Assembly (NCBI GenBank): GCA_022450595.1 | Contig: JAKUPT010000010.1 | Span: 1 to 60,186, forward strand | Direction of reading: 5' to 3' | Source: Bdellovibrionales bacterium | Lineage (GTDB): Bacteria; Bdellovibrionota; Bdellovibrionia; Bdellovibrionales; UBA1609 | DNA: 60,186 nucleotides | Shown here: positions 1 through 60,186 of the stretch, one piece after another | Layout: the number at the start of each line of letters is the position of its first letter | How positions within the stretch are numbered: the stretch's first letter is position 1 | The notes under the pieces: model-generated | Told to the model about the DNA's origin: nothing | What the model saw: only the letters and a program-made list of their open reading frames with translations | Database searches by the model: none | Translations under genes and position numbers: made by a program

Positions 1-1381
1 CAGATGACATTTTGAGTTCAAAACTTGAGTCATCTTTAAAATCCACCTCTACAAAGTGATGAGTTTGATCTTTACCTACAACTTGTGTGGAGTTGGGGTA
101 ACGTGACCAGTGAGAGGGCTCAAGGGCTCCATGAAGAGCACCTGTGGTGATCTCATAGGTCTTTGCATGAAGTTCTGGAATGTCGAGCTTTGACACTTCA
201 AATAGCTTACGAGATGAACTTGCAAACACCACCGGGCTTTCAATTTTATTCACTAGACTTAAAAACTTTTTATAAGACAAAGGGTGACTGCGTCTGAGTG
301 TGGACCAAGGGTGGTAGTTGGCAAAAAATCCTGTGGAAGACAAAAACCAGGTGCTTTGTTGGGTTTTTAAAGCCATTTCTTCCGCCCACTCTAATTGATC
401 TTCTCCAAAGTGGGACTGATTTTTGTTGTAAGCTGCGTCTTTGGTTCTAAAAGATCTGGCGTCTAAAAAGAAAAAGTTATTTCCAGCAAAGTTTAAGTAA
501 TAACTGTTAGCTGGGCCTGTATAAAAGTGACCTTTAATTTCCTGTTGTGGGTAGAAGGCTTTAAAGGTTTTTAAGCTCTCTTTTTTAAACTCAAAATCTG
601 AGCCCACACTTGAAAGGCCGTAGTCTTCTTCCCCCCAAAGGGCAACCACAGGGATCAGGTTGTCTTGATAGTAAAAATCAAGGTTTTGACGTGTTTCAGT
701 GTATCTGTGCCAAATTAAATCCGGATGGGTGGTTTTAAGTGGCAGCTTATCAATCTCATTTGCAATCACCCCGCCGCCTAAAATAAAAATGTAATCAGGT
801 TTTTTACTATAAATCTGAGCCCAGGCTTTGTGTTGCTCCTTTTTAAAATGATCATCTAAGTTTGAGACCATCACCACTTTTGGTTTTTCCTCTTTAAGCT
901 CACGGACTTTAAAGTTTCTCAAGTCAATCAGTTGACCCACTTGGTTGTAAACAATAAGCTGTAACTCTTTATTGACCTCAAGGCCTTCAAAGCGCAGGTT
1001 TTCAGCCTTCCAAGAGGAGTTTTTATTTCTATAGGTGTCTTTGTCTTCAAGTTTATAATTAAAACCCGTTTTTGGATCTAATACTGTGTAATATAATTTT
1101 TGCTGCGAAAGTGACATCACATTAAACTGAGCGGTGCCTGAATGGCTGGGCCCTTGAAGTATGGAGAGCTTTTGAGTTTTTTGATTTTTTTTAGGTTTTA
1201 AAAACCAACAGGCCATACTGGAGCTTTGATTTAAGCAAAGCTGACTGAGCTGATTCTCACGCTCTAAGCTTTTAGGTTTAGTGTTTTCTAAAATGCGATC
1301 CAGCTGCTCGCCACTGTTTTGAATGCCTGTTGAGGCACAACCTGCCATGATTAGACCTAAAATAATTACATGTATTTTCAA
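1..1381 (-). CDS. PhoD-like lipoprotein with lost metal-binding motifs (partial, C-terminus beyond window)
   Basis: Open frame running off the left edge. It starts at a TTG (1381-1379) preceded by a good AAGGGGGC ribosome site; an in-frame ATG lies at 1348. The N-terminus is a lipoprotein signal with lipobox LIMAGC. The body follows the PhoD/alkaline phosphatase D layout: a segment ending LWGEEDYGLSSVG where the family has WDDHD, then GHFYTGPANSYYLNF, a LDARSFRTK strand, and GEDQLEWAEE. The metal-binding motifs are changed: family GDxxY reads GGGVI, WDDHD reads WGEED, and the late GDxH reads SSRK. A PhoD-fold outer-membrane-anchored pseudoenzyme is the best reading. The fold call is by motif only. 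Confidence 0.72.
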   Translation of the reverse strand, partial: MKIHVIILGLIMAGCASTGIQNSGEQLDRILENTKPKSLERENQLSQLCLNQSSSMACWFLKPKKNQKTQKLSILQGPSHSGTAQFNVMSLSQQKLYYTVLDPKTGFNYKLEDKDTYRNKNSSWKAENLRFEGLEVNKELQLIVYNQVGQLIDLRNFKVRELKEEKPKVVMVSNLDDHFKKEQHKAWAQIYSKKPDYIFILGGGVIANEIDKLPLKTTHPDLIWHRYTETRQNLDFYYQDNLIPVVALWGEEDYGLSSVGSDFEFKKESLKTFKAFYPQQEIKGHFYTGPANSYYLNFAGNNFFFLDARSFRTKDAAYNKNQSHFGEDQLEWAEEMALKTQQSTWFLSSTGFFANYHPWSTLRRSHPLSYKKFLSLVNKIESPVVFASSSRKLFEVSKLDIPELHAKTYEITTGALHGALEPSHWSRYPNSTQVVGKDQTHHFVEVDFKDDSSFELKMSS

Positions 1382-1554
1382 ACTATAGCCCCCTTAAATG
1401 ACTCTATCTATTTTGATGAAAAAAGAGAGCTACCGCAAAGGGGAAAGGTAAATTCAGATCTAAGCCTTAGTGCCTATGTCAGGTTTTCATACAGTTTGAG
1501 AATTTTTTTTATTTTGCTCAGATTTTCAACAATTTTTAAAGCTTTAAGTCTAGT

Positions 1555-1704
1555 ATGACTCTGATGAGGATTTTGGTGTTCTATTTTATCATATTCTATG
1601 TGGCCTTCGTATGGGTGATTCGCCCGTCGACAGAAATATATAACAAACAAGAGTTGAATCAACTGTTGGAGTTTGTGGCTCCAGCTTCACATATGGATTA
1701 CTAA
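1555..1704 (+). CDS. possible small membrane protein, 49 aa
   Basis: A 49-codon frame beginning MTLMRILVFYF and ending at a TAA five bases before the stop of the convergent RCC1 lipoprotein. Residues 5-22 are strongly hydrophobic (one membrane span), followed by a polar tail. No clear Shine-Dalgarno site precedes the ATG, and a second in-frame ATG lies at 1564. It fills the only gap between two minus-strand genes. No homology is recognised; it may be a chance frame in AT-rich DNA. Confidence 0.3.
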   Translation: MTLMRILVFYFIIFYVAFVWVIRPSTEIYNKQELNQLLEFVAPASHMDY

Positions 1705-1708
1705 ATTA

Positions 1709-4423
1709 TTATTCAACAACAAGAGTTGGAATATTGATATTGGGCTTGAAACCACTTTGAGCATTATTATTTTCCCCCCAACAAAATAGCTTTTCACTAT
1801 CTATACCGCAGGTGTGATAACTACCTAAGGCAATGGTATTCCAAGCGTTTGAATTGCCGATTTTTTGTGGGACCTCAATATCACTTGTTGATCCGCTGCC
1901 ATTTCCGATCTGACTATAATAGTCTTCTCCCCAGCAAAATAGCTCGCCATTATCAATACCACAACTATGTCCACCACCTGTAGAAATCATACTCCAAGTG
2001 TTTGAACTGCCGATTTTTTGTGGGGCCTCAATATCACTTGTCGAGACATTTCCATTGCCAATTTGACCATTATAGTCTTGCCCCCAACAAAACAGCTCGC
2101 CATTATCAATGCCACAGGTGTGAGAGTTGCCAGCAGAAATTGCAGTCCATGTGTTTGAGCTGCCAATCTTTTGTGGAGCTTCGACATCACTTGTAGTGCC
2201 ACTCCCATTGCCTATTTGCCCAGTAGAGTCCTCTCCCCAACAATACAGTTCACCATTATCAATGCCACAAGTGTGAAATTCATTTGAAGAAATCATACTC
2301 CAAGTGTTCGAGCTGCCAATTTTTTGTGGGGCTTCCACATCACCTGTGAAGCCGCTGCCATTTCCGAGTTGGCCAGCAAAGTCCATACCCCAACAGTAAA
2401 GCTCCCCATTGTCAATACCACAAGTGTGTCCGTTGCCTGTAGAAATCTTACTCCAAGTGTTAGAGCTGCCGATTTTTTGTGGGGATAAAACATCATCAGT
2501 CCAGCCACTGCCATTACCAACTTGACCACTAGAATCTCTTCCCCAACAGTACAGTTCGCCATTATCAATGCCACAGGTGTGAGAGTTACCTGTAGAAATT
2601 GCAGTCCACGTGTTAGATTCGTTAATTTTTTGTGGTACTGGTATATTACCACTGAAGCTACTACCAATTCCTAGTTTTCCAAAACCATTACTACCCCAAC
2701 AGTACAGTTCACCCTTGTCAATGCCACAGGTGTAAGAATCACCAGTGGAAATTATATCCCATGTCTTTGAGTCGCCTACAATTTTTGGGGCATCAATGGA
2801 GCTTGTTGCTTTGCTGCTGTTACCGAGCTGTCCATTATTGTTTCGGCCCCAACAATAGAGTTCATTGTTTTTTATGCCACATGTATGAGTATTACCTGCA
2901 GCAATCATTAACCAATTAGTTGAAGCTCCTAGTCTTGTTGGGGTTTCTACATTGCCTATGGAGGAGTAACCATTACCTAATTGACCAAAATTATCTCCCC
3001 CCCAACAGAAGAGCTCACCATTATCAATACCGCAGGTGTGATAACTACCTAAGGCAATAGCACTCCATGCGTTTGAACTGCCGATTTTTTGCGGAGCTTC
3101 GATATCACTTGTAGATCCACTGCCATTACCTAATCTACCATCACTATCTGCTCCCCAGCAATAAAGCTCACCGTTATCAATGCCACAAGTGTGAGAGCGG
3201 CCTGCTGCAATAGTGCTCCACATGCTTGAGCTGCCAATCTTTTGTGGAGCTTCTATTGCACTTGTACTTCCACTGCCATTACCTATTTGCCCCCTGAAGT
3301 CTACTCCCCAACAAAAAAGCTCACCGTTATCAATGCCACAGGTGTGATAACTACCTAAGGCAATATCACTCCAAGTGTTTGAACTGCCAATCTTTTGTGG
3401 AGTCTCTACATTACTTGAAGAGCCACTGCCATTGCCGACTTGACCATAATTATCTCGTCCCCAACAAAAAAGCTCACCGTTATCAATGCCGCAGGTGTGA
3501 TAACTACCTGAGGCAATAGCATTCCAAGTGCTTGAGCTGCCGATTTTTTGTGCAGATAAAACATCATTAGTCGAGCCACTGCCATTACCAATCTGACCAT
3601 CATTATCAGTCCCCCAGCAGTAAAGTTCGCCACTAGCTATAGCACATGTATGAGAGTTTCCTGTGGAAATTTTATTAAATACTTTTTTTGATTCATAAGC
3701 TCGTAAGTCTAAAAACACATTATCAATATTAGGTTTAAGATTTTTAACAGAAAAACCATAATAAGCTGTATTTGAAAAACTAGAGGAGCTTGGAATGCTA
3801 AAGCTCAGGTCTACTTTATTTGCGCCCTTGACGGCACTGATTTTCCCTTTTGTAGAATATTCTAAGAACGGAAGGGGTGTATCTTCTTGACTAAATAGTT
3901 CGTATTCAACATCTGCTTTAAAAGGTAAAGGCTCAGAAAACTCTACACTGATCTGCTTAGTGTTTCCACCTTTTTGAACAGCTATAGCTTTTTCACTAAA
4001 ACTGTAAGTAATGGCATTGGACCCAGTTATTGTGATTATTTCACTCACTTTAGTTTTTGAACCTTGACTGACTTGCACTTGGTAAGAGCAAGTTGAGGAG
4101 AGCTCAAGCATTGCTTTTACCCCACTAATCACTCCCGTGGTGGAGTCAATACTAAGACCTGTGCAAGTGTTATTAATTAATTGAAATTCAGGGGTTAAAG
4201 AATAAGTTGAAAGTGAACTAGAGCCTGGTGTGTAGTCCACACTGGGTTTACAGTAATAACTTAAATTAACAGGAGCTTTTTCTGAACAGTTAGGATTTAA
4301 TATAAGCTGCTCTTTCTTTTCCAGTGAATCGAACACTGCCGTGCAGCCCATAAAACTAAAGGCAATAATTAGTATAAATGATCTTTTCAAAAAACATACG
4401 GCCATCAAATGAGTTATCGACAT
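1709..4423 (-). CDS. RCC1-repeat lipoprotein, 904 aa
   Basis: Surface or periplasmic lipoprotein: hydrophobic leader with lipobox SFMGC near residue 27, mature end CTAVFDS. After the leader comes an Ig-like putative domain (segment around STTGVISG, a He-PIG-like signature). From about residue 250 to the C-terminus there are 13 RCC1-type repeats of about 51 residues, each built on G-x-HTCGIDNGELYCWG and G(Q)xGNGSGS-x-APQKIGSS. RCC1 repeats form seven-bladed propellers, so 13 copies could make nearly two. Repeats are highly alike in DNA, inviting copy-number change. The leader contains a second possible start at residue 7. The molecular role is unknown; adhesion or partner binding is inference. 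A paralogue by architecture lies at 7569-10442. Confidence 0.85.
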   Translation of the reverse strand: MSITHLMAVCFLKRSFILIIAFSFMGCTAVFDSLEKKEQLILNPNCSEKAPVNLSYYCKPSVDYTPGSSSLSTYSLTPEFQLINNTCTGLSIDSTTGVISGVKAMLELSSTCSYQVQVSQGSKTKVSEIITITGSNAITYSFSEKAIAVQKGGNTKQISVEFSEPLPFKADVEYELFSQEDTPLPFLEYSTKGKISAVKGANKVDLSFSIPSSSSFSNTAYYGFSVKNLKPNIDNVFLDLRAYESKKVFNKISTGNSHTCAIASGELYCWGTDNDGQIGNGSGSTNDVLSAQKIGSSSTWNAIASGSYHTCGIDNGELFCWGRDNYGQVGNGSGSSSNVETPQKIGSSNTWSDIALGSYHTCGIDNGELFCWGVDFRGQIGNGSGSTSAIEAPQKIGSSSMWSTIAAGRSHTCGIDNGELYCWGADSDGRLGNGSGSTSDIEAPQKIGSSNAWSAIALGSYHTCGIDNGELFCWGGDNFGQLGNGYSSIGNVETPTRLGASTNWLMIAAGNTHTCGIKNNELYCWGRNNNGQLGNSSKATSSIDAPKIVGDSKTWDIISTGDSYTCGIDKGELYCWGSNGFGKLGIGSSFSGNIPVPQKINESNTWTAISTGNSHTCGIDNGELYCWGRDSSGQVGNGSGWTDDVLSPQKIGSSNTWSKISTGNGHTCGIDNGELYCWGMDFAGQLGNGSGFTGDVEAPQKIGSSNTWSMISSNEFHTCGIDNGELYCWGEDSTGQIGNGSGTTSDVEAPQKIGSSNTWTAISAGNSHTCGIDNGELFCWGQDYNGQIGNGNVSTSDIEAPQKIGSSNTWSMISTGGGHSCGIDNGELFCWGEDYYSQIGNGSGSTSDIEVPQKIGNSNAWNTIALGSYHTCGIDSEKLFCWGENNNAQSGFKPNINIPTLVVE

Positions 4424-4540
4424 TTTTTAGTTAATTATTAAGATTTAGGCCTAGTTCAAAAATGGTTGTATTAAATTGAGACAAAGCCTCAACTTTCGCC
4501 TGTATCATGACGATATAGATTTCAACAAAAGGCGTGAGTT

Positions 4541-6082
4541 TTGAGAGTTTCTATTTATTATTTACTAATACTTCCTATTGTGTTTTTGCCTGTGGTTTTT
4601 AACTCCTGTGCAAAAAAACTAAGTATTGATAAAGAGATTTTATATTCTAAAAGCTCTTGTCCAAAACCTGAAAACATTGATCCCATATCACCGACAAGCA
4701 ACAAAATGTCTGCTGCTGCTCAAACGGCTTTTCAAAACTCAAAACTTCAAATTGACCAGGCCTCACATCAAAGTTTTGGCCAGCAAAAACTGACTCAAAA
4801 TGTATTACCAGAAGGTTATAAGCTGTCTCTTATTTTTAAATCTAAATGTTTAAAGATTAATAACTCTAATGTTGCTGATTACTTTAATTTAAATCTTTTA
4901 GACGAGTTAGATAGTTATAAGAACTCCTTTGCTGTGAACTTAAATTTACCACAAAGCATTGATGTGAATGAACTCTCAGAATTATTAAACTCTGATGAGT
5001 GTGTGATGGGGGCCAGTACGAATAAAAAGTACAGTTCGCAATCCCTCCCCTTTTCAGACCCGTACTTTGAAAACCAAAAGCCTTATTTTGATAGCATTGA
5101 GCATGTGCAGGCTTTAGATAAAGTTATAAATTCAGAGGAACTTTCCGGTGCTCTTAATCAAAGTGTGAAAATCGCAGTACTTGATACCGGGGTTGATTAC
5201 AATCATCCTGATTTAAAAAACAATGTGATTCAATTAAACTCAGGTCAGTGGGGCTATAGAGCAAGCTCTGGCTCTGTTGTGGCCGGCGACCCCATGGATC
5301 GCTCCGCAGATGGGCACGGAACTCACGTGGCTGGCATTATTGGCGGTTTAGCCGGCAATGCTGAGGGCGGTACAGGCCTTGCCTACTTTGCTAAAATTTT
5401 AGCCGTGAATGTGTTTGATGATCATGATCAGGGTTATTACGCTTTATCTTCTGATGTGTATAACGGTATTCAAAGAGCCATACAAGAAAATGTGGATATT
5501 ATAAACTTATCTGTTGGGCAGTTCTCAGAAAGCCACAAAGGTGATGCTTCCTATATGCAGGGGCTTTTAGATGCCATCGCCAACAACATACTTGTTGTTA
5601 CAGTGATTGGGAATGACATGGGTGAGTATAACACAGCACAGGTTGATGGAGTGAACTTGACTGTAATTCCAGGAATCTATGGGGCCGCCATGGACGGAGT
5701 TATTACAGTAGCCAGTGTAGATGCAAAGACGAACACACTAAGTAACTTTTCCCTTTATAGTCAGGTTTATGCTGAGATTGCAGCACCAGGGTCTGTTGGA
5801 GAAGGCTCTGCGGACGGCATATACTCAACCACGAAGTCAAATTCATCTTCTGTTCCTTACGGATATATGAAAGGCACATCTATGGCAGCTCCTGTGGTGT
5901 CCTCGGTGGCAGGGCTTGCAGTGGCCATTTTAAAGCATAAAGGACAGGCTTACAGTGTTAAAAACTTAGAGGATCTTTTAAAAATGACGGCTCATAGAAG
6001 TTATAAATTAGATTGTAAAGTTCGAGACAATCAAATTTTGAATTCATTGAATTTGGTAGAATATTTAGAGAGTATTAATTAA
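4541..6082 (+). CDS. subtilisin-like serine protease (S8) lipoprotein, 513 aa
   Basis: Exported peptidase. TTG start with AAGG about 9 nt upstream; the leader ends in a lipobox-like VFNSC (Cys23). Residues 60-165 look like an I9-type propeptide region. The catalytic domain has all S8 motifs: Asp215 in AVLDTGVD, His259 in DGHGTHVAG, oxyanion Asn358, and Ser447 in GTSMAAP. Length and order fit a proprotein subtilase anchored to a membrane by lipid. Convergent with the QueD-like gene downstream. In predatory or lytic bacteria such enzymes degrade prey proteins; that role is inference. Family assignment is secure. Confidence 0.93.
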   Translation: MRVSIYYLLILPIVFLPVVFNSCAKKLSIDKEILYSKSSCPKPENIDPISPTSNKMSAAAQTAFQNSKLQIDQASHQSFGQQKLTQNVLPEGYKLSLIFKSKCLKINNSNVADYFNLNLLDELDSYKNSFAVNLNLPQSIDVNELSELLNSDECVMGASTNKKYSSQSLPFSDPYFENQKPYFDSIEHVQALDKVINSEELSGALNQSVKIAVLDTGVDYNHPDLKNNVIQLNSGQWGYRASSGSVVAGDPMDRSADGHGTHVAGIIGGLAGNAEGGTGLAYFAKILAVNVFDDHDQGYYALSSDVYNGIQRAIQENVDIINLSVGQFSESHKGDASYMQGLLDAIANNILVVTVIGNDMGEYNTAQVDGVNLTVIPGIYGAAMDGVITVASVDAKTNTLSNFSLYSQVYAEIAAPGSVGEGSADGIYSTTKSNSSSVPYGYMKGTSMAAPVVSSVAGLAVAILKHKGQAYSVKNLEDLLKMTAHRSYKLDCKVRDNQILNSLNLVEYLESIN

Positions 6083-6099
6083 TAAATCAGACAAAACAA

Positions 6100-6113
6100 T
6101 AGTCAGCTGACTA
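6100..6113. promoter_or_regulatory. 14-bp perfect palindrome between convergent genes
   Basis: TAGTCAGCTGACTA lies 18 nt after the subtilase stop and 28 nt before the end of the convergent QueD-like gene. It has no loop and no T-run after it, so it is not a standard terminator. It might be a protein-binding dyad or a cruciform; no function is shown. Confidence 0.35.
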
Positions 6114-6140
6114 AATGAATATAAAATACACTTGGTATTC

Positions 6141-6536
6141 TTAAATTAACTTTTCAACAAACTGATCTAGATAATAAAGACGCCCACCCACAAGCTCCAC
6201 ATTTGGAATTTTGCCTTTTAAATGATTTAAGATAAAATCTAAAATATCAGCTTCAGAAATAACGGTACTAGCTTTAAACTCATTGAGGTCTTTTTTTAGA
6301 TTTTTATGATCTAAAAGCCCAATTGTTTGTTTTAAAAAAGGCTTTACGTCAGTGAGATTCACCACAAGGCCTGTTTTTGGATCAATGGAGCCTTTTAAAA
6401 ACACCTCAAAGGTGAAGTTGTGCCCGTAGCCCACAGGGTTATTTTCTGTGTACAAATAGCTACAAGAAAAGGCTATTTTGCGTCTTAATATAAGAGAGGA
6501 AGAATTGGACTCGCTCATAGTCTCAGTTGCTAACAT
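6141..6536 (-). CDS. QueD / 6-pyruvoyl-tetrahydropterin synthase family protein with degenerate zinc site, 131 aa
   Basis: Matches the PTPS/QueD fold in order: a first strand KIAFSCSY (family FSAAH), GYGHNFTFEV (family HGHNY), DPKTGLVVNLTDVK (family G-V-DF-LK), LLDHKNL, and a helix after STVISEADI. In active QueD and PTPS three histidines bind zinc; here the first is Tyr and the second is Tyr, leaving one. The LDH segment is kept. Usual length for the family. Two start candidates exist (6536 and the ATG at 6518), neither with a strong ribosome site. No other queuosine genes are nearby. Likely a divergent or non-catalytic member. Confidence 0.7.
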   Translation of the reverse strand: MLATETMSESNSSSLILRRKIAFSCSYLYTENNPVGYGHNFTFEVFLKGSIDPKTGLVVNLTDVKPFLKQTIGLLDHKNLKKDLNEFKASTVISEADILDFILNHLKGKIPNVELVGGRLYYLDQFVEKLI

Positions 6537-6595
6537 GGGTATTGACTAAAGTCCACTAAGCTAGAATAATATTATTAATGTGAGGGATTTGTCTG

Positions 6596-7564
6596 GTGTT
6601 TAATAAATTAGGTCCAACAGTTATATTAATTACGGGTGTTGCTATTGGTTATGGTTTTAACCACTTTATCAGTGTGGTTGATACTCCTGCTGATCAAACT
6701 GAGAAAAAAGTTGTTGAAAAGCCTCAACCAAAACCGCAAAAGCCAAAAAAGTCGCCTGAAGAGATTTTAATGGCGGACACTCAAAAGTATTGCAATGAGA
6801 ATTTAAATAAGATTCCAGGTCAATTTGCAGCCGATCACTTAAAAAGTATCTGTGAAAAGGTAAAGATTCTTCCCAACTGCACAAGTGTTGAAGGCGACCC
6901 AATCTTTCACATGGAAAAAGAGGGAGTTTCAAAGCGTGGTAAACGCATTTTAGCTTTGTCCTTGATTCATGGAGATGAGTTTCCTTCAGGAACAGTCGCA
7001 TTAAAATGGATGTCACGACTGCTAGATATAGATTCTAGAAATACTTGGCGCGTGATCCCTATTGCCAACCCAGATGGCTGGAAAAAAGGCACTCGGATGA
7101 ATATAAACGGTTTGGATTTAAACCGCAACTTTCCCACCAATGACTGGGATGATATGGCTTTGGATCGTTGGAAGAATCAAAAAAAGTCTGATCCAAGACG
7201 CTACCCCGGGCCTGGTGGTGGCAGTGAGCCTGAAACCAAATGTTTAATTAGCCACATACAACAGTTTAAACCAGACTTTATTATCTCAGTTCATACCCCT
7301 TATGGCATTCTAGATTTTGATGGGCCAGAAATTGATGCCCCTCACTTCTACCCGCTTCAATGGCGCAGGTTTGGAAACTTCCCAGGCAGTCTTGGAAGAT
7401 ACATGTGGAAAGACCGACAAGTGCCTGTGCTAACCATTGAGCTTAAAGGAAATGATGCCATCACTAAACTTGAAGAACTTGATAAGCTTCAAGACATCAC
7501 AGGGCTTGTGGCTATCCGTGCTGATGAAAAGCTCTCTGATAGTGAAAAAAAAAGTAACAACTAA
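6596..7564 (+). CDS. membrane-anchored M14 zinc carboxypeptidase / MpaA-like amidase, 322 aa
   Basis: GTG start with TGAGGGA nine bases upstream. Residues 5-27 form one membrane segment or uncleaved signal, followed by a Lys/Pro-rich linker (KPQPKPQKPKK). The M14 domain is complete: zinc ligands His125 and Glu128 in HGDE, His233 in SVHTP, substrate-binding LNRNFP (Arg177) and general base Glu282 in LTIEL. PGPGGGSEPE resembles the loop of murein peptide amidase MpaA, so a peptidoglycan-peptide substrate in the periplasm is plausible but not proven. Convergent with the next gene, only four bases apart. Confidence 0.88.
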   Translation: MFNKLGPTVILITGVAIGYGFNHFISVVDTPADQTEKKVVEKPQPKPQKPKKSPEEILMADTQKYCNENLNKIPGQFAADHLKSICEKVKILPNCTSVEGDPIFHMEKEGVSKRGKRILALSLIHGDEFPSGTVALKWMSRLLDIDSRNTWRVIPIANPDGWKKGTRMNINGLDLNRNFPTNDWDDMALDRWKNQKKSDPRRYPGPGGGSEPETKCLISHIQQFKPDFIISVHTPYGILDFDGPEIDAPHFYPLQWRRFGNFPGSLGRYMWKDRQVPVLTIELKGNDAITKLEELDKLQDITGLVAIRADEKLSDSEKKSNN

Positions 7565-7568
7565 TCTA

Positions 7569-10442
7569 TTATTGTCCAGATCTTAAGTCGGCTGCAAATG
7601 AATTAAGAGCTCCACCTAAAGTGATATAATCTGAATTTTTCTTACGAATAATATAGACTCCACCTGCATATGTGATTTCATCAACCATATCAAGCATGTG
7701 ATTATTTAGAGTTTCTTTAGATAAACTCTCTAAAACTTTCCCCCATGCTACAGTTGAACCATCCGATCGACGTGCAAAAAAGGACGAAGATGTTGGAATA
7801 ATATCCACTATATCCTCAGTCAGTTCACTTGAAACCGGGGATGAATCGGCTCCAAAATTACTATCCCCCCAAGTCACAACACTACCATTAGTTTTAAGAG
7901 CTGCAAAAGCATATAATGAGCCAAAAACCTTTTGCACCCCAGAACTTAGATCGACTCCACTTGAGTCTCCTCCGTAAGCACCATATCCCCAAGATTGCGC
8001 ACTGCCATCAGTTTTAAGGACAACAAAAGCATATTTATTACTAAACACCTTTTGCACTCCAGAGGTTAAGTCAACACCTGTGGAGTCACCACCGTAGGAA
8101 GCATTCCCCCAAGTTACGGCACTTCCATCTGATTTAAGAGCTACAAAAGCATATCCATTAGTAAAAACTTTTTGCACTCCTGAACTTAAATCAACCCCAC
8201 TAGAGTCTCCACCACGTGTGCTACTTCCCCAAGTCACAACGCTGCCGTCAGCTTTAAGTGCGGCAAAGGCCTCATATCCATTAATTATATTTTGCAGACC
8301 AGAACTTAAATCGATACCAGAGGAGTCACCACCCCTGTCGCTTCTTCCCCAAGTCACAGCACTTCCATCAGTTTTAAGTGCCGCAAAGGCATATGAAGAT
8401 TTGAAGATATTTTCAATTCCCGAGCTTAAATCAACAGCACTGGAATCTCCACCACGAGTTACATCACCCCAAGCTACAGCCTGTCCATCTTTATTGAGAG
8501 CTGCAAAAGCAAAATTATTTGAGGATATTGATTTAACATTATTTAAGTTCAAATCTGCACCTTCACTAAGGCCACCATTTCTTGGATCACCCCAAGTCAC
8601 GACACCACCATCTGTTTTTAGTGCGGCAAAGGCATATGTATTACTAAAAATATTTTGAACGTCATTGGATATATCTAATCCTGTTGAATCTGACCCATAA
8701 TCAGCACATCCCCAAGTTTCAATATTTCCATTATCTTTAAGTGCAGCAAAAGCGTACTTAGTGGTAAATATTTTTTGGATACCTGAACTTAGATCAGCAC
8801 CACTGGAATCACAAGTGTAGCCAAAATTACCCCAAGTTACTGCACTCCCATCTGACTTTAAGGCTGCAAAAGAATCCCATGTGCTAAAGACTTCAATAAC
8901 ACCAGAGCTTAAATCAACGCCACTGGAATCAGATCCACTAGTGTTTGAGCCCCATGTGACGACACTCCCGTCTGTTTTTAAAGCCGCAAAAGCTCCTTTA
9001 CTACTAAAAATTTTTTGCACCCCAGTACTTAAATCCACTCCGCTGGAATCTGCTCCAGCCCCGTCACGCCCCCAAGTTACTGCACTACCGTCAGCTTTAA
9101 GTGCCGCAAAAGCTCTGGAAGTGCTGGTTATACTTACAACATTGCTACTTAAATCTACACCACTGGAGTCGCCACCATCGCCATCTTGCCCCCAAGTTAC
9201 GGCACTCCCATCTGATTTTATAGCTGCAAATACATAAGAATTGGCTATAACATCAACTACGCCTCCACTTAAATCCACTCCACTGGAATCGCCACCACTT
9301 AGATTACTACCCCAAGTAACAACACTGCCATCAGTTTTAAGGGCGGCAAAGGCACTATCGGTATTGAAAATGTTTTGTACATTTGAACTCAAATCAACAC
9401 CACTAGAGTCACCACCATTATTTGCATAACCCCAGGTAACAACACTGCCATCATCTTTGAGTGCTGCAAAAGCTCCATAGTTACCAAAAACTTTTATCAC
9501 ATCCGAGTCTATATTAACGCTACTAGAGTCACCTCCGTAGAAATCACTTCCCCAAGTAACTACACTGCCATCTTCTTTGAGTGCAGCAAAAGCGTGATAA
9601 TTATTAAATATATTTACCACTCCCGAGCTTAAATCAACCCCACTAGAGTCCCCGCCATAGCCAGCATCGCCCCAGGTAACTACACTGCCATCAGTTTTCA
9701 AAGCTGCAAAGGCTTTATCTGTAGCAAAAATTTTTACTGTGCTTTTGGCCTTCCTAAATTCATATGTCAACTTAGTATCAATACATGGTAGACTTACTCC
9801 ATTAGTAGTGGCCTTTAGATAAAACTTATAATGGCCCTCTGTCGAAATTTGACTTTCAATATCTCTAAAATCTTGTATGCTCTCAATAGATTTCTCTGCA
9901 ATTTTTTGACTACAACTGGAATCTTTGTAAACAGAGACAGTATCCCCCATATTTAAAAAATCTGTAAAGAGTATTCTAGGAGAGCTGTCTCCAGTTATGT
10001 ATTTTGAACTTATACCCAGACTGAATCCAGGCAGTTTTTTGATATAGGCTTTAAAAATTTTTTCTTCTTCTTTAACTTCGCCTTTAACAGTGGCATTAAT
10101 AATAACTTTAAATTCATAATCTCCAAACTGAGCTTTATCAGGACTCCAACTTAAGTCTCCAGAAGAAGAGTTAAAAAACAAATTATTTATATCACTACAA
10201 GGCTGAGTTTTGCTCACGGAATTATCTAATGTTAGATCATAAAAACATTTGAAGGTGTATTCTAGTTTTGATTTTGAAAGTTTATTTTGACTGCTAATAG
10301 TGACAGGATTATCCAATTCTGCAAAGTAGGCAAAATCGTTGTATTTAGTTAGCGCCAAACTTAAGTTAACCTCATTGCTATTGAAAACAGCCGTGCAGGA
10401 AATATTTAAAAATGATAAAGCTAAAATCAAACGTACAGACAT
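7569..10442 (-). CDS. large repeat lipoprotein with RCC1-like WG repeats, about 957 aa
   Basis: Lipoprotein leader MSVRLILALSFLNISC, mature end CTAVFNS, nearly the same as the protein at 1709-4423. The start at 10442 is preferred because the signal begins there; an in-frame TTG at 10469 is the longest alternative. Residues 20-240 hold non-repeated Ig or cadherin-like material. The rest is about 17 repeats of 38-40 residues with the core AFAALKTDGSVVTWG and GGDSSGVDLSSGV, a pattern related to RCC1 blades but shorter and lacking cysteine pairs. The repeats are very similar in DNA. Probably a surface propeller or solenoid; ligand unknown. Antisense frames opposite the repeats are artefacts of the repetition. 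Confidence 0.82.
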   Translation of the reverse strand: MSVRLILALSFLNISCTAVFNSNEVNLSLALTKYNDFAYFAELDNPVTISSQNKLSKSKLEYTFKCFYDLTLDNSVSKTQPCSDINNLFFNSSSGDLSWSPDKAQFGDYEFKVIINATVKGEVKEEEKIFKAYIKKLPGFSLGISSKYITGDSSPRILFTDFLNMGDTVSVYKDSSCSQKIAEKSIESIQDFRDIESQISTEGHYKFYLKATTNGVSLPCIDTKLTYEFRKAKSTVKIFATDKAFAALKTDGSVVTWGDAGYGGDSSGVDLSSGVVNIFNNYHAFAALKEDGSVVTWGSDFYGGDSSSVNIDSDVIKVFGNYGAFAALKDDGSVVTWGYANNGGDSSGVDLSSNVQNIFNTDSAFAALKTDGSVVTWGSNLSGGDSSGVDLSGGVVDVIANSYVFAAIKSDGSAVTWGQDGDGGDSSGVDLSSNVVSITSTSRAFAALKADGSAVTWGRDGAGADSSGVDLSTGVQKIFSSKGAFAALKTDGSVVTWGSNTSGSDSSGVDLSSGVIEVFSTWDSFAALKSDGSAVTWGNFGYTCDSSGADLSSGIQKIFTTKYAFAALKDNGNIETWGCADYGSDSTGLDISNDVQNIFSNTYAFAALKTDGGVVTWGDPRNGGLSEGADLNLNNVKSISSNNFAFAALNKDGQAVAWGDVTRGGDSSAVDLSSGIENIFKSSYAFAALKTDGSAVTWGRSDRGGDSSGIDLSSGLQNIINGYEAFAALKADGSVVTWGSSTRGGDSSGVDLSSGVQKVFTNGYAFVALKSDGSAVTWGNASYGGDSTGVDLTSGVQKVFSNKYAFVVLKTDGSAQSWGYGAYGGDSSGVDLSSGVQKVFGSLYAFAALKTNGSVVTWGDSNFGADSSPVSSELTEDIVDIIPTSSSFFARRSDGSTVAWGKVLESLSKETLNNHMLDMVDEITYAGGVYIIRKKNSDYITLGGALNSFAADLRSGQ

Positions 10443-10552
10443 AGGTACTATTCGTCTATTTGCAAGCAATACTTAAGGTAAGTTTCTTGTTTTGATACGC
10501 TTTTTTACAGAAAACAGTTAGATCTGATTGTATTTAAATTCAAAGCAATGTT

Positions 10553-11035
10553 TTAAACCTTTAAAGACAGAGTCATCACAAAATCAGCCACAACCTCATC
10601 ACCAAGCTTATCTGGCACAAAGGCATGCACTTTCACATCAAGGTTTTGCCTCTCTTTTGTGGCTTTTGCCACCTCAAGAGCTTTTAAAATTTCAGGGCCC
10701 TGTTTGCAAACAAAGATGGTGTCGCCCTCGGCGCGTTTATAGAAATTGGCTTTCATGGCTTTAAAAGCCAGGCCTTTAGTTTTTCCCATCTTTAAAAGAG
10801 TCTGCATGGCAAGAAGACCTGCGGCACTGTCAGCTCCGGCTGCAAGGACTGCGAAATACATCGAGTTTAAGTGGTTTTTGGTTTTTCGATTAAGAGGAAT
10901 TTTAATTTTACACACATCAGGACTTAGCTCAACCACACTGGGGGAGACATAAGATAACACAGGAATTTTCCAAAACCCAAAAGCCCTAAGAAGTGCTGTT
11001 TGACCTAATGTTTTTAACTTACCAGATTCAATCAT
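10553..11035 (-). CDS. DUF4442 hotdog-fold thioesterase-like protein, 160 aa
   Basis: Single-domain cytosolic protein without signal peptide. The segment NHLNSMYFAVLAAGADSAAG is the helix-bearing signature of DUF4442/PaaI-type hotdog proteins, where Asn/His and an acidic residue act on acyl-CoA thioesters. Later strands (VKVHAFVPDKLGDEVVADFVMTLSL) complete the hotdog sheet. Preceded by AGGAG just upstream of its ATG. It stands alone between a surface lipoprotein and a divergent Ig lipoprotein. Acyl-CoA or acyl-ACP thioesterase activity is likely but the substrate is unknown. Confidence 0.75.
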   Translation of the reverse strand: MIESGKLKTLGQTALLRAFGFWKIPVLSYVSPSVVELSPDVCKIKIPLNRKTKNHLNSMYFAVLAAGADSAAGLLAMQTLLKMGKTKGLAFKAMKANFYKRAEGDTIFVCKQGPEILKALEVAKATKERQNLDVKVHAFVPDKLGDEVVADFVMTLSLKV

Positions 11036-11132
11036 ATTACTCCTCCTAAGGCTAATATAGCTTTATTTTGTCTCAAATTGAAACAAAAACTCTGGGCTAA
11101 AGTCGTTTCATTTTTGTACCGATATATGGTTT

Positions 11133-12089
11133 ATGGATAAAAAAGACCAACAAATTAAATTTTTGATTACCACATTGGCGTTATTTATACTGCCATTAGC
11201 TTTTTTTCAAAACTGCGCAAAGTCAGATGCGGTTTCTCAGCTTAAATCCAGTGCTGGTACCTTATCCGGTGACTTAAGCTCTGGAAGTGTAATCACAAGT
11301 CAGCCACCGGCCGAGCAGGTGATCACACTTGGAGGCTCGACCACTTTGAGTGTCTCGGTTTTAACTGATGAGAGTGTTCAATACCAGTGGTACAAAGATC
11401 AAAACCCGATCTCTCAAGCCCAAAGTTATGAGTTAACTTTAAGTGATTTAAAACAAAGTGACTCTGGTGAGTACTATGTTGAAGTAAAAACTCCTACAAA
11501 AACCTTTAAGTCTAATGTTTCTAAACTAATAGTTACCACCTCTGAGTCTGGAAACTATGTCTCTGCACCGCCAAAAGATATAGAGATTGCAATGAATCAA
11601 ACAGGCCTTCTAACAAGCACTGTTGCAGGCAAGTCTCCTAACTATGTTGTGTGGTACAAAGATGGAGAGGTCATTGCTGAGACCAACCCTTTTTATGTGT
11701 ATCAAGGCAGTGGCAACACCTATAGTTTAAAAGTGCTGGCTGTGAGCCTAAACATTCAAGGCGATTATAGAGTTGAGTATATTTATGATGACGAACAAAT
11801 CGTGAGTCAAACAGCAAAGGTGACCATTAAACCTCTTGTGGGAATCACTCTTGATGATGGTAACTTTGCACGCATTTGGGCGCAACCAGGACACGAACAA
11901 GAAAACTTGAAGGCATACTGCTTAGCCACAGCTAACACGTCTGTGGTGGTCTCATCGACAGTATCAAGCCCCACCTTCTCTCAATATGTGGCTTATGATG
12001 GCAATGAGGATGGTGATGGTCAGTTCAGAATTTTTTCTGCAGGAATGAATGGCGCGCAATTTTACGACAGCATTGTTTGTGGAAATTAA
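11133..12089 (+). CDS. Ig-like domain lipoprotein, 318 aa
   Basis: Leader with lipobox AFFQNC (Cys about 29). Two immunoglobulin-like domains follow: the first with VQYQWYKDQNPI and the typical QSDSGEYYVEV, the second with NYVVWYKDGEVI and IQGDYRVEYIYDD. A C-terminal 80-residue portion carries two cysteines (YCLAT and IVCGN) that may pair. The TAA stop overlaps the TAA of the convergent apt in a shared TTAA (12086-12089). Likely an extracellular adhesive or scaffold lipoprotein; partner unknown. Confidence 0.82.
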   Translation: MDKKDQQIKFLITTLALFILPLAFFQNCAKSDAVSQLKSSAGTLSGDLSSGSVITSQPPAEQVITLGGSTTLSVSVLTDESVQYQWYKDQNPISQAQSYELTLSDLKQSDSGEYYVEVKTPTKTFKSNVSKLIVTTSESGNYVSAPPKDIEIAMNQTGLLTSTVAGKSPNYVVWYKDGEVIAETNPFYVYQGSGNTYSLKVLAVSLNIQGDYRVEYIYDDEQIVSQTAKVTIKPLVGITLDDGNFARIWAQPGHEQENLKAYCLATANTSVVVSSTVSSPTFSQYVAYDGNEDGDGQFRIFSAGMNGAQFYDSIVCGN

Positions 12090-12604
12090 ACTTGTAAAAA
12101 GCTGTGAACTGGCTTGGTGAGTTTGTCTTTACCCTTCAAAGCGCTTATCTGCATTAAAAAATAAGAGCCTAAAACATCAGCCCCCATTTTTAAGCATAGA
12201 CTTTCAGCGGCTTGTGCTGTGCCGCCAGTGGCAAGTATATCATCGATAATGACCACTTTGTCATTTTTAGCAATCGAGCTTGTATGGATTTGAAGTTCAT
12301 CTTCTCCGTACTCTAAACTATATGTTTGAGATTGGGTTTGCCTTGGCAGTTTGCCAGGTTTTCTGGCTAATACCAAACCTACATTTAAGTGCTGAGCAAT
12401 GGCAGCTCCCAATAAAAAGCCGCGGGATTCAATACCGATGAGTTTTGTTGTGTCTTCTGGGATAGCTCTCGCAAAATGCCTAACTAAAGAAACAAAACAC
12501 ACATGGTTTTCAAATATGGGCGTGATGTCTTTAAAGACGATGCCTTTTTTTGGAAAATCAGGCACATCTATAATAAACTCTTCAATTTGTTTTAAATCAA
12601 TCAC
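12086..12604 (-). CDS. apt: adenine phosphoribosyltransferase, 172 aa
   Basis: Converts adenine and PRPP to AMP in purine salvage. The PRPP-binding motif VVIIDDILATGGTA is present, with the early IPDFPKKGIVFKDITP and ESRGFLLGA segments typical of Apt. Normal length for the family. GTG start overlaps the stop of the upstream lipoprotein gene as GTGA (12601-12604), implying translational coupling. Last gene of the minus-strand operon that begins with leucine dehydrogenase. Confidence 0.95.
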   Translation of the reverse strand: MIDLKQIEEFIIDVPDFPKKGIVFKDITPIFENHVCFVSLVRHFARAIPEDTTKLIGIESRGFLLGAAIAQHLNVGLVLARKPGKLPRQTQSQTYSLEYGEDELQIHTSSIAKNDKVVIIDDILATGGTAQAAESLCLKMGADVLGSYFLMQISALKGKDKLTKPVHSFLQV

Positions 12605-12966
12605 TTAGCAAAACTCCACTCTTTAAAGCCAAGTTTTTTAGCTAACTCTAAGTCTTTTTTTGCAATCTCATAAACATTGGCCATGCCGGTGGGAGCGCCA
12701 CAGTTCATTGTGCGCATCAGGCCGTCGTTTCTTTTTTCCATTTTGTAAATCAGGAGTTCTTCCAGTTCAGACTTCATTTCACCAAGACTGATCACCTCTC
12801 CAAGGCCACACTGACGGCTTCCATCGTATTTATACACCCAAACCGTTTCTACATTTGCAGCCTTTGTGTCTTCATTTCCCATATCGGGCTTACGATTGCA
12901 ATTGCCCTGGGTACATCCAACAATAAATATAAAAAATAGTGAAAAAATTAATTTCATAAACATCAT
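12601..12966 (-). CDS. small lipoprotein, 121 aa, function unknown
   Basis: Leader MMFMKLIFSLFFIFIVGC with lipobox FIVGC. The ATG at 12966 overlaps the bamB-like stop as ATGA, so this start is preferred to the in-frame upstream ATG at 12987. The mature protein has four further cysteines (QGNC, RQCG, NCGAPTG among them) and a C-terminal helix NVYEIAKKDLELAKKLGF. No family is recognised. It sits between the BamB-like gene and apt, overlapping both by four bases. An envelope role near BamB is inference from position only. Confidence 0.8.
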   Translation of the reverse strand: MMFMKLIFSLFFIFIVGCTQGNCNRKPDMGNEDTKAANVETVWVYKYDGSRQCGLGEVISLGEMKSELEELLIYKMEKRNDGLMRTMNCGAPTGMANVYEIAKKDLELAKKLGFKEWSFAK

Positions 12967-14081
12967 CTGACTAGTTTTAGGTTCCATAAAATAGCGTCTC
13001 TTGAGATAAAGTAAACATGACCTTGATCTGTGACATTCACTGGGGCGGACACACCAAATCCTGTTGTGTATGTGGCAAGCTTGCGCCCAGTGTGGGCCTC
13101 TAAGGCCACCACATCCGCATCGCTTTCAGTAAACACAATCATGCCTTTGTGAAATACTGGAGTGGAAGCAATGCCTTTTTTGACCTTGTACTCCCATTTT
13201 ATATCACCAGTCTCAGGGCTTACAGCTACCACTTTAGAGTCTGAGGTTGAAACAAAAAGCAAATCTTTATTAAAACCCACTGTAGAAGGGCCACCTACAT
13301 CTACCTTCCAGATCACTTGCCCATTATTGGGGTTGAGTTTGTAAAGGTGACCGTCGTAGTTGGGCAGATATAAAGAGCCCCCTAATAGCAGAGGCTTTGC
13401 GTCCACATCATTGTACTTTAAGCTCGTTGCTAAGTTTTGCTCCCAGATCACAGCCCCTGTGAGCGCATTAAAAGCCATAGCGGCACCATCACTAAAGCCC
13501 ACATAGAGTTTACCGTTTAAAATAGCAGGCTTTGAAGCACCTCTAATGGTAAGCTCTGAGCTTTCAGTTCTTGAGTAGATCCAGCGTTGCTGACCATTAA
13601 AACGATCAAGAGCAATAAGCACATTATTGCCAGTTAAAAAATAAACATTTTGACCAGAAACAATCGGAGCCCCTAAGCCTTCAAAACGAATAGGAGCAGA
13701 CCATTTAGTCTTTCCTGTGTGAATGTCAACGGCGTAGAAAAAGCCATCGTTAGCAGAAAAGTAAAGTATGTTTTTAACAGCCGTTGCTGTAGACTCTACC
13801 CCACCTTTGATGTATTTGCTCCAAATAAGTGTGCCTGTGGTTTTATCAAAGGCTGTAATGCTATCAATAGCATTGCCAATAAACACATACTCATCATGAA
13901 TTAAAGCTTTTGCTTGTTGAAATTTTTTAGAACTTAAGTTGTTAGAGAGCTTGGTGTCTTTCGCCCAAACTCTAGAGAACTTTAACTTTTCTCTTTTTTG
14001 ACAAACTCCAGACTCACAGTTGAGCTTTAAGCTTTGACATCCTAGTGCAAAAAGTATTGTGCCGTACAAAAGTAGCTTCAC
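12963..14081 (-). CDS. bamB: BamB-like PQQ-repeat beta-propeller lipoprotein, 372 aa
   Basis: Lipoprotein leader with lipobox LFALGC, then repeated propeller blades of the PQQ type, seen as FDKTTGTLIWSK, VDIHTGKTKWSA, LDRFNGQQRWIY, FNALTGAVIWEQ, LNPNNGQVIWKV, VSPETGDIKWEY and LEAHTGRKLATY. Seven or eight blades and the length fit BamB, the outer-membrane assembly lipoprotein that supports BamA. The gene directly upstream encodes a YfgM-like TPR protein, the same neighbour as in E. coli (yfgM-bamB), which strengthens the call. Overlaps the next gene by ATGA. Confidence 0.85.
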   Translation of the reverse strand: MKLLLYGTILFALGCQSLKLNCESGVCQKREKLKFSRVWAKDTKLSNNLSSKKFQQAKALIHDEYVFIGNAIDSITAFDKTTGTLIWSKYIKGGVESTATAVKNILYFSANDGFFYAVDIHTGKTKWSAPIRFEGLGAPIVSGQNVYFLTGNNVLIALDRFNGQQRWIYSRTESSELTIRGASKPAILNGKLYVGFSDGAAMAFNALTGAVIWEQNLATSLKYNDVDAKPLLLGGSLYLPNYDGHLYKLNPNNGQVIWKVDVGGPSTVGFNKDLLFVSTSDSKVVAVSPETGDIKWEYKVKKGIASTPVFHKGMIVFTESDADVVALEAHTGRKLATYTTGFGVSAPVNVTDQGHVYFISRDAILWNLKLVR

Positions 14082-14094
14082 AAAAAATCCTAAC

Positions 14095-14826
14095 TTAGTT
14101 GTTAATTAATAATACTTTTAAATATTTTTTGGCAGAGGCTCCATACTCAGAATCTGGATACTCTTGAGAGGCCTGCGTAAAAACAGCTTTAGCCTGATCA
14201 AGTTGGTTCATGGCTTGATAGCAAAGTCCTTTTTTAATTAAAGCCTCGCCTTTTAAAAAGCTGACCTGATCTAACTTCTCAACCTTTTCAAAGTTCGCAG
14301 CGGCTTTTTCATAGTTTTCTGACTCCATTTGTAGAGAGCCTAGTTGCAATAATCCCATTGCGTATGGCATCGACTCCTTGTTTAAGCCCTCAAGTTTTTG
14401 CTCAGAAAGCTCAATGGCTTTTTGAATAAAGCCGTTGTCCTTTAAAATATAAACCATATCTAATAGGGCAAAGCCTGCTTGTGGTGTGCCGCTATGAACT
14501 TTATAGACTTCATCAAATTTTGCCAATAACTGACTGGCTTGTTCTTCTGTTAGTTTTTTAGGCTCGGGGGCTTGCGCCTCCTGTTCAACATCAGCCTTTG
14601 GGGCCTCGGGCTTTACCATGGCTTCGTATTGTTTTTCAATGGTATAAAAAGCGTTTGCAGCCTCTTTGTTGGCTTCAGTCTTTATATTGTTAAAAACTCC
14701 ATACCCAATAAGAATAGCTATAAAAGCAAATAAGCCACCTAAAAGTGAGTTCTTATTTTTAACAATAAAGTCTAAGATCTTTTCCGAGCTGATGTTGTTA
14801 TTTTTTGAATCTTTGTTGCTAGTCAC
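14095..14826 (-). CDS. YfgM-like TPR protein, periplasmic chaperone / Sec ancillary subunit, 243 aa
   Basis: N-terminal cytosolic stretch, one membrane span at about residues 33-50 (LLGGLFAFIAILIGYGVF), then a periplasmic TPR region: AGFALLDMVYILKDNGF, YAMGLLQLGSLQMESENYEKAAANFEKV, ALIKKGLCYQAMNQLDQAKAVF. A Pro/Glu-rich insert (KPEAPKADVEQEAQAPEPKK) sits before the TPRs. GTG start with AAAGGAT upstream. This topology and the following bamB match YfgM of gamma-proteobacteria. Transcribed with ldh upstream (17-nt gap) and bamB downstream. Confidence 0.8.
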   Translation of the reverse strand: MTSNKDSKNNNISSEKILDFIVKNKNSLLGGLFAFIAILIGYGVFNNIKTEANKEAANAFYTIEKQYEAMVKPEAPKADVEQEAQAPEPKKLTEEQASQLLAKFDEVYKVHSGTPQAGFALLDMVYILKDNGFIQKAIELSEQKLEGLNKESMPYAMGLLQLGSLQMESENYEKAAANFEKVEKLDQVSFLKGEALIKKGLCYQAMNQLDQAKAVFTQASQEYPDSEYGASAKKYLKVLLINN

Positions 14827-14842
14827 TACTTATATCCTTTGT

Positions 14843-15958
14843 TTACTTTTGACGGTTTGTCATTTCTTTTAAAGTTGAAAATGGACGAGACATACGACCT
14901 TGATGGTGTTGGCGAAGCCCACCGATGTCAGTCAGTCGTCGCTCAGCAAGAACATTGGCTGCCGCTTCAGTTGTGATGTCTTGATCTTTTGCAATCTCAT
15001 AAACTTTTATTAGGTTGTCATAAACTTGCGTGGTTTTAGTTTTTGCACGTTCTGCAGAGTAACCTTCAAGCTCAACAAAGACGTTCATAAGTCCGCCGGC
15101 ATTAATCACATAATCTGGAGCATACAAAATCCCCATCTCTTTTAAAGCACCACCATGACGAGGTTCGGCCAGTTGGTTGTTAGCTCCACCGGCCACCATT
15201 TTACACTTTAAACCTTCAATAGTTTGATCGTTAATAACTGCACCTAGTGCACAAGGGGCAAAAACATCGCATTCAGAGGTTACAATACCCACAGGGTCTT
15301 TAATGTCTGCACCATACTGGTCGGCGTAGCGTTTTACTTTTTCTTTGTCTATATCGGCAATGCTGATTTTAGCTCCCTCTTGGTGTAAAAACTCAACGAG
15401 GTTTGAACCAACATTTCCAAGTCCTTGAACGGCAACGTGCACGTCTTTTAATGAATCTGTGCCAAGCTTATGTTTTACAGTGGCTTTAATGCCCATTAAA
15501 GTTCCATGGGCTGTGTAGGGGCTTGGATCGCCTGAGCCGCCAAACTCTTTTGGAATGCCCGTGACATAGGGAGTTTCCATAAAAATGTACTCCATATCTC
15601 TTACTGTTGTGCCAACATCTTCTGCTGTTATATATAGACCTTGAAGTGAGTTCACGTAGGCGCCAAAAGCTCTAAACATGGCCTCTGTTTTTTTAGTTTT
15701 TGGATCACCGATAATCACAGCTTTTCCGCCACCAAGGTTCAATCCAGCAGCTGCAGCTTTATAAGTCATGCCTTTGGAAAGCCTTAATACATCCACTAAT
15801 GCTTCTTCATCAGATTTGTAGTCCCACATTCTTGTACCACCAAGTGCTGGACCTAATGTGGTGTTATGGATTGCGATAATTGCTTTTAAACCAACATCTT
15901 TATTGCGAATAAATACAACTTCTTCGTGCTCGCCGTGCTTGTCGATAATTTCAAACAT
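14843..15958 (-). CDS. ldh: leucine dehydrogenase, 371 aa
   Basis: NAD-dependent oxidative deamination of branched-chain amino acids to 2-oxo acids. Signature segments: GPALGGTRMWDY, the catalytic-lysine loops SKGMTYKAAAAGLNLGGGKAVI, AEDVGTT, and the Rossmann motif VQGLGNVGSNL. Length is normal for leucine/phenylalanine/valine dehydrogenases, shorter than glutamate dehydrogenases. Start is backed by a strong GGGGAGGAATC site. Two CCGG blocks (CCGG-GATATAA-CCGG) overlap this site and could form a short hairpin. First gene of a five-gene minus-strand operon. Confidence 0.92.
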   Translation of the reverse strand: MFEIIDKHGEHEEVVFIRNKDVGLKAIIAIHNTTLGPALGGTRMWDYKSDEEALVDVLRLSKGMTYKAAAAGLNLGGGKAVIIGDPKTKKTEAMFRAFGAYVNSLQGLYITAEDVGTTVRDMEYIFMETPYVTGIPKEFGGSGDPSPYTAHGTLMGIKATVKHKLGTDSLKDVHVAVQGLGNVGSNLVEFLHQEGAKISIADIDKEKVKRYADQYGADIKDPVGIVTSECDVFAPCALGAVINDQTIEGLKCKMVAGGANNQLAEPRHGGALKEMGILYAPDYVINAGGLMNVFVELEGYSAERAKTKTTQVYDNLIKVYEIAKDQDITTEAAANVLAERRLTDIGGLRQHHQGRMSRPFSTLKEMTNRQK

Positions 15959-16087
15959 TGATTCCTCCCCGGTTATATCCCGGTTTAATTTAAAAAAATT
16001 CCATAGTCCTAGGGGAGAATAGAAAAAGAGTTCAGGGCAATCAAGTAAAAACTACCGCATTATAATGTAAGTGATGAAAATTCCAAC

Positions 16088-16522
16088 CTAAAAACAAAAT
16101 AATAAAGAGGCTATTTTTAATGGGAGTTTGTTGCTGTCTTGTTGTTTGATTTTCCTTTCAAAGCTTTCAAAGTTTTGATTTGAGAGGTTTTTAATCCTCT
16201 CAATTTCACTTTTAAGCATTAAAAGCTCATTAGAGCGGCTTGAAAAGCCAAATCTATTTTGCGGGTGCCATTCAGGGTGTTTTTCAATTAAAGCCAAATA
16301 CCATTGAAGACTTCTATAAATATAAGGCGGGACATCCCCTTCTTTTTGCCAACGAGTCAGACTTGAGGGGTCAACTAGTAGTAATTGGGCTAATTGGCGC
16401 TTTGAGAGCCCTAAATCCCCCCTTATTTGATCAATATTACCCACTTTTTTCTCAATAACTGAAGCCTCAGCCTCATATTGCATCTTTAAACTAGATTTTG
16501 ATTTCAAAGACTCTGTTTGCAT
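16088..16522 (-). CDS. helix-turn-helix DNA-binding protein, 144 aa
   Basis: Residues 33-75 form an HTH of the XRE/Cro type: IRGDLGLSKRQLAQLLLVD then PSSLTRWQKEGDVP (recognition helix), followed by a helix YIYRSLQWYLALIE. A coiled-coil-like segment (LLMLKSEIERIKNLSNQNFESFERK) probably dimerises it, and a hydrophobic C-terminus LKIASLLFCF may touch membrane. Start is supported by AAAAGGGGA. The 400 bp upstream carry several TTGATT/AATCAA half-sites, so autoregulation is plausible. Confidence 0.78.
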   Translation of the reverse strand: MQTESLKSKSSLKMQYEAEASVIEKKVGNIDQIRGDLGLSKRQLAQLLLVDPSSLTRWQKEGDVPPYIYRSLQWYLALIEKHPEWHPQNRFGFSSRSNELLMLKSEIERIKNLSNQNFESFERKIKQQDSNKLPLKIASLLFCF

Positions 16523-16921
16523 AAAAATCCCCTTTTAATAGGTCTAATTTACTTCAGGCGATATCAGGGAGCCTCCATTTAACTTCTGCGTTGCGCAAAA
16601 AATCTTAGCTCTTTTATATATTGATTTAATCATTTTTATATTGAAATAATCAACATATATACTTGATTATATCATTTTATGTTGCGCATCGTATAATTGT
16701 TAGGATTATAAGTATTTAAAATCATTCAACTTTTCCAGAAAGTGAGCTCCCACACCCTTATTTTCAAAATAAACTGTGACTTATAGTTATAAGTTATAGT
16801 ATTAAATATATGTAATTACTGCATTTATTTATGAGTACAATTGATGCCTTAAGATGGAGCTCAATATTTATGCGGTGCATGCAAAAATAAAATATCACTC
16901 GCGAGGTTGATGTGGTGCATT
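16523..16921. promoter_or_regulatory. dyad-rich AT-rich regulatory region between HTH gene and recombinase
   Basis: No gene seen in about 400 bases. It holds TGATT-T-AATCA (16622-16632), a perfect 8-bp inverted repeat ATAATCAA/TTGATTAT (16646-16653 and 16663-16670, nine-base loop), an 8-bp palindrome TTGCGCAA near 16592, and TTGCGC again near 16684. GGTGCAT is repeated directly at about 16874 and 16914, just ahead of the recombinase. The TTGATT half-site occurs four times within 50 bp, as expected for an operator of a dimeric HTH protein. Binding is inference. Confidence 0.45.
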
Positions 16922-17488
16922 ATGAATAGCCGCTACTCTCTTAACAAAACCAAATATTTGCTCGACCCTGAGGTTGAAAAGCTAACCTATCTTTTAAAAA
17001 GCCATATCGATAATGATCGCAGAAACTGTGTATTACTTCTTTTAGCCCTAAATATTGGAGCCAGGGCTCAGGAGCTTTTAAATATTCGCTGGAGTGACAT
17101 CAATGAGTACGACCAAACCGTATTTATTAGAGGCATTAAAAACAGTAACGATCGAGAGCTGCCACTGCCCGACTGGCTTTTTAGAGAATTATTAAAAATC
17201 AAATCAAACCCAGGAAAGCCTCCAAAGCTTGGTGGCGCCCAGCTTAAAATATCCCCTCAATATGTGTTCCCAATAACTTATAATCGCCTGAGGCAAATCT
17301 GGGAGCTTTACAGACCTGTAAATAAAAAGTTTCATGCTTTAAGGCATACATTTGCCATCAGGATCTATAAAAAGACAAAAGACATACGATTATTACAAGT
17401 AGCATTGGGGCACCGAAATATCACTAATACGATGATTTATGCGGACTATGTGTATTCTCAACAGGAGCTCAAAAAATTAATTCTATAA
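16922..17488 (+). CDS. minimal tyrosine recombinase / integrase, about 188 aa
   Basis: Catalytic domain only of the phage-integrase family: Arg in GARAQELLNIRW, a beta-hairpin Lys region IKNSNDRELPLP, HALRHTFA (HxxR), LGHRNITNTMIYADY (His and nucleophile Tyr). All the usual active-site residues appear present, but the N-terminal core-binding domain is missing: the Arg motif starts by residue 47. Start is uncertain: ATG 16922 begins MNSRYSLNK, while ATG 16910 and TTG 16907 are alternatives with GAGG close by. No phage genes flank it. Could be a domesticated or element-encoded recombinase. Confidence 0.8.
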   Translation: MNSRYSLNKTKYLLDPEVEKLTYLLKSHIDNDRRNCVLLLLALNIGARAQELLNIRWSDINEYDQTVFIRGIKNSNDRELPLPDWLFRELLKIKSNPGKPPKLGGAQLKISPQYVFPITYNRLRQIWELYRPVNKKFHALRHTFAIRIYKKTKDIRLLQVALGHRNITNTMIYADYVYSQQELKKLIL

Positions 17489-17511
17489 GTAAATTAAAGT
17501 CTCAATTTAAT

Positions 17512-17523
17512 ACACTTTAAAGT
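17512..17523. repeat. 12-bp palindrome after recombinase gene
   Basis: CACTTTAAAGTG, a perfect palindrome 23 nt after the recombinase stop. A possible binding or crossover site for the recombinase, but no second copy was found to support an att core. Confidence 0.25.
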
Positions 17524-17685
17524 GACATATTACGCTTTGCAACTGTACTTCCTTTAAACATCTCAAATCCAATAAATAAACAAAGTTTATTATATTCTCA
17601 TTTTGATACGATGAGATCAAATCTATTTGCTTTTCAATGATTGGTACACACTGTGCTCATTTAATACATAAAAAGGAGTGATAAA

Positions 17686-18429
17686 ATGAAGGGAATAATT
17701 ATAACAATATGTTTATGTCTAATGACAGCCTCAACAGCTTTTGGTTTTGAGAAAGACGACGCCAAGAGCTTTGATTTAAATTTCTCAATGGATGAGCTAT
17801 TATTTATGAAATGGGCACTTACTACTGATAAAACTACAGTTGAGGGGCTCCCAACACAGGAACAGATTGATTTGTTTAAAAAAGATACAAACAGCAAAGA
17901 TTTTTATATAAGTACAAGATCCAGTGATGTTATCTCTTGTTCAACAAAAAAAGAACCAAAAACTTGTAAGATCATTGATGAAATAGCTGATGGAAAAAAT
18001 GCTTATGATTTTATTAAAGTAAATGTGGAAAAGAAACTTACACTTACACAAGTTAATGATTTAATAGAGTTGGCCCGTCCTGTTATAGAAAGATATAACA
18101 AAAAAAGTGAAGGTTATTTGAAATATTCAAAAGTTTATAATGGCCGAAAATACACATGTGTATACGAGAAATTTTATGGTGAAATTGGAGATGGACCATA
18201 TTTTGACAGAGATTGTAAAGCACACGAAATAACTTCTAAAAATAGTATTGATAGAGAGATTTACAAACATACAATTGAAAGAGCTCTTAATCCTGAGATA
18301 TATGCCAAAGAACATGGCCTAAAATCAATCCGGGTTCATTCTAGCAGTGTTCACTTATCATCTTCTACTAGACCAAGATATGATTACAAGAATCCTAAAA
18401 CTTTTGAGGAAAGTATTGGAATAAGATAA
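17686..18429 (+). CDS. secreted protein of unknown function, 247 aa
   Basis: Strong ribosome site AAAGGAG before the ATG. Signal peptide of about 20 residues ending STAFG. Mature protein is charged and contains four spaced cysteines (VISCSTKK, KTCKIID, YTCVYEK, DRDCKAH) likely forming two disulfides, and a C-terminal serine/histidine-rich stretch SSSVHLSSSTRPRY. No family recognised. Followed by a terminator at 18446-18487, so it is probably a single transcription unit. Its position beside the recombinase suggests accessory DNA. Confidence 0.75.
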   Translation: MKGIIITICLCLMTASTAFGFEKDDAKSFDLNFSMDELLFMKWALTTDKTTVEGLPTQEQIDLFKKDTNSKDFYISTRSSDVISCSTKKEPKTCKIIDEIADGKNAYDFIKVNVEKKLTLTQVNDLIELARPVIERYNKKSEGYLKYSKVYNGRKYTCVYEKFYGEIGDGPYFDRDCKAHEITSKNSIDREIYKHTIERALNPEIYAKEHGLKSIRVHSSSVHLSSSTRPRYDYKNPKTFEESIGIR

Positions 18430-18445
18430 TTTCAGTTTAAACACT

Positions 18446-18487
18446 AAAAGCAAGAAATCATTTTAAAAACCATGTTTCTTGCTTTTT
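18446..18487 (+). terminator. intrinsic terminator
   Basis: A 12-bp stem AAAAGCAAGAAA / TTTCTTGCTTTT with a 17-nt loop, ending in a T-run. It lies 16 nt after the stop of the secreted 247-aa protein. The A-run on the other arm could let it work on the opposite strand too. Confidence 0.75.
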
Positions 18488-18627
18488 ATATTAAGATTGT
18501 TTTTTTGAAACAAAAATTGTCACACAATTTTTGTCACTTAAACAGTAAACAAGACTATAAACAAATACAGCCAGGCATAATTAATGCAAATGTATCATAT
18601 TAAAATATAACGAGAGGGCTTTTAATT

Positions 18628-19062
18628 ATGAAGTATCTTATTTTTCTTTCAATATCTTTAATGTTAGTGGCTTGCACAGACAAAAATGAAAACTCAAAAT
18701 CAGAACAAAAAAAGCCTAATATAACGATCAACAACGTAGATCAAAAGACTCCGAAGACGATTTGGGAAATGAACTATGAAATAATCCAAAATGCTCCCCC
18801 GGTAGCATCAGCTCCTGGTTATCCTGGACCTAAAACTAATAAGAAAGATTATTTATCAACACTAAATCAGTTACACTTAGAAGAGAATAATGAACTTAAA
18901 GAATTACGTAATGAGTTGGTAAAACTAGTAAATCAAGCTGCTCCTGCCGGTGAAGATAAATATATTTATATCATGCCTGAGATGAAGAGTCTTTTTCATA
19001 CACTAAGAAATAAGATCAAAAAAGAGATCTACGAGGATATAGTTGCTAATTCAAAAAAATGA
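18628..19062 (+). CDS. small lipoprotein, 144 aa, function unknown
   Basis: Leader MKYLIFLSISLMLVAC with a classic LVAC lipobox. A GAGAGGG site precedes the ATG. Mature part: Lys/Asn/Ser-rich linker, a proline-glycine segment APGYPGPK, then a helical region LHLEENNELKELRNELVKLV that may form a coiled coil. No family recognised. Converges on the large lipoprotein gene at 19272. Confidence 0.75.
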   Translation: MKYLIFLSISLMLVACTDKNENSKSEQKKPNITINNVDQKTPKTIWEMNYEIIQNAPPVASAPGYPGPKTNKKDYLSTLNQLHLEENNELKELRNELVKLVNQAAPAGEDKYIYIMPEMKSLFHTLRNKIKKEIYEDIVANSKK

Positions 19063-19271
19063 TATCATTATTTGCGGCTTTAACTGGTTATAAAGATATT
19101 TAATTTATTATTTTTAATTAAGATTGCCTGCGTGAAAGACACATTATCAACATACATATAGATGTCTTCTGAAACGCCGCTATTTGCCCAATCTAATAGG
19201 TAAGCAAACTGTAATTCTGCTCACCGGAAATATGCTTATTTTCCACTAGCGCTAAAAAAAATCTCTGGGAT

Positions 19272-22200
19272 TTATAGTTCATCTGCCCCGACATCCCAAG
19301 GCACACTTCGATTCGACCCTTCTATATCGATTGAAAATGGGAAGCTTGCATCACCGGAAAGGTCAGTACCAGCTCCTACCTGATCAGAGCTAGATCCCTG
19401 AATACGCAGATCATCGTTGGTGAAGTCTCCGTCGTCTGAAAAACTAACAAATAATTCACTTGTGGTTTGAGATGTTAAAAAACTATTCGCTCCAAAGTTT
19501 GTGGGCATAACAACATCTGTAATGTTGTAATCAGAGTCAGCATGCAATTGGAGAGTTCTTTTGCAACTATTTACATTACACTGTAGCGCCAAGGTATTTT
19601 TTAATATCATATTGCCCTCTTCGTGATTAAATCCATAGAGACTCCTAATAGTGGTGGTGTTATAAATACGCATAAAACCTCCACTTACTCTATAAAATAT
19701 CGCAGAAGAATAGCCCGCAATAATATTGTTTATTGAAAAACACTCACCACATCCAACAATAGACATTCCATTATTTCCCTGCCCAGCACTTCCTGAAAAG
19801 ATAAAGAGGTTATTTTTAATATAATGCTGACTATAATAATCGTCACTAGAGTTAACGTAAATCCCGTCAGCTGAACTATTTCCTGGTGATTGAACATATA
19901 TCTGCAGCCCCTCAATAATACTATTGTTAGCACTCATAATAATAGGTGTTGTGTCGGTGGTAACAATACGTACCGCAGAGGTGCTCCAAGCCCCAACATG
20001 TCGCTGGCTTACTCCCACTTCGGTGGGTGAAGAAGGGGCAAATAAATGAATATGATTAGCTCTAGTTGTTTTCCAACCAACATTAAAATTAACCCCCTCG
20101 CTAAACACAGCATCGTTGTAAAGAGCAAGGTGCCAGACTTCATCCGTACCAGTGAGTACAGATATATCTCGATCACCGGAGCCGTCAAAGCTGCGCAAAG
20201 CAAGGTCAATTCCAGTATTTTCAATTTGATTCTCAGCATCGGCTAAGGATGTATAAGACCTATAGATCGACCAGTCGGTATCAGATGTTGTCGCTACTGG
20301 GGTTCCACCCAAGCTGTTTTTTACAACAAACTGAGTTGATGAAACTCGAGAGTGAATAAATGCAATAGCATCAACAGTATTGGCTCCACTGCCATTACCC
20401 CCGCCATCAGAATCATACTGAATAGCATCCCCTACTCCTACGTTATCAGGCAAAGGGCTTGAAAATACTGCCGTCGATGCACTTATTGACATGGCATTTG
20501 CTCCGCCTACAGCTAAGGCCGAAGTGCTGCCGTATCCAACCGACCTATAAAAATGCACAGGATTAGGAAGGGGAAATGATTTGTTCAAAGGATCAGGGTC
20601 TGCCGTATCTGGGTCCGCAGCAATTGTGCGCACTTTTATAGTATCTCCTGGGTTATATCCTGCCGGAAGAGTTCTTATATCTGCGGTGAAAGCCTTAAAA
20701 CTCCTTGTCATTACAACAGAATTTCCCGTCTGCGGATCACAACCAGGGTTATCGGTATAATTGCAGTAATAAAAGGTAACTCTGACATCTAAATCGATAT
20801 CGCGTGTGGACTGCGCAGCGATCGAAAAACTATCCGTGTCCAACTTGTGAACCACTAACCCGTTCAACTGAATGTCGGTTAACCTAATGGTTGCATTTTG
20901 TGGCGACTGATAAACCCCCTCGGGGTCAGTGACAATCACACGTAGGTTTAGATAATCATTAGGGTCATTCGGCATCGTCAATCCTGTCACTGAAGCTACA
21001 TAGTTTGCCCCAGTAAGAGTCATTGCAGCCGATGAGCCAGCTTCTGGGTTACAACCAGGACTATCGGTCTCGTTACAATACCAAACTGTGGCCGCTGAGT
21101 TGGTCTCGGGGTCACCAGAACTTGGAACACTGATTTCAAAGCTTGTTCCAGTGGCTCTGACGAGTTCAATTGGAGAAAGAACTACTTGAGCAAGAGGAAC
21201 AGTGCCTGTTTTGGGTGAGTCGATAGAACCATTTGGATCTGATGCAACCGCCGCCACTGACATAAGATCAGCCTCATCGTTAGGTGCTGTAAGACCCGAG
21301 ACTGTCGCAGTGAAGGTTGTACCAGTTCGATTCATCAAAACAGATGTCCCTGTGGTAGTAGGATCACACCCAGGACTGTCAGTCACATTGCAGTAATAAA
21401 GAGTGACAGAGCCGTTTTGTTCTAAATCTCCTTTTGATGGCACTGTTGCAGTGAAACCTGCTTTGGTCTGAGCACTAAAGGTAAGACCATCTAAATCCAA
21501 AGCTGTGCCATCTAGTGTTACTGTCGATGATATTGGGCTGTTTGAAGTTCCATTTGTATCCGTTGCTACAGCCCGAATATTAAATACATCAGTTGGAGAA
21601 GTTAGTCCTGAAATAGTCACAGTATAGGAAGAGCTACCTCTAGTCATGGCAGAAGAGGCTCCCGCACTAGGGTCACAACCTGGCACTTCACTAGCATTAC
21701 AATAGAAAAGATTGACGGAGCCATTAGTATTCATATCACCGGTAAAATCCACTGAGGCATCAAAGGCGCTTGAGGTGATATTACTAGCTGCTAAATTGCT
21801 AATTGATAGAGAGTATATACTTAAAGTTGTTGTAGTGCTCTGAGGAGAGCCACTAGAGCCATCTGTATCGGATGCAACTACTCGTATATTAAAAGTATCC
21901 CCTTCGTCATTGGGCGAACTGAGAGAACTTATGCTGGCAGTATAGCTAGATGTACCTTTAGTCATTGCCACACTAACTCCAGTACTTACTGGATCACAAG
22001 CTGGAGCGTCGGTTGAATTACAATAATAAAGTGTCGTATTACCATTTGTATTTTCATCGCCATTAAAGTCGACACTGACGTCGAAAGAGTTGTTAGTCAC
22101 ATTACTTATAAGTAAATTACTAAGAGACAAAGAATAGGTTTTTAATGTCACAGTTGAGCTGAGTGGTGACCCCATAGTGCCATCAGGGTCCTGTGCTATG

Positions 22201-22910
22201 AGCTCAATGTTCAACACATCTGCTTCATCATAAGGAGAGGATAATGAAGTAATGCTTGCACTAAATTTTGATGCTCCTTTAATCATATTTATTGAAGATC
22301 CCACACTGCTTGGGTCACAACCAGGAGTGTCGGTATTATTACAATAATAAAGAACAGCGGAGCCATTTTCATTAAAATCACCAAAAAAATCACCCGTAAC
22401 ATCAAAAGAATTATTAGTAATATTTGATATTGTTAGGTTCGAAATAGACAGCCCTTCTTCACTTAGTAGCTGAAAACTCCCTGTAAAACGAGTTGGACTA
22501 TCTTTATCTATATCTGTGATATCTATAATGTAATTAAAAGAATCTTCAGGATCATTAGGAGAACTTAAATTACTTATAAGACCTGAAAAAGTGCTACTGC
22601 TTGTTCGTATTAGATTTAAAGAGACACCAGTCTTAGCATCACAACCAGGAGTATCTGTATTGTTGCAATAAAAAAACTTAGCTGTAGCATTTGAATTTAA
22701 ATCACCAGTATAATTAATATCAACTTTTAAAGAGTCTGATGTCAGGACAGTTATGCTGTGGTTTTCAACAGATATCTTATCATTGGCTAGATACCCTTCT
22801 TGTATCTTACCAATACTACCACCGCAAGCGACTAAGAAAAAAGGAGTAGTAACGCTTACAAAACAATGGAATAACCTTAAAATATACGTACAATAATTAC
22901 AGGCATTCAC
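19272..22910 (-). CDS. giant surface lipoprotein: seven Cys-containing Ig/FnIII-like repeats plus beta-helix, 1212 aa
   Basis: Leader ends in lipobox FFLVAC followed by GGS. Residues 40-760 contain seven repeats of about 100 residues; each has a strand such as LTISNITNNSFDV, a GD-x-NxNG turn, YCN-x-TD-x-PGCDP with two cysteines, and SPNDE-x-D-x-x-N. They look like fibronectin or Ig-type sandwich domains with a strand-linking disulfide. The C-terminal third (about 800-1212) looks like a right-handed beta-helix: IIEGLQIYVQSP, YIKNNLFIFSGS, SINNIIAGYSS, RIYNTTTIRSLYG, ILKNTLALQCN. GTG start with AAAGG upstream. Probably an adhesin or polysaccharide-binding surface protein; ligand unknown. Confidence 0.82.
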   Translation of the reverse strand: MNACNYCTYILRLFHCFVSVTTPFFLVACGGSIGKIQEGYLANDKISVENHSITVLTSDSLKVDINYTGDLNSNATAKFFYCNNTDTPGCDAKTGVSLNLIRTSSSTFSGLISNLSSPNDPEDSFNYIIDITDIDKDSPTRFTGSFQLLSEEGLSISNLTISNITNNSFDVTGDFFGDFNENGSAVLYYCNNTDTPGCDPSSVGSSINMIKGASKFSASITSLSSPYDEADVLNIELIAQDPDGTMGSPLSSTVTLKTYSLSLSNLLISNVTNNSFDVSVDFNGDENTNGNTTLYYCNSTDAPACDPVSTGVSVAMTKGTSSYTASISSLSSPNDEGDTFNIRVVASDTDGSSGSPQSTTTTLSIYSLSISNLAASNITSSAFDASVDFTGDMNTNGSVNLFYCNASEVPGCDPSAGASSAMTRGSSSYTVTISGLTSPTDVFNIRAVATDTNGTSNSPISSTVTLDGTALDLDGLTFSAQTKAGFTATVPSKGDLEQNGSVTLYYCNVTDSPGCDPTTTGTSVLMNRTGTTFTATVSGLTAPNDEADLMSVAAVASDPNGSIDSPKTGTVPLAQVVLSPIELVRATGTSFEISVPSSGDPETNSAATVWYCNETDSPGCNPEAGSSAAMTLTGANYVASVTGLTMPNDPNDYLNLRVIVTDPEGVYQSPQNATIRLTDIQLNGLVVHKLDTDSFSIAAQSTRDIDLDVRVTFYYCNYTDNPGCDPQTGNSVVMTRSFKAFTADIRTLPAGYNPGDTIKVRTIAADPDTADPDPLNKSFPLPNPVHFYRSVGYGSTSALAVGGANAMSISASTAVFSSPLPDNVGVGDAIQYDSDGGGNGSGANTVDAIAFIHSRVSSTQFVVKNSLGGTPVATTSDTDWSIYRSYTSLADAENQIENTGIDLALRSFDGSGDRDISVLTGTDEVWHLALYNDAVFSEGVNFNVGWKTTRANHIHLFAPSSPTEVGVSQRHVGAWSTSAVRIVTTDTTPIIMSANNSIIEGLQIYVQSPGNSSADGIYVNSSDDYYSQHYIKNNLFIFSGSAGQGNNGMSIVGCGECFSINNIIAGYSSAIFYRVSGGFMRIYNTTTIRSLYGFNHEEGNMILKNTLALQCNVNSCKRTLQLHADSDYNITDVVMPTNFGANSFLTSQTTSELFVSFSDDGDFTNDDLRIQGSSSDQVGAGTDLSGDASFPFSIDIEGSNRSVPWDVGADEL

Positions 22911-23173
22911 AGATTAAACCTTTCAAAACAACACACTTATTACTTATCGACTAAAAATCGCTGTAACCTTAGAATAGTGAGCTTATGTGTCAAATTTATA
23001 CAGTAATATTTATGAAATTTAATATCATAAATATAAATTTAAAAATAAATTGAGTTTAGAATAGGTAGGCAACATTTCTGTACCATATTGAGATATAAAT
23101 ATGAATTATGTGTAGAGGAATAGAGTGTGGGCAAAATCACATTAAAGAAGTTTTTTAATCTCGTTAATATGAA

Positions 23174-25954
23174 CTAGTAAAACATAAATCTACAACTCAT
23201 TCCTACATTTTGATTTTCATGAATAACCTTTATTGCGTCATCAAAATACGGTCTATAGCTTTGATCCATAGAGCTTACATGTTCTTTAAAAGCTGTACGA
23301 AACTGACTAGTACCATGCTCATAGTATTTTATAAACTTATCCCATACATCCATGTCCGGAGAATTTAAAACATATGGCATCAATGACAAAACTTGTTTGG
23401 ATCTAATGTCTGTTTTAACAACTATATCAAAAATCTCATAATGCTTCATAATTTCAAAGGCATTTATAAACTCAGTTTTGTTATTTCTTTCGTATTTATT
23501 TAAATTGTCTATAAAAAGTCTTAAATAGTGTTGGGAGCTAAACATATCTTTTCGGTATAAATCCCTTAACCTAATTGTGAGCTCTTCAAATAAGTCAGTT
23601 CCAACTAAGTATCCAGACAATGAAAAGAGCACATTGTTCCAGCTTTGATGTTTACTTTGAGATAAATGAAATTCATGATCAATAATATTTAAAATTCTTA
23701 CCGCCTGCATTTTAAGTGGATCATTATTATTAAGTTTTAATGCATCTATAAAAACACTTTCTAAAAAGTAATTATTGGGAGTATTAATTGTAGTTTTCTC
23801 AGCGTTTTTTCTTACTGACTCAAGCCATTTGTCAAAAAAATCCTCTGAAAACATCAACCTAAGCATATCAATTGAAATAATTTTGAAAAGGTAGTCTTCA
23901 ACTTTTTCATACAAATTATATTCTGTAATAATTTTTAATTTATCAGCTAACTTTGTTATGTCTTTTTCAAACTCAATAACCTTAGATAAATACTCTGCAT
24001 CAATAATATCTTTATAGTTTTTTACTACATATTTAAAGAATCTGTCTTTATTTTTAGCTTTGCTATCATGAAGAATTTCTTCAATATTAACAAGTAGAGT
24101 GGTGAAATCCATCACTCCAGTACTATAGCTTTCTTTTAGATTATGAATATCTAAGTCTTTAACAAGTCTAATGGCATTTTTTGTTTTATCTTCGCTCGAT
24201 TTTATAAATCGTGAGACTCTTTGAATACCAACACTTTGATAGTGCTTAAAGGCTTCATGATCGATTTGTGATTTTAAAACGTATAAGACCTTTAAAAAAT
24301 AAAGAGCTTTTTGATATTCTGTTGGAGGTTGAGGTTGAATTTTGTCTCTATCTTTTTTTGGTACTCTCCAAACAAAAGGCTTATAATTACCTTTGTTATT
24401 ATGAATATGTCCATCTTTTTCACTAAAAGAAGAACTCCATGCAGATAAAGAATATAATCTATTTTCTGGTGATATCACATAAAGCTCTGAATGATTTTTG
24501 TTAAAGACAACAAAAGATTTATAGCCAAGCTTTTGAGCCAAAATCTTTCCTCTTAGAGCTGTATCCCGACAGTCATTAGCACAACCCAACACATCATCGT
24601 TTGCTAATAGTTTTATAACATCTAGCTTATGAGTTTTTGAGGCCTCAGCCTTTAATCCAACTAAAATTGGCAAAGCCGCCTTCATTTGTTCATTGAAGCT
24701 TGTATATCTTAACTTTAAATCATTAGCTACAATATCTAAGAAAACACTGACTTCAGAATTAAAATCTAGAAACATTTTAGGATGTTGACCGCCATGTGAT
24801 TGGCTACCATCAATAATCATATAATGTTCTAATTTATCTAAAGACTGTAATCGCTTTGGAATCTCTCTTTCTAATGTACTTAGTGTATGTGTATTTCTTT
24901 TAAAATAATCCATCCAATATGAAGTTGGTCTGGTTATTTTTCTAGATGAGACTTTTCTCTCAAGAGAAGTTTCAATAAATTCAGCAAGCTTTGGGATATT
25001 GAATTTTTCATATATATCAATTGCATAGCTAGGTTTCGTGCTTTCTATTAAAGATTTTGTTAAAATTTTATTCATTCTTTGCAAGATATAATGAAGACTA
25101 TTTCTATCCAAATCAGCCTCAGTGACTGAGTTTAGATAGTCTGTAATAATTTTTTTAACCAAATCATCTGACTGAACATCACCTTTTAATTCGTATCTTG
25201 CCAGGTTAGCAATATACTTTACAGCGGAAACGATTTCAGGATTTTTGCCGGCCTTTGCTAAAGCAGTTTCAGAATGATTTTCTGAATGAAAGTAGTAGTT
25301 TGTTTCTTTCAAAAAAGCGTCCAAATAAGATTTTCCATCAGGGGTATTTTTGGTTCTCACATCGTAAAGTGAGGGATATTTTTTTGATAGTTTTTTGTTA
25401 AGTGGTAACACTCTTATCATTCCACTAGAAATGGCATCAGTGTTTTGTTGGTTAATATTTTTGTTTTCAAAAATTCCACGATCATTTTCATAATGAAGTG
25501 ATACAGTTTCCCATCTCGTTTTTCCCTCAACAACCTCTGGAAAATGCTCCTTCAGCTCTTCAACTAAGTTATTTCTGATTTCATGTGTGGCATCAACCGC
25601 AATATCAACATCTGAAATATGACTTAAAAGATGCCTTGAAAAGCTTTTTGGAAGTCCTGTTGCTCTTTTATTACCTTTTTTTCTCTCTAGATATTCATGA
25701 ACAGCAGATACAATCTGATGTGCGGCCCCACCGTAAATATAGATGGGCATAGATCTAGGCGTCCAATAAGTGGAGTCTTTATCGTGTTGTTTATTATTTT
25801 CTGATAAAAACTTTTTAATGATTTCAGCTTCTTGAGTTTTCGATAAGTACTCTAAAACCGCATCTTCAAGAACCACACTCTCAAGTCGAACTCTGTCGAT
25901 GGCAAAAACATTTATTGATAAAATTGTTATTATAAAAAACAACAGACTTTTCAT
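23174..25954 (-). CDS. exported protein with nucleotidyltransferase-like and transglutaminase-like segments, 926 aa
   Basis: Signal peptide MKSLLFFIITILSINVFA with AGGGGAA site upstream. Residues 70-122 resemble the polymerase-beta-type nucleotidyltransferase core of CCA/poly(A) polymerases: IYIYGGAAHQ (glycines 75-76), then a DVD at 115-117 followed by IAVDA. Residues 455-505 resemble a transglutaminase/papain-like core: CANDCRDTALRGKILAQKLG (Cys462), NHSELYVI (His488), ENRLYSLSAW. The rest is helical with no recognised domain. It is 30 bases downstream of the AAA+/M41 chimera on the same strand, so very likely the same operon. Both enzymatic calls are motif-based; either could be inactive. 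Possibly a substrate, adaptor or co-effector of the chimera. Confidence 0.65.
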   Translation of the reverse strand: MKSLLFFIITILSINVFAIDRVRLESVVLEDAVLEYLSKTQEAEIIKKFLSENNKQHDKDSTYWTPRSMPIYIYGGAAHQIVSAVHEYLERKKGNKRATGLPKSFSRHLLSHISDVDIAVDATHEIRNNLVEELKEHFPEVVEGKTRWETVSLHYENDRGIFENKNINQQNTDAISSGMIRVLPLNKKLSKKYPSLYDVRTKNTPDGKSYLDAFLKETNYYFHSENHSETALAKAGKNPEIVSAVKYIANLARYELKGDVQSDDLVKKIITDYLNSVTEADLDRNSLHYILQRMNKILTKSLIESTKPSYAIDIYEKFNIPKLAEFIETSLERKVSSRKITRPTSYWMDYFKRNTHTLSTLEREIPKRLQSLDKLEHYMIIDGSQSHGGQHPKMFLDFNSEVSVFLDIVANDLKLRYTSFNEQMKAALPILVGLKAEASKTHKLDVIKLLANDDVLGCANDCRDTALRGKILAQKLGYKSFVVFNKNHSELYVISPENRLYSLSAWSSSFSEKDGHIHNNKGNYKPFVWRVPKKDRDKIQPQPPTEYQKALYFLKVLYVLKSQIDHEAFKHYQSVGIQRVSRFIKSSEDKTKNAIRLVKDLDIHNLKESYSTGVMDFTTLLVNIEEILHDSKAKNKDRFFKYVVKNYKDIIDAEYLSKVIEFEKDITKLADKLKIITEYNLYEKVEDYLFKIISIDMLRLMFSEDFFDKWLESVRKNAEKTTINTPNNYFLESVFIDALKLNNNDPLKMQAVRILNIIDHEFHLSQSKHQSWNNVLFSLSGYLVGTDLFEELTIRLRDLYRKDMFSSQHYLRLFIDNLNKYERNNKTEFINAFEIMKHYEIFDIVVKTDIRSKQVLSLMPYVLNSPDMDVWDKFIKYYEHGTSQFRTAFKEHVSSMDQSYRPYFDDAIKVIHENQNVGMSCRFMFY

Positions 25955-25984
25955 AATATTCCCCTAAACACATAACCCTTAATA

Positions 25985-28900
25985 TTATTGAAATAACGAA
26001 ATACACTTCCCCGCGGATCTTCCGCTGTCAACACTCATAAGATTAAAAAATGCCCGTGTTTTATTCACATTTTCTATTTTTGGAGATGTTTTTTTGTACT
26101 TTGTCATCATTATCTTTTCAAACTGCTGTTGAGAAATCTCACCGTTTTTCATTAAACGCTCTACGATTTTTTCAACAAACTCCCACTTTTCACTCAGCTC
26201 ATATATCGCGATCTCTGTGGCCTGCTTAAAAAGCTCTTCACTTTTTTTAAGCATTTGTGGACTTAATCTAAAGTTTTGTTGATCATTATTCGATACCATT
26301 GGCAGCTCTGATATAAATTCTGGAAAGATCCCATATTCGGTGATAGCTGATTTAATAATAGATCTTGCCATTTGAACATCTTGCCTCATTCCTGCATCAG
26401 CCTCAAATCCGGCCATTTGCTGTGAAATGCTACCTGCAAGTAGACCTGCCACTCTGTACAGTACACTGTTTTGAGTCACTGAGGGACTTCCCGGCATTGG
26501 GGTGTATCTTGCGTATCCAAGATAGTGCCCTCGTCCAACTATGGTGATAAAAGCCAATTTTTGGTTGGTGTATTTCGGGTTGTTAACCACAGCGTGACCG
26601 GCCTCATGAAAGCTTGTTAATTTAGCTTGATCTTTGGATTGAAGATGAATGACATCGGCAAAGTCAGTCACTTCAACGGAGACTGTATCTATCACTTTGC
26701 CTTTGTTGTTTTTAATATTAGCAACAATTTCTACCTTTCTTTCGTAGTTTGTTACATCTTCAATAAAAGGCTTGTTAGGCATATTGTCTTTAATTTCTAA
26801 ATTTATAGTTGCATCGGTTAACTGGTGGGACATCAACTTAATTCGAGCTTTTACAATGGTCGATGTAAGCTGAGATTCAATCACACTTCTTAAGCTTCTA
26901 GCCCCCTTGTCGTGAGTGAAAAACACACGTCCAAGAGTCTTTTCAAACTCTTTGTCATAATTAATTTTAATTTCTTGTTCTTTTAGTTTTTCGTGAATAG
27001 GTGATAAAAATTTTGGAGCAATGTATTCTGCAACTACCTCGCGCGTCAGTGGCTTCATTAAAATCACATCTAGCATTCGACCTAAAAAGGCTTCTGGAAC
27101 TCCACTTTCAAGAAGCAACTTATGAAGAGTTGACTGCTTTCGGCTATGATCCCAAATAGTCAGTCGTATATCATCGGCAGCCACACCCTTAAATAAATTT
27201 TCACCATCATTACCTGTAAAAATAAATACATGCTTTGAAAGGTCATACACTTTACCTGTAGCTGTAGATTCCCAACGCCTTTCGTCTGTGATTTCATACA
27301 TCTCTTTAAACAGTTCATCTTTTAAGGCTTTATTATTTCCACCCATATTAGAGGCTTCATCAAATAAAAGCACACCGCCTTCTGGGTTTGAAATTAAATA
27401 CCTTTCAAATTGCCCAGCCTTATCACCACTGACATAACCTGGAGGCGGGTTAAATACTTTATTAAAGTCCCCTTCAAACCTAATGGTTCCTAAGTTAATA
27501 AATCCTGTTCTATTGCTTGAACCATAAAGGGTTTCTGCTAAGGCTTTGGCAGTTTCTGACTTCCCTGTTCCTGTAGACCCAATAAGAAATAAGCTCATAG
27601 CTCTTTGGCGTTCTTGAGAATCTCCAATATGAGAGATAACCGCTTCACTGATTTTTTGGATCATTTCATTTTGTCCAAAAATTTTATTACTCATATTTTT
27701 ATGAAGATTTTCAATAATATTTAATATGCTCTTGTCTTGAAGTGGGTCTGTCACAGGCTTTGCTGGAGCATCTATTTTAGTCAATTCTGTATCATTGTTT
27801 GAAACCACAAATTTTTGATCTTGATAGCTGATATCTACTTTAATGTCTTCGCCCCTGTCTACTACATGCTCTGCAATAGATAATTTTATGTCAGTTAAGA
27901 TTCTTTCCATTGAGCGAATAATAGGCCTGGCCCCATATTCACTGTTGTAATTATGGTTCACTAAAATTTCTATGACCTCTTTGTCGATTCTTAATTCAAT
28001 GCCCGTGTCATATTTAAATCGACTAACGATCTCATTGAGATAATTCACAGCAATGTGCTCTGCAGAGGTTTTATTTAATGGAGCTGCAACTGTAAAAATG
28101 TCTATACGGTTTTTAATTTCTGGTGGAAGCTTTCCTTGATCCCCATAGTTACCGCTACTCTTGTGGTCTACCATCTCTTTTAAGCTGTCAGAGGTCATTT
28201 TTCCTAAAAAGTTGCGCATTTCAGACTCAGTCCAAGATTCCCAAGACTTTGGAAAGATCATGTCCACACTTCTGTTTGAAGTCATAATAAAAAGAAGATT
28301 TTTAACGTGACGGACCTTACCATCACCACCAGTTATTATACCTCTGTCTTGTAGCTCCATAATCCTTTGTAAGTGATCTGGATGCATCTTCTCAATTTCG
28401 TTAATAAGAACGATACCGCCCTTTCCTCCACGGCCAGGGTCGTCTATCCACTCTATAAACTGTCCAGACGTCTTTTGAGAAGATTCAATACCATTTGGGG
28501 CACCAAACAAGCTGTTGCCTTCAAATCCACCTTTAGAGAGTTCATTGCCGTTGATTTCAAAAAAGGCCCCTCGATTGTTTAACACAATCTCGCTCAAACT
28601 TTGCCCCAGGTAGGTTTTACCAGTTCCCGTAGTTCCTACTATATAAACCGAGGCCACGTTTTTATTTCTTGATTGAAGAAGTCCCGAGTAGGCGTTAAGA
28701 ACGTCTTTATTCATTCTCTCTTGGCCCACAACTTTTTCATTTAGCTTTGCTTCCACCTGATTAAAGAACTTAAAAAACTCAGAAAAGTTATTTGGGTCAA
28801 CAGGAAGACTGTAATACTCTCGTACAATTTCAGAGAGCTCATTTTTACCAATTTCTTTAATGGCTTCATCAGAGGTGGTCGAGTTTCTAATGGCAATGGA

Positions 28901-30148
28901 TTCAAGGATTTTAATGCTTCCATCTACTTTACCGTTGTTTGGAAGAAGTTTTAATGAGTCCTCAATCACTCGATCTATGATCTCTTCTTGAAACCTCACC
29001 CCATGGCGCCTTTCAACCTTAGTGATCCAGGTGTCGTAAAGTATCTGTTTCACTCTGTCATTTGGAAGCTCTTCAACACCAACTTGTTTGACTCGTCTTA
29101 AAAAAGCCTTATTGTCCTTAAAAGCCAAATTGAACTCTTCAGAGGTCGAAGCAAATATAAACTTTAAATTGCCTTGTGATTCTAGATAGCGTTTTAATGC
29201 TTCAACTTGGGCTTTTTCTAAAGTGTGAACTTCATCAATAAAAATAGCGATGGGTTGCTTAAGCTCTTTTTGAGCCGCTGAAACGGCCTCGACATACATT
29301 TCAATAGCTGCAGCCTGCGAGGCACTGTCGTTGGATTTTGCTAGAGTTGAAATCTTTGCCGGTGTGGTTTCAATGACTGTTAAGTCTTTTAAACTTTCAA
29401 AAGATCGGTTTTTAGGAAGCTGGTTATTAAATGAGATCTCATCAATTGCAACAGCAATGGAAGTTTTACCTACACCTGCTGGCCCTACAAGCACAGGGTT
29501 ACGACCTTTAATTCTTGCTAACACCTCAAGTGTTTGCATCACCTCTTTGTCACGACCTACAGTGGGAATGTATTCGTTGGCGGCCTTTTTCTCTAAAGCC
29601 TCATCACGCAAAAAGCCAACGGTACCCTCTAAGATAACTTCACCAAATTTTAAAGAGGCTATTTTGTCTTTTATAGAGGCATCTTCTGAAACCAATGAAG
29701 ACATACTTGTAAGCTCATATTGAGGTGAGTTTTGTAACCGGCTTTTTAAGTTATCAACTGCCGTATGAATAAACTGAACACCTTTTTGATCAGCAAGCTT
29801 TCCTTCAGAATTGGCAGCTTCAAATCTTTCAATCAGATCGGAGATTTTTCCTGAAGTTTCAGCATTGATAAAATGATTTAATGAATCAAAGGCTGCAGAA
29901 AGAATAAAACTATTAAGTTTTTTATTATTATTAACACTTTTAAGTTGTGTTTCGACGATTGTGACAACTTTGTCATAAACTTCAAAATACTTATAACTTT
30001 CAAGTGTTTTAAGTGTTTCACTAACAACTACGGCATCGGTATTTCCTAAGTTGGAAATAACATCTCTAACTTCATAAAGTTTTTCCTGTGAAGCCTGTAA
30101 TTGAAAACAAAAGATCGTTGCTATAATAAAGCAAGACAATATACGCAT
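25985..30148 (-). CDS. exported triple Clp-type AAA+ ATPase fused to FtsH-type M41 metalloprotease, about 1387 aa
   Basis: Start placed at ATG 30148, preceded by GGGGTGA and opening signal peptide MRILSCFIIATIFCFQLQA; an in-frame start 69 bases upstream would bury it. Order: helical N-region (about 25-175); AAA 1, ClpB-D1-like (Walker A GPAGVGKT 222-229, Walker B FIDE with Asp305-Glu306, Arg pair FLRR); AAA 2, ClpB-D2-like (GTTGTGKT 505-512, Walker B reads LINE with Asn583 for Asp, NRIDIF, GARP sensor 2); AAA 3, ClpB/ClpC-D2-like (GSTGTGKS 857-864, PPPGYVSG pore-loop region, FDE 930-931, PEAFLGR, GARS); then an M41 peptidase with HEAGH 1181-1185, ITIVGRG, and third-ligand Asp1257 in MRQDVQMA. 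No FtsH-type AAA module or membrane helices are present. Neither ClpB nor FtsH has this order. How an ATPase would be powered outside the cytosol is unresolved. Confidence 0.85.
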   Translation of the reverse strand: MRILSCFIIATIFCFQLQASQEKLYEVRDVISNLGNTDAVVVSETLKTLESYKYFEVYDKVVTIVETQLKSVNNNKKLNSFILSAAFDSLNHFINAETSGKISDLIERFEAANSEGKLADQKGVQFIHTAVDNLKSRLQNSPQYELTSMSSLVSEDASIKDKIASLKFGEVILEGTVGFLRDEALEKKAANEYIPTVGRDKEVMQTLEVLARIKGRNPVLVGPAGVGKTSIAVAIDEISFNNQLPKNRSFESLKDLTVIETTPAKISTLAKSNDSASQAAAIEMYVEAVSAAQKELKQPIAIFIDEVHTLEKAQVEALKRYLESQGNLKFIFASTSEEFNLAFKDNKAFLRRVKQVGVEELPNDRVKQILYDTWITKVERRHGVRFQEEIIDRVIEDSLKLLPNNGKVDGSIKILESIAIRNSTTSDEAIKEIGKNELSEIVREYYSLPVDPNNFSEFFKFFNQVEAKLNEKVVGQERMNKDVLNAYSGLLQSRNKNVASVYIVGTTGTGKTYLGQSLSEIVLNNRGAFFEINGNELSKGGFEGNSLFGAPNGIESSQKTSGQFIEWIDDPGRGGKGGIVLINEIEKMHPDHLQRIMELQDRGIITGGDGKVRHVKNLLFIMTSNRSVDMIFPKSWESWTESEMRNFLGKMTSDSLKEMVDHKSSGNYGDQGKLPPEIKNRIDIFTVAAPLNKTSAEHIAVNYLNEIVSRFKYDTGIELRIDKEVIEILVNHNYNSEYGARPIIRSMERILTDIKLSIAEHVVDRGEDIKVDISYQDQKFVVSNNDTELTKIDAPAKPVTDPLQDKSILNIIENLHKNMSNKIFGQNEMIQKISEAVISHIGDSQERQRAMSLFLIGSTGTGKSETAKALAETLYGSSNRTGFINLGTIRFEGDFNKVFNPPPGYVSGDKAGQFERYLISNPEGGVLLFDEASNMGGNNKALKDELFKEMYEITDERRWESTATGKVYDLSKHVFIFTGNDGENLFKGVAADDIRLTIWDHSRKQSTLHKLLLESGVPEAFLGRMLDVILMKPLTREVVAEYIAPKFLSPIHEKLKEQEIKINYDKEFEKTLGRVFFTHDKGARSLRSVIESQLTSTIVKARIKLMSHQLTDATINLEIKDNMPNKPFIEDVTNYERKVEIVANIKNNKGKVIDTVSVEVTDFADVIHLQSKDQAKLTSFHEAGHAVVNNPKYTNQKLAFITIVGRGHYLGYARYTPMPGSPSVTQNSVLYRVAGLLAGSISQQMAGFEADAGMRQDVQMARSIIKSAITEYGIFPEFISELPMVSNNDQQNFRLSPQMLKKSEELFKQATEIAIYELSEKWEFVEKIVERLMKNGEISQQQFEKIMMTKYKKTSPKIENVNKTRAFFNLMSVDSGRSAGKCISLFQ

Positions 30149-30489
30149 AATCACCCCAATAATTATTTTTATATCCCTCAACATCTTGGTATTGAAATCT
30201 ATGCATATATAAGTCAAGTGCTAGAAATTTAGTAATAATGAAATTCTTATATTTGAATGTAATTATGTAAGTAGAAGCTTAGGTAAAATTTAATCATAAC
30301 AAGCCGTTCTCGACACTAAATCTATCAATCAGAGTACTTATTAAGCAATCTTGATAACTTTTTACAAAATTGTATAAAAAGCATTTTTATCATCTATTAA
30401 AAGTGAACTTAAAGAAGAATCAGCTAATAGAAGTATATAAATATTATAGGGATAAGTTGGATTGTAAAATTGACTAGATGTAGGAATGT
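30149..30489. other. intergenic AT-rich stretch upstream of the AAA+/M41 operon
   Basis: About 340 bases between the patatin stop and the chimera start. No convincing reading frame, RNA or repeat seen. It should contain the promoter of the minus-strand operon. A TTGACT hexamer is present on the minus strand near 30217 but no good -10 box at standard spacing was found. Confidence 0.5.
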
Positions 30490-31365
30490 TTACTTCTTAT
30501 TTGTTTTAAGAAACTCTGGCACCTTTAAAGGAATAAAGTCTTTAATTAGTTTTCGGATTGAATTAATTAAATTAAATCTTCTATACCAAACAAGTTTACT
30601 CAATTGCTGATCTGCGGTTTTATAACCTTCATCAATAAGTTTTTTCTTATTGGCTGAGTTATCAAACAGGCTATATTTACTTAAATCTAAAGAGATCTTG
30701 ATGTCGGCCAATCTCACTTGTTCCTTTGTTCTGGAGTCAATGGCAATATCTATGGCATTTCCAACAACAGTAAATATATCCATGGGTTTTTGGTATTCAT
30801 TAACTCCATTTAAATCTACAGCCACAGTAATTCCAGCTCCCATATTTTTTACGGCTGCTACGGGTACATTTTGAGTGATGCCCCCGTCAACAAGCAGTCT
30901 CCCCTCATGCTCAACAGGTGTAAATACTCCAGGCACAGCAACGGAGGCACAGACAGCCGGTATGAGCTTTCCTTTTTTAAAAATAACAGACTCCCCTGAT
31001 GTGATGTCTGTAGTGCAAATAGCTAGAGGGATTTTTGCATCTTCAATATTTACATCTCCAATATCATTTAAAAGCATTTGTTTTATAGAGTCTGTGCTTA
31101 CAAATCCTCTTTTGTCTAAATTAAGCTTAAAAACACTTTTAGCTTTTAAACGCTCACCAAGCTGATCTATCTCATCTAAATTTTTCCCAAAGGCATAGTA
31201 GCTGGCTACAATAGCTCCGACACTGGTGCCTGATATGTAAGAAATGTTTATATTTTTGTCGTCAAAAGCTCTTAGCACACCTATATGCGCAAGACCTTTA
31301 GCAGCTCCCCCGCCGAGGGCAAGACCGATTTTTTTATTAAACGGATTAAAAGATAGTTTTTCCAT
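30490..31365 (-). CDS. patatin-like phospholipase, RssA type, 291 aa
   Basis: Cytosolic-type patatin with no signal peptide. Oxyanion loop LGGGAAKGLAHIGVL, nucleophile Ser48 in GTSVG, and the dyad Asp160 in VDGG followed by ITQNVPV, all in canonical order. Length and motifs match the small bacterial patatins (RssA/YchK group), which hydrolyse acyl esters of phospholipids. It could act on the cell's own or, if delivered, on prey membranes; no export signal is visible. Single gene between the AAA+/M41 operon and hemJ. Confidence 0.9.
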   Translation of the reverse strand: MEKLSFNPFNKKIGLALGGGAAKGLAHIGVLRAFDDKNINISYISGTSVGAIVASYYAFGKNLDEIDQLGERLKAKSVFKLNLDKRGFVSTDSIKQMLLNDIGDVNIEDAKIPLAICTTDITSGESVIFKKGKLIPAVCASVAVPGVFTPVEHEGRLLVDGGITQNVPVAAVKNMGAGITVAVDLNGVNEYQKPMDIFTVVGNAIDIAIDSRTKEQVRLADIKISLDLSKYSLFDNSANKKKLIDEGYKTADQQLSKLVWYRRFNLINSIRKLIKDFIPLKVPEFLKTNKK

Positions 31366-31556
31366 AGCCTCAGTATACAGAAATTAAAGATACATTTCTT
31401 GATATTGTTTTTTTATCAAAAATATTACAAGGGCAGGTTCTTTAGATATTTTGCTATTACTAATCTAAAAAACCTTTAAACTTTAAACAATATATGAATT
31501 TCATATTTTAAAGAGGCATAAATATTATGTTACATTATAAAGAATCAATGATTTAA

Positions 31557-31979
31557 TCAGAAAGGTTTAAAAACAGCTAATAAAATAATAATTATTAAAA
31601 GCGGAGTGGGCCACTCATTGCGAATGCGGCACTGCTTAGAGTTCAAATAGACATTATCCTCTTTAAACTTCAGTCTCACACGGTTGATGTAAGCAGTATA
31701 AACAATCAAAGCGACTATTAAAACAAGCTTTACATGCATCCACCCGGACCACAGCCAATGATCTTGAATATAAAGAAGAATACTGCCGTTAATAACAGTG
31801 AAGTACATAGAAGGCATTGTGATGTATTTATATAGCCTCATTTCCATGACTTTTAACAGGTCGGTAATGTCTTTATTGTCTTTGTTTTCAGCATGGTATA
31901 CGAACAGGCGAAACATATAAAAAAGCCCGGCAAACCAGGTCACCATTCCTATCAGATGAAAGGCTTTAAACCACAACAC
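31557..31979 (-). CDS. hemJ: HemJ protoporphyrinogen IX oxidase, 140 aa
   Basis: Four-helix membrane protein of the HemJ/UPF0093 family: early FHLIGMVTWFAGLFYMFRLFVYH with the conserved His, a middle span TMPSMYFTVINGSILL, and MHVKLVLIVALIVYTAYI with His and Lys of the family. Oxidises protoporphyrinogen IX to protoporphyrin IX in haem synthesis. GTG start lies one base after the upstream nuclease stop, indicating co-transcription with it. Length is normal for HemJ. Confidence 0.85.
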   Translation of the reverse strand: MLWFKAFHLIGMVTWFAGLFYMFRLFVYHAENKDNKDITDLLKVMEMRLYKYITMPSMYFTVINGSILLYIQDHWLWSGWMHVKLVLIVALIVYTAYINRVRLKFKEDNVYLNSKQCRIRNEWPTPLLIIIILLAVFKPF

Positions 31980-31980
31980 A

Positions 31981-33519
31981 TCAATCTCCAGAACAATTCA
32001 TAACAATGGGCAAGTGATCGCTCATCACTTCTGTGAGTGAGCTGTAATTGCCTGATTGAAAGTTTAAAATAAACTTTTCATAATAATCAGTTAGCTCTTT
32101 ATCCAGGTACTCTCTGTCAAACAACTCGTTATTGTCTTCATCTTTTCGTTCAATAAAGTCTTTAAGAGTCATCCCAAAAAACGTGACAGAGTCAGGTTTG
32201 CTATCTAAAAAGTAATCTTTAAGCTCACCTTTTGAAGAAATCGCATTCATTTTTCCATGAAAGTCTTTAAGGTACTCTAAGTAGTCCTCACTGGATTCAT
32301 CTTCTTCTGGATCAATAAAATTATAGGCGTGGGCACTTTCAGCGTCACAAAAGTCTATGCGGTCCGTATCAAAGATAAAATGATCATAGCTGCTGGCAAG
32401 ACCACTGTCTCCGTAGGTTGTAGGGGTATCGACAAAAATATTATAATCGCCTAAGCCCCAATGACTTCTAAACAACAATCTCCAGTAGTAGGCGTAATCG
32501 TCACCAGATTCATACTGAGTGGGCAAGTTAAAATCACCCAGCCACATAATGTTTTTATGTTGATCGTCTAAGCTTCTTTGACGTATGTACTCTGCAATAC
32601 GGCCTGCCACAATAGACATTTCAAAGTAGCGAGAAGTTTCAAATTTTGAATTCAGCATATCTTCAATTTGTATAAGGTCTTCTTCATCTTCAAAGTCTTC
32701 GAATTGTTTTTTAAAGTAATAACGTCTCAGATCCGTTAAAAAGATACTTCTATAAGCCCCAAATCGAGTGTGCATAGCGACCACAGTCATATTGTTGTTG
32801 CCCACTTTAAATTCTGACGCAAACACTCCACGTGCTACATACTCCACAAACCGGTTGTGTAAGTTGTCGTTTTTAGTTTCAAGATTTACATAACAAGACT
32901 TGCCTTCATACTCGCACAAAGGAGTTTCAATATTTTTGACCTTACTGGCTCGATAGTAGATACCAATGGTCTCTCTGTTGGTGTAGTTGCCCGTTGGGTG
33001 TGAACCAATGGTTAAAGACCAGCTAGGATCCAACTTTTGAAGCTCTTCTAGTAGAATTAAATAAGCTGGCAACACAAAAACATCAGCGTATTTTTTGATT
33101 TCTTCAGGGTTTTCAGAGTTCTTTAAAATGGTCATCAGCCTTCTATTTAACTTTTGTGTGGGGCTGCTTTGACCAGGGCTCATAATTTCAAGCACTGAAA
33201 CTATATCCCACTGATTAAACATCTTGGCCATTAGGGTGAGGTTTTTATAGGGCCTAGCTCCTAGTTTTAAACTATTAAGGCTTGCCACTTTTACCTCGGC
33301 GTCTGAGGCATAAGATGACTCCTGACTTTCATAGGTGATCCCTGAATTCTCCTCAAAACTTGTGGGACAATCCCAATCTTTTGAGGTTTGAATTTGATAG
33401 ATCTCACAAACTATGTAGGCTTCATAAAGCCAATAGTCATCTTTGTAGTCATCGTAATTTTTAATAAATTCTGAGGCTTGAAGAAATTGAAATAAGAAGA
33501 CAAAAATAAATAGACCCAT
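31981..33519 (-). CDS. secreted endonuclease/exonuclease/phosphatase-family protein, about 512 aa
   Basis: Signal peptide MGLFIFVFLFQFLQA; ATG 33519 is chosen because GGGAG precedes it and the hydrophobic core then begins directly. The DNase I-like fold motifs are in order: KVASLNSLKLG, a metal-binding Glu in VLEIMSP, VVAMHTRFG, LGDFNLP, YDHFIFD and the final SDHLPIV near the C-terminus. The acidic insert EDEEDLIQIEDM and the region EDESSEDYLEY are unusual. Likely a secreted nuclease degrading extracellular or prey DNA; a phosphatase or sphingomyelinase role is also possible for the family. Immediately precedes hemJ. Confidence 0.85.
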   Translation of the reverse strand: MGLFIFVFLFQFLQASEFIKNYDDYKDDYWLYEAYIVCEIYQIQTSKDWDCPTSFEENSGITYESQESSYASDAEVKVASLNSLKLGARPYKNLTLMAKMFNQWDIVSVLEIMSPGQSSPTQKLNRRLMTILKNSENPEEIKKYADVFVLPAYLILLEELQKLDPSWSLTIGSHPTGNYTNRETIGIYYRASKVKNIETPLCEYEGKSCYVNLETKNDNLHNRFVEYVARGVFASEFKVGNNNMTVVAMHTRFGAYRSIFLTDLRRYYFKKQFEDFEDEEDLIQIEDMLNSKFETSRYFEMSIVAGRIAEYIRQRSLDDQHKNIMWLGDFNLPTQYESGDDYAYYWRLLFRSHWGLGDYNIFVDTPTTYGDSGLASSYDHFIFDTDRIDFCDAESAHAYNFIDPEEDESSEDYLEYLKDFHGKMNAISSKGELKDYFLDSKPDSVTFFGMTLKDFIERKDEDNNELFDREYLDKELTDYYEKFILNFQSGNYSSLTEVMSDHLPIVMNCSGD

Positions 33520-33572
33520 ACCCACTCCCAATAAAAATATCTATTGGGAGCTTCTGGGAGTCAAATTTAAAA

Positions 33573-33803
33573 TTATTTTTGTAAACTGTCTAAATCACGT
33601 GTAAAGCTTGATTTTTTATCCGCCACGCGTTTGTACTGTTTATTGGCTTTTACAGCATCACTGTCATGTATCATTTGAGTGACTTCATTTTTAAGCTGCT
33701 TTTCTTTTTTAACTGAATCTTCAATCATATTATGGAAGTCAATTTTACCAGCAGCAAAAGCCTGTGATCCTATAAGAGTTATTACTACAATTAGTGTTTT
33801 CAT
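33573..33803 (-). CDS. small periplasmic/secreted protein, 76 aa
   Basis: Start at ATG 33803 behind AAGGGGAAT. Signal peptide MKTLIVVITLIGSQAFA, leaving a mature chain of about 59 residues rich in Lys and Asp (DSVKKEKQLKNEV and KQYKRVADKKSSF), likely helical. No family recognised. It precedes the nuclease gene by about 50 bases on the same strand. Confidence 0.65.
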   Translation of the reverse strand: MKTLIVVITLIGSQAFAAGKIDFHNMIEDSVKKEKQLKNEVTQMIHDSDAVKANKQYKRVADKKSSFTRDLDSLQK

Positions 33804-34010
33804 ATCTATTCCCCTTTTTACCCTTATATAGAGCAAGGCTGATGCCAACTCTATAGGCTCTATAGGGCCTGTAAAGGGGCTTAAGCTCCAAACACATTAA
33901 ACAGTTCCATGACATTTTAACGCCCGCATAGCTTGTTTTACATCTGTCAATTTTTTATACAATCGAATAGGCGTTGATTTTTAGCCCTATGTCGTTTACC
34001 TCTTAGCGTC

Positions 34011-34595
34011 ATGATTACAGCAAAAAAACACCTATTTATTAAACTAAGAGAAGTCCCTGAGGCTGGAAAGTCCTATAGTTTTTCTCAGGATGATACAGTT
34101 CTAGCGGATGAGCTCAAAGATATACTAAAAAACAACCCCTTCCAGGCAGATTTCACTATTCAGCCAATGGGAGATGAGGCCTATCATATCTCAGGCTCAA
34201 TTAAAGCCAAAATGAACCTCACCTGTGCCCTATGTGCCATTGAGTTTCCGTTTGAGGTGTATGAAAAAATCAATGAAATCTTATATATAGATAAAAAACA
34301 CCACTCTAGGAAAGAAAAGCAAGGTCGCGCCAACCATATCTCAGACTACAAAGAGGGCGGAGCTTTTTGCACAGAGCTTCACAAAGATGAGCTCAATGTG
34401 GCAGAGTTTTTACATGAACTGATTGCTGTGGCTGAACCTCCCTACCCTATGGGAAAGCCTGATTGTGAAACTTCTTGTGAAAATTATCAAAAAGCTGTGG
34501 AAAAAGGGCTTTTTAAGCCTCACGACCAAATAGATGAAGACTCAGCAGAGAAATCTCCCTTTGCGGTGCTCAAAGATTTGAAATTAAACAGTTGA
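34011..34595 (+). CDS. yceD: DUF177 / YceD family protein, 194 aa
   Basis: YceD family member found next to rpmF in many bacteria and linked to 23S rRNA processing or ribosome-associated RNA metabolism. Contains the cysteine pair LTCALCAIEF and a second CETSC pair, with the family segment DELNVAEFLHELIAVAEPPYP. It is followed by rpmF after about 65 bases, the conserved gene order. No signal peptide. Confidence 0.85.
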   Translation: MITAKKHLFIKLREVPEAGKSYSFSQDDTVLADELKDILKNNPFQADFTIQPMGDEAYHISGSIKAKMNLTCALCAIEFPFEVYEKINEILYIDKKHHSRKEKQGRANHISDYKEGGAFCTELHKDELNVAEFLHELIAVAEPPYPMGKPDCETSCENYQKAVEKGLFKPHDQIDEDSAEKSPFAVLKDLKLNS

Positions 34596-34659
34596 TTTTA
34601 GCCAATTTTTAGATATTAATGTGGACTTTATTAAAATTTAATTAAAAAGGATAAGAACT

Positions 34660-34839
34660 ATGGCCAGTCCAAAGAGTAAAATTTCCCGTTCAAAAAGAGG
34701 CATGAGAAGAGCTCATACGGCCTTAAAGCGTACAACTACAATTCAGTGCGACAACTGTGGAGCTGTTGCCCAGCCTCATAAAGTTTGCGTATCATGTGGT
34801 TACTACAAGGGCAAAGAAGTCCTCGTAGCACGCGATTAA
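34660..34839 (+). CDS. rpmF: 50S ribosomal protein L32, 59 aa
   Basis: Begins [19 protein letters not shown], the L32 N-terminus, and carries a four-cysteine zinc ribbon (CDNC ... CVSC). AAAAGGAT precedes the ATG. Ends 33 bases before fabH. Sits in the yceD-rpmF-fab order usual for bacteria. Confidence 0.96.
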
Positions 34840-34871
34840 GTTTAGATAAAAACCCAACTGGAGGGGATTAT

Positions 34872-35876
34872 ATGGCAAACTTGGCCCAGCTTTATAAAAC
34901 ACGCATCAAGGGTACAGGGTCTTATCTGCCGGATAAGCTTTTAACAAACAAAGATTTAGAAAAAATGATGGATACCAGTGACGAATGGATCACCGAGCGC
35001 ACTGGTATTAAAGCCCGTCATATCGCAGCCGACGATCAAGCCACAAGTGATCTTGGTGTCATTGCTGCTCAAAGAGCCCTAGAGAACGCCAATGTCGATG
35101 TCAGTGAAATCGACATGATCTTATTTGCCACTGTCACACCTGACTACTTGATGCCTAACACAGCTTGTATGCTTCAGCAAAAACTAGGAGCTCCAAACTG
35201 TGTGGCCATGGACTTATCTGCTGCTTGTTCAGGTCTTATTTACGCCTTATCTATTGCAGACCAATTTATTAAAACCGGTAACAAAAAAAATATTTTAGTG
35301 GTTGGAGCTGAAGTTTTAACCCGCTTTATTGATTATGAAGATCGTACCACTTGCATCTTGTTTGGTGACGGAGCTTCTGCGGTTGTTGTAGGTCCTAGCG
35401 AAGAAGGGCAAGACTCAGACATCTACTCTCACCACTTATACGCTGAAGGGCAACTTGGGGACTTACTAATTCTTCATGGTGGCGGCTCAAAACATCCTCC
35501 AAGACAGCACACTGTTGATCAAAAACTTCACTATGTTGATATGAACGGACGCGATATTTTTAAAAACGCCGTTCGCACTATGGGCAGATGTGCTATTGAG
35601 GCCATTGAACACAACAAAATGACTCCAGATCAAATTGACTGGATGGTTCCCCATCAGGCCAACATTAGAATTATTGAGGCCACAGCAAAGCAGGCTAAAT
35701 TTCCTATGGAAAAAGTGATTGTAGAAATTGAAGATGTTGGCAACACATCTGCGGCCACAGTGGGCATTGCCTTAGATCGCGCCATTCAAAAAGGTAAAAT
35801 TCAACGAGGACAAAACGTATTACTTGCCGCCTTTGGTGGAGGACTCACCAGCGGAAGCTTATTAATGAGGTATTAA
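34872..35876 (+). CDS. fabH: 3-oxoacyl-ACP synthase III (FabH), 334 aa
   Basis: Starts fatty-acid synthesis by condensing acyl-CoA with malonyl-ACP. ATG 34872 has GGAGGGGA upstream and replaces a longer frame that would overlap rpmF. Catalytic triad visible: Cys119 in SAACSG, His261 in VPHQANIRI, Asn291 in GNTSAA. Full length. Next to fabD with only one base between. plsX, often between rpmF and fabH, is absent here. Confidence 0.95.
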   Translation: MANLAQLYKTRIKGTGSYLPDKLLTNKDLEKMMDTSDEWITERTGIKARHIAADDQATSDLGVIAAQRALENANVDVSEIDMILFATVTPDYLMPNTACMLQQKLGAPNCVAMDLSAACSGLIYALSIADQFIKTGNKKNILVVGAEVLTRFIDYEDRTTCILFGDGASAVVVGPSEEGQDSDIYSHHLYAEGQLGDLLILHGGGSKHPPRQHTVDQKLHYVDMNGRDIFKNAVRTMGRCAIEAIEHNKMTPDQIDWMVPHQANIRIIEATAKQAKFPMEKVIVEIEDVGNTSAATVGIALDRAIQKGKIQRGQNVLLAAFGGGLTSGSLLMRY

Positions 35877-35877
35877 T

Positions 35878-36846
35878 ATGATCACGGCTCTTTTTCCCGG
35901 ACAAGGCAGTCAATATGTGGGAATGGGCAAGTTTTTGTATGACAACTTTAAATCCACCAAGCTTTTATTTGAAGAAGCCAGTGATCATTTAAAGTTGGAC
36001 TTTAAAAAACTTTGCTTTGACGGTCCCGATGAAGACTTACAACTCACTGAAAATACTCAACCCGCCATTGTATTAGTCAGCGTAGCCACCTATTATTCTG
36101 TTTCTGACAACTTTGATGTTCAACCCCATTTTTTTGCTGGCCATTCTGTGGGGGAATACTCAGCCTGTGTGGCTGCAAATAGCCTAGATTTTAAAGATGC
36201 CATTAAGGCTGTTAAAATTCGTGGAAAAGCTATGCAAGAAGCCGTTCCTGTTTGTGTGGGTGGCATGACAGCTGTTATGGGCTTAAGTCTTGAACAAGCC
36301 ACTCTTCTTTGTGATTGGGTTAAAAAAAACACTGATAAAATTGTAGAGCCTGCTAACGACAATTGCCCAGGGCAGATTGTTTTAAGTGGTCATAAAAAAG
36401 CTCTAGATTGGATGGCTGAAAACTTTAAAGTGGAAAATTTATTTACCCACAACCCTCCAAAGCGAGTTAAGTTTATCCCTTTAAAAGTAAGTGCCCCTTT
36501 TCATTGTAGTTTAATGAATCCAGCACAAGAAAAAATGAAAATCACACTTTCAAGTATGAATTTTAAATCTCCACAATCAGCTTTGTTGCAAAATGTAAAA
36601 GCCCAAACTGTAAATGACTCCAGTGAGATTCAAAAAAATCTTGTAGAACAAGTTTCAGGGGTTGTAAGATGGACCCAAACGATTAATGAAGCTCACTCAC
36701 AAGGCTCAAAGTACTTTATAGAATTTGGCGACAGTAAGGTTTTAAGTGGGTTAAATAAAAAAATAAACTCAGAGCTTAAAACCTTTAACTTACAAAGCTT
36801 AGAGGATATCAAAAATTTAGAGCAAAACTTAAGAGAGGTTTTATGA
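35878..36846 (+). CDS. fabD: malonyl-CoA:ACP transacylase, 322 aa
   Basis: Transfers malonyl from CoA to ACP. Motifs: FPGQGSQYVGMG at the N-terminus, nucleophile Ser90 in GHSVGEYSA, and catalytic-region His in SAPFHCSLM. The stop overlaps the fabG ATG by four bases (36843-36846), indicating coupling. Normal length. Confidence 0.95.
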   Translation: MITALFPGQGSQYVGMGKFLYDNFKSTKLLFEEASDHLKLDFKKLCFDGPDEDLQLTENTQPAIVLVSVATYYSVSDNFDVQPHFFAGHSVGEYSACVAANSLDFKDAIKAVKIRGKAMQEAVPVCVGGMTAVMGLSLEQATLLCDWVKKNTDKIVEPANDNCPGQIVLSGHKKALDWMAENFKVENLFTHNPPKRVKFIPLKVSAPFHCSLMNPAQEKMKITLSSMNFKSPQSALLQNVKAQTVNDSSEIQKNLVEQVSGVVRWTQTINEAHSQGSKYFIEFGDSKVLSGLNKKINSELKTFNLQSLEDIKNLEQNLREVL

Positions 36847-37592
36847 TCTTTGCAGAAAGACACAAGGACAAGTGTTATCTAGTGACCGGTGGCAGTCGTG
36901 GCATTGGAGCTAAAATTGCGGAACTATTAGCAGCCGAAGGAGCACGTGTAGCGATCACTTATTCCTCAAGCGCTGCCAAAGCAGAAAATGTACTTGCCGG
37001 CTTAAGAGGCGAAAATCACCGAATGGTACAAATGAAATTGCAAGACGCAGAAAGTGTTCAAGCCGCTTTTAAAAGTGTTTTGGAGGATTTTGGCCAACTT
37101 GATGGTTTAGTGAATAATGCCGGTATTACAAAAGACCAAATATTACTTAGAATGAAAGATGAAGAGTTTGAAGAGGTCATTGAAACCAACCTTAAAGGCA
37201 CATATCTTTGCACCAAACTTGCTATGAAGCCCATGATGAAAAAGCGCTACGGCAGCATTGTGAACGTGACCAGTGTGATTGGACAGATGGGAAACGCCGG
37301 GCAGTCCAACTACGCTGCCTCAAAAGCAGGCATTGAGGGCTTTACCAAGGCCATTGCCAGAGAGGTGGCCTCAAGAAATATTCGTCTTAATTGTGTGGCC
37401 CCAGGCCTTATTCAAACCGATATGACCGGACAATTGTCTGAAGACGTAAAACAACAGATGTTAGATGAAATCCCACTGGCCCGTTGGGGCACACCTGAGG
37501 ATGTGGCACGAGCGGTAAGTTTTTTGCTTAGCGATGAAGCTTCATATGTCACTGGACAAACCTTAAGTGTTAATGGTGGAATGTACATGTAA
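36843..37592 (+). CDS. fabG: 3-oxoacyl-ACP reductase, 249 aa
   Basis: NADPH-dependent short-chain dehydrogenase of fatty-acid elongation. Cofactor loop VTGGSRGIGA near the N-terminus, NNAG at 91-94, and the catalytic Ser144-Tyr157-Lys161 (SVIGQ ... YAASK). Full length with C-terminal VNGGMYM. Overlaps fabD; 42 bases before acpP. Confidence 0.95.
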   Translation: MIFAERHKDKCYLVTGGSRGIGAKIAELLAAEGARVAITYSSSAAKAENVLAGLRGENHRMVQMKLQDAESVQAAFKSVLEDFGQLDGLVNNAGITKDQILLRMKDEEFEEVIETNLKGTYLCTKLAMKPMMKKRYGSIVNVTSVIGQMGNAGQSNYAASKAGIEGFTKAIAREVASRNIRLNCVAPGLIQTDMTGQLSEDVKQQMLDEIPLARWGTPEDVARAVSFLLSDEASYVTGQTLSVNGGMYM

Positions 37593-37634
37593 TTTAAATT
37601 TTAAAACAAAAAACAAATAGATAAAGGAAATGTT

Positions 37635-37865
37635 ATGCAAGACAAAATTACAAAAATTATTGAAGAGCAACTTGGTGTTGAATCAGATCGTATTAAGCCA
37701 GAGGCGTCTTTTATTGATGACCTTGGTGCAGACAGCTTAGATATTGTTGAGCTTGTAATGGCAATGGAAGAAGAGTTTGAAATTGAAATTCCAGACGAAG
37801 ATGCTGAAGGCTTAAAAACAGTTCAAGATGTTATGAGTTATCTGCAAAATAAAGGTAAAGCTTAA
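37635..37865 (+). CDS. acpP: acyl carrier protein, 76 aa
   Basis: Small acidic carrier with the phosphopantetheine serine in GADSLD (Ser34) and the helix [29 protein letters not shown] site upstream. A strong terminator follows at 37898, although fabF continues on the same strand from its own GGAGG site, which suggests acpP transcript level is set separately. Confidence 0.97.
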
Positions 37866-37897
37866 TTTACCCTTATAATTTTTTGAAATTTGAATAG

Positions 37898-37932
37898 GCC
37901 TGACAGTTTCAATAAAATTGTCAGGCTTTTTT
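37898..37932 (+). terminator. intrinsic terminator between acpP and fabF
   Basis: Stem GCCTGACA / TGTCAGGC (37898-37905 with 37919-37926), 13-nt loop, then a T6 run. A perfect 8-bp GC-containing stem. Placed inside the fab cluster it probably trims acpP transcripts and attenuates fabF. Confidence 0.85.
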
Positions 37933-37953
37933 ATATGAACTCGGAGGTTTCAG

Positions 37954-39234
37954 GTGGCTGACTTTCTAAAAGACAATATTTACTTAAAAACCCAAAAGCC
38001 GCAAAGGCGTGTTGTGGTCACAGGCATGGGAATTCTTTCCCCTGTTGGTAACTCTGTTTTAGAAAGCTGGGAGAATGTGATTGCGGGTAAAAGTGGTATA
38101 GATAAAATCACCGCCTTTGATGCCTCGTCTTACAGCTCTCAAATTGCCGGGGAAGTAAAAAACTTTAACCCTGAGGACTTTATACATAAAAAAGAACTTA
38201 AAAAAATGGACCGTTTTATTCAACTCTCCATTGCTGCCTCCATGCAGGCCTGGAAAGACTGCGGTCTTGATATTAGTGAAGAGCTTTGTGAAAAAACAGG
38301 TGTAATTATTGGTGTGGGCATGGGGGGACTTCCTCAAATTGAAATACAACATTCTATACAAGTAGACAGAGGCCCCAATCGTATCTCGCCCTTTTTTATC
38401 CCCTCAGTGATCACAAATTTAGCAGCAGGACAAGTTAGTATTAAATATGGATTCAATGGCCCAAACTACTCAGTGACCAGTGCCTGTGCTAGTAGCAATC
38501 ACTCCATTGGTGATGCTTATAGGTTTATACGAGATGGTGTGTGTGATGTAATGCTGGCTGGAGGTGCTGAAAGCACCATTTGTCCTATGGCCGTTGGCGG
38601 CTTTGCAGCTATGAAGGCTTTATCCACACGAAATGAACAGCCAAGCCTAGCCTCTAGGCCTTGGGATCAAAACCGAGACGGCTTTGTTTTAGCCGAAGGA
38701 GCTGCCACACTTATCCTTGAAGATTACGAGCATGCTGCCAGACGTGGAGCAAAAATATACGCAGAAGTATCAGGCTACGGCTTAAGTGCAGACGCCCATC
38801 ATATGACCTCACCTGCACCTCAAGGCAAAGGCGCGGCTCACGCTATGCGAATGACCTTAAATGATGCTCAAATCAAGCCAGAAGAAATAGACTATATCAA
38901 TGCCCACGGTACAAGCACACCTACAGGAGATGGTCTTGAGTGTGAAGCGGTAAAGTCTGTCTTTAAAGAGCATGCAAAAAACCTAATGGTTAGCAGTACA
39001 AAAAGTATGACAGGCCACGCACTGGGTGCCGCCGGAGCCTTAGAGTCAGTGTTTAGCATCATGGCCTTAGAGACAGGTGTTATTCCACCAACAATTAATT
39101 TGGATGAACCAAGCCCTGAGTGTGATTTAGACTTTGTACCTCTTAAGGCAAAACAAAAACAAATCAAACATGCGTTAAATAACAGCTTTGGTTTTGGTGG
39201 CACGAATGCTTGTATTTTATTTTCTAAAATATAA
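37954..39234 (+). CDS. fabF: 3-oxoacyl-ACP synthase II (FabF), 426 aa
   Basis: Elongating ketosynthase. GTG start with CGGAGG eight bases upstream. Catalytic Cys178 in TSACASSNHSIG, His in NAHGTSTPTGD and His in KSMTGHALGAAG, plus C-terminal NNSFGFGGTN. Slightly longer N-terminus than usual (about 15 extra residues). Convergent with the next gene, stops two bases apart. Confidence 0.95.
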   Translation: MADFLKDNIYLKTQKPQRRVVVTGMGILSPVGNSVLESWENVIAGKSGIDKITAFDASSYSSQIAGEVKNFNPEDFIHKKELKKMDRFIQLSIAASMQAWKDCGLDISEELCEKTGVIIGVGMGGLPQIEIQHSIQVDRGPNRISPFFIPSVITNLAAGQVSIKYGFNGPNYSVTSACASSNHSIGDAYRFIRDGVCDVMLAGGAESTICPMAVGGFAAMKALSTRNEQPSLASRPWDQNRDGFVLAEGAATLILEDYEHAARRGAKIYAEVSGYGLSADAHHMTSPAPQGKGAAHAMRMTLNDAQIKPEEIDYINAHGTSTPTGDGLECEAVKSVFKEHAKNLMVSSTKSMTGHALGAAGALESVFSIMALETGVIPPTINLDEPSPECDLDFVPLKAKQKQIKHALNNSFGFGGTNACILFSKI

Positions 39235-39235
39235 A

Positions 39236-40900
39236 TTAAATATTGCACTTAATTCTTAATGCTGCTTTGACATCTGTACCATTGAGCTTTCTTGAACAAC
39301 AAAATCTAGCTTTTTGTATTTCAAAACTAGCGGACTGGATCATTTGTTTAACTCTTAAAACATTATCTTTAAGTAAGTAAGAAGACTCTTCATTAATACA
39401 GTTCTTTTGATTTGGAGCATTAATACCTCTGTAACAAACATTACCAAGCTCACCATTAGACTTAACCTGAACAGCACTTGGTATTCCATGAATATCATTA
39501 TTTAAAAATCCATTAGGATTTAATATGTCAATTGAGGTTATATCTCCATTATTGTTTGAATTTACTTTTAATTTTAGTTTATTTTTTGAAAGTACGACTT
39601 CGTTATTTGTGCATTTGTCCACTTGAGGAGCTTTTTGTGAATCTTCAAAGTTTTTCTCTAAGATTGAACAGGTGTATTGTTCATTTTTTAAAGCATGTTC
39701 TTGTTGTTCCCATGGCATATTAAGAAAATCAATAAATTTAGGTGTTAATGCCTCAACGGGCTTACAGCCTCCATCTCCTTTAATCCAATCATGATGTCCT
39801 AGTGTTTCCGAGCATCCAATACCTTTGCCAGCAAAAAACAAGCCCACACCATCTGCGGCCATCATTAATTTCATTCCCGCCTTTGAAGCTAGTAGTCTTA
39901 AAACTTCAGTGAGCGTTTTTTTTGTTCCAGTTATAGATTTATGAAGTATTGACATAGCACTTAACTGCTTTGAAGAGAACTTAACTTTAAGTTTCTCTTT
40001 TTGAGAGTCTAAAAGCATACTGAATTTTATAGCTCTATACTGATATGTATTTGGTGGAGTATATTCTAAACCTTTTACAATGTGTTTATATCTTTTTTCT
40101 AAAGCTGCAGCTAATTCTCTTTCCTTAGGTTCTTTCATAAACTCGCTGGCTAATTGCATTTTTCGCCCAAATTCTTCTTCAGAAACTGGCGACATTCCTC
40201 TATCTACAAAGTCTGCGACGTTCTCTAAAAGTTTTAATAGTTTTCTTTTTCTTTGAAGTTCCTTTTTGTACTCAGTGGACATATTTTCAGTCTCTTGAAG
40301 ACCAATCACTTCATAAGCACGTTGCATATACTTTTCATCAATAGCGTTGAGTTTATCAATGGTGGGACGATCAATGGAGCGCTGGTATCCAGAATAAAGC
40401 TTTTTATAAAATTGCTCTTTATCATCAGCCATCGCAAGCCCAGATATCTTAGCTCTATCATGCTCAGCTAAAGCAAGGTTTACCTGTTGTTCTGTAAGGC
40501 CATCAAAAACTTCTGGATACATTTTTAACAATTCTAAACCAAGTTTTTTGACTCTCTTTCTGTGAAGTTGGGTATGGTGATAAAAATCCTCAATGGAGTT
40601 AACATATTGATTTGAAAGTATGCCTTTAACATCTTTCAATTGATCTAAAGTCTTTCTTGCAGCAACGGTCATTGGACTCACTAAAGACATTTTTTTTTCA
40701 TTTCCGCAACAGCTTTCAGCCTCTGATACTTTATTATCTTTATTAATTTCTTTATGAAAAACCATACGCTGACAATCTTTTAATGAAATGGAATTAGCAC
40801 ATGAAATCTCTGTAGATAGGTGTTGAATTTTTTTAGGCGCATAAAGCATATCGCAGGTTTCAGCAAATATATGGGGGAATATAAATAATAAGATCAGCAT
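39236..40900 (-). CDS. secreted protein with HD-like domain, 554 aa
   Basis: Short signal peptide MLILLFIFPHIFA before a cysteine-containing N-terminus (TCDM, ISCANS, KDCQRM, ESCCGN). Residues about 105-160 resemble an HD phosphohydrolase: HTQLHRKRVKKLGLELL, then LALAEHDRAKIS carrying the HD pair, and later ENVADFVDRG where the family has its final Asp. The C-terminal third contains paired cysteines (GCSET, GGCKP, NVCYRG, RFCCSR) suggesting an oxidised extracytoplasmic environment. HD enzymes are normally cytosolic, so export is odd. No ribosome site is seen; a TATAAT box ends six bases before the ATG, consistent with a leaderless message. Function unknown. Confidence 0.65.
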   Translation of the reverse strand: MLILLFIFPHIFAETCDMLYAPKKIQHLSTEISCANSISLKDCQRMVFHKEINKDNKVSEAESCCGNEKKMSLVSPMTVAARKTLDQLKDVKGILSNQYVNSIEDFYHHTQLHRKRVKKLGLELLKMYPEVFDGLTEQQVNLALAEHDRAKISGLAMADDKEQFYKKLYSGYQRSIDRPTIDKLNAIDEKYMQRAYEVIGLQETENMSTEYKKELQRKRKLLKLLENVADFVDRGMSPVSEEEFGRKMQLASEFMKEPKERELAAALEKRYKHIVKGLEYTPPNTYQYRAIKFSMLLDSQKEKLKVKFSSKQLSAMSILHKSITGTKKTLTEVLRLLASKAGMKLMMAADGVGLFFAGKGIGCSETLGHHDWIKGDGGCKPVEALTPKFIDFLNMPWEQQEHALKNEQYTCSILEKNFEDSQKAPQVDKCTNNEVVLSKNKLKLKVNSNNNGDITSIDILNPNGFLNNDIHGIPSAVQVKSNGELGNVCYRGINAPNQKNCINEESSYLLKDNVLRVKQMIQSASFEIQKARFCCSRKLNGTDVKAALRIKCNI

Positions 40901-40906
40901 TTATTA

Positions 40907-40941
40907 ATTATACTAAATATTTCTATACTTACTAAATATTT
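40907..40941 (-). promoter_or_regulatory. promoter with 12-bp direct repeat, possible leaderless start
   Basis: On the minus strand TATAAT occupies 40912-40907, six bases from the ATG at 40900. On the plus strand TACTAAATATTT occurs at 40911-40922 and again at 40930-40941, 19 bp centre to centre (about two helical turns). The first copy overlaps the -10 box, as an operator would. The -35 region is weak, fitting a controlled promoter. Confidence 0.4.
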
Positions 40942-41029
40942 AATTATTTTTTATTTTTAGCTGTATAAAGTTTTAACAGATCTAAAGTTCTTAAACAGTA
41001 AGATGTAATTTAAAGCGTTAAGCGACTAA

Positions 41030-42154
41030 TTAATTTTTTACAGACTCAATAGCCTCAAGTCTATTACAAAGCCCTGGATACGACCTAATGGAGCGTTGAA
41101 CATCTGCCCGCCTGCAATGAATGTTATCCTCCGTAGTACCATGAAGTTTAATTAAAGCTCTTCTTAAATCATTCTTTGAAAAACCGGCTTTTATTAAAAT
41201 TTCAGCTCCAACAACATCGGCCTCAATTTCAATGACAGGTGTCTTTTGAGCAAACTCGTGTAGGATCATATTAAGATGAGTTTGTTCATCCACTTGCCTG
41301 TAAAATTCATGCTTCTTACCTGTGACTATCCATAATAGCCACTCCATTGTTAGTTGGCCAAAATGACGACTGCCAGATGCTATTAACTGACCTAAAGTTT
41401 TTAAACTATGACCTCTATCTCCATGAGCAATTTCGTGGGCTAAGATTGCTCTTAAGGCATCAGGGTCTTCTTGCAAATCCTCATACAGAGCCGTAGAAAT
41501 AAAAACAGAACATCCGGTATTAAATGCATTTTTAAAGTCTAGCTCTACTAGATAAGCCTGGTAACAGTCCTGCATGCCGTAATCATAGCTATGGTATTTG
41601 ATCTCATCTAAAAGATCATTGAGATGTCTGTTTTGTTTAAAATACTTAGTGCTTTCCTTACCTCTAAGAGCTGCGTCGGCCATACCAAGAGCCATTTTGT
41701 GCTCTTCAATGGCTTGATGACCTTTTAGTCTTTCTAGGTTCTTCCAAATTTGAAAAATAAAATTTTCGTAACCTACTTTTAAAAAAGCAGGAATGTCAGA
41801 CAAGTATCTATAGGTGGTGGGGTGCTGGGACTGATAGTACTCATGGGTGTTTAATAAAGTTTTGTCAAATTTAGGCTTTAAAGACTTATAGGAGTCATAG
41901 GCAAGATCTGCAACATCAGAGCCTAGATAGTTATAATACAAAGAGTAGCCTTTAATGATTTTAGGCTGAAGCTTTGTTTTAAACTCATGTCCCCAATAAA
42001 ACTTAACAAATTCCACTCTAGGAGCAATGAATTCTGACACCTGTTCATATTTTTCAAACACCTGGCCTTGAAGTTTCTCCCAAAAACCAAGTTCTTTTGC
42101 AGATAAATTTAAGCTTGTAAACATTAAGAAAAATACAACAGCAAATCTCATCAT
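41030..42154 (-). CDS. secreted M48-family zinc metalloprotease, 374 aa
   Basis: Signal peptide MMRFAVVFFLMFTSLNLSA. Start is one of three tandem codons GTG-ATG-ATG behind a G-run; ATG 42154 is used. Zinc motif HEIAH near residues 240-244 and the third-ligand region VIEIEADVVGAEILIKAG match peptidase M48 (BepA/LoiP type). The N-terminal 200 residues are charged and family-atypical. A C-terminal Cys pair (HCRRAD, GLCNRL) may form a disulfide. Likely periplasmic peptidase for outer-membrane protein quality control or predation. Confidence 0.85.
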   Translation of the reverse strand: MMRFAVVFFLMFTSLNLSAKELGFWEKLQGQVFEKYEQVSEFIAPRVEFVKFYWGHEFKTKLQPKIIKGYSLYYNYLGSDVADLAYDSYKSLKPKFDKTLLNTHEYYQSQHPTTYRYLSDIPAFLKVGYENFIFQIWKNLERLKGHQAIEEHKMALGMADAALRGKESTKYFKQNRHLNDLLDEIKYHSYDYGMQDCYQAYLVELDFKNAFNTGCSVFISTALYEDLQEDPDALRAILAHEIAHGDRGHSLKTLGQLIASGSRHFGQLTMEWLLWIVTGKKHEFYRQVDEQTHLNMILHEFAQKTPVIEIEADVVGAEILIKAGFSKNDLRRALIKLHGTTEDNIHCRRADVQRSIRSYPGLCNRLEAIESVKN

Positions 42155-42385
42155 CACCCCCCCAGTGAAAAAATAAAATTACCCGCAGACTGATGCTTGA
42201 GCCAATAAATGCTGTAAAAGCATTGATTTGAATTAATTTTATGAAGCTTATTTTGAAAAAAAGATGTTTATTGAGCTTAAAAACTCATCATCATAAGTTT
42301 TATCTATAAAAATAATAACCAATTCTTCTTGACCTTCACTGGGTAAGTTCGCTGAAATGAGTTTATAACAACAAGGAGTCTATCT

Positions 42386-42922
42386 ATGAAATACCTAATT
42401 TTATTTTTGAGTGTGTTAATAATCAGCTGCCAACACCACTCCCCTAAATCTTCAAAAGACTGGACAAAGGGATCTTGGGGTGACACTGAATACTCAATGT
42501 ATAAAGGCTTATATTTTTCAGGTCAGCCAGATATGGAAGAGCTAGAACAGGCCATTACAGATGACAACATAAAGGCCATTGTAAACTTAAGACCAAAAAG
42601 CGAAGATCCTAAAGTTTTTGAAAACGAGCTTGAGCTTGCTGGCAAAAAAAATGTGGCTTACTACAACATCCCAATTGATGGCTCAAAAGAGCTTGATAAA
42701 AAGCAAATGGACAAGATTGAAACCGTTGTCAGAAAACACCACAAGAATAAAGAAAATGTCATCATACATTGCAGTTCAGGGCAAAGAGCCATGACATGGT
42801 TTGCGGTTCACCTTATCGAGCACCACAAAATGAGTTTAGATAAAGGTTTAAAACTTTCAGAAAAAGGTGGCCTAGAAAAAGACGGCTTAAAAGAAAAAGT
42901 GAGAACTTACTTTAAAAAGTAA
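42386..42922 (+). CDS. DUF442-type tyrosine phosphatase lipoprotein, 178 aa
   Basis: Lipobox VLIISC (Cys15). The domain matches beta-lactamase-hydrolase-like phosphatases (DUF442): early FSGQPDMEELEQAI, KAIVNLRPKSE, YYNIPIDGS, and the loop IHCSSGQRA. The family uses Cys-x4-Arg, as seen here (CSSGQR). AACAAGGAG site upstream. Such proteins are usually cytosolic or fused to other domains; a lipid-anchored form in the envelope is unusual. Followed by a terminator. Confidence 0.82.
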   Translation: MKYLILFLSVLIISCQHHSPKSSKDWTKGSWGDTEYSMYKGLYFSGQPDMEELEQAITDDNIKAIVNLRPKSEDPKVFENELELAGKKNVAYYNIPIDGSKELDKKQMDKIETVVRKHHKNKENVIIHCSSGQRAMTWFAVHLIEHHKMSLDKGLKLSEKGGLEKDGLKEKVRTYFKK

Positions 42923-42987
42923 AAACAAGCCCTGCTAGATGTTCTAATGGGTCTGTAAATAATTTTGTGTTTTGTTGACGAAGCCAG

Positions 42988-43016
42988 AAGGCTAGTCAGA
43001 AATTGCTAGCCTTTAT
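42988..43016. terminator. bidirectional intrinsic terminator
   Basis: Stem AAGGCTAG / CTAGCCTT (42988-42995 with 43006-43013), 10-nt loop, T-run after it. It separates the phosphatase gene from the convergent 146-aa protein gene and can serve both. Confidence 0.7.
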
Positions 43017-43037
43017 AAATAATATTTAAATTTAAAT

Positions 43038-43478
43038 CTAGTTTTGATTAATCCACTCTATAGGCTCACCTTTGAACTCAATTCCTTTTCTATCAATCGA
43101 GAAGGGAGTAATAGAAATACCCTCACTGGAAGGGCTCATTACAAACCCGTTTATTGACTCCACATTTATTTTTTGACTTGAAGCATACTTTGTTGTTGTA
43201 CTTCTAATTGAGTCTCCGATCCATTCTAATTTCAAAAACTGATTTTGCGAAACATTTATTGGTGATGTTATAATTCTTTCGATACCGTCTATTTGAAGGT
43301 ATTCAGCGCCGTTTTCATGCTCAACAGTGATAGCATTACAATCATACTGCACTATTTTTTGAATTGAACCAGTTTCATCATTTAAATAGGTACCCTGAAA
43401 ACTTGTACATTCGTTCGCGTTTGCAAACACAATATTTGTTAACAGCAGCCCTATACATGCAAATAAAAGATTTTTCAT
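43038..43478 (-). CDS. secreted protein of unknown function, 146 aa
   Basis: Signal peptide MKNLLFACIGLLLTNIVFA. GAGGTAC precedes the ATG. Mature chain has two cysteines (NECTSF and YDCNAI), probably paired, and beta-rich sequence (ITVEHENGAEYLQIDGIERII). No family recognised. Stands beside the gene-debris region. Confidence 0.7.
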   Translation of the reverse strand: MKNLLFACIGLLLTNIVFANANECTSFQGTYLNDETGSIQKIVQYDCNAITVEHENGAEYLQIDGIERIITSPINVSQNQFLKLEWIGDSIRSTTTKYASSQKINVESINGFVMSPSSEGISITPFSIDRKGIEFKGEPIEWINQN

Positions 43479-43597
43479 AGTACCTCTAATGTTTATATCT
43501 ACTGGATAATAACATTTTACTAGCTTTGCTGAGCGAGTTTTTGATCTAGGCTGTAATCATTTCTTGCATGTATAAAGACTAGACAAAAAACACGTAA

Positions 43598-43864
43598 CTG
43601 CATGGAATAACATGCTTTTTTAGACCTAAAAACCAATATGATAGGAGTCCTAATATTTGGCACTTTAGTATATCTATAGATCTAATTCGCGCCAATATTG
43701 TTTATTCAAAAGAAAAGGTTGATTATTTAATCAGCTCTTCAGTTAACAGCTTAGTGATTAAAGGTGCTGACCATGGGCTTGATATTGATACAGACCTTAT
43801 TCGTTCATTAGATGAGATGAAGAATATCATTTCTAAAACACTAGAGTTTGTTAAAAAGGAATAA
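43598..43864 (+). pseudogene. 3'-fragment of an alpha/beta-hydrolase gene
   Basis: An 88-codon stop-free frame with no start codon or ribosome site. It reads LIRANIVYSKEKVDYL, then SLVIKGADHGLDI, then DEMKNIISKTLEFVKKE and TAA. That is the pattern of the last strand, catalytic-His loop (GADHG) and final helix of small alpha/beta hydrolases. The first two-thirds of such a gene, with the nucleophile, is missing. Best read as a decayed remnant; the assignment is moderate because the fragment is short. Confidence 0.5.
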
Positions 43865-44431
43865 ATAATATGAAGTTGAAAAATACCTCATTTACTTGAA
43901 TATCTGACCTCCTCACAGATATGGCAACACTATGATCGGAAATTAATATATAATTTAAAGTTGGGTATAAACTGCAAGTTACCCACCTCCTGAAGATTTT
44001 TTCCACAGATGGCCTAGCCCCGCTTAAAGCCGGAGAGGCCTAAAGCTGTAAAATGTCAGCGAAAAGGGTCATAATTCAATATGCTTTACCAGAACTTACC
44101 TTTGAACAGGTTTGTGGATTCTCTGAGAATGATGCTCAATTATAGCTTGTGAAAGATGAAGGAACTCGTTGGTCTAACAAGCTTCCATGACCAAGGACAG
44201 ATAAAATAAACATCAAAATTCTGGTCAAGTTTCTTTGAGATAATAGCCATTCCAGTGAAAATGTCAGGGTGAGAAATCTCTTGCCCCGATGGGAAAAATT
44301 AGCTCGAGATTTGGGGTGCAAGAAGTGACGGCGCTCACTCATACACAAAATTCCGTACAGTCTCGTTCTAATCTCTGCAGGGCTATCTTATGACTTTTAA
44401 AGTTTTAATTAGTATATTTTCATACAAATTA
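43865..44431. other. non-coding stretch with decayed coding remnants
   Basis: About 570 bases with no intact gene. Base composition is less AT-biased than neighbouring gaps, with patches such as GGCCTAGCCCCGC. Short broken frames occur: plus strand near 44070-44140 reads YALPELTFEQVCGFSEND before a stop, and near 44270-44330 reads LLPRWEKLARDLGCKK; minus strand around 44150-44250 reads AIISKKLDQNFDVYFICP before a stop. They look like frameshifted remains of transferred genes, possibly a transposase, but no family is recognised. Confidence 0.45.
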
Positions 44432-45877
44432 TTATTTATTATGTACTAAATATCCATTTGCATAGTACGTATGACTGCGATCATCATCCGGACTAACTGG
44501 TGATCCATAAGCGGCCTCTAGTTTTAAATTGTACACTGTCAAACTTTGATTCCTTATTTGAATAGCATCAGAGTACTCTAATAATTCTGTTCGGTTTTCT
44601 ATACGAATTAACTGATCACCTAAGCCTAAAGCTCCATCCACAATAAATTTATTATGCTCTAAGAATGTTGCTACCGGATTAAAAGACTTCCATTCTTCAT
44701 CTCCTGTATTAGGATTGACAGTTTTCACCGGATGCTCTGAAGTTATAAAGTGGTTGTCGTCATTAAAGGAGTGTAAATATCTATCTCCCAGAGGAACTCT
44801 TTCAATTCCTACCACTTCATTAATGGCTCCACCTTGACCTAATACCAAGTCACCAATTTTAACTTTGGAAATAACAACTTCACTCACCCCATCGGCCATA
44901 AGGATTTTGGTTTCAGCGGTAAAACAACTGCTACCGGCACCACCACCTGAACCCGGATCATGGCGACATCCTGGAGGCCCTCCGGAAATTTTACCATCGT
45001 TACATCTGTATTTTCCACTTCCGCCGCCAGTGTAACGACCACTACAGTGTCTATGATAAGTTTTTGAACTTTCGCCATGTTTTATTGAAATAGTACCGCT
45101 TCTAGTTCTTACATTATTACAATGCCTATAGCATGTTTCAGTTTTTCCATAAATTTTTCCAGAATCACAGTATCCAGCCTTATAGCAAATTTTAGTTCTA
45201 CTATCATAGGGAGTCCTATAACTTTCATTGTGTTCAACAACTTTTTTTGCATCTTTAACAAATCCACAAGATACATGATTTAAAGCAGAACACTTCTCAG
45301 TGCCGTCACTTTGCTTCGTATATTTTCCATCTAAAGTTTCACACATTTGTTTTTTTGTAATTTCAGGCTCTTTAGCACAACTTAAAATTTCTCTAGTTGT
45401 GGGATCTACCGTTAAAAGCACAGTTCCGGCCTGTTGGGGTTTTAGCTCTCCACCTATGAGTTGAACTCTTGGCTTGAAAGTCACCATAAGGTCGGCCTTA
45501 TACTGGTCAGATGTTCCTTGCCTAGATGAATCCTCAATATAAACTCTAGCAATATCTAGATTTTGATCATATTGCTCGCCAGATTTTAATACACGTCCAT
45601 CTTGAAGTCGGAATGTTAAATCCATTCCGTCACCACCGGGGCGTGCTTTTGAGTGATCATAACGTTGCGTGGTACCAGTGATCGCATATTCACATGTGTC
45701 TTCAACAGAAATCATTGTTTGAAGCTCATTAATCAGTACAAAGCTCGACATTTTAACTTCTGTTCTTTTGGTGGCTTTAGTTGACATGACCATCATTTGA
45801 GACAGACCCAGTGTTACAACAGATGTTAGCCCTACCGCCACCATCACCTGAATTAAACTCATTCCTTTATTATTCAT
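44432..45877 (-). CDS. type IV pseudopilin fused to C-terminal Hint (intein-like) domain, 481 aa
   Basis: N-terminus is a prepilin leader: NNKG|MSLIQVMVAVGLTSVV, cleaved by prepilin peptidase after Gly5, then a hydrophobic helix. Position +5 is Gln, not the usual Glu. Residues 45-165 are a pseudopilin-like globular part. Residues 167-304 carry eleven cysteines, followed by a Gly/Ser linker (PGSGGGAGSS). From Cys318 to the end is a Hint domain: block A CFTAETKILMADG, KIGDLVLG, block B ITSEHPV (T379xxH382), and the end YLVHNK with His479-Asn480. The chain stops one residue later at Lys, so there is no +1 nucleophile or C-extein. N-terminal autocleavage or thioester transfer at Gly-Ser-Ser|Cys318 is possible; protein splicing is not. 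Confidence 0.88.
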   Translation of the reverse strand: MNNKGMSLIQVMVAVGLTSVVTLGLSQMMVMSTKATKRTEVKMSSFVLINELQTMISVEDTCEYAITGTTQRYDHSKARPGGDGMDLTFRLQDGRVLKSGEQYDQNLDIARVYIEDSSRQGTSDQYKADLMVTFKPRVQLIGGELKPQQAGTVLLTVDPTTREILSCAKEPEITKKQMCETLDGKYTKQSDGTEKCSALNHVSCGFVKDAKKVVEHNESYRTPYDSRTKICYKAGYCDSGKIYGKTETCYRHCNNVRTRSGTISIKHGESSKTYHRHCSGRYTGGGSGKYRCNDGKISGGPPGCRHDPGSGGGAGSSCFTAETKILMADGVSEVVISKVKIGDLVLGQGGAINEVVGIERVPLGDRYLHSFNDDNHFITSEHPVKTVNPNTGDEEWKSFNPVATFLEHNKFIVDGALGLGDQLIRIENRTELLEYSDAIQIRNQSLTVYNLKLEAAYGSPVSPDDDRSHTYYANGYLVHNK

Positions 45878-46016
45878 AGGCTCTCACTTTTTAAAGATTC
45901 AATTTTATATCAGAATGACTGGTGGTTTTCTAAATAAGGAACATCTCAACATGATACAGAAATACGGTGTTTTTTGATTAAAATTTTGTTAGGCTAATTT
46001 TTAGGAGATCAAGACA

Positions 46017-46466
46017 ATGTCATTATTTTTTCAAACCATATATATCGCTTCAGATCATGCCGGATTTGACTTAAAATCAAAGGTTCTCCAGCACTTTAAA
46101 GACCTGCCCCTAGTGGACTTAGGATGCCCTAATAAAGAGCGAGTAGATTACCCAGATTATGCTCACAAATTAGTGCAAAAGATTGCTTTAGAGCCCTCGG
46201 ATTCGGCAACATTTAAATCTATGGGTATTTTGATCTGTGGATCTGGACAAGGGGTGGCCATGGCTGCTAATAAAGAAGCTCATATAAGGGCGGCCCTTTG
46301 TTGGAATAAAGAAAGTGCTGAGCTTTCAAGGCTTCACAACAATGCCAATATATTATGCCTTGGTGAGCGATTGATTGAAGAAAAAACAGCCCTTGAAATT
46401 ATAGATGTGTTTTTTAAAACTCAATTTGAAGGCGGAAGACACGCTGATAGAGTAAAAAAGATTTAA
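46017..46466 (+). CDS. rpiB: ribose-5-phosphate isomerase B, 149 aa
   Basis: Interconverts ribose-5-P and ribulose-5-P. Motifs: [11 protein letters not shown] at the N-terminus, catalytic Cys in [32 protein letters not shown] before the ATG. Length is typical. The rpiB-glyA pair, 11 bases apart, occurs in many bacteria. Confidence 0.95.
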
Positions 46467-46477
46467 AAGGAACGTAT

Positions 46478-47710
46478 ATGGATTATTTAAAATCGACTGA
46501 TGAACAAATTTTTAATCTCATTGAAAAAGAAACTGCGAGGCAAGAGTTTGGCTTAGAGATGATCGCCTCTGAAAACTACACCTCTAAGGCTGTAATGGAA
46601 GCTCAAGGTTCGGTGTTAACCAATAAATACGCTGAAGGCTATCCTGGTAAGCGCTACTATGGTGGATGTGAGTTTGTTGATGAGATCGAGCAGCTTGCTA
46701 TAGATCGTGCAAAAGAGTTATTTAAAGCCGAACATGCAAATGTGCAACCCCATTCCGGCTCTCAAGCCAATATGGCGGTTTATTTGGCCGAACTCAAAGC
46801 CGGTGACACGGTGATGGGCATGGACTTATCCCATGGTGGACACCTCACGCACGGCTCCCCAGTAAACTTTAGTGGCATGCTCTTTAATGCGTGCAGCTAC
46901 GGACTGAATTCTGAAACGGAACTGCTTGATTACGACAACATTATGGATGTGGCTAAAAAAAATAAACCGCAACTAATAATTGCTGGCTACAGTGCATACC
47001 CTAGATTTTTAGACTTTGAAAAGTTTAAAGAAATCGCAGACTCTGTTGGTGCAAAACTATTAGTGGATATGGCGCACTTTGCCGGTCTTGTGGCCTCAGG
47101 GCACCACCCTTCTCCGGTTGAGTATGCAGATTACATCACTACCACCACTCATAAAACCCTAAGAGGCCCCAGAGGGGGAATGATTTTATGCAAAGAGGAG
47201 CATGCAAAAAAACTCAACTCTAGAATTTTCCCAGGCATTCAAGGCGGTCCACTGGAGCACGTTATCGCTGCCAAAGCGGTTGCCTATAAAGAGGCTCTAA
47301 GTGAGGACTTTAAAACTTATATTGATCAAGTGATTAAAAACGCCAAAGTTTTAGGTGAAACATTATCTGAAAAAGGAATCAAACTTGTCAGTGGTGGAAC
47401 AGACAACCACTTGCTTTTGATTGATCTTTCAAACAGAGAAATCACAGGTAAAGACGCCGAGATCGCACTAGGACATGCTGGCATAACTGTGAACAAAAAC
47501 ACTGTTCCCAATGAAAAAAGAAGCCCATTTGTTACCAGTGGAATACGCGTTGGAACACCAGCTCTGACCACTCGTGGCATGAAAGAAGAGCAGATGAAAA
47601 CCATTGGTGATTGGATTGCTTCGGTGATTGATAATGCCTCGAATGAAGACAAACTTCGTGAAATTAAAACTGACGTAGAGAACCTTTGTAAGGACTTTCC
47701 TCTGTATTAA
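46478..47710 (+). CDS. glyA: serine hydroxymethyltransferase, 410 aa
   Basis: PLP enzyme making glycine and methylene-THF from serine. PLP lysine Lys226 in [14 protein letters not shown], early [10 protein letters not shown], and [24 protein letters not shown] site. Full length. Co-transcribed with rpiB. Confidence 0.97.
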
Positions 47711-47800
47711 TACTCACTTTTGCTTTTCTAAAGCCCAGCTTTTGAAAAGCCGATAAGCCTAGTAATAGATTCCTTTGAAATCTGTTGCTAGGATAAAGAT

Positions 47801-48331
47801 ATGAATATAAAAACAGCTGTGCTTTTTATTTTAGTTTTTCTCATCTCTGCTTGTTCGCATCTAAATATGCCGGCCTATAAAAAGCCAGCTCATTATAACT
47901 CATACAGTGCTCACAGTTACAGCTCTGGAGAGCTTGAGCTGATCTGGCCCATTGAAAGAGCAAGGCTCACACAGCCTTTTGCGCCTCCTGCAAACCCTAA
48001 ACATGATGGTATTGACTTAGCAGCTCCTCTAGGAACAAAGATATTTGCAGCCCACTCTGGGCGCGTGATTTTTGCCGGAAGAAAGTACCGTGGATACGGT
48101 AAAATGATTATTTTAAAATACAACAACTCCTATGCCACGCTCTACGCTCACTTACATAAAATTCATGTAAAGCGAGGCGACTGGGTTAAGGTCGGAGACA
48201 CCATTGCGGCCATGGGAAGCACTGGTAGATCCACCGGAGTGCACTTGCATTTTGAAGTTTTAAGAAACAAAATTCCAGTAAACCCACTGGCTTATTTAGA
48301 TCAAAGCTATATCAAAGTTGCTGACAAGTAA
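47801..48331 (+). CDS. M23/LytM peptidase lipoprotein, 176 aa
   Basis: Lipobox FLISAC. The LytM domain holds the metal and active-site pattern KHDGIDLAAPLGT (H-x3-D) and GVHLHFEVLRN (HxH), with YATLYAHLHKIHVKRGDWVKVG between. All expected zinc ligands are present, so it may be an active endopeptidase on peptidoglycan crosslinks; EnvC/NlpD-type regulators usually lack them. Compact, without LysM or coiled coil. Upstream of a hexanucleotide repeat. Confidence 0.9.
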   Translation: MNIKTAVLFILVFLISACSHLNMPAYKKPAHYNSYSAHSYSSGELELIWPIERARLTQPFAPPANPKHDGIDLAAPLGTKIFAAHSGRVIFAGRKYRGYGKMIILKYNNSYATLYAHLHKIHVKRGDWVKVGDTIAAMGSTGRSTGVHLHFEVLRNKIPVNPLAYLDQSYIKVADK

Positions 48332-48368
48332 TTATAATAAATAAAACAACTAAATCACTGAAGTACCA

Positions 48369-48442
48369 AACTACAACTACAACTACAACTACAACTACAA
48401 CTACAACTACAACTACAACTACAACTACAACTACAACTACAA
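48369..48442 (+). repeat. hexanucleotide tandem repeat (AACTAC)12
   Basis: Twelve exact AACTAC units (48369-48440) plus two bases. It lies 37 bases after the M23 stop and before a terminator, outside any recognised gene. Such tracts change copy number by slippage; no gene is read through it here. Confidence 0.97.
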
Positions 48443-48481
48443 AAATAGTAACCCGGAATTTTCAAAGGTGAATCATTAAAT

Positions 48482-48517
48482 AAAAAAAAAGAGCCCACAT
48501 TTTCATGCAGGCTCTTT
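48482..48517 (-). terminator. intrinsic terminator of outer-membrane protein gene
   Basis: Stem AAAGAGCC / GGCTCTTT (48488-48495 with 48510-48517), 14-nt loop. Read on the minus strand it is followed by a T9 run (plus-strand A-run 48482-48490), so it ends the gene at 48554-49477. It may also stop plus-strand transcription. Confidence 0.8.
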
Positions 48518-48553
48518 GCGCGCTGTTAGACTCCCCTATAGCAAAGGGAGAAT

Positions 48554-49477
48554 TTAAATTTTCATTTTTAAATATATATTGTACGAGATGTTACTAAAGA
48601 TGGCGTCTTTATCCACTTGCCAAAGCTTGAAACGATCACCAGAGTTAAAGTCATAGGTCTGCTTCACATATGGGTTGATTGTAAACACCCCAATGTCATA
48701 CTCAAAACCTGTATCTAACTGCCCTAAAAGCTCTGGAGCCTCATCTAAACCTTTTTTGTAATAAAAGTCTTGATACAGTCTTGTGTACAAAAAGAAGTCG
48801 TCGTTAACTACATATTCTGTAGTCAGCTCATTGGTAAAACGCGTTCTATCATCTTTAAGAGAGCTTTCATAAATGTAGTACCTAGAGACTAAAGCATAAG
48901 ACAGTTTCCACTTTCCTGTATCTAAAAATGGAAAGATCAAATAGGCTCTTGATTGCCAGTTTTTATCTTCATAATCAATATCTCCCAATGGCATATAGTG
49001 ACGGGCCATAAAGTGCATCTTTTGCCCAAACACAGTAGCCGCATTGGCTTTAAAATACACAAAGGCAAGATCTGTGGGCTTAGCACCGGCTTCTAATTGT
49101 TGACCAAACATCTCGTCTTCAGAGTATCTGGAGGCGATATATTGCCTTACTTGAAGACTGCCACCATGATCAAATTTGTAACCAACAGCGGCGTATCCTA
49201 GCCCTGTGGTGCCCTTATAATCTCCGTAATTGACAGTGTTTGCAGATAAAAAGGTCTCTTGAGTAAGTCTAAAGCCCCATTTACTCTTTTGTCTGTCGTA
49301 CATCGAGCTCTCAAGCGAGCTTGAGCCGGTCTCTGAAAGTGGTGCCTTATTTTCAGAAGCAATGCTTGAAATCGCCACAAAGGTTGATGGTTCTATTTGA
49401 GCTTGTTGTTGATTTTGTGCAGACGCTAGGCTGCTAGATACACCGATGGCTAGAATCCATCCCAGATAAAACTTCAT
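48554..49477 (-). CDS. outer-membrane beta-barrel candidate, 307 aa
   Basis: Signal peptide MKFYLGWILAIGVSSSLASA, start at ATG 49477 behind GGGGGGAAGC. The mature chain shows alternating amphipathic strands (WGFRLTQETFLSA, GYAAVGYKFDHGGSLQVRQYI, MHFMARHYMPLGDI, KLSYALVSRYYIYE, FFLYTRLYQDFYYK), typical of a small barrel, and ends in YNIYLKMKI. No family recognised. The protein at 49752-50873 has a comparable ending and layout, so the two may be related. Confidence 0.7.
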   Translation of the reverse strand: MKFYLGWILAIGVSSSLASAQNQQQAQIEPSTFVAISSIASENKAPLSETGSSSLESSMYDRQKSKWGFRLTQETFLSANTVNYGDYKGTTGLGYAAVGYKFDHGGSLQVRQYIASRYSEDEMFGQQLEAGAKPTDLAFVYFKANAATVFGQKMHFMARHYMPLGDIDYEDKNWQSRAYLIFPFLDTGKWKLSYALVSRYYIYESSLKDDRTRFTNELTTEYVVNDDFFLYTRLYQDFYYKKGLDEAPELLGQLDTGFEYDIGVFTINPYVKQTYDFNSGDRFKLWQVDKDAIFSNISYNIYLKMKI

Positions 49478-49735
49478 GCTTCCCCCCACTAAGTCTTAAA
49501 GGCTCATCCCCATAAACCTTTTATTCCTAGACCTTAGATATGCCATGAAATTTTTACTTTTAGAAATGAAAAACTTATCAAAACATAGACGTAACAATTC
49601 TGTTACCAAAACTAATTTATATAAAATTCAATTATTTCAATAATTTATAAATTTGAAACAAATTTACACTGAAATTTTATAACAAAACTCTAACCCACCA
49701 AAACGCACTGTACCAAAAGGTACGGACTACCTAAA

Positions 49736-49744
49736 GGGGGGGGG
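49736..49744 (+). repeat. G9 homopolymer tract
   Basis: Nine consecutive G in AT-rich surroundings, eight bases past the stop of the minus-strand outer-membrane gene. Not inside a gene. Nearby GTACC-AAAA-GGTAC (about 49710-49723) could form a small hairpin. Confidence 0.9.
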
Positions 49745-49751
49745 AGAGTAA

Positions 49752-50873
49752 TTATATTTTTAAGCTAATGATTAGTAAATAAAGAGTACTTTCTGGAGCA
49801 AATGGCTCAAAGGACTTTCCTTGATTTGAACTATAGCTAAACTCATATTCTGCAATTGGAATTACACCTAAAAAATCAGTTATAGGAATATAAGCCTCAA
49901 AACCTAATTCTAAGGTGTCTTTAAAATCTAAAGGATCTTCCCAGTTTAACTCATCTGTACCAGCATTAAATTTTGTACCTGTATGATAAAATTTATTTTT
50001 AATAAGTGCATATAAAATTGGATCAATAAAGCTAAAACCTTTATAATTAACACCAACTTTATTAGCAAAACTGGAAGCTTCTTGCCCTAACTCATCTTCT
50101 GTGTAAAACCAAAATCTTGTTTCAAGTTCATACAAAAAATTCCAGTTAGATTGCATAATTGGTTTTGTAAAAGTTAAATAGTTTCTCCATTGAATTTTAC
50201 CAATCTTTCTATGTTCTTCTTTAAATGGTAAATAGAGCCTTGAGTGCCATTCAAATTCAACATCTGAAAAAACAATTCCAAAGTTTTTCTTTAAACCCAT
50301 CCTAAAGTCACCAAGCTCATTATCAACATCTTCATCAAAGCTTGTGTGATAAGATTGAGCAAAATACGTGGTTACATCATCTGAATAGGCAAATTCAAAA
50401 CCAGTAATATGTTCTGTTACAACGGAACTCAATCCATTTTCGTTATAATCTTTTCCAATCGTGAGGTTTTCTCCAGAATAGGTGAAATTAAACTTTTCCA
50501 TATCTTTTTGAAAAAGGCCATACTCCCCAACCTGAAATCCACCTCGCTCAGAGGAAGCTGGAGGCGTTAAAATATCTGGATTTGCCGTTTTTCTAACTCT
50601 TTTGTCAGCTTTCACAGGTAGTTCTTCAAAGGCCGGCTCCATAACAGTGGCCTTTGGGCTATTTACGGACTCCGCGTTGACTTGGGATTCAAGACCTTGT
50701 TCTGAATCATCAGATGAAGTTTCACTGGAACTTAATTCTTCAGCTTTAGTAGACGTATTAGCTTCTTCAGCACTCTGCTCTTCCACAACCTCTTCAACGG
50801 GAGCAACTTCAGTTTGTTGAGCAAAAGTCATATGACCAATTAAAAGCAGGATCAAAGGGAATAATCTTAGCAT
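49752..50873 (-). CDS. outer-membrane beta-barrel protein with acidic Ser/Glu-rich N-region, 373 aa
   Basis: Signal peptide MLRLFPLILLLIGHMTFA. Residues 20-90 are low-complexity and rich in Glu, Ser and Thr (EEVVEEQSAEEANT, SSSETSSDD). Residues 100-373 look like a barrel: FNFTYSGENLTIG, FEFAYSDDVTTYFAQSY, FRMGLKKNFGIV, NFLYELETRFWFY, VIPIAEYEFSYSS, and end STLYLLIISLKI. Function unknown. Same strand and similar layout to the preceding barrel gene. Confidence 0.72.
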   Translation of the reverse strand: MLRLFPLILLLIGHMTFAQQTEVAPVEEVVEEQSAEEANTSTKAEELSSSETSSDDSEQGLESQVNAESVNSPKATVMEPAFEELPVKADKRVRKTANPDILTPPASSERGGFQVGEYGLFQKDMEKFNFTYSGENLTIGKDYNENGLSSVVTEHITGFEFAYSDDVTTYFAQSYHTSFDEDVDNELGDFRMGLKKNFGIVFSDVEFEWHSRLYLPFKEEHRKIGKIQWRNYLTFTKPIMQSNWNFLYELETRFWFYTEDELGQEASSFANKVGVNYKGFSFIDPILYALIKNKFYHTGTKFNAGTDELNWEDPLDFKDTLELGFEAYIPITDFLGVIPIAEYEFSYSSNQGKSFEPFAPESTLYLLIISLKI

Positions 50874-51091
50874 TTTTCACCTCATTTAAGTTCTGAGCAC
50901 TTTCTCATGGGTTTTTGGCATTTAAAAGATTCAAGGACCTTATTTATAATAATTACAGTGAGTTAGATGGCATTCCTCATCTAAATTTTGCCTGATTTTA
51001 GGGCTATCCTAATAAACTTATAAAAGCCTGAAAAAAGACATTGAATACCACCCTAGGCTTTTTTACATTAGTAGCTTTTAAAGGAGAATAG

Positions 51092-53080
51092 ATGTCATCA
51101 AAAATGCTTGTAACAACTGCCTTGCCCTACGCCAATGGAGACATTCATATCGGCCACATCCTTGAACACATTCAAGCAGACATCTGGTGCAGATTTCACC
51201 GCATGCAAGGCATCGACTGCCGCTTTTTTTGTGCCGACGACACCCACGGCACCCCAATCATGGTTAGTGCCCAGGCTCAAAACATCACTCCAGAACAGCT
51301 TATTGCAAAAAGTTACGACAACCACTACAGAGACCTTACAGGCTTTTTAGTTGAGTACGATAACTACTACACCACTAACTCTGAAGAAAACAAACAGCTC
51401 ATTTATGAAATCTATGAGGCTTTAAAAAACAAAAACCACATTGAGACTAAAACCATTCAACAAGCCTACTGTGAACACGACAAAATGTTTTTACCAGATC
51501 GTTTTGTTAAGGGCACTTGCCCTAAGTGTGGTGCAAAAGAGCAGTTTGGTGATGCTTGTGAGGTGTGCTCTCATACATACAGCACAGCAGAACTTAAAGA
51601 TTCATACTGTACGCTTTGCAAAAACCCACCCACACAAAAACAAAGTGAACACTTGTTTTTTAAGCTTGGTGACTTTCAAGACTTTTTAAAAGCTTGGGTG
51701 AAAGATCACACTCAAAGTGAAATCTCAAACAAACTAAACGAATGGCTCGATCAAGACTTAAAAAGTTGGGACATCTCACGTGACAAACCCTATTTTGGAT
51801 TTGAAATCCCAGGCTATAAAGAAAAGTACTTCTATGTTTGGGTGGACGCCCCTGTGGGTTACATGGCCAGCACCTTAAACTGGTGTAACAAAAACGATCA
51901 AAACTTTGCGGACTGGTGGAAAAATAAAGACACTAAAATTTACCACTTTATTGGAAAAGACATTGTTTACTTTCACACGCTATTTTGGCCAGCCATGCTT
52001 GAGGCTTCAGGCTTTAACACTCCTGAAAAAGTATTTGTGCACGGATTTGTAAAAGTTAACGGCGAGAAGATGAGTAAATCTAAAGGCACTTTCATTAATG
52101 CTAAAACCTTTTTAAATCATTTAAGTCCTGAGTATTTGCGCTACTACTACGCCAGCAAATTAAGCCTAAATGTGGATGACTTAGATTTAAATTTAAATGA
52201 CTTTATGAGCCGCGTGAACTCCGAGCTTGTAGGAAAAATTACCAACCTTGCCTCTCGTGGAGCTCAAATGCTTGGCAAGCGTTTAGATGGCATAGTGGTT
52301 CCTTTGAAATCTAAAGAGGCCAAAGAGTTAGTCCAAATGGCGCAATCAAAATCTGAGATCATTGCAAAAGCCTACACAGATTTAAACTTTCACAAAGCCC
52401 TTACTGAAATTAGAACTATTGCTGATGAGGCCAACAAGTACTTTGATCAAAAACAACCTTGGAACCTGATTAAAGAAGATCCGGAGAGCACAAAAGAGGT
52501 TCTTTCAGCCATTATCAATGTGTTTAGAATCATCACCATTTACTTAAAACCCGTGCTTCCAAGCTACGCCTTGCAAGTGGAAAAACTATTTAATGACAAG
52601 CCCTACACTTGGGACGACACCAAGCACTTACTAGAGAACAAAAAAATTAATGAGTACACTCACCTAATGGGTAGAATTGATAAAAAGGCCATAGATGCAA
52701 TGATTGAAGAAGAAAAATCACAAACCAAAGAAAAACCTAAAAAAACAGAAAACTTTATTGAGATCGATGACTTTTTAAAAGTCGACCTAAGAGTGGGTTT
52801 AGTAGAAATTGTTGAGCCTGTTGAAGGCGCTGATAAACTGCTTAAACTTATCATTGATCTTGGCCCCATGGGTAAAAAACAAGTCTTTGCCGGCATTAAG
52901 TCCAATTACAGTGAAGAGACCTTAAAAGGAAAGCTGGTGGCCACAGTGGTCAACTTAAAACCTAGAAAGATGAAGTTTGGCGTCAGTGAAGCCATGGTTC
53001 TTGCCGGCAGTGGAAAAAAAGGCGGCCCCCGAGTGCTACTTCCTGATGGAGAGCTTAAACCTGGAGATAAAATTAAGTAA
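51092..53080 (+). CDS. metG: methionyl-tRNA synthetase, 662 aa
   Basis: Class I synthetase charging tRNA-Met. HIGH motif at residues 19-22 (DIHIGHILEH), zinc-binding CPKC ... CEVC ... CTLC region, KMSKSKGT, and a C-terminal EMAP/Trbp-like tRNA-binding domain (FLKVDLRVGLVEIVEP to the end). AAAGGAG before the ATG. Its stop overlaps the next ATG by one base (TAATG). Confidence 0.97.
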   Translation: MSSKMLVTTALPYANGDIHIGHILEHIQADIWCRFHRMQGIDCRFFCADDTHGTPIMVSAQAQNITPEQLIAKSYDNHYRDLTGFLVEYDNYYTTNSEENKQLIYEIYEALKNKNHIETKTIQQAYCEHDKMFLPDRFVKGTCPKCGAKEQFGDACEVCSHTYSTAELKDSYCTLCKNPPTQKQSEHLFFKLGDFQDFLKAWVKDHTQSEISNKLNEWLDQDLKSWDISRDKPYFGFEIPGYKEKYFYVWVDAPVGYMASTLNWCNKNDQNFADWWKNKDTKIYHFIGKDIVYFHTLFWPAMLEASGFNTPEKVFVHGFVKVNGEKMSKSKGTFINAKTFLNHLSPEYLRYYYASKLSLNVDDLDLNLNDFMSRVNSELVGKITNLASRGAQMLGKRLDGIVVPLKSKEAKELVQMAQSKSEIIAKAYTDLNFHKALTEIRTIADEANKYFDQKQPWNLIKEDPESTKEVLSAIINVFRIITIYLKPVLPSYALQVEKLFNDKPYTWDDTKHLLENKKINEYTHLMGRIDKKAIDAMIEEEKSQTKEKPKKTENFIEIDDFLKVDLRVGLVEIVEPVEGADKLLKLIIDLGPMGKKQVFAGIKSNYSEETLKGKLVATVVNLKPRKMKFGVSEAMVLAGSGKKGGPRVLLPDGELKPGDKIK

Positions 53081-53817
53081 TGAGAAAGATCAAACAACTT
53101 TACCTTTACTTAAAACAATTAGAACAAGTGCTTAGACTTCGAAGCTTAAGCGATGAAGAGCTATCGGTTTTAAAACAAAAACTAAGCGACAGTGAAAACG
53201 AACATGTTGTGGCTTTAACTCGTATGGTTCAACCTAACATGAACGAGCGCGACTTTTACAACCTGATGGTGCCCATTGAAAGATTACTAGATGTAACACC
53301 TGAAGATGAAAGCTTTGAAGTCACTCACAAAGACGCCACAAACAAAAAAGCCGCCACAGCGCCTGTCGTGTTTATACTTGATCATTTAAGATCTGCGTAC
53401 AATGTGGGTTCTATTTTTAGAACGGCCGAGTTTTTTAATTTAGAAAAAATCATTTGCACCGGCTACACGGCCACTCCGGATTCTTCTAAAGTGAAAAAAA
53501 CCGCCATGGAGAGTGCTGAAAATGTTCAGTGGGCCTATGAAAAAGACACCCTTAAAGCCATTAAAAATTTAAAAGATCAGGGCTACAACATTTACGCTTT
53601 AGAGACTTCAAGCAATGCTTCTAACCTTAACACCTCTCGCATTGAATTTCCTTGTGCATTTGTTTTAGGCAATGAGCGCTTTGGTCTTTTAAAAGAAGTA
53701 TTATGTTACACAGACAGAACATTTTTTATTCCTCAACGAGGTAAAAAGAACTCCTTAAATGTCAGTGTCTGTTCTGGCATTGTTGCCAACGAAGTGGTTC
53801 AGCAGTGGACATCGTAA
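53080..53817 (+). CDS. SpoU/TrmH-family RNA 2'-O-methyltransferase, 245 aa
   Basis: SPOUT methyltransferase. Motif 1 LDHLRSAYNVGSIFRTAEFF, motif 2 FVLGNERFGL, motif 3 FIPQRGKKNSLNVSVCSGIVANE, in the family order. N-terminal helical extension of about 95 residues. Specific tRNA or rRNA target cannot be told. Overlaps both metG (1 base) and the trmO-like gene (13 bases), an apparent translation operon. Confidence 0.9.
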   Translation: MRKIKQLYLYLKQLEQVLRLRSLSDEELSVLKQKLSDSENEHVVALTRMVQPNMNERDFYNLMVPIERLLDVTPEDESFEVTHKDATNKKAATAPVVFILDHLRSAYNVGSIFRTAEFFNLEKIICTGYTATPDSSKVKKTAMESAENVQWAYEKDTLKAIKNLKDQGYNIYALETSSNASNLNTSRIEFPCAFVLGNERFGLLKEVLCYTDRTFFIPQRGKKNSLNVSVCSGIVANEVVQQWTS

Positions 53818-54572
53818 TTAAGCCCATAGGCACTTTTCACTGCGACTTTAAATACAAACAAGATATGCCAAGACAAGGTGTACTCAATCAAACCTCAAAA
53901 GGGGTGGTGAAACTTCATCTTGAAAACGCACCTCAATGCCTTGAGGGGCTAGAGGGCTTCTCACATATATGGTTGATTTACACTTTTCACCAAAATCAAA
54001 ACTGGAAGCCTATGGTGAGCCCTCCAAGAATTCACCCTAAAAAAGTTGGAGTGCTGGCCTCAAGAGCTCCCTATCGCCCCAACCAAATTGGTATGAGCTT
54101 GGTAAAGCTTGAAAAGGTTCTTAACGACAGTCTTGAGGTCAGCGAGTTTGATTTGCTTGATCAAACACCTATTATAGACATCAAACCCTATATTCATTAC
54201 TCAGACTCTAGAGACAATAGCAAGCAAGGATGGTTGATTAATGAAGACAGCTATAAGATTAAATTTACAACTAAAGCCAAAGAACAAGCTCAGTGGATTT
54301 TACAAAATGCTGACTTAGATTTTTATCAAATTGCATACACACAACTATCCACTCAACCTTTTAATGAAAAAATAAAAAGGTTAGAAAAATTAGAGGATCA
54401 CTATATTTTAAAATATCGCACTTGGAGAATTAATTTTAAAGAATCAGAGGATGGCTCAATTGAAGTTCTAGGCTTTAATTCTGGATACAAAAGTGAAGAA
54501 TTAAATTCTTCTCATGATAAGTATTCAGATAAAGCTATACACAAAAGATTTTTAAATAAATTTAATAACTAA
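53805..54572 (+). CDS. trmO: TrmO-like (TsaA/UPF0066) tRNA methyltransferase, 255 aa
   Basis: TsaA/TrmO methylates t6A37 in some tRNAs. Motifs: IKPIGTFHCDF, PRQG, GLEGFSHIWLIYTFH, RIHPKKVGVLASRAPYRPNQIGMS, LLDQTPIIDIKPYI and SRDNSKQGW. The C-terminal domain (from about 165) holds the family-length extension. GTG start overlaps the upstream gene by 13 bases. No ribosome site of its own stands out. Confidence 0.88.
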   Translation: MDIVIKPIGTFHCDFKYKQDMPRQGVLNQTSKGVVKLHLENAPQCLEGLEGFSHIWLIYTFHQNQNWKPMVSPPRIHPKKVGVLASRAPYRPNQIGMSLVKLEKVLNDSLEVSEFDLLDQTPIIDIKPYIHYSDSRDNSKQGWLINEDSYKIKFTTKAKEQAQWILQNADLDFYQIAYTQLSTQPFNEKIKRLEKLEDHYILKYRTWRINFKESEDGSIEVLGFNSGYKSEELNSSHDKYSDKAIHKRFLNKFNN

Positions 54573-54573
54573 T

Positions 54574-54616
54574 TATCTATTTGTTGAACATCTCAAACCA
54601 GATAATCAAATAGATA
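54574..54616. terminator. AT-rich hairpin between convergent genes
   Basis: Perfect 10-bp stem TATCTATTTG / CAAATAGATA (54574-54583 with 54607-54616), 23-nt loop, immediately after the trmO stop and before the end of the convergent barrel gene. Weakly stable; a T-rich run follows. Confidence 0.4.
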
Positions 54617-54664
54617 TTTAGAACTAAGTTTAATGCTTAAAATAACAAGATGAATGCATATTTA

Positions 54665-55639
54665 TTAAAATGAAACATTTAATCCAATTTGAGACCTATG
54701 AGCCGAGCTATCTTGACCATTCACATCTTTTAAGGAATGTCTAAGGTTCACAAAGAGTTGAATTCTTGGTTTAAATTTATATTTATAGGTAAAAACTAAA
54801 TTCTGCCCAAGTTCATCATAAATGGTTTGTTGTAAATTGTATTGAGCAGGGCTTTTAGAATCGTAGTAGTTTAATAAGAAGTAACCATAGGAGTTTTTAT
54901 TTTCTATGCCTACAGCATAGCCTCCCTCTCTAGGAGCATCATTGATCATGGTTTGCAGATATTCTAAAGTTAAAGCTGAATTTAATGGTAATATATGTTT
55001 ATAACTAAATCTTTGAGTAGAAAAGTTTAACCTCTCTGAAAAGTCATAACCTAAAGTATGATCATTAGTTGTTACATACTTAAAGCTCATTCTAGTAAAA
55101 TTTAGCTTATGCTGCTTAAACCTGTCAAAAGTGTCTGGGTTAGATAAAGGGTCAGTCTCACCAATCAGAAGTGAGGCAAAAAACTGGTCAGTATTTAAGT
55201 CTAAGCTAAAAGATAAATTATTATAAGTATCACCATTGATGGAATACACACCATCAAGTGTGCTAGAGGCTCTGTTGCTCACGGAGCCAAGCCGGACTTT
55301 ATAGTCAAAAATATCTGTATTGGATTGATAAAAAATGTGCAAACGCTTTAAATAGAAAGAATCATCAAACTCAGTATTACGGTCAACATCCACACCAGTG
55401 TTCATCCATGAAGAGCTGTAACTTTCTGAAGACAATAGCCCCGCTTTTAAACCCCAATTTTCATTGGCCTTTAAGGTGGTAAAAACTTTGAACCGGTATT
55501 GAAGTTGATTATGAGTGGTCTGCCCTTGAGCATTAGCTTGGCTTCTATACCTCATGCCTACAGTTGAACCGTCAAATAGGATTTCAGCGGAATGGGCTGT
55601 AAAAGAAGCAAAAATTAACGATAAAAGAACAAACTTCAT
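54665..55639 (-). CDS. outer-membrane porin-like beta-barrel, 324 aa
   Basis: Signal peptide MKFVLLSLIFASFTAHSA behind GGAGG. The mature chain opens TVGMRYRSQANA and has many alternating strands (LQYRFKVFTTLKANENWGLKAGL, FDYKVRLGSVSNRA, NLSFSLDLNTDQFFASLLIG), ending in QIGLNVSF with a C-terminal Phe, the BAM recognition signal. Looks like a small porin; substrate unknown. Confidence 0.78.
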   Translation of the reverse strand: MKFVLLSLIFASFTAHSAEILFDGSTVGMRYRSQANAQGQTTHNQLQYRFKVFTTLKANENWGLKAGLLSSESYSSSWMNTGVDVDRNTEFDDSFYLKRLHIFYQSNTDIFDYKVRLGSVSNRASSTLDGVYSINGDTYNNLSFSLDLNTDQFFASLLIGETDPLSNPDTFDRFKQHKLNFTRMSFKYVTTNDHTLGYDFSERLNFSTQRFSYKHILPLNSALTLEYLQTMINDAPREGGYAVGIENKNSYGYFLLNYYDSKSPAQYNLQQTIYDELGQNLVFTYKYKFKPRIQLFVNLRHSLKDVNGQDSSAHRSQIGLNVSF

Positions 55640-55725
55640 AAATAACCTCCGTCAGAAACTTAGATTATTGTATAGCTAATGAAATTTTCCTAGAAGAGAT
55701 CGGGTTTTACAACATGCATTACCAG

Positions 55726-56247
55726 CTATTTATGAAGTCGATGACCTTGTTCAGATAGGTCCATGATTTCCATCACAAGAAAGTCAATGTCACGGTATGA
55801 GATCTTTTGATTTTTTTTATAGGCTTTAATGTCTTGAGTGATGACTTCATGAAGGTTTTTATACAAATGCACAATTTCTGCAACGGCCTCGTTTGACTTT
55901 TTATGTTGCTCACTACCTTTTATAATACCACCCATTGTCCAAGAGCCATCTTTATTTTCTAAAATTAAAGTAAAAGCTTTAATTATAGCTTGAGATGATT
56001 TTTCCGCTCTCAGCAATAACTCATAGCCAAGCTCTGCTGATTTTTTAGACATTTGCTTTTCATAGATCTGTTCTCTGGAAAAGCCTATAAGCTCCTTAAA
56101 AGCCCAATGATGTTTCATCACCTGATTCATCAGTCTGGCAACTTTTTGATTAGGGGGAGTTTTAATATCAAAACTTGAACTACAGTTTAAGGCATAAGAC
56201 TTTATGCTTGATAAAAATATAAGTGCTACAAAAAAAACTTTCCCCAT
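55726..56247 (-). CDS. exported helical protein, 173 aa, function unknown
   Basis: Start ATG 56247 follows GGGGGAATGAT and gives a signal peptide MGKVFFVALIFLSSIKSYA; a longer in-frame start would overlap the neighbouring gene. Mature chain is mostly helical and Lys-rich (VARLMNQVMKHHWAFKEL, SAELGYELLLRAEKSSQ) and resembles four-helix cytochrome b562-like proteins in overall pattern, but no haem Met/His pair is clear. No firm family call. Confidence 0.65.
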   Translation of the reverse strand: MGKVFFVALIFLSSIKSYALNCSSSFDIKTPPNQKVARLMNQVMKHHWAFKELIGFSREQIYEKQMSKKSAELGYELLLRAEKSSQAIIKAFTLILENKDGSWTMGGIIKGSEQHKKSNEAVAEIVHLYKNLHEVITQDIKAYKKNQKISYRDIDFLVMEIMDLSEQGHRLHK

Positions 56248-56371
56248 ATCATTCCCCCAAGACCAGTGCTCTTTATAAGAAAACATAGGGCAAAGTTGGA
56301 TAGTTTGCTTATTAAATGAAGAAAATTCATTGCTGTATAAGAATCTCATTTTAAATAAATAATTGATTATT

Positions 56372-57556
56372 TTAATAATTAACCCCAAAAAACTTATTTC
56401 TCCAAGCTGTAAATTGGCTTAGGTTTCCTATCATTGTGTAATTTCGGTAAGGGTCTTCATTATATACTTTTAATCTAACAAGGTTATATTCATATATTGA
56501 ATCTATAAAATTAGAATCTTTTAAAAGATAAACCTCTTTTTTGAGATTATCCAAAACATAACTGCCTTGATTAGAATGTACGACCAAGACCATATGTGCC
56601 ACTGAACGCCCGTTGGAATCTACAAATACATATTTAAGACTCATATCGTCTAAATTGAAACCTAAGCTTAAAAGTGTGATCAATTTTGCGTAAGCAAAGT
56701 CCTCACAATCCCCAGCTCTTTTTTCAAGCATTTCAAATGGTGTGGCATGATAATCTTCAACCCCCCAGGTCAACTCATCAGACTGATAAGTGACAACCGA
56801 AAACATGTTGTTAACAGCATTTAAAATATGAAGTTCATTTTTTATACTTATCGTAGAATATAGATTTATCTTATTTAACCAGTATTTAATTACAGGGTTA
56901 TTTTTATTATAACTATTTTTATGGTTATAATATGTGATTTCAAAAATTGAGCTCATTATATAATCAATAAATTGTTTATTTTTTTTATCACTCATGCCGT
57001 AATAATCATTAATATCTTTGACTAATGATAATGACTTCTTCGCATCAAATTTTATCATCAATGAAAGAAGTTTAAAAATAAGTTTCTCACGGTACATAAA
57101 CAGATCATAAATTTGTTTGGCATAATCGTTATAAGCGGTAATCTCTTTATTCACTAATTTTTTTATATCTTTATAAGATATATCATACCAACACCTAATA
57201 GCCCGATAATTTGAATCATCGTAACTTAAACAATGTGCTACTCTTAAGTTATGTTTTTTTGCAAACTGATTAAAATCCCCACGAGAAATTGAAATTTTGT
57301 CTGTAATTTTGTTGATGTTTAAAATAAAATTAGCAATCTCGTTGAAACTCATAACTGGAATATCATAGGTATTTTTAAAATACCAAAATGGTGAGTTGTA
57401 TAGCTTGATTTGACTTTCTGTATGAGGATATAAACTTTGCTTTGGCACTTTTAAAGACTTTAAAGAATTACTTTTCATTAAAGCCTGCGCATTAATATTA
57501 AAAAGTACTATAGATACAATAAATAAAATTTTCCATCTTTTTATTTTAACAGTCAT
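56372..57556 (-). CDS. LapG-like bacterial transglutaminase-like cysteine peptidase, about 394 aa
   Basis: Start ATG 57556 follows GAAAGG; a GTG three codons earlier is possible. Signal sequence WKILFIVSIVLFNINAQA. The C-terminal half carries the BTLCP/LapG pattern: nucleophile Cys284 in KRAGDCEDFAYAK, His321 in VAHMVLVV, Asp336 in YVLDN. In LapG, such enzymes cleave large adhesins in the periplasm under LapD/c-di-GMP control. No LapD-like partner lies in the window. The N-terminal 230 residues are not family-typical. Confidence 0.8.
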   Translation of the reverse strand: MTVKIKRWKILFIVSIVLFNINAQALMKSNSLKSLKVPKQSLYPHTESQIKLYNSPFWYFKNTYDIPVMSFNEIANFILNINKITDKISISRGDFNQFAKKHNLRVAHCLSYDDSNYRAIRCWYDISYKDIKKLVNKEITAYNDYAKQIYDLFMYREKLIFKLLSLMIKFDAKKSLSLVKDINDYYGMSDKKNKQFIDYIMSSIFEITYYNHKNSYNKNNPVIKYWLNKINLYSTISIKNELHILNAVNNMFSVVTYQSDELTWGVEDYHATPFEMLEKRAGDCEDFAYAKLITLLSLGFNLDDMSLKYVFVDSNGRSVAHMVLVVHSNQGSYVLDNLKKEVYLLKDSNFIDSIYEYNLVRLKVYNEDPYRNYTMIGNLSQFTAWRNKFFGVNY

Positions 57557-57633
57557 TTTGAACACCTTTCAAATAGCTTGACGTTTTTTGTCCTTTTCCC
57601 TTGAAAAGCCTCCCTTTCAGGCCTTTCACGGTA

Positions 57634-57654
57634 TTAAAAGGCAATAAACTTGCC
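57634..57654 (-). terminator. weak intrinsic terminator after recQ
   Basis: Minus-strand GGCAA-x5-TTGCC (57654-57640) followed by TTTTAA. A 5-bp stem only. Lies 19 bases past the recQ stop. Confidence 0.4.
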
Positions 57655-57672
57655 ATTTGCTTGGTGCTTTTA

Positions 57673-59451
57673 TTATTGATGGATTTCTTTTAAAAACAAC
57701 TCTCCATACTTTTCCCACTTACTCTCCCCCACGCCATGAACAAGCAGCATTTGATCTTTATTTTCTGGTTTGATGTAACACATATCCTGTAGTGTTTTAT
57801 CGTTAAAAACGATATAAGGCGGAACCTTGTATTCATCAGCAATAGACTTTCTTAAAACACGTAGCTTTTCAAAAAGCTCTTGATCAATGTCAGTATCAAA
57901 AGTTTTTTTAGATTTTTTAATCACTTTTTGATTCTTTTTAAATGGTTTTAAATAAACTTTGGTTTTGCCCGTTAAAACCGACCTGCAATCTTCAGTAAGA
58001 GACAAGATGTTAAACTCCCAGTCCTTAATGCGAATAAGCCCTTTGACTAACACCTGCCTTAAAATAGCATTCCACTGACTTTTTGAATACTCTTTACCTA
58101 TTCCATGAACGGATAAGCTGTCATGACCTAAATTGACAAGTTTTTCATTTCTAGAGCCCCTTAGCACATCTATGATATGTGTGGGGCCAAACCTCTGTCC
58201 TGTTCGGTAAATGGTCGACAATAGTTTTTGCACATCTTCTGTGGCATCCCATGTCTCTTGAGGCTCCGTGCACACATCACAATAACCACATGGCTCTGGA
58301 TAGTTTTCATTAAAGTACTCAAGTAAGACTTGCCTTCTACACTTTAATGCTTCGCAGAGCCCCAGCATGGCATCTAACTTTTGACGAGCAATTTTTTTAT
58401 ATGCTTCACTAGCCTCAGTCATTTCAAGCATGCTGGCAAGCCTAACAATATCAGACAACCCATACACCATCCAAGCATCAGCCGGTGCTCCATCACGTCC
58501 CGCACGACCGGTTTCTTGATAGTAAGACTCAATGCTTTTAGGCATATCTAAATGGGCCACAAATCGCACATCAGGCCGGTCAATACCCATCCCAAAAGCA
58601 ATTGTAGCCACAACGATTATGTTTTCTTCATAAGTAAACCGGTGTTGGTTCTCGGCTCTTAATTTAGCTGGAAGGCCAGCATGATAACTAACAGCATTGT
58701 AACCCAATCCTTGCAATTGATCGGTAATACGCTCTACTTTTTTTCGACTCAAGCAATAGACAATACCTGTTTGGTTTTCATGATTGTTTTTTATAAACTC
58801 ATCAAGTTGTTTGATTTCATTTTTTTTATCATAAATCATGTATTTAATATTGGGCCGGTCAAAACCTGAAACAAAAAGCTTTGGCTGCTTTAATTCCAAT
58901 TGCTTACAAATATCTTGTTGAGTCTTTTTGTCAGCAGTGGCCGTTAGAGCCATCCATGAGCAGTTGTTAATATGCTGTCTAAGCTGAGGAAGTTTTGTGT
59001 ATTGTGGACGGAACTCATGTCCCCACTGTGATACGCAGTGAGCCTCATCAATGGCCACTAATGACACTTCAATGTTTTTAAGGGTGTTTAAAAAAGAAGA
59101 GTTTAAAAGTCCCTCAGGAGCTACATATAAAATTTTGAGCTCTTTATTTACAAGCTTTTCTTCAATGTCTCTTCTTTGTGCAATCGGAAGACTAGAGTTT
59201 AAGTATTCTGCCGCCACCCCTAAGTCTTTTAAAGTTAATACTTGATCTTGCATTAATGAAATCAAAGGAGATACCACAATAGTTAAACCAGGAAGAGCCA
59301 GCGCTGGCACTTGATAGCAAAGTGATTTACCACCGCCGGTGGGCATTATTCCCAAAACATCTTTTCCGCTCAGTGCTGCATCAATGATTTCTTTTTGAGA
59401 AAGGCGAAAGTCTTTATAACCAAATGTTTCTTTTAAAATTTTATTAAGCAT
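57673..59451 (-). CDS. recQ: RecQ-type ATP-dependent DNA helicase, 592 aa
   Basis: 3'-5' helicase. Motif I MPTGGGKSLCYQVP (Lys42), DEAH box AIDEAHCVSQWGHEFRP, motif III ALTATA, motif VI YYQETGRAGRDG. Zinc region CRRQVLLEYFNE ... CGYCDVC, winged helix, and a C-terminal HRDC domain (residues about 520-592, RKSIADEYKVPPYIVFND). Domain set and length match E. coli RecQ. Confidence 0.95.
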   Translation of the reverse strand: MLNKILKETFGYKDFRLSQKEIIDAALSGKDVLGIMPTGGGKSLCYQVPALALPGLTIVVSPLISLMQDQVLTLKDLGVAAEYLNSSLPIAQRRDIEEKLVNKELKILYVAPEGLLNSSFLNTLKNIEVSLVAIDEAHCVSQWGHEFRPQYTKLPQLRQHINNCSWMALTATADKKTQQDICKQLELKQPKLFVSGFDRPNIKYMIYDKKNEIKQLDEFIKNNHENQTGIVYCLSRKKVERITDQLQGLGYNAVSYHAGLPAKLRAENQHRFTYEENIIVVATIAFGMGIDRPDVRFVAHLDMPKSIESYYQETGRAGRDGAPADAWMVYGLSDIVRLASMLEMTEASEAYKKIARQKLDAMLGLCEALKCRRQVLLEYFNENYPEPCGYCDVCTEPQETWDATEDVQKLLSTIYRTGQRFGPTHIIDVLRGSRNEKLVNLGHDSLSVHGIGKEYSKSQWNAILRQVLVKGLIRIKDWEFNILSLTEDCRSVLTGKTKVYLKPFKKNQKVIKKSKKTFDTDIDQELFEKLRVLRKSIADEYKVPPYIVFNDKTLQDMCYIKPENKDQMLLVHGVGESKWEKYGELFLKEIHQ

Positions 59452-59557
59452 TAAAGTTCTTTTGCCAACAGATGAGCTTCAAATCAAGTGTATTCCTAGC
59501 AATTTATAACTGATGCTCTGCATTTGCAGCTATTAGTTGAGAGTGCTACCATTAGTC

Positions 59558-60186
59558 ATGTTTAAAATATTAATTCTACTCTCTGTTGCCTTAATTTCAT
59601 GCACAAAAGATCCGAGAACCCTCGAAGACATTCAGAAATCGAATGAGCTTATTATTGGCACAAGAAACTCCCCAACCACCTATTATCAAAACCGTGATGG
59701 CCAATATGTGGGCTTTGAACACGATATGGCCACAGCCTTTGCAAAGCACCTAGGCATTAAGCCTAAGTTTAAAGTCTACGACTCCACTCAACAAATTCTA
59801 GACGCAATAAGGCTTAATAAAATTGATCTAGCTGCAGCTGGCCTTTCTCAAACAGAAACTAGAAAAGAGGAGTTTTTATTTTCAGACAGCTATAAAAGTG
59901 TGGAGCAAAATCTGGTTTGCAGAAAAGGCATTAGAATTAATGAGCCTAGTGATATTAAAAACTATGAGATCATTGTTCCAAAAGGTACAAGCTACATACA
60001 GTCTTTAAACAAATACAAAAAACAAAACAAAGATGTAAGCTGGAAAGTCAAAAAATCTACTTCAACAGTAGAACTATTAAGACAAGTTGGTGAAGAGACT
60101 ATAGACTGCACCGTGGCCGACTCGCCGATCACGGCAATTATTAGGCGCTACTACCCAGACATTTCTATTGTAATGAATGTCGGCCC
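59558..60186 (+). CDS. MltF-like lytic transglycosylase / SBP-domain lipoprotein (partial, 3' end beyond window)
   Basis: Lipobox VALISC. The visible 209 residues match the type-3 solute-binding domain of MltF: GTRNSPTTYYQNRDGQYVGFEHDMA, then DLAAAGLSQTETR, and the late SWKV ... ELLRQV ... DCTVADSPITAIIRRYYPD, which parallels E. coli MltF. MltF also has a C-terminal transglycosylase domain, which would lie past the window edge. An amino-acid ABC transporter substrate-binding protein is the alternative. Confidence 0.82.
   Translation, partial: MFKILILLSVALISCTKDPRTLEDIQKSNELIIGTRNSPTTYYQNRDGQYVGFEHDMATAFAKHLGIKPKFKVYDSTQQILDAIRLNKIDLAAAGLSQTETRKEEFLFSDSYKSVEQNLVCRKGIRINEPSDIKNYEIIVPKGTSYIQSLNKYKKQNKDVSWKVKKSTSTVELLRQVGEETIDCTVADSPITAIIRRYYPDISIVMNVG

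What the first reader, a model, noticed from the sequence alone, without database searches (positions are those of the whole stretch)
25985..30148. Exported chimera: three Clp-type AAA+ modules plus an FtsH-type M41 protease in one chain
Seen: a signal peptide, then two ClpB-like modules, a third ClpB/C-D2-like module, and HEAGH plus the distal Asp of M41 at the C-terminus. Known: M41 normally follows an FtsH-type AAA module behind membrane helices, and ClpB-type unfoldases carry no peptidase. Here Clp unfoldases and an M41 site are joined and the chain seems to enter the Sec pathway. An ATP-driven unfoldase-protease outside the cytosol would need ATP from elsewhere, for example prey cytoplasm in an invading predator. 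That last idea is inference.
Basis: partly seen in the sequence, partly recalled or inferred. Interest (0 to 1): 0.93.

Follow-up and report, generated by a model that had tools for sequence, protein, structure and literature searches.

The report
Exported Clp-type unfoldase fused to protease
This gene encodes a protein-shredding machine (three ATP-driven rings joined to a metal protease) that carries an export signal and belongs to a previously undescribed, widespread family in predatory-type bacteria, which matters because ATP-driven machines are not expected to work outside the bacterial cytoplasm.

Summary
At 30148-25985 (-) there is one 1387-aa chain: signal peptide, a ClpA/ClpB-like D1-D2 pair, a second ClpB-D2-like ring, and an M41 protease with HEAGH and its distal Asp. 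Pfam, NCBIfam, PDB sequence hits and an AlphaFold2 model of the C-terminal 591 residues (pLDDT 88.8) agree. It is not an assembly accident. Relatives at a strict cut-off occur in 37 of 369 genomes of the phylum. Export is strongly supported: N-termini are far more hydrophobic than in cytosolic Clp paralogues, and core cysteine is 0.52 versus 5.0 per 1000 aa. The next gene encodes an exported nucleotidyltransferase-fold partner. The only two relatives without a signal peptide (alphaproteobacterial) have a partner that lacks one too. Walker A/B, sensor-1, Arg-finger and zinc residues are invariant in 30 aligned members.

Unrelated exported partners carry it too. It has no transmembrane helix and is not MYXO-CTERM.

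Best reading: a new extracytoplasmic AAA+ protease, a single-chain functional analogue of ClpAP or i-AAA. The prey-ATP idea is untested and weakened by two non-predatory carriers.

The parts
25985..30148 (-). CDS, 1387 aa: exported 3xAAA+ - M41 protease
30154..30157 (-). GGGG ribosome-binding site, 5 nt before the ATG
   Evidence: sequence
30089..30148 (-). signal peptide, residues 1-20 (MRILSCFIIATIFCFQLQA|S), cleavage site inferred by eye
   Evidence: family-wide N-terminal hydropathy test
28829..29581 (-). AAA1 (residues 190-440), Clp D1-like; Walker A GPAGVGKT at 222; no aromatic pore loop; Walker B degenerate in some relatives
27779..28786 (-). AAA2 (residues 455-790), ClpA/B D2-like with D2-small lid; Walker A GTTGTGKT at 505; FGAPNG where ClpB has GYVG
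26789..27760 (-). AAA3 (residues 797-1120), second ClpB/ClpC D2-like ring with GYVS pore loop; Walker A, Walker B Glu, sensor-1 Asn and Arg finger invariant in 30 relatives
26108..26656 (-). Peptidase M41 domain (residues 1165-1347)
26594..26608 (-). HEAGH zinc site (residues 1181-1185)
26378..26380 (-). distal Asp ligand D1257 of M41, invariant
25988..26005 (-). C-terminal cysteine tail CISLFQ (C1382; a tail Cys is present in all 46 relatives; family pattern S-C-x-x-L-[L/F])
23174..25954 (-). partner CDS, 926 aa, 30 nt downstream, signal peptide, ends SCRFMFY (same kind of tail)
24989..25753 (-). nucleotidyltransferase-like domain of the partner (residues 68-322: GGAAH ... DVDIAVD)

Best explanation
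It is an exported, self-contained AAA+ protease. The chain is made as a Sec precursor, loses its signal peptide and assembles, most likely as a hexamer, outside the cytoplasmic membrane (periplasm or beyond; which is not settled). The first two AAA+ modules form a Clp-type double ring that grips substrate, and the third ring, the only one in this protein with an aromatic pore loop, pulls it into the fused M41 zinc-protease chamber using ATP. The unstructured C-terminal tail ends in an invariant cysteine motif, shared with exported partner proteins, that most likely attaches or docks the machine to a common structure or partner. Shown: domain content and order, intact catalytic residues, family-wide export signals, cysteine depletion, the tail, the adjacent partner gene and a natural protease-partner fusion. 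Inferred: hexamer, threading, ATP use in that compartment, role of the tail, substrates.
For: Domain calls. Good AF2 model of AAA3+M41; ClpB NBD2 match Z 25 over about 304 residues. Invariant Walker A G/K, Walker B Glu, sensor-1 Asn, Arg finger, HExxH, distal Asp and tail Cys in 30 members of about 29% mean column identity. Export: 36 family N-termini with median peak hydropathy 2.70 vs 1.82 in 24 cytosolic Clp paralogues (p 6e-10; SP-less alphaproteobacterial ones 1.28 and 1.54); core Cys 18/34321 vs 91/18132 (p 8e-26). Partner: window 926-aa protein homologous to partners next to the protease in G032 and G195 and fused in one open frame with it in G300 (2327 aa); a second partner type is SP+ with an SP+ protease in L061 and SP- with an SP- protease in L059/L060. 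Tail: 46/46 members within 24 residues of the end, of which 14/14 were previously unseen, versus 1/26 in cytosolic Clp controls.
Against: No experiment; no SignalP run; free ATP in a bacterial periplasm is not established. Some relatives have a degenerate AAA1. Hexamer and threading rest on homology. The tail is kept in alphaproteobacterial homologues that seem to have lost export, so it is not simply a surface-sorting tag. The partner model is weak outside its N-terminal domain (mean pLDDT 56).
Confidence: 0.72

Rival explanations
1. Prey-directed version: the machine is released into, or faces, prey during predation and uses prey ATP to unfold and degrade prey proteins, much as Plasmodium HSP101 works in the host vacuole.
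For: Phylum known for predators; exported, apparently NTP-using partners recur: NTase-fold partner, CP-ATP-grasp, and SpoVR-DUF444 next to AAA proteins, which would need NTPs.
Against: Family absent at strict cut-off from about 90% of phylum genomes; present in two non-predatory alphaproteobacteria; the predatory status of this organism is unknown; no ATP/ADP translocase of the TLC type found.
Confidence: 0.22
2. Exported, but the AAA+ modules act as a nucleotide-bound scaffold rather than an ATP-burning motor, and M41 works as a plain oligomeric zinc protease.
For: ATP supply outside the cytoplasm is unproven; AAA1 is degenerate in some relatives and AAA1/AAA2 lack aromatic pore loops.
Against: Invariant Walker B Glu, sensor-1 Asn and Arg finger in AAA3 across 30 divergent members point to selection for hydrolysis.
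Confidence: 0.12
3. The N-terminal segment is not functional in export and the protein works in the cytosol like an ordinary Clp protease.
For: The alphaproteobacterial relatives apparently do this.
Against: Ten-fold Cys depletion, family-wide hydrophobic N-termini, signal peptides on partners, coupled loss in the alphaproteobacterial pair.
Confidence: 0.07
4. The C-terminal Cys tail is a lipidation and surface-anchoring signal comparable to MYXO-CTERM, placing the machine on the cell surface. (This concerns the tail and can be true together with the best explanation.)
For: Invariant Cys at the extreme C-terminus; unrelated partner proteins share it, sometimes with the same letters in one genome (SCKSLF / SCKSLFR in G016).
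Against: No transmembrane helix or basic end as in MYXO-CTERM (PMC11980579); not a general feature of the exported proteins sampled; kept in SP-less homologues.
Confidence: 0.25

Closest known systems
FtsH / m-AAA / i-AAA (YME1) proteases
   Same: AAA+ and M41 in one chain, HEAGH plus distal Asp; i-AAA also works on the far side of a membrane (own knowledge)
   Different: No transmembrane anchor beyond the signal peptide; AAA modules are Clp-type, not FtsH-type (FtsH_fam matches only the protease part); three rings instead of one
ClpA/ClpC-ClpP and ClpB/Hsp104
   Same: D1-D2 Clp ring pair and D2 fold
   Different: Extra D2-like ring, fused M41 instead of separate ClpP, no ClpN domain among the Pfam families shown and no IGL/F loop seen, exported
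Plasmodium HSP101 (PTEX) and Torsin
   Same: Clp/Hsp100-type ATPases working outside the cytosol (PMC7355975, PMC7175109); HSP101 is among the structural matches (6e11, 6e10)
   Different: Eukaryotic, no fused protease, no Cys tail reported
MYXO-CTERM / myxosortase
   Same: Invariant C-terminal cysteine on exported proteins (PMC11980579)
   Different: No transmembrane helix or Arg-rich end here; different motif (C-x-x-L-[L/F]); confined to few proteins per genome in the samples read

Membership tests
M41 peptidase (FtsH-type protease domain) | HExxH and distal Asp in an M41 domain above the curated score | tested here: met
FtsH family (whole protein) | FtsH-type AAA module directly before M41 | tested here: not met
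   FtsH_fam matches only 1171-1340 at 61 bits against a cut-off of 600; AAA3 matches ClpB/ClpC D2
FtsH family (whole protein) | N-terminal membrane anchor holding the AAA ring at the membrane | tested here: inconclusive
   only one N-terminal hydrophobic segment, of signal-peptide type; no other TM-like segment; an uncleaved signal anchor is not excluded
Clp/Hsp100 class I unfoldases | two AAA modules of D1 and D2 type in order | tested here: met
   TIGR02639 ClpA 185-752 E 1.4e-76; below equivalog cut-offs, so not ClpA/ClpB themselves
Clp/Hsp100 class I unfoldases | ClpN substrate domain / ClpP loop | tested here: inconclusive
   no ClpN among the 25 best Pfam families shown (41 matched; 32); no IGL/F-type loop seen by eye in the sequence
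ATP-hydrolysing AAA+ | Walker A Lys, Walker B Glu, sensor-1 Asn, Arg finger conserved | tested here: met
   invariant in AAA3 of 30 members; ATP hydrolysis itself not tested
Sec-exported proteins | cleavable N-terminal signal peptide | tested here: inconclusive
   hydropathy and composition support it; no dedicated predictor or N-terminal mapping available
MYXO-CTERM | Cys motif followed by TM helix and Arg-rich end | tested here: not met
   chains end 1-23 residues after the Cys, too short for the TM helix and basic end
Hexameric ring assembly of AAA+ unfoldases | oligomerisation as hexamer | not testable with these tools
   no complex prediction or experiment available

The most novel reading that the evidence does not exclude
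Bdellovibrionota run an extracytoplasmic NTP-powered toolkit: a three-ring Clp-M41 protease together with an exported nucleotidyltransferase-fold partner (and, elsewhere, ATP-grasp and PrkA-like proteins), some members sharing a previously undescribed C-terminal cysteine tail, which implies a usable NTP pool outside the cytoplasm.
Probability: 0.5. Interest if true: 0.93.

Novelty: new variant of a known kind. Interest (0 to 1): 0.82.

Why it matters
Bacterial AAA+ proteases are textbook cytosolic or inner-membrane machines because the periplasm is held to lack ATP. A conserved, catalytically intact AAA+ protease family with family-wide export signals and cysteine-depleted cores makes the question of extracytoplasmic ATP in bacteria directly testable. 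It also gives a candidate for ATP-driven proteolysis at a bacterial surface or inside prey, and a short cysteine tail that may define a new attachment system.

Tried and rejected
Assembly chimera or pseudogene: rejected, full-length relatives in independent genomes. Cysteine-switch inhibition of M41 by the tail: disfavoured, since L041 lacks M41 but keeps the tail and the model leaves the tail disordered. FGE-type domain as receptor or modifier of the Cys tail: rejected, as G003, G005, G016, G020, G021 and G030 have the tail but no FGE match, and the two FGE-bearing partners counted have one Cys in all. Tail as a general secretome tag: not supported in a 400-kb sample of G032, a sample of the own genome or a part of G016. 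Genome-wide pattern search for the tail in the own genome: too unspecific. TLC ATP/ADP transporter as NTP source: no match in this genome. One-protein scan of genome contigs found no relative; the alignment query was needed. Literature searches for this architecture found nothing relevant in the library, and the search for tag systems gave only other C-terminal tags. pdb_via spanned only model residues 1-353, so the M41 fold rests on sequence matches and the model itself. The crude signal-peptide rule calls about half of all ORFs positive, so it was replaced by the controlled hydropathy comparison.

Full report
What is there. The chain at 30148-25985 (-) is one open frame of 1387 aa with a good ribosome-binding site. 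Pfam, NCBIfam and PDB sequence searches place, in order, a signal-peptide-like N-terminus, about 165 residues without a confident family, AAA1 and AAA2 forming a ClpA/ClpB-like D1-D2 pair, AAA3 resembling ClpB/ClpC D2, and Peptidase M41. All three Walker A motifs are intact, as are HEAGH and the distal Asp. AlphaFold2 on residues 797-1387 with 30 relatives gave mean pLDDT 88.8; AAA3 superposes on ClpB NBD2 with Z 25.

A real family. Full-length relatives with the same order were found in G032, G033 and G006, and in named records of Bdellovibrionota, one 'Deltaproteobacteria' MAG and two cultured alphaproteobacteria, Roseiarcus fermentans and Rhodoblastus acidophilus. At a strict cut-off 37 of 369 genomes of the phylum and 26 of 182 genera have it. 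Variants have two AAA modules plus M41, or AAA modules without M41 (L041). A deep sister group (12 rows in the tree) has a first P-loop ending in GKD. The alphaproteobacterial pair groups with the SP-bearing L061 (support 98/99), so loss of the signal there is the simplest reading; the tree is unrooted and many deep branches are unresolved.

Export. SignalP was not available, so export was tested by contrast. The most hydrophobic 12-mer of the N-terminal 60 residues averages 2.70 (median, n=36) against 1.82 in 24 cytosolic Clp paralogues from the same order (p 6e-10), and 1.28 and 1.54 in the alphaproteobacterial relatives. The cores hold 0.52 Cys per 1000 residues against 5.0 in the cytosolic controls (p 8e-26), and 2.5-3.3 in the alphaproteobacterial relatives. 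Related sequences are not independent, so the p-values are indicative only. Partners carry signal peptides where the protease does, and lack them in the alphaproteobacterial pair.

Catalysis. In 30 members of about 29% mean column identity the invariant columns are the Walker A glycines and lysine, Walker B Glu, sensor-1 Asn, Arg finger, both zinc His and the Glu of HExxH, a Gly, the distal Asp and the tail Cys. This implies selection for ATP hydrolysis and zinc proteolysis. AAA1 and AAA2 lack the aromatic pore loops of ClpB; AAA3 keeps GYVS. Threading by AAA3 into M41 is inferred from this.

The tail. All 46 members have a cysteine within 24 residues of the end, with Ser or Thr often before it and L-[L/F] three and four residues after it. 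Fourteen of these were found only after the pattern had been noticed. One of 26 cytosolic Clp controls has a Cys in its last 25 residues. In a genome the tail can be nearly identical on unrelated proteins (SCKSLF and SCKSLFR in G016) and alike on paralogues (CRLSAK, CRSSAAGN and CRRSAN in G033). In the own genome the 926-aa partner ends SCRFMFY, and an 895-aa exported protein on another contig ends MCIKLFPSAS. It is not a general secretome tag in the samples read, not MYXO-CTERM (PMC11980579), and it persists without export, so its role is open: covalent attachment, disulfide or docking.

The partner. 30 nt downstream lies a 926-aa exported protein whose residues 68-322 match partners next to the protease in G032 and G195. 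In G300 the homologue is fused to the protease in one 2327-aa open frame. Foldseek matches the model's N-terminal part to tRNA nucleotidyltransferases (probability 1.00, E 2e-4); GGAAH and DVDIAVD fit. The rest of that model is poor. Other exported, apparently NTP-using proteins lie in loci of this kind: CP-ATP-grasp, and SpoVR-DUF444 fusions next to AAA proteins.

Interpretation. The best-supported reading is an extracytoplasmic, single-chain AAA+ protease. Where its ATP comes from is unknown. The prey-ATP idea is possible but not needed, and it is weakened by the spread outside predators and the lack of a TLC transporter. Precedents for Clp-type ATPases outside a cytosol are Torsin and HSP101 (PMC7175109, PMC7355975). 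No description of this architecture was found in the held literature, which covers open-licence papers only.

Noticed in passing
L053:1-7844, L055:3-9352: AAA-type protein with C-terminal Cys tail next to an exported SpoVR-DUF444 fusion: an exported look-alike of the cytosolic YeaG-YeaH-YcgB system (the PrkA assignment of the first gene is by position and P-loop only).
   Followed up: partly
L243:2398-5595: Exported protein with circularly permuted ATP-grasp domain beside a Clp-M41 gene.
   Followed up: no
L120:10672-13359: 895-aa exported protein of the own genome with the same kind of Cys tail (MCIKLFPSAS), no Pfam family.
   Followed up: partly
L232:4751-11733: Natural fusion of the protease with its partner in one 2327-aa open frame, ending in an FGE-type end; an upstream part with the signal peptide is split off by a stop.
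   Followed up: partly
window 44432-45877: 481-aa ORF with a short Hint/intein-type match at residues 318-360.
   Followed up: no
window 1709-4423 and 7569-10469: Two large RCC1-repeat proteins.
   Followed up: no
window 19272-22910: 1212-aa protein with a lipobox-like LVACGG start and several repeats each holding YYCN...GCD, no Pfam family.
   Followed up: no
L242:12119-14077: Exported 652-aa protein with a 2H-phosphoesterase (LigT/2'-5' RNA ligase) domain near a Clp-M41 gene.
   Followed up: no

What the first reader, a model, noticed from the sequence alone, without database searches (positions are those of the whole stretch)
44432..45877. Pseudopilin carrying a C-terminal Hint autoprocessing domain
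Seen: a clean class III prepilin leader, a cysteine-rich module, a Gly/Ser linker and a complete Hint domain (Cys318, TxxH, terminal HN). The chain ends one residue after HN, so splicing cannot occur, but N-S acyl shift at Cys318 can, giving a thioester. Known: Hint domains drive hedgehog-type and bacterial intein-like cleavage. A pilin subunit that cuts or couples itself, perhaps attaching its Cys-rich end to a lipid, sugar or protein, would be a new use. Function is inference.
Basis: partly seen in the sequence, partly recalled or inferred. Interest (0 to 1): 0.88.

Follow-up and report, generated by a model that had tools for sequence, protein, structure and literature searches.

The report
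Pilin ending in self-cleaving intein-like domain
A pilus subunit from a relative of predatory Bdellovibrio bacteria ends in a well-preserved intein-like domain that should be able to cut itself off or leave a reactive joint, and the same genome carries five copies of this unusual domain.

Summary
Window 44432-45877 (minus strand) encodes a 481-residue protein with a class III prepilin leader (MNNKG|MSLIQV), a pilin head, a variable 10-Cys module, a Gly/Ser linker and a complete C-terminal Hint domain (C318, T379-S-E-H382, H479-N480, then K481 and stop). AlphaFold models the Hint part at pLDDT about 95. It matches solved bacterial intein-like (BIL) domains best (Z 19.6 to Tetrahymena BIL2, 16.6 to C. 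thermocellum BIL). The genome holds five such Hint copies, four on complete pilins. Pilin-Hint fusions also occur in other Bdellovibrionota and in one Omnitrophota genome, scattered over the Hint tree. Catalytic residues are intact in 12 of 12 pilin members, and between two paralogues the Hint is the most constrained part. The Hint pilins of this genome lack Glu5, as tip-capping pilins do. Sister modular pilins end instead in the self-cleaving S74 chaperone. Best reading: a tip-type modular pilin with an active BIL-like C-terminal autoprocessing domain. Cleavage at Ser317/Cys318 is likely; covalent coupling to prey, lipid or sugar is unproven. Modular pilins and BIL domains are both known; their union appears undescribed in the papers I could search, so this is a new variant of known kinds.

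The parts
45863..45877 (-). prepilin leader peptide, residues 1-5 (MNNKG)
   Evidence: sequence; class III leader; prepilin peptidase gene present in the genome
45707..45862 (-). pilin alpha-1 helix, residues 6-57 (MSLIQVMVAVGL...), with Gln instead of Glu at mature position 5
   Evidence: helix 8-57 in the AlphaFold model; N_methyl match; position-5 census
45284..45706 (-). pilin globular head, residues about 58-198, beta strands, low to medium model confidence
   Evidence: homology to paralogues on C12, C148, C3, C4; model
44957..45283 (-). variable Cys-rich module, residues about 199-307, predicted without confident fold
   Evidence: sequence; 20-48% identity between paralogues; pLDDT under 50
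44927..44956 (-). Gly/Ser linker PGSGGGAGSS, residues 308-317, ending at the predicted scissile bond Ser317-Cys318
   Evidence: sequence; repeated flexible linkers at the same place in relatives
44438..44926 (-). Hint / bacterial intein-like domain, residues 318-480
   Evidence: Pfam PF05203; profile match to BIL structures; fold match Z 19.6
44924..44926 (-). Cys318, Hint nucleophile (block A)
   Evidence: Cys in 67 of 68 relatives, Ser in one
44732..44743 (-). T379-S-E-H382, block B TxxH
   Evidence: His382 in 68 of 68 relatives; Thr379 in 65 of 68
44438..44443 (-). H479-N480, block G
   Evidence: 12 of 12 pilin members; 67 of 68 in all (part of the set was found with a pattern containing HN)
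44432..44437 (-). +1 Lys481 and stop codon: no C-extein
   Evidence: sequence; Lys follows HN in 59 of 79 Hint ends

Best explanation
It is a modular type 4 pilin of the tip-capping type whose C-terminal module is a catalytically intact bacterial intein-like Hint domain. Steps: (1) the prepilin is inserted, its leader is removed, and the C-terminal domains fold in the periplasm [inferred from the leader]; (2) Cys318 attacks the Ser317 carbonyl, assisted by T379/H382, giving a thioester [inferred; all required residues and the fold are present]; (3) the thioester is resolved by hydrolysis or by another nucleophile, so the Hint domain leaves and the pilin ends in the Cys-rich, probably adhesive, module [inferred]. 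Ligation to a second extein cannot matter, because only Lys481 follows HN. The Hint occupies the place that the self-cleaving S74 chaperone holds in sister modular pilins, so I take its main role to be a C-terminal maturation or release domain for a tip adhesin. Whether the leaving step also couples the tip to an amine, sugar or lipid is open.
For: Hint fold and BIL affinity. Catalytic residues kept in all 12 pilin-Hint members. Constraint: between paralogues C12 and C148, dN is 0.08 (dS 1.27) in the Hint and 0.52 (dS 1.42) in the pilin part, so the Hint is not decaying and its similarity is not recent gene conversion. Five Hint copies in the genome, four on complete pilins. The same fusion elsewhere in the phylum (G054, G092, G232, G240, G237, G200; G206 with a partial Hint match) and in Omnitrophota; pilin members fall in several parts of the Hint tree (4 changes of label; at least 2 forced by well-supported branches). 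Gln5 in all Hint pilins of this genome against Glu5 in 11 of its 12 other pilins; lack of Glu5 marks the capping subunit (PMC9934059, PMC10191384). Modular pilins are usually tip-displayed adhesins (PMC8179133). S74 at the same place in pilins of same-family genomes. Prepilin peptidase and several assembly-ATPase-type genes are present. BIL domains produce mainly cleaved products (PMC7664689).
Against: No biochemical evidence of cleavage. HN is kept although C-cleavage would release only one or two residues, which an N-cleavage-only role does not explain. Tip position rests on one residue and on bulk; some pilin-Hint fusions in other families keep Glu5 (L113, L124, L065, L131). The Cys-rich module has no recognised fold, so 'adhesin' is a guess. 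The gene stands alone, away from pilus gene clusters. The periplasm is oxidising and Cys318 could be tied in a disulfide.
Confidence: 0.55

Rival explanations
1. Covalent coupling: the Cys318 thioester is kept until the tip meets an amine, sugar or lipid nucleophile, and the Cys-rich tip is transferred to it, hedgehog-like or like BIL2, so that the pilus becomes covalently attached.
For: The closest solved relative, Tetrahymena BIL2, makes an isopeptide bond to lysine and can conjugate its N-terminal partner to other substrates (PMC8616854); all catalytic residues are intact; the +1 residue is Lys in 59 of 79; the flexible linker leaves the junction accessible.
Against: No conserved acceptor, sterol-binding domain or partner gene seen; BIL2 itself carries Met, not Lys, after HN in the solved construct, so the +1 Lys is no proof of acceptor chemistry; BIL domains usually give cleaved products.
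Confidence: 0.17
2. The Hint acts as a folding or assembly cap (a chaperone-like C-terminal domain) without cleavage in the cell; catalytic residues are kept by the fold and by ancestry.
For: The position matches that of the S74 chaperone in sister pilins; HN is conserved although C-cleavage would have almost no product.
Against: Cys1 and block-B His are nearly invariant over bacteria and phages, more than a pure structural role would need; dN/dS in the Hint is about six times lower than in the pilin part.
Confidence: 0.15
3. Remnant of a pretoxin HINT or polymorphic toxin: the domain once released a C-terminal toxin that has been lost.
For: PT-HINT matches some members, e.g. the C3 paralogue above its cut-off; in some other proteins Hint is followed by more than 100 residues.
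Against: All five copies in the genome end one or two residues after HN and the Hint stays under strong constraint; short ends are common over the whole family, phages included.
Confidence: 0.06
4. Selfish, intein-like passenger inserted near the 3' end of pilin genes.
For: The Hint occurs behind unrelated N-termini.
Against: No homing endonuclease, no C-extein that would need splicing, and vertical paralogue expansion: the five own-genome Hints form one clade.
Confidence: 0.03

Closest known systems
Bacterial intein-like (BIL) domains, structures 6Y75/6TMM (BIL2 of Tetrahymena BUBL1) and 2LWY (C. thermocellum)
   Same: whole-domain profile match and fold, Cys1, TxxH, HN, no +1 Cys/Ser/Thr; BIL2 also shares the WKSxxP stretch
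   Different: here the domain ends the protein, with one residue after HN, and sits on a pilin
C-type BIL domains of predatory bacteria (Dori-Bachash et al. 2009, Funct Integr Genomics 9:153; Bd2400, PPS-1 domain)
   Same: Hint domains on proteins of predatory bacteria; [quoted passage not shown]
   Different: paper not held, sequences not compared; the profile found only a weak partial match (E 0.07) in the three genus-g37 genomes of a Bdellovibrionaceae-like family; pilin fusion not mentioned in the papers that cite it and were read here
Modular type 4 pilins (PilB/PilC of Streptococcus sanguinis; PMC8179133)
   Same: class III leader, small pilin part, functional module grafted on through a linker; probable tip location; S74 'peptidase' modules listed
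   Different: no Hint or intein module in the paper's main text (its data set was not readable)
Hedgehog C-terminal autoprocessing domain (1AT0)
   Same: fold (Z 15.5), C-terminal position, N-S acyl shift chemistry
   Different: hedgehog lacks HN and has a sterol-recognition region (own knowledge); none is seen here
Pilins ending in the S74 intramolecular chaperone (same-family genomes G012, G029)
   Same: class III leader, large extra module, C-terminal self-cleaving domain in the same position
   Different: unrelated catalytic fold; the window's genome has no S74 match at all

Membership tests
Hint superfamily / BIL domain | Hint fold over the whole domain | tested here: met
   Z 19.6 to BIL2, 16.6 to 2LWY, 15.5 to hedgehog-C; profile E 5e-15
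Hint superfamily / BIL domain | N-terminal Cys/Ser, block B TxxH, penultimate His and terminal Asn | tested here: met
   C318, T379/H382, H479, N480; Cys1, block-B His and HN conserved in 12 of 12 pilin members
BIL domain (A-type-like) | HN present and no obligatory nucleophile at +1 | tested here: met
   HN followed by Lys481 and stop; +1 Lys in 59 of 79 relatives; definition from PMC9185962 and PMC7664689
BIL domain | self-cleavage or ligation activity | not testable with these tools
   needs expression and mass spectrometry
C-type BIL of predatory bacteria | sequence relation to Bd2400 and PPS-1 domain | not testable with these tools
   paper not held; sequences not available here
Canonical intein | C-extein with Cys/Ser/Thr at +1 that allows splicing | tested here: not met
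   chain ends at +1 Lys
Type 4 pilin / modular pilin | class III leader followed by a hydrophobic alpha-1 helix | tested here: met
   MNNKG|MSLIQV...; helix 8-57; PF07963 below cut-off on this protein, over it in the C3 paralogue
Type 4 pilin / modular pilin | Glu at mature position 5 (usual, not universal) | tested here: not met
   Gln5; Glu5 is also absent from tip-capping pilins GspK and S. sanguinis PilA, so this argues for a special position, not against being a pilin
Type 4 pilin / modular pilin | assembled into a filament | not testable with these tools
   prepilin peptidase and assembly-type ATPases present in the genome
Hedgehog | sterol transfer region after the Hint | tested here: not met
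   chain ends one residue after HN

The most novel reading that the evidence does not exclude
A type 4 pilus tip that carries its own thioester-forming Hint domain and uses it to fasten the Cys-rich tip covalently to a target surface (prey envelope amine, sugar or lipid), shedding the Hint as it does so: a self-activated covalent grapnel in predator-lineage bacteria.
Probability: 0.13. Interest if true: 0.9.

Novelty: new variant of a known kind. Interest (0 to 1): 0.6.

Why it matters
If the domain is active, a pilus subunit would mature or release its own tip with no outside protease, or make a covalent bond at the tip. Type 4 pili have been linked to prey contact and invasion in Bdellovibrio relatives, and what their tips present is poorly known. 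The constructs are small and the tests simple, so the question becomes directly testable. The swap between S74 and Hint at the same place in modular pilins also suggests a general need for a self-removing C-terminal domain on large pilins.

Tried and rejected
1) Scan of genome contigs with the single protein gave no relative; the alignment-based scan gave 79 loci. 2) Recent gene conversion as the cause of the near-identical C12/C148 Hint domains: rejected, synonymous divergence is about as high in the Hint (1.27) as in the pilin part (1.42). 3) The +1 Lys as the acceptor by analogy with BIL2: not supported, BIL2 has Met there in the solved construct. 4) A partner gene next door: the 950 bases downstream hold no convincing ORF and the neighbours are core genes. 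5) Promoter and terminator scan: no excess over shuffles. 6) Defence-system link: PADLOC gives only weak intein-type and Cas8a-type matches. 7) Hint remnant behind the Hint-less C4 pilin: none found in three frames. 8) Pfam and the fold search gave no assignment to the Cys-rich module; it was not folded alone. 9) Literature: 'Hint domain' with 'type IV pilin' gives one review of another topic.

Full report
OBSERVATION. The minus-strand ORF 45877-44432 encodes 481 residues. It starts with a class III prepilin leader MNNKG|MSLIQVMVAVGLTSVV, continues with a pilin-like head, a 10-Cys stretch (residues 179-304), the linker PGSGGGAGSS, and a Hint domain from Cys318 to Asn480, followed by Lys481 and the stop. 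Pfam sees the first 43 residues of the Hint (PF05203, 34.1 bits, above the cut-off); PF07963 is weak on this protein alone but passes the cut-off with the C3 paralogue, which has the same architecture. A profile of the Hint family matches BIL2 of Tetrahymena BUBL1 (E 5e-15) and the C. thermocellum BIL (E 6e-12) over the full length. AlphaFold gives the Hint about pLDDT 95, the pilin head 35-80 and the Cys-rich part under 40. The fold matches BIL2 with Z 19.6 over 142 residues (rmsd 2.1), 2LWY with 16.6, and hedgehog-C with 15.5.

FAMILY IN THE OWN GENOME. The genome (3.06 Mb, 156 contigs) holds five copies of this Hint. Four sit on complete pilins: C2 (window), C12, C148, C3. The fifth (C139) lies at a contig edge, with its pilin part in another frame. 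A sister pilin on C4 has no Hint: it stops shortly after the equivalent of Ser317-Cys318 (SSCMVLGG, stop), and IS66-type genes lie further downstream. Between C12 and C148 the Hint has dN 0.08 at dS 1.27, the pilin part dN 0.52 at dS 1.42, and the Cys-rich part is more diverged still. So the catalytic module is the most constrained part and the Cys-rich module the least. dS is near saturation, so these ratios are rough.

PILIN TYPE. The genome has one prepilin peptidase match, several assembly-ATPase-type genes and 19 prepilin-leader matches. All Hint pilins, and the Hint-less sister, have Gln at mature position 5. Of the other pilins whose leader was read, 11 have Glu5 and one has Gln5. Glu5 normally pairs with the N-terminal amine of the next subunit above; capping subunits such as GspK or PilA lack it (PMC9934059, PMC10191384). 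In the same order, G054 has Ser5 and G092 Asn5; in more distant fusions Glu5 is present (L113, L124, L065) or Gln (L064, L070). The tip location is therefore likely for the window's group, and inferred.

RELATIVES. The Hint is patchy: 5 of 143 genomes of the class and 27 of 368 of the phylum. Pilin-Hint fusions occur in G054 (with tail-fibre-like repeats between), G092, G232, G240, G237, G200, with a partial Hint match in G206, and in an Omnitrophota genome (L131). G092 corresponds to a MAG titled Bdellovibrionaceae (L107), which places the window in the same order. Other carriers of the same Hint are lipoproteins with Gly/Ser/Thr linkers, secreted proteins of Kiloniellaceae, Nomurabacteria, Gracilibacteria and Micavibrio, and virion proteins on viral contigs. 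In a 68-sequence tree the own-genome copies form one clade (99/94), and the pilin label needs four changes, at least two of them forced by well-supported branches. Cys1 is kept in 67 of 68 (the other is Ser), block-B His in 68, terminal His and Asn in 67. The genome-contig scan used a pattern with VHN, so HN conservation there is partly by construction; the phylum search and the viral scan did not require it. Lys follows HN in 59 of 79 ends.

MECHANISM. With HN followed by one residue, ligation of two exteins is meaningless, so any function must lie at the Ser317-Cys318 bond. The residues for the N-S acyl shift are present and conserved. BIL domains mainly give cleaved products (PMC7664689). 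Same-family genomes carry modular pilins that end in the S74 intramolecular chaperone (pilin leader seen at the start of the S74 frame in four: G012 C87, C75, C15 and G029 C101), and the window's genome has no S74 at all. The Hint thus seems to hold the slot of a C-terminal autoprocessing domain on a large tip pilin. I take release of the Hint with exposure of the Cys-rich tip as most likely (0.55), a non-cleaving cap as a rival (0.15), and covalent coupling as the exciting alternative (0.17). For coupling there is a precedent in BIL2, which forms isopeptide bonds to lysine (PMC8616854). No acceptor is known here.

KNOWN OR NEW. Modular pilins are a known, very diverse class (264 architectures; PMC8179133). 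BIL domains on proteins of predatory bacteria are known since Dori-Bachash et al. 2009 (cited in PMC9185962 and PMC2797640; the paper itself was not readable). I found no report of a pilin-Hint fusion, but the supplementary list of modular pilins and the 2009 paper could not be checked. I file it as a new variant: known module, known carrier, new union.

WHAT IS SHOWN AND WHAT IS INFERRED. Shown: sequence anatomy, Hint/BIL fold by prediction, conservation and constraint, multi-copy state, recurrence of the fusion, the Gln5/Glu5 contrast, and S74 at the same place in sister pilins. Inferred: activity, cleavage in the periplasm or on the filament, tip position, adhesive role of the Cys-rich part, and any covalent coupling.

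Noticed in passing
L011 (G000:C139) 1-795: Fifth Hint copy lies in another frame than its Cys-rich pilin part; no obvious homopolymer at the break, close to a contig edge. Pseudogene, frameshift variant or assembly error.
   Followed up: partly
L012 (G000:C4) 480-1277 and 1693-5370: Hint-less sister pilin ends a few codons after the Ser-Cys that would open the Hint; IS66-type genes lie downstream. Possible loss of the Hint.
   Followed up: partly
L175, L176 (viral contigs): The same Hint type lies inside phage proteins, followed by more than 500 residues after HNR; L175 matches phrog_358 and phrog_877 (unknown function). These could splice or cleave in the virion.
   Followed up: no
L201, L207 (viral contigs): Collagen-like tail-fibre proteins of phages end in this Hint with 7-10 residues after the matched end.
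   Followed up: no
L095 (Olivibacter jilunii): Tandem Hint domains: the HN end of one lies four residues before the Cys region of the next, within a very long protein.
   Followed up: no
alignment A3: 12 of 17 members match the Pfam AXH (ataxin-1/HBP1) model, best E 3.6e-8, and the profile touches ataxin-1 structures; hints at a relation between AXH and Hint folds.
   Followed up: no
L236, L237, L239, L240 (G012, G029): Modular pilins ending in the S74 chaperone in same-family genomes; S74 is absent from the window's genome.
   Followed up: partly
L009 (G000:C12) 5316-7769: Large secreted protein with repeated 'ALKxDGSVVTWG' units, RCC1-like, on the same contig as a Hint pilin.
   Followed up: no
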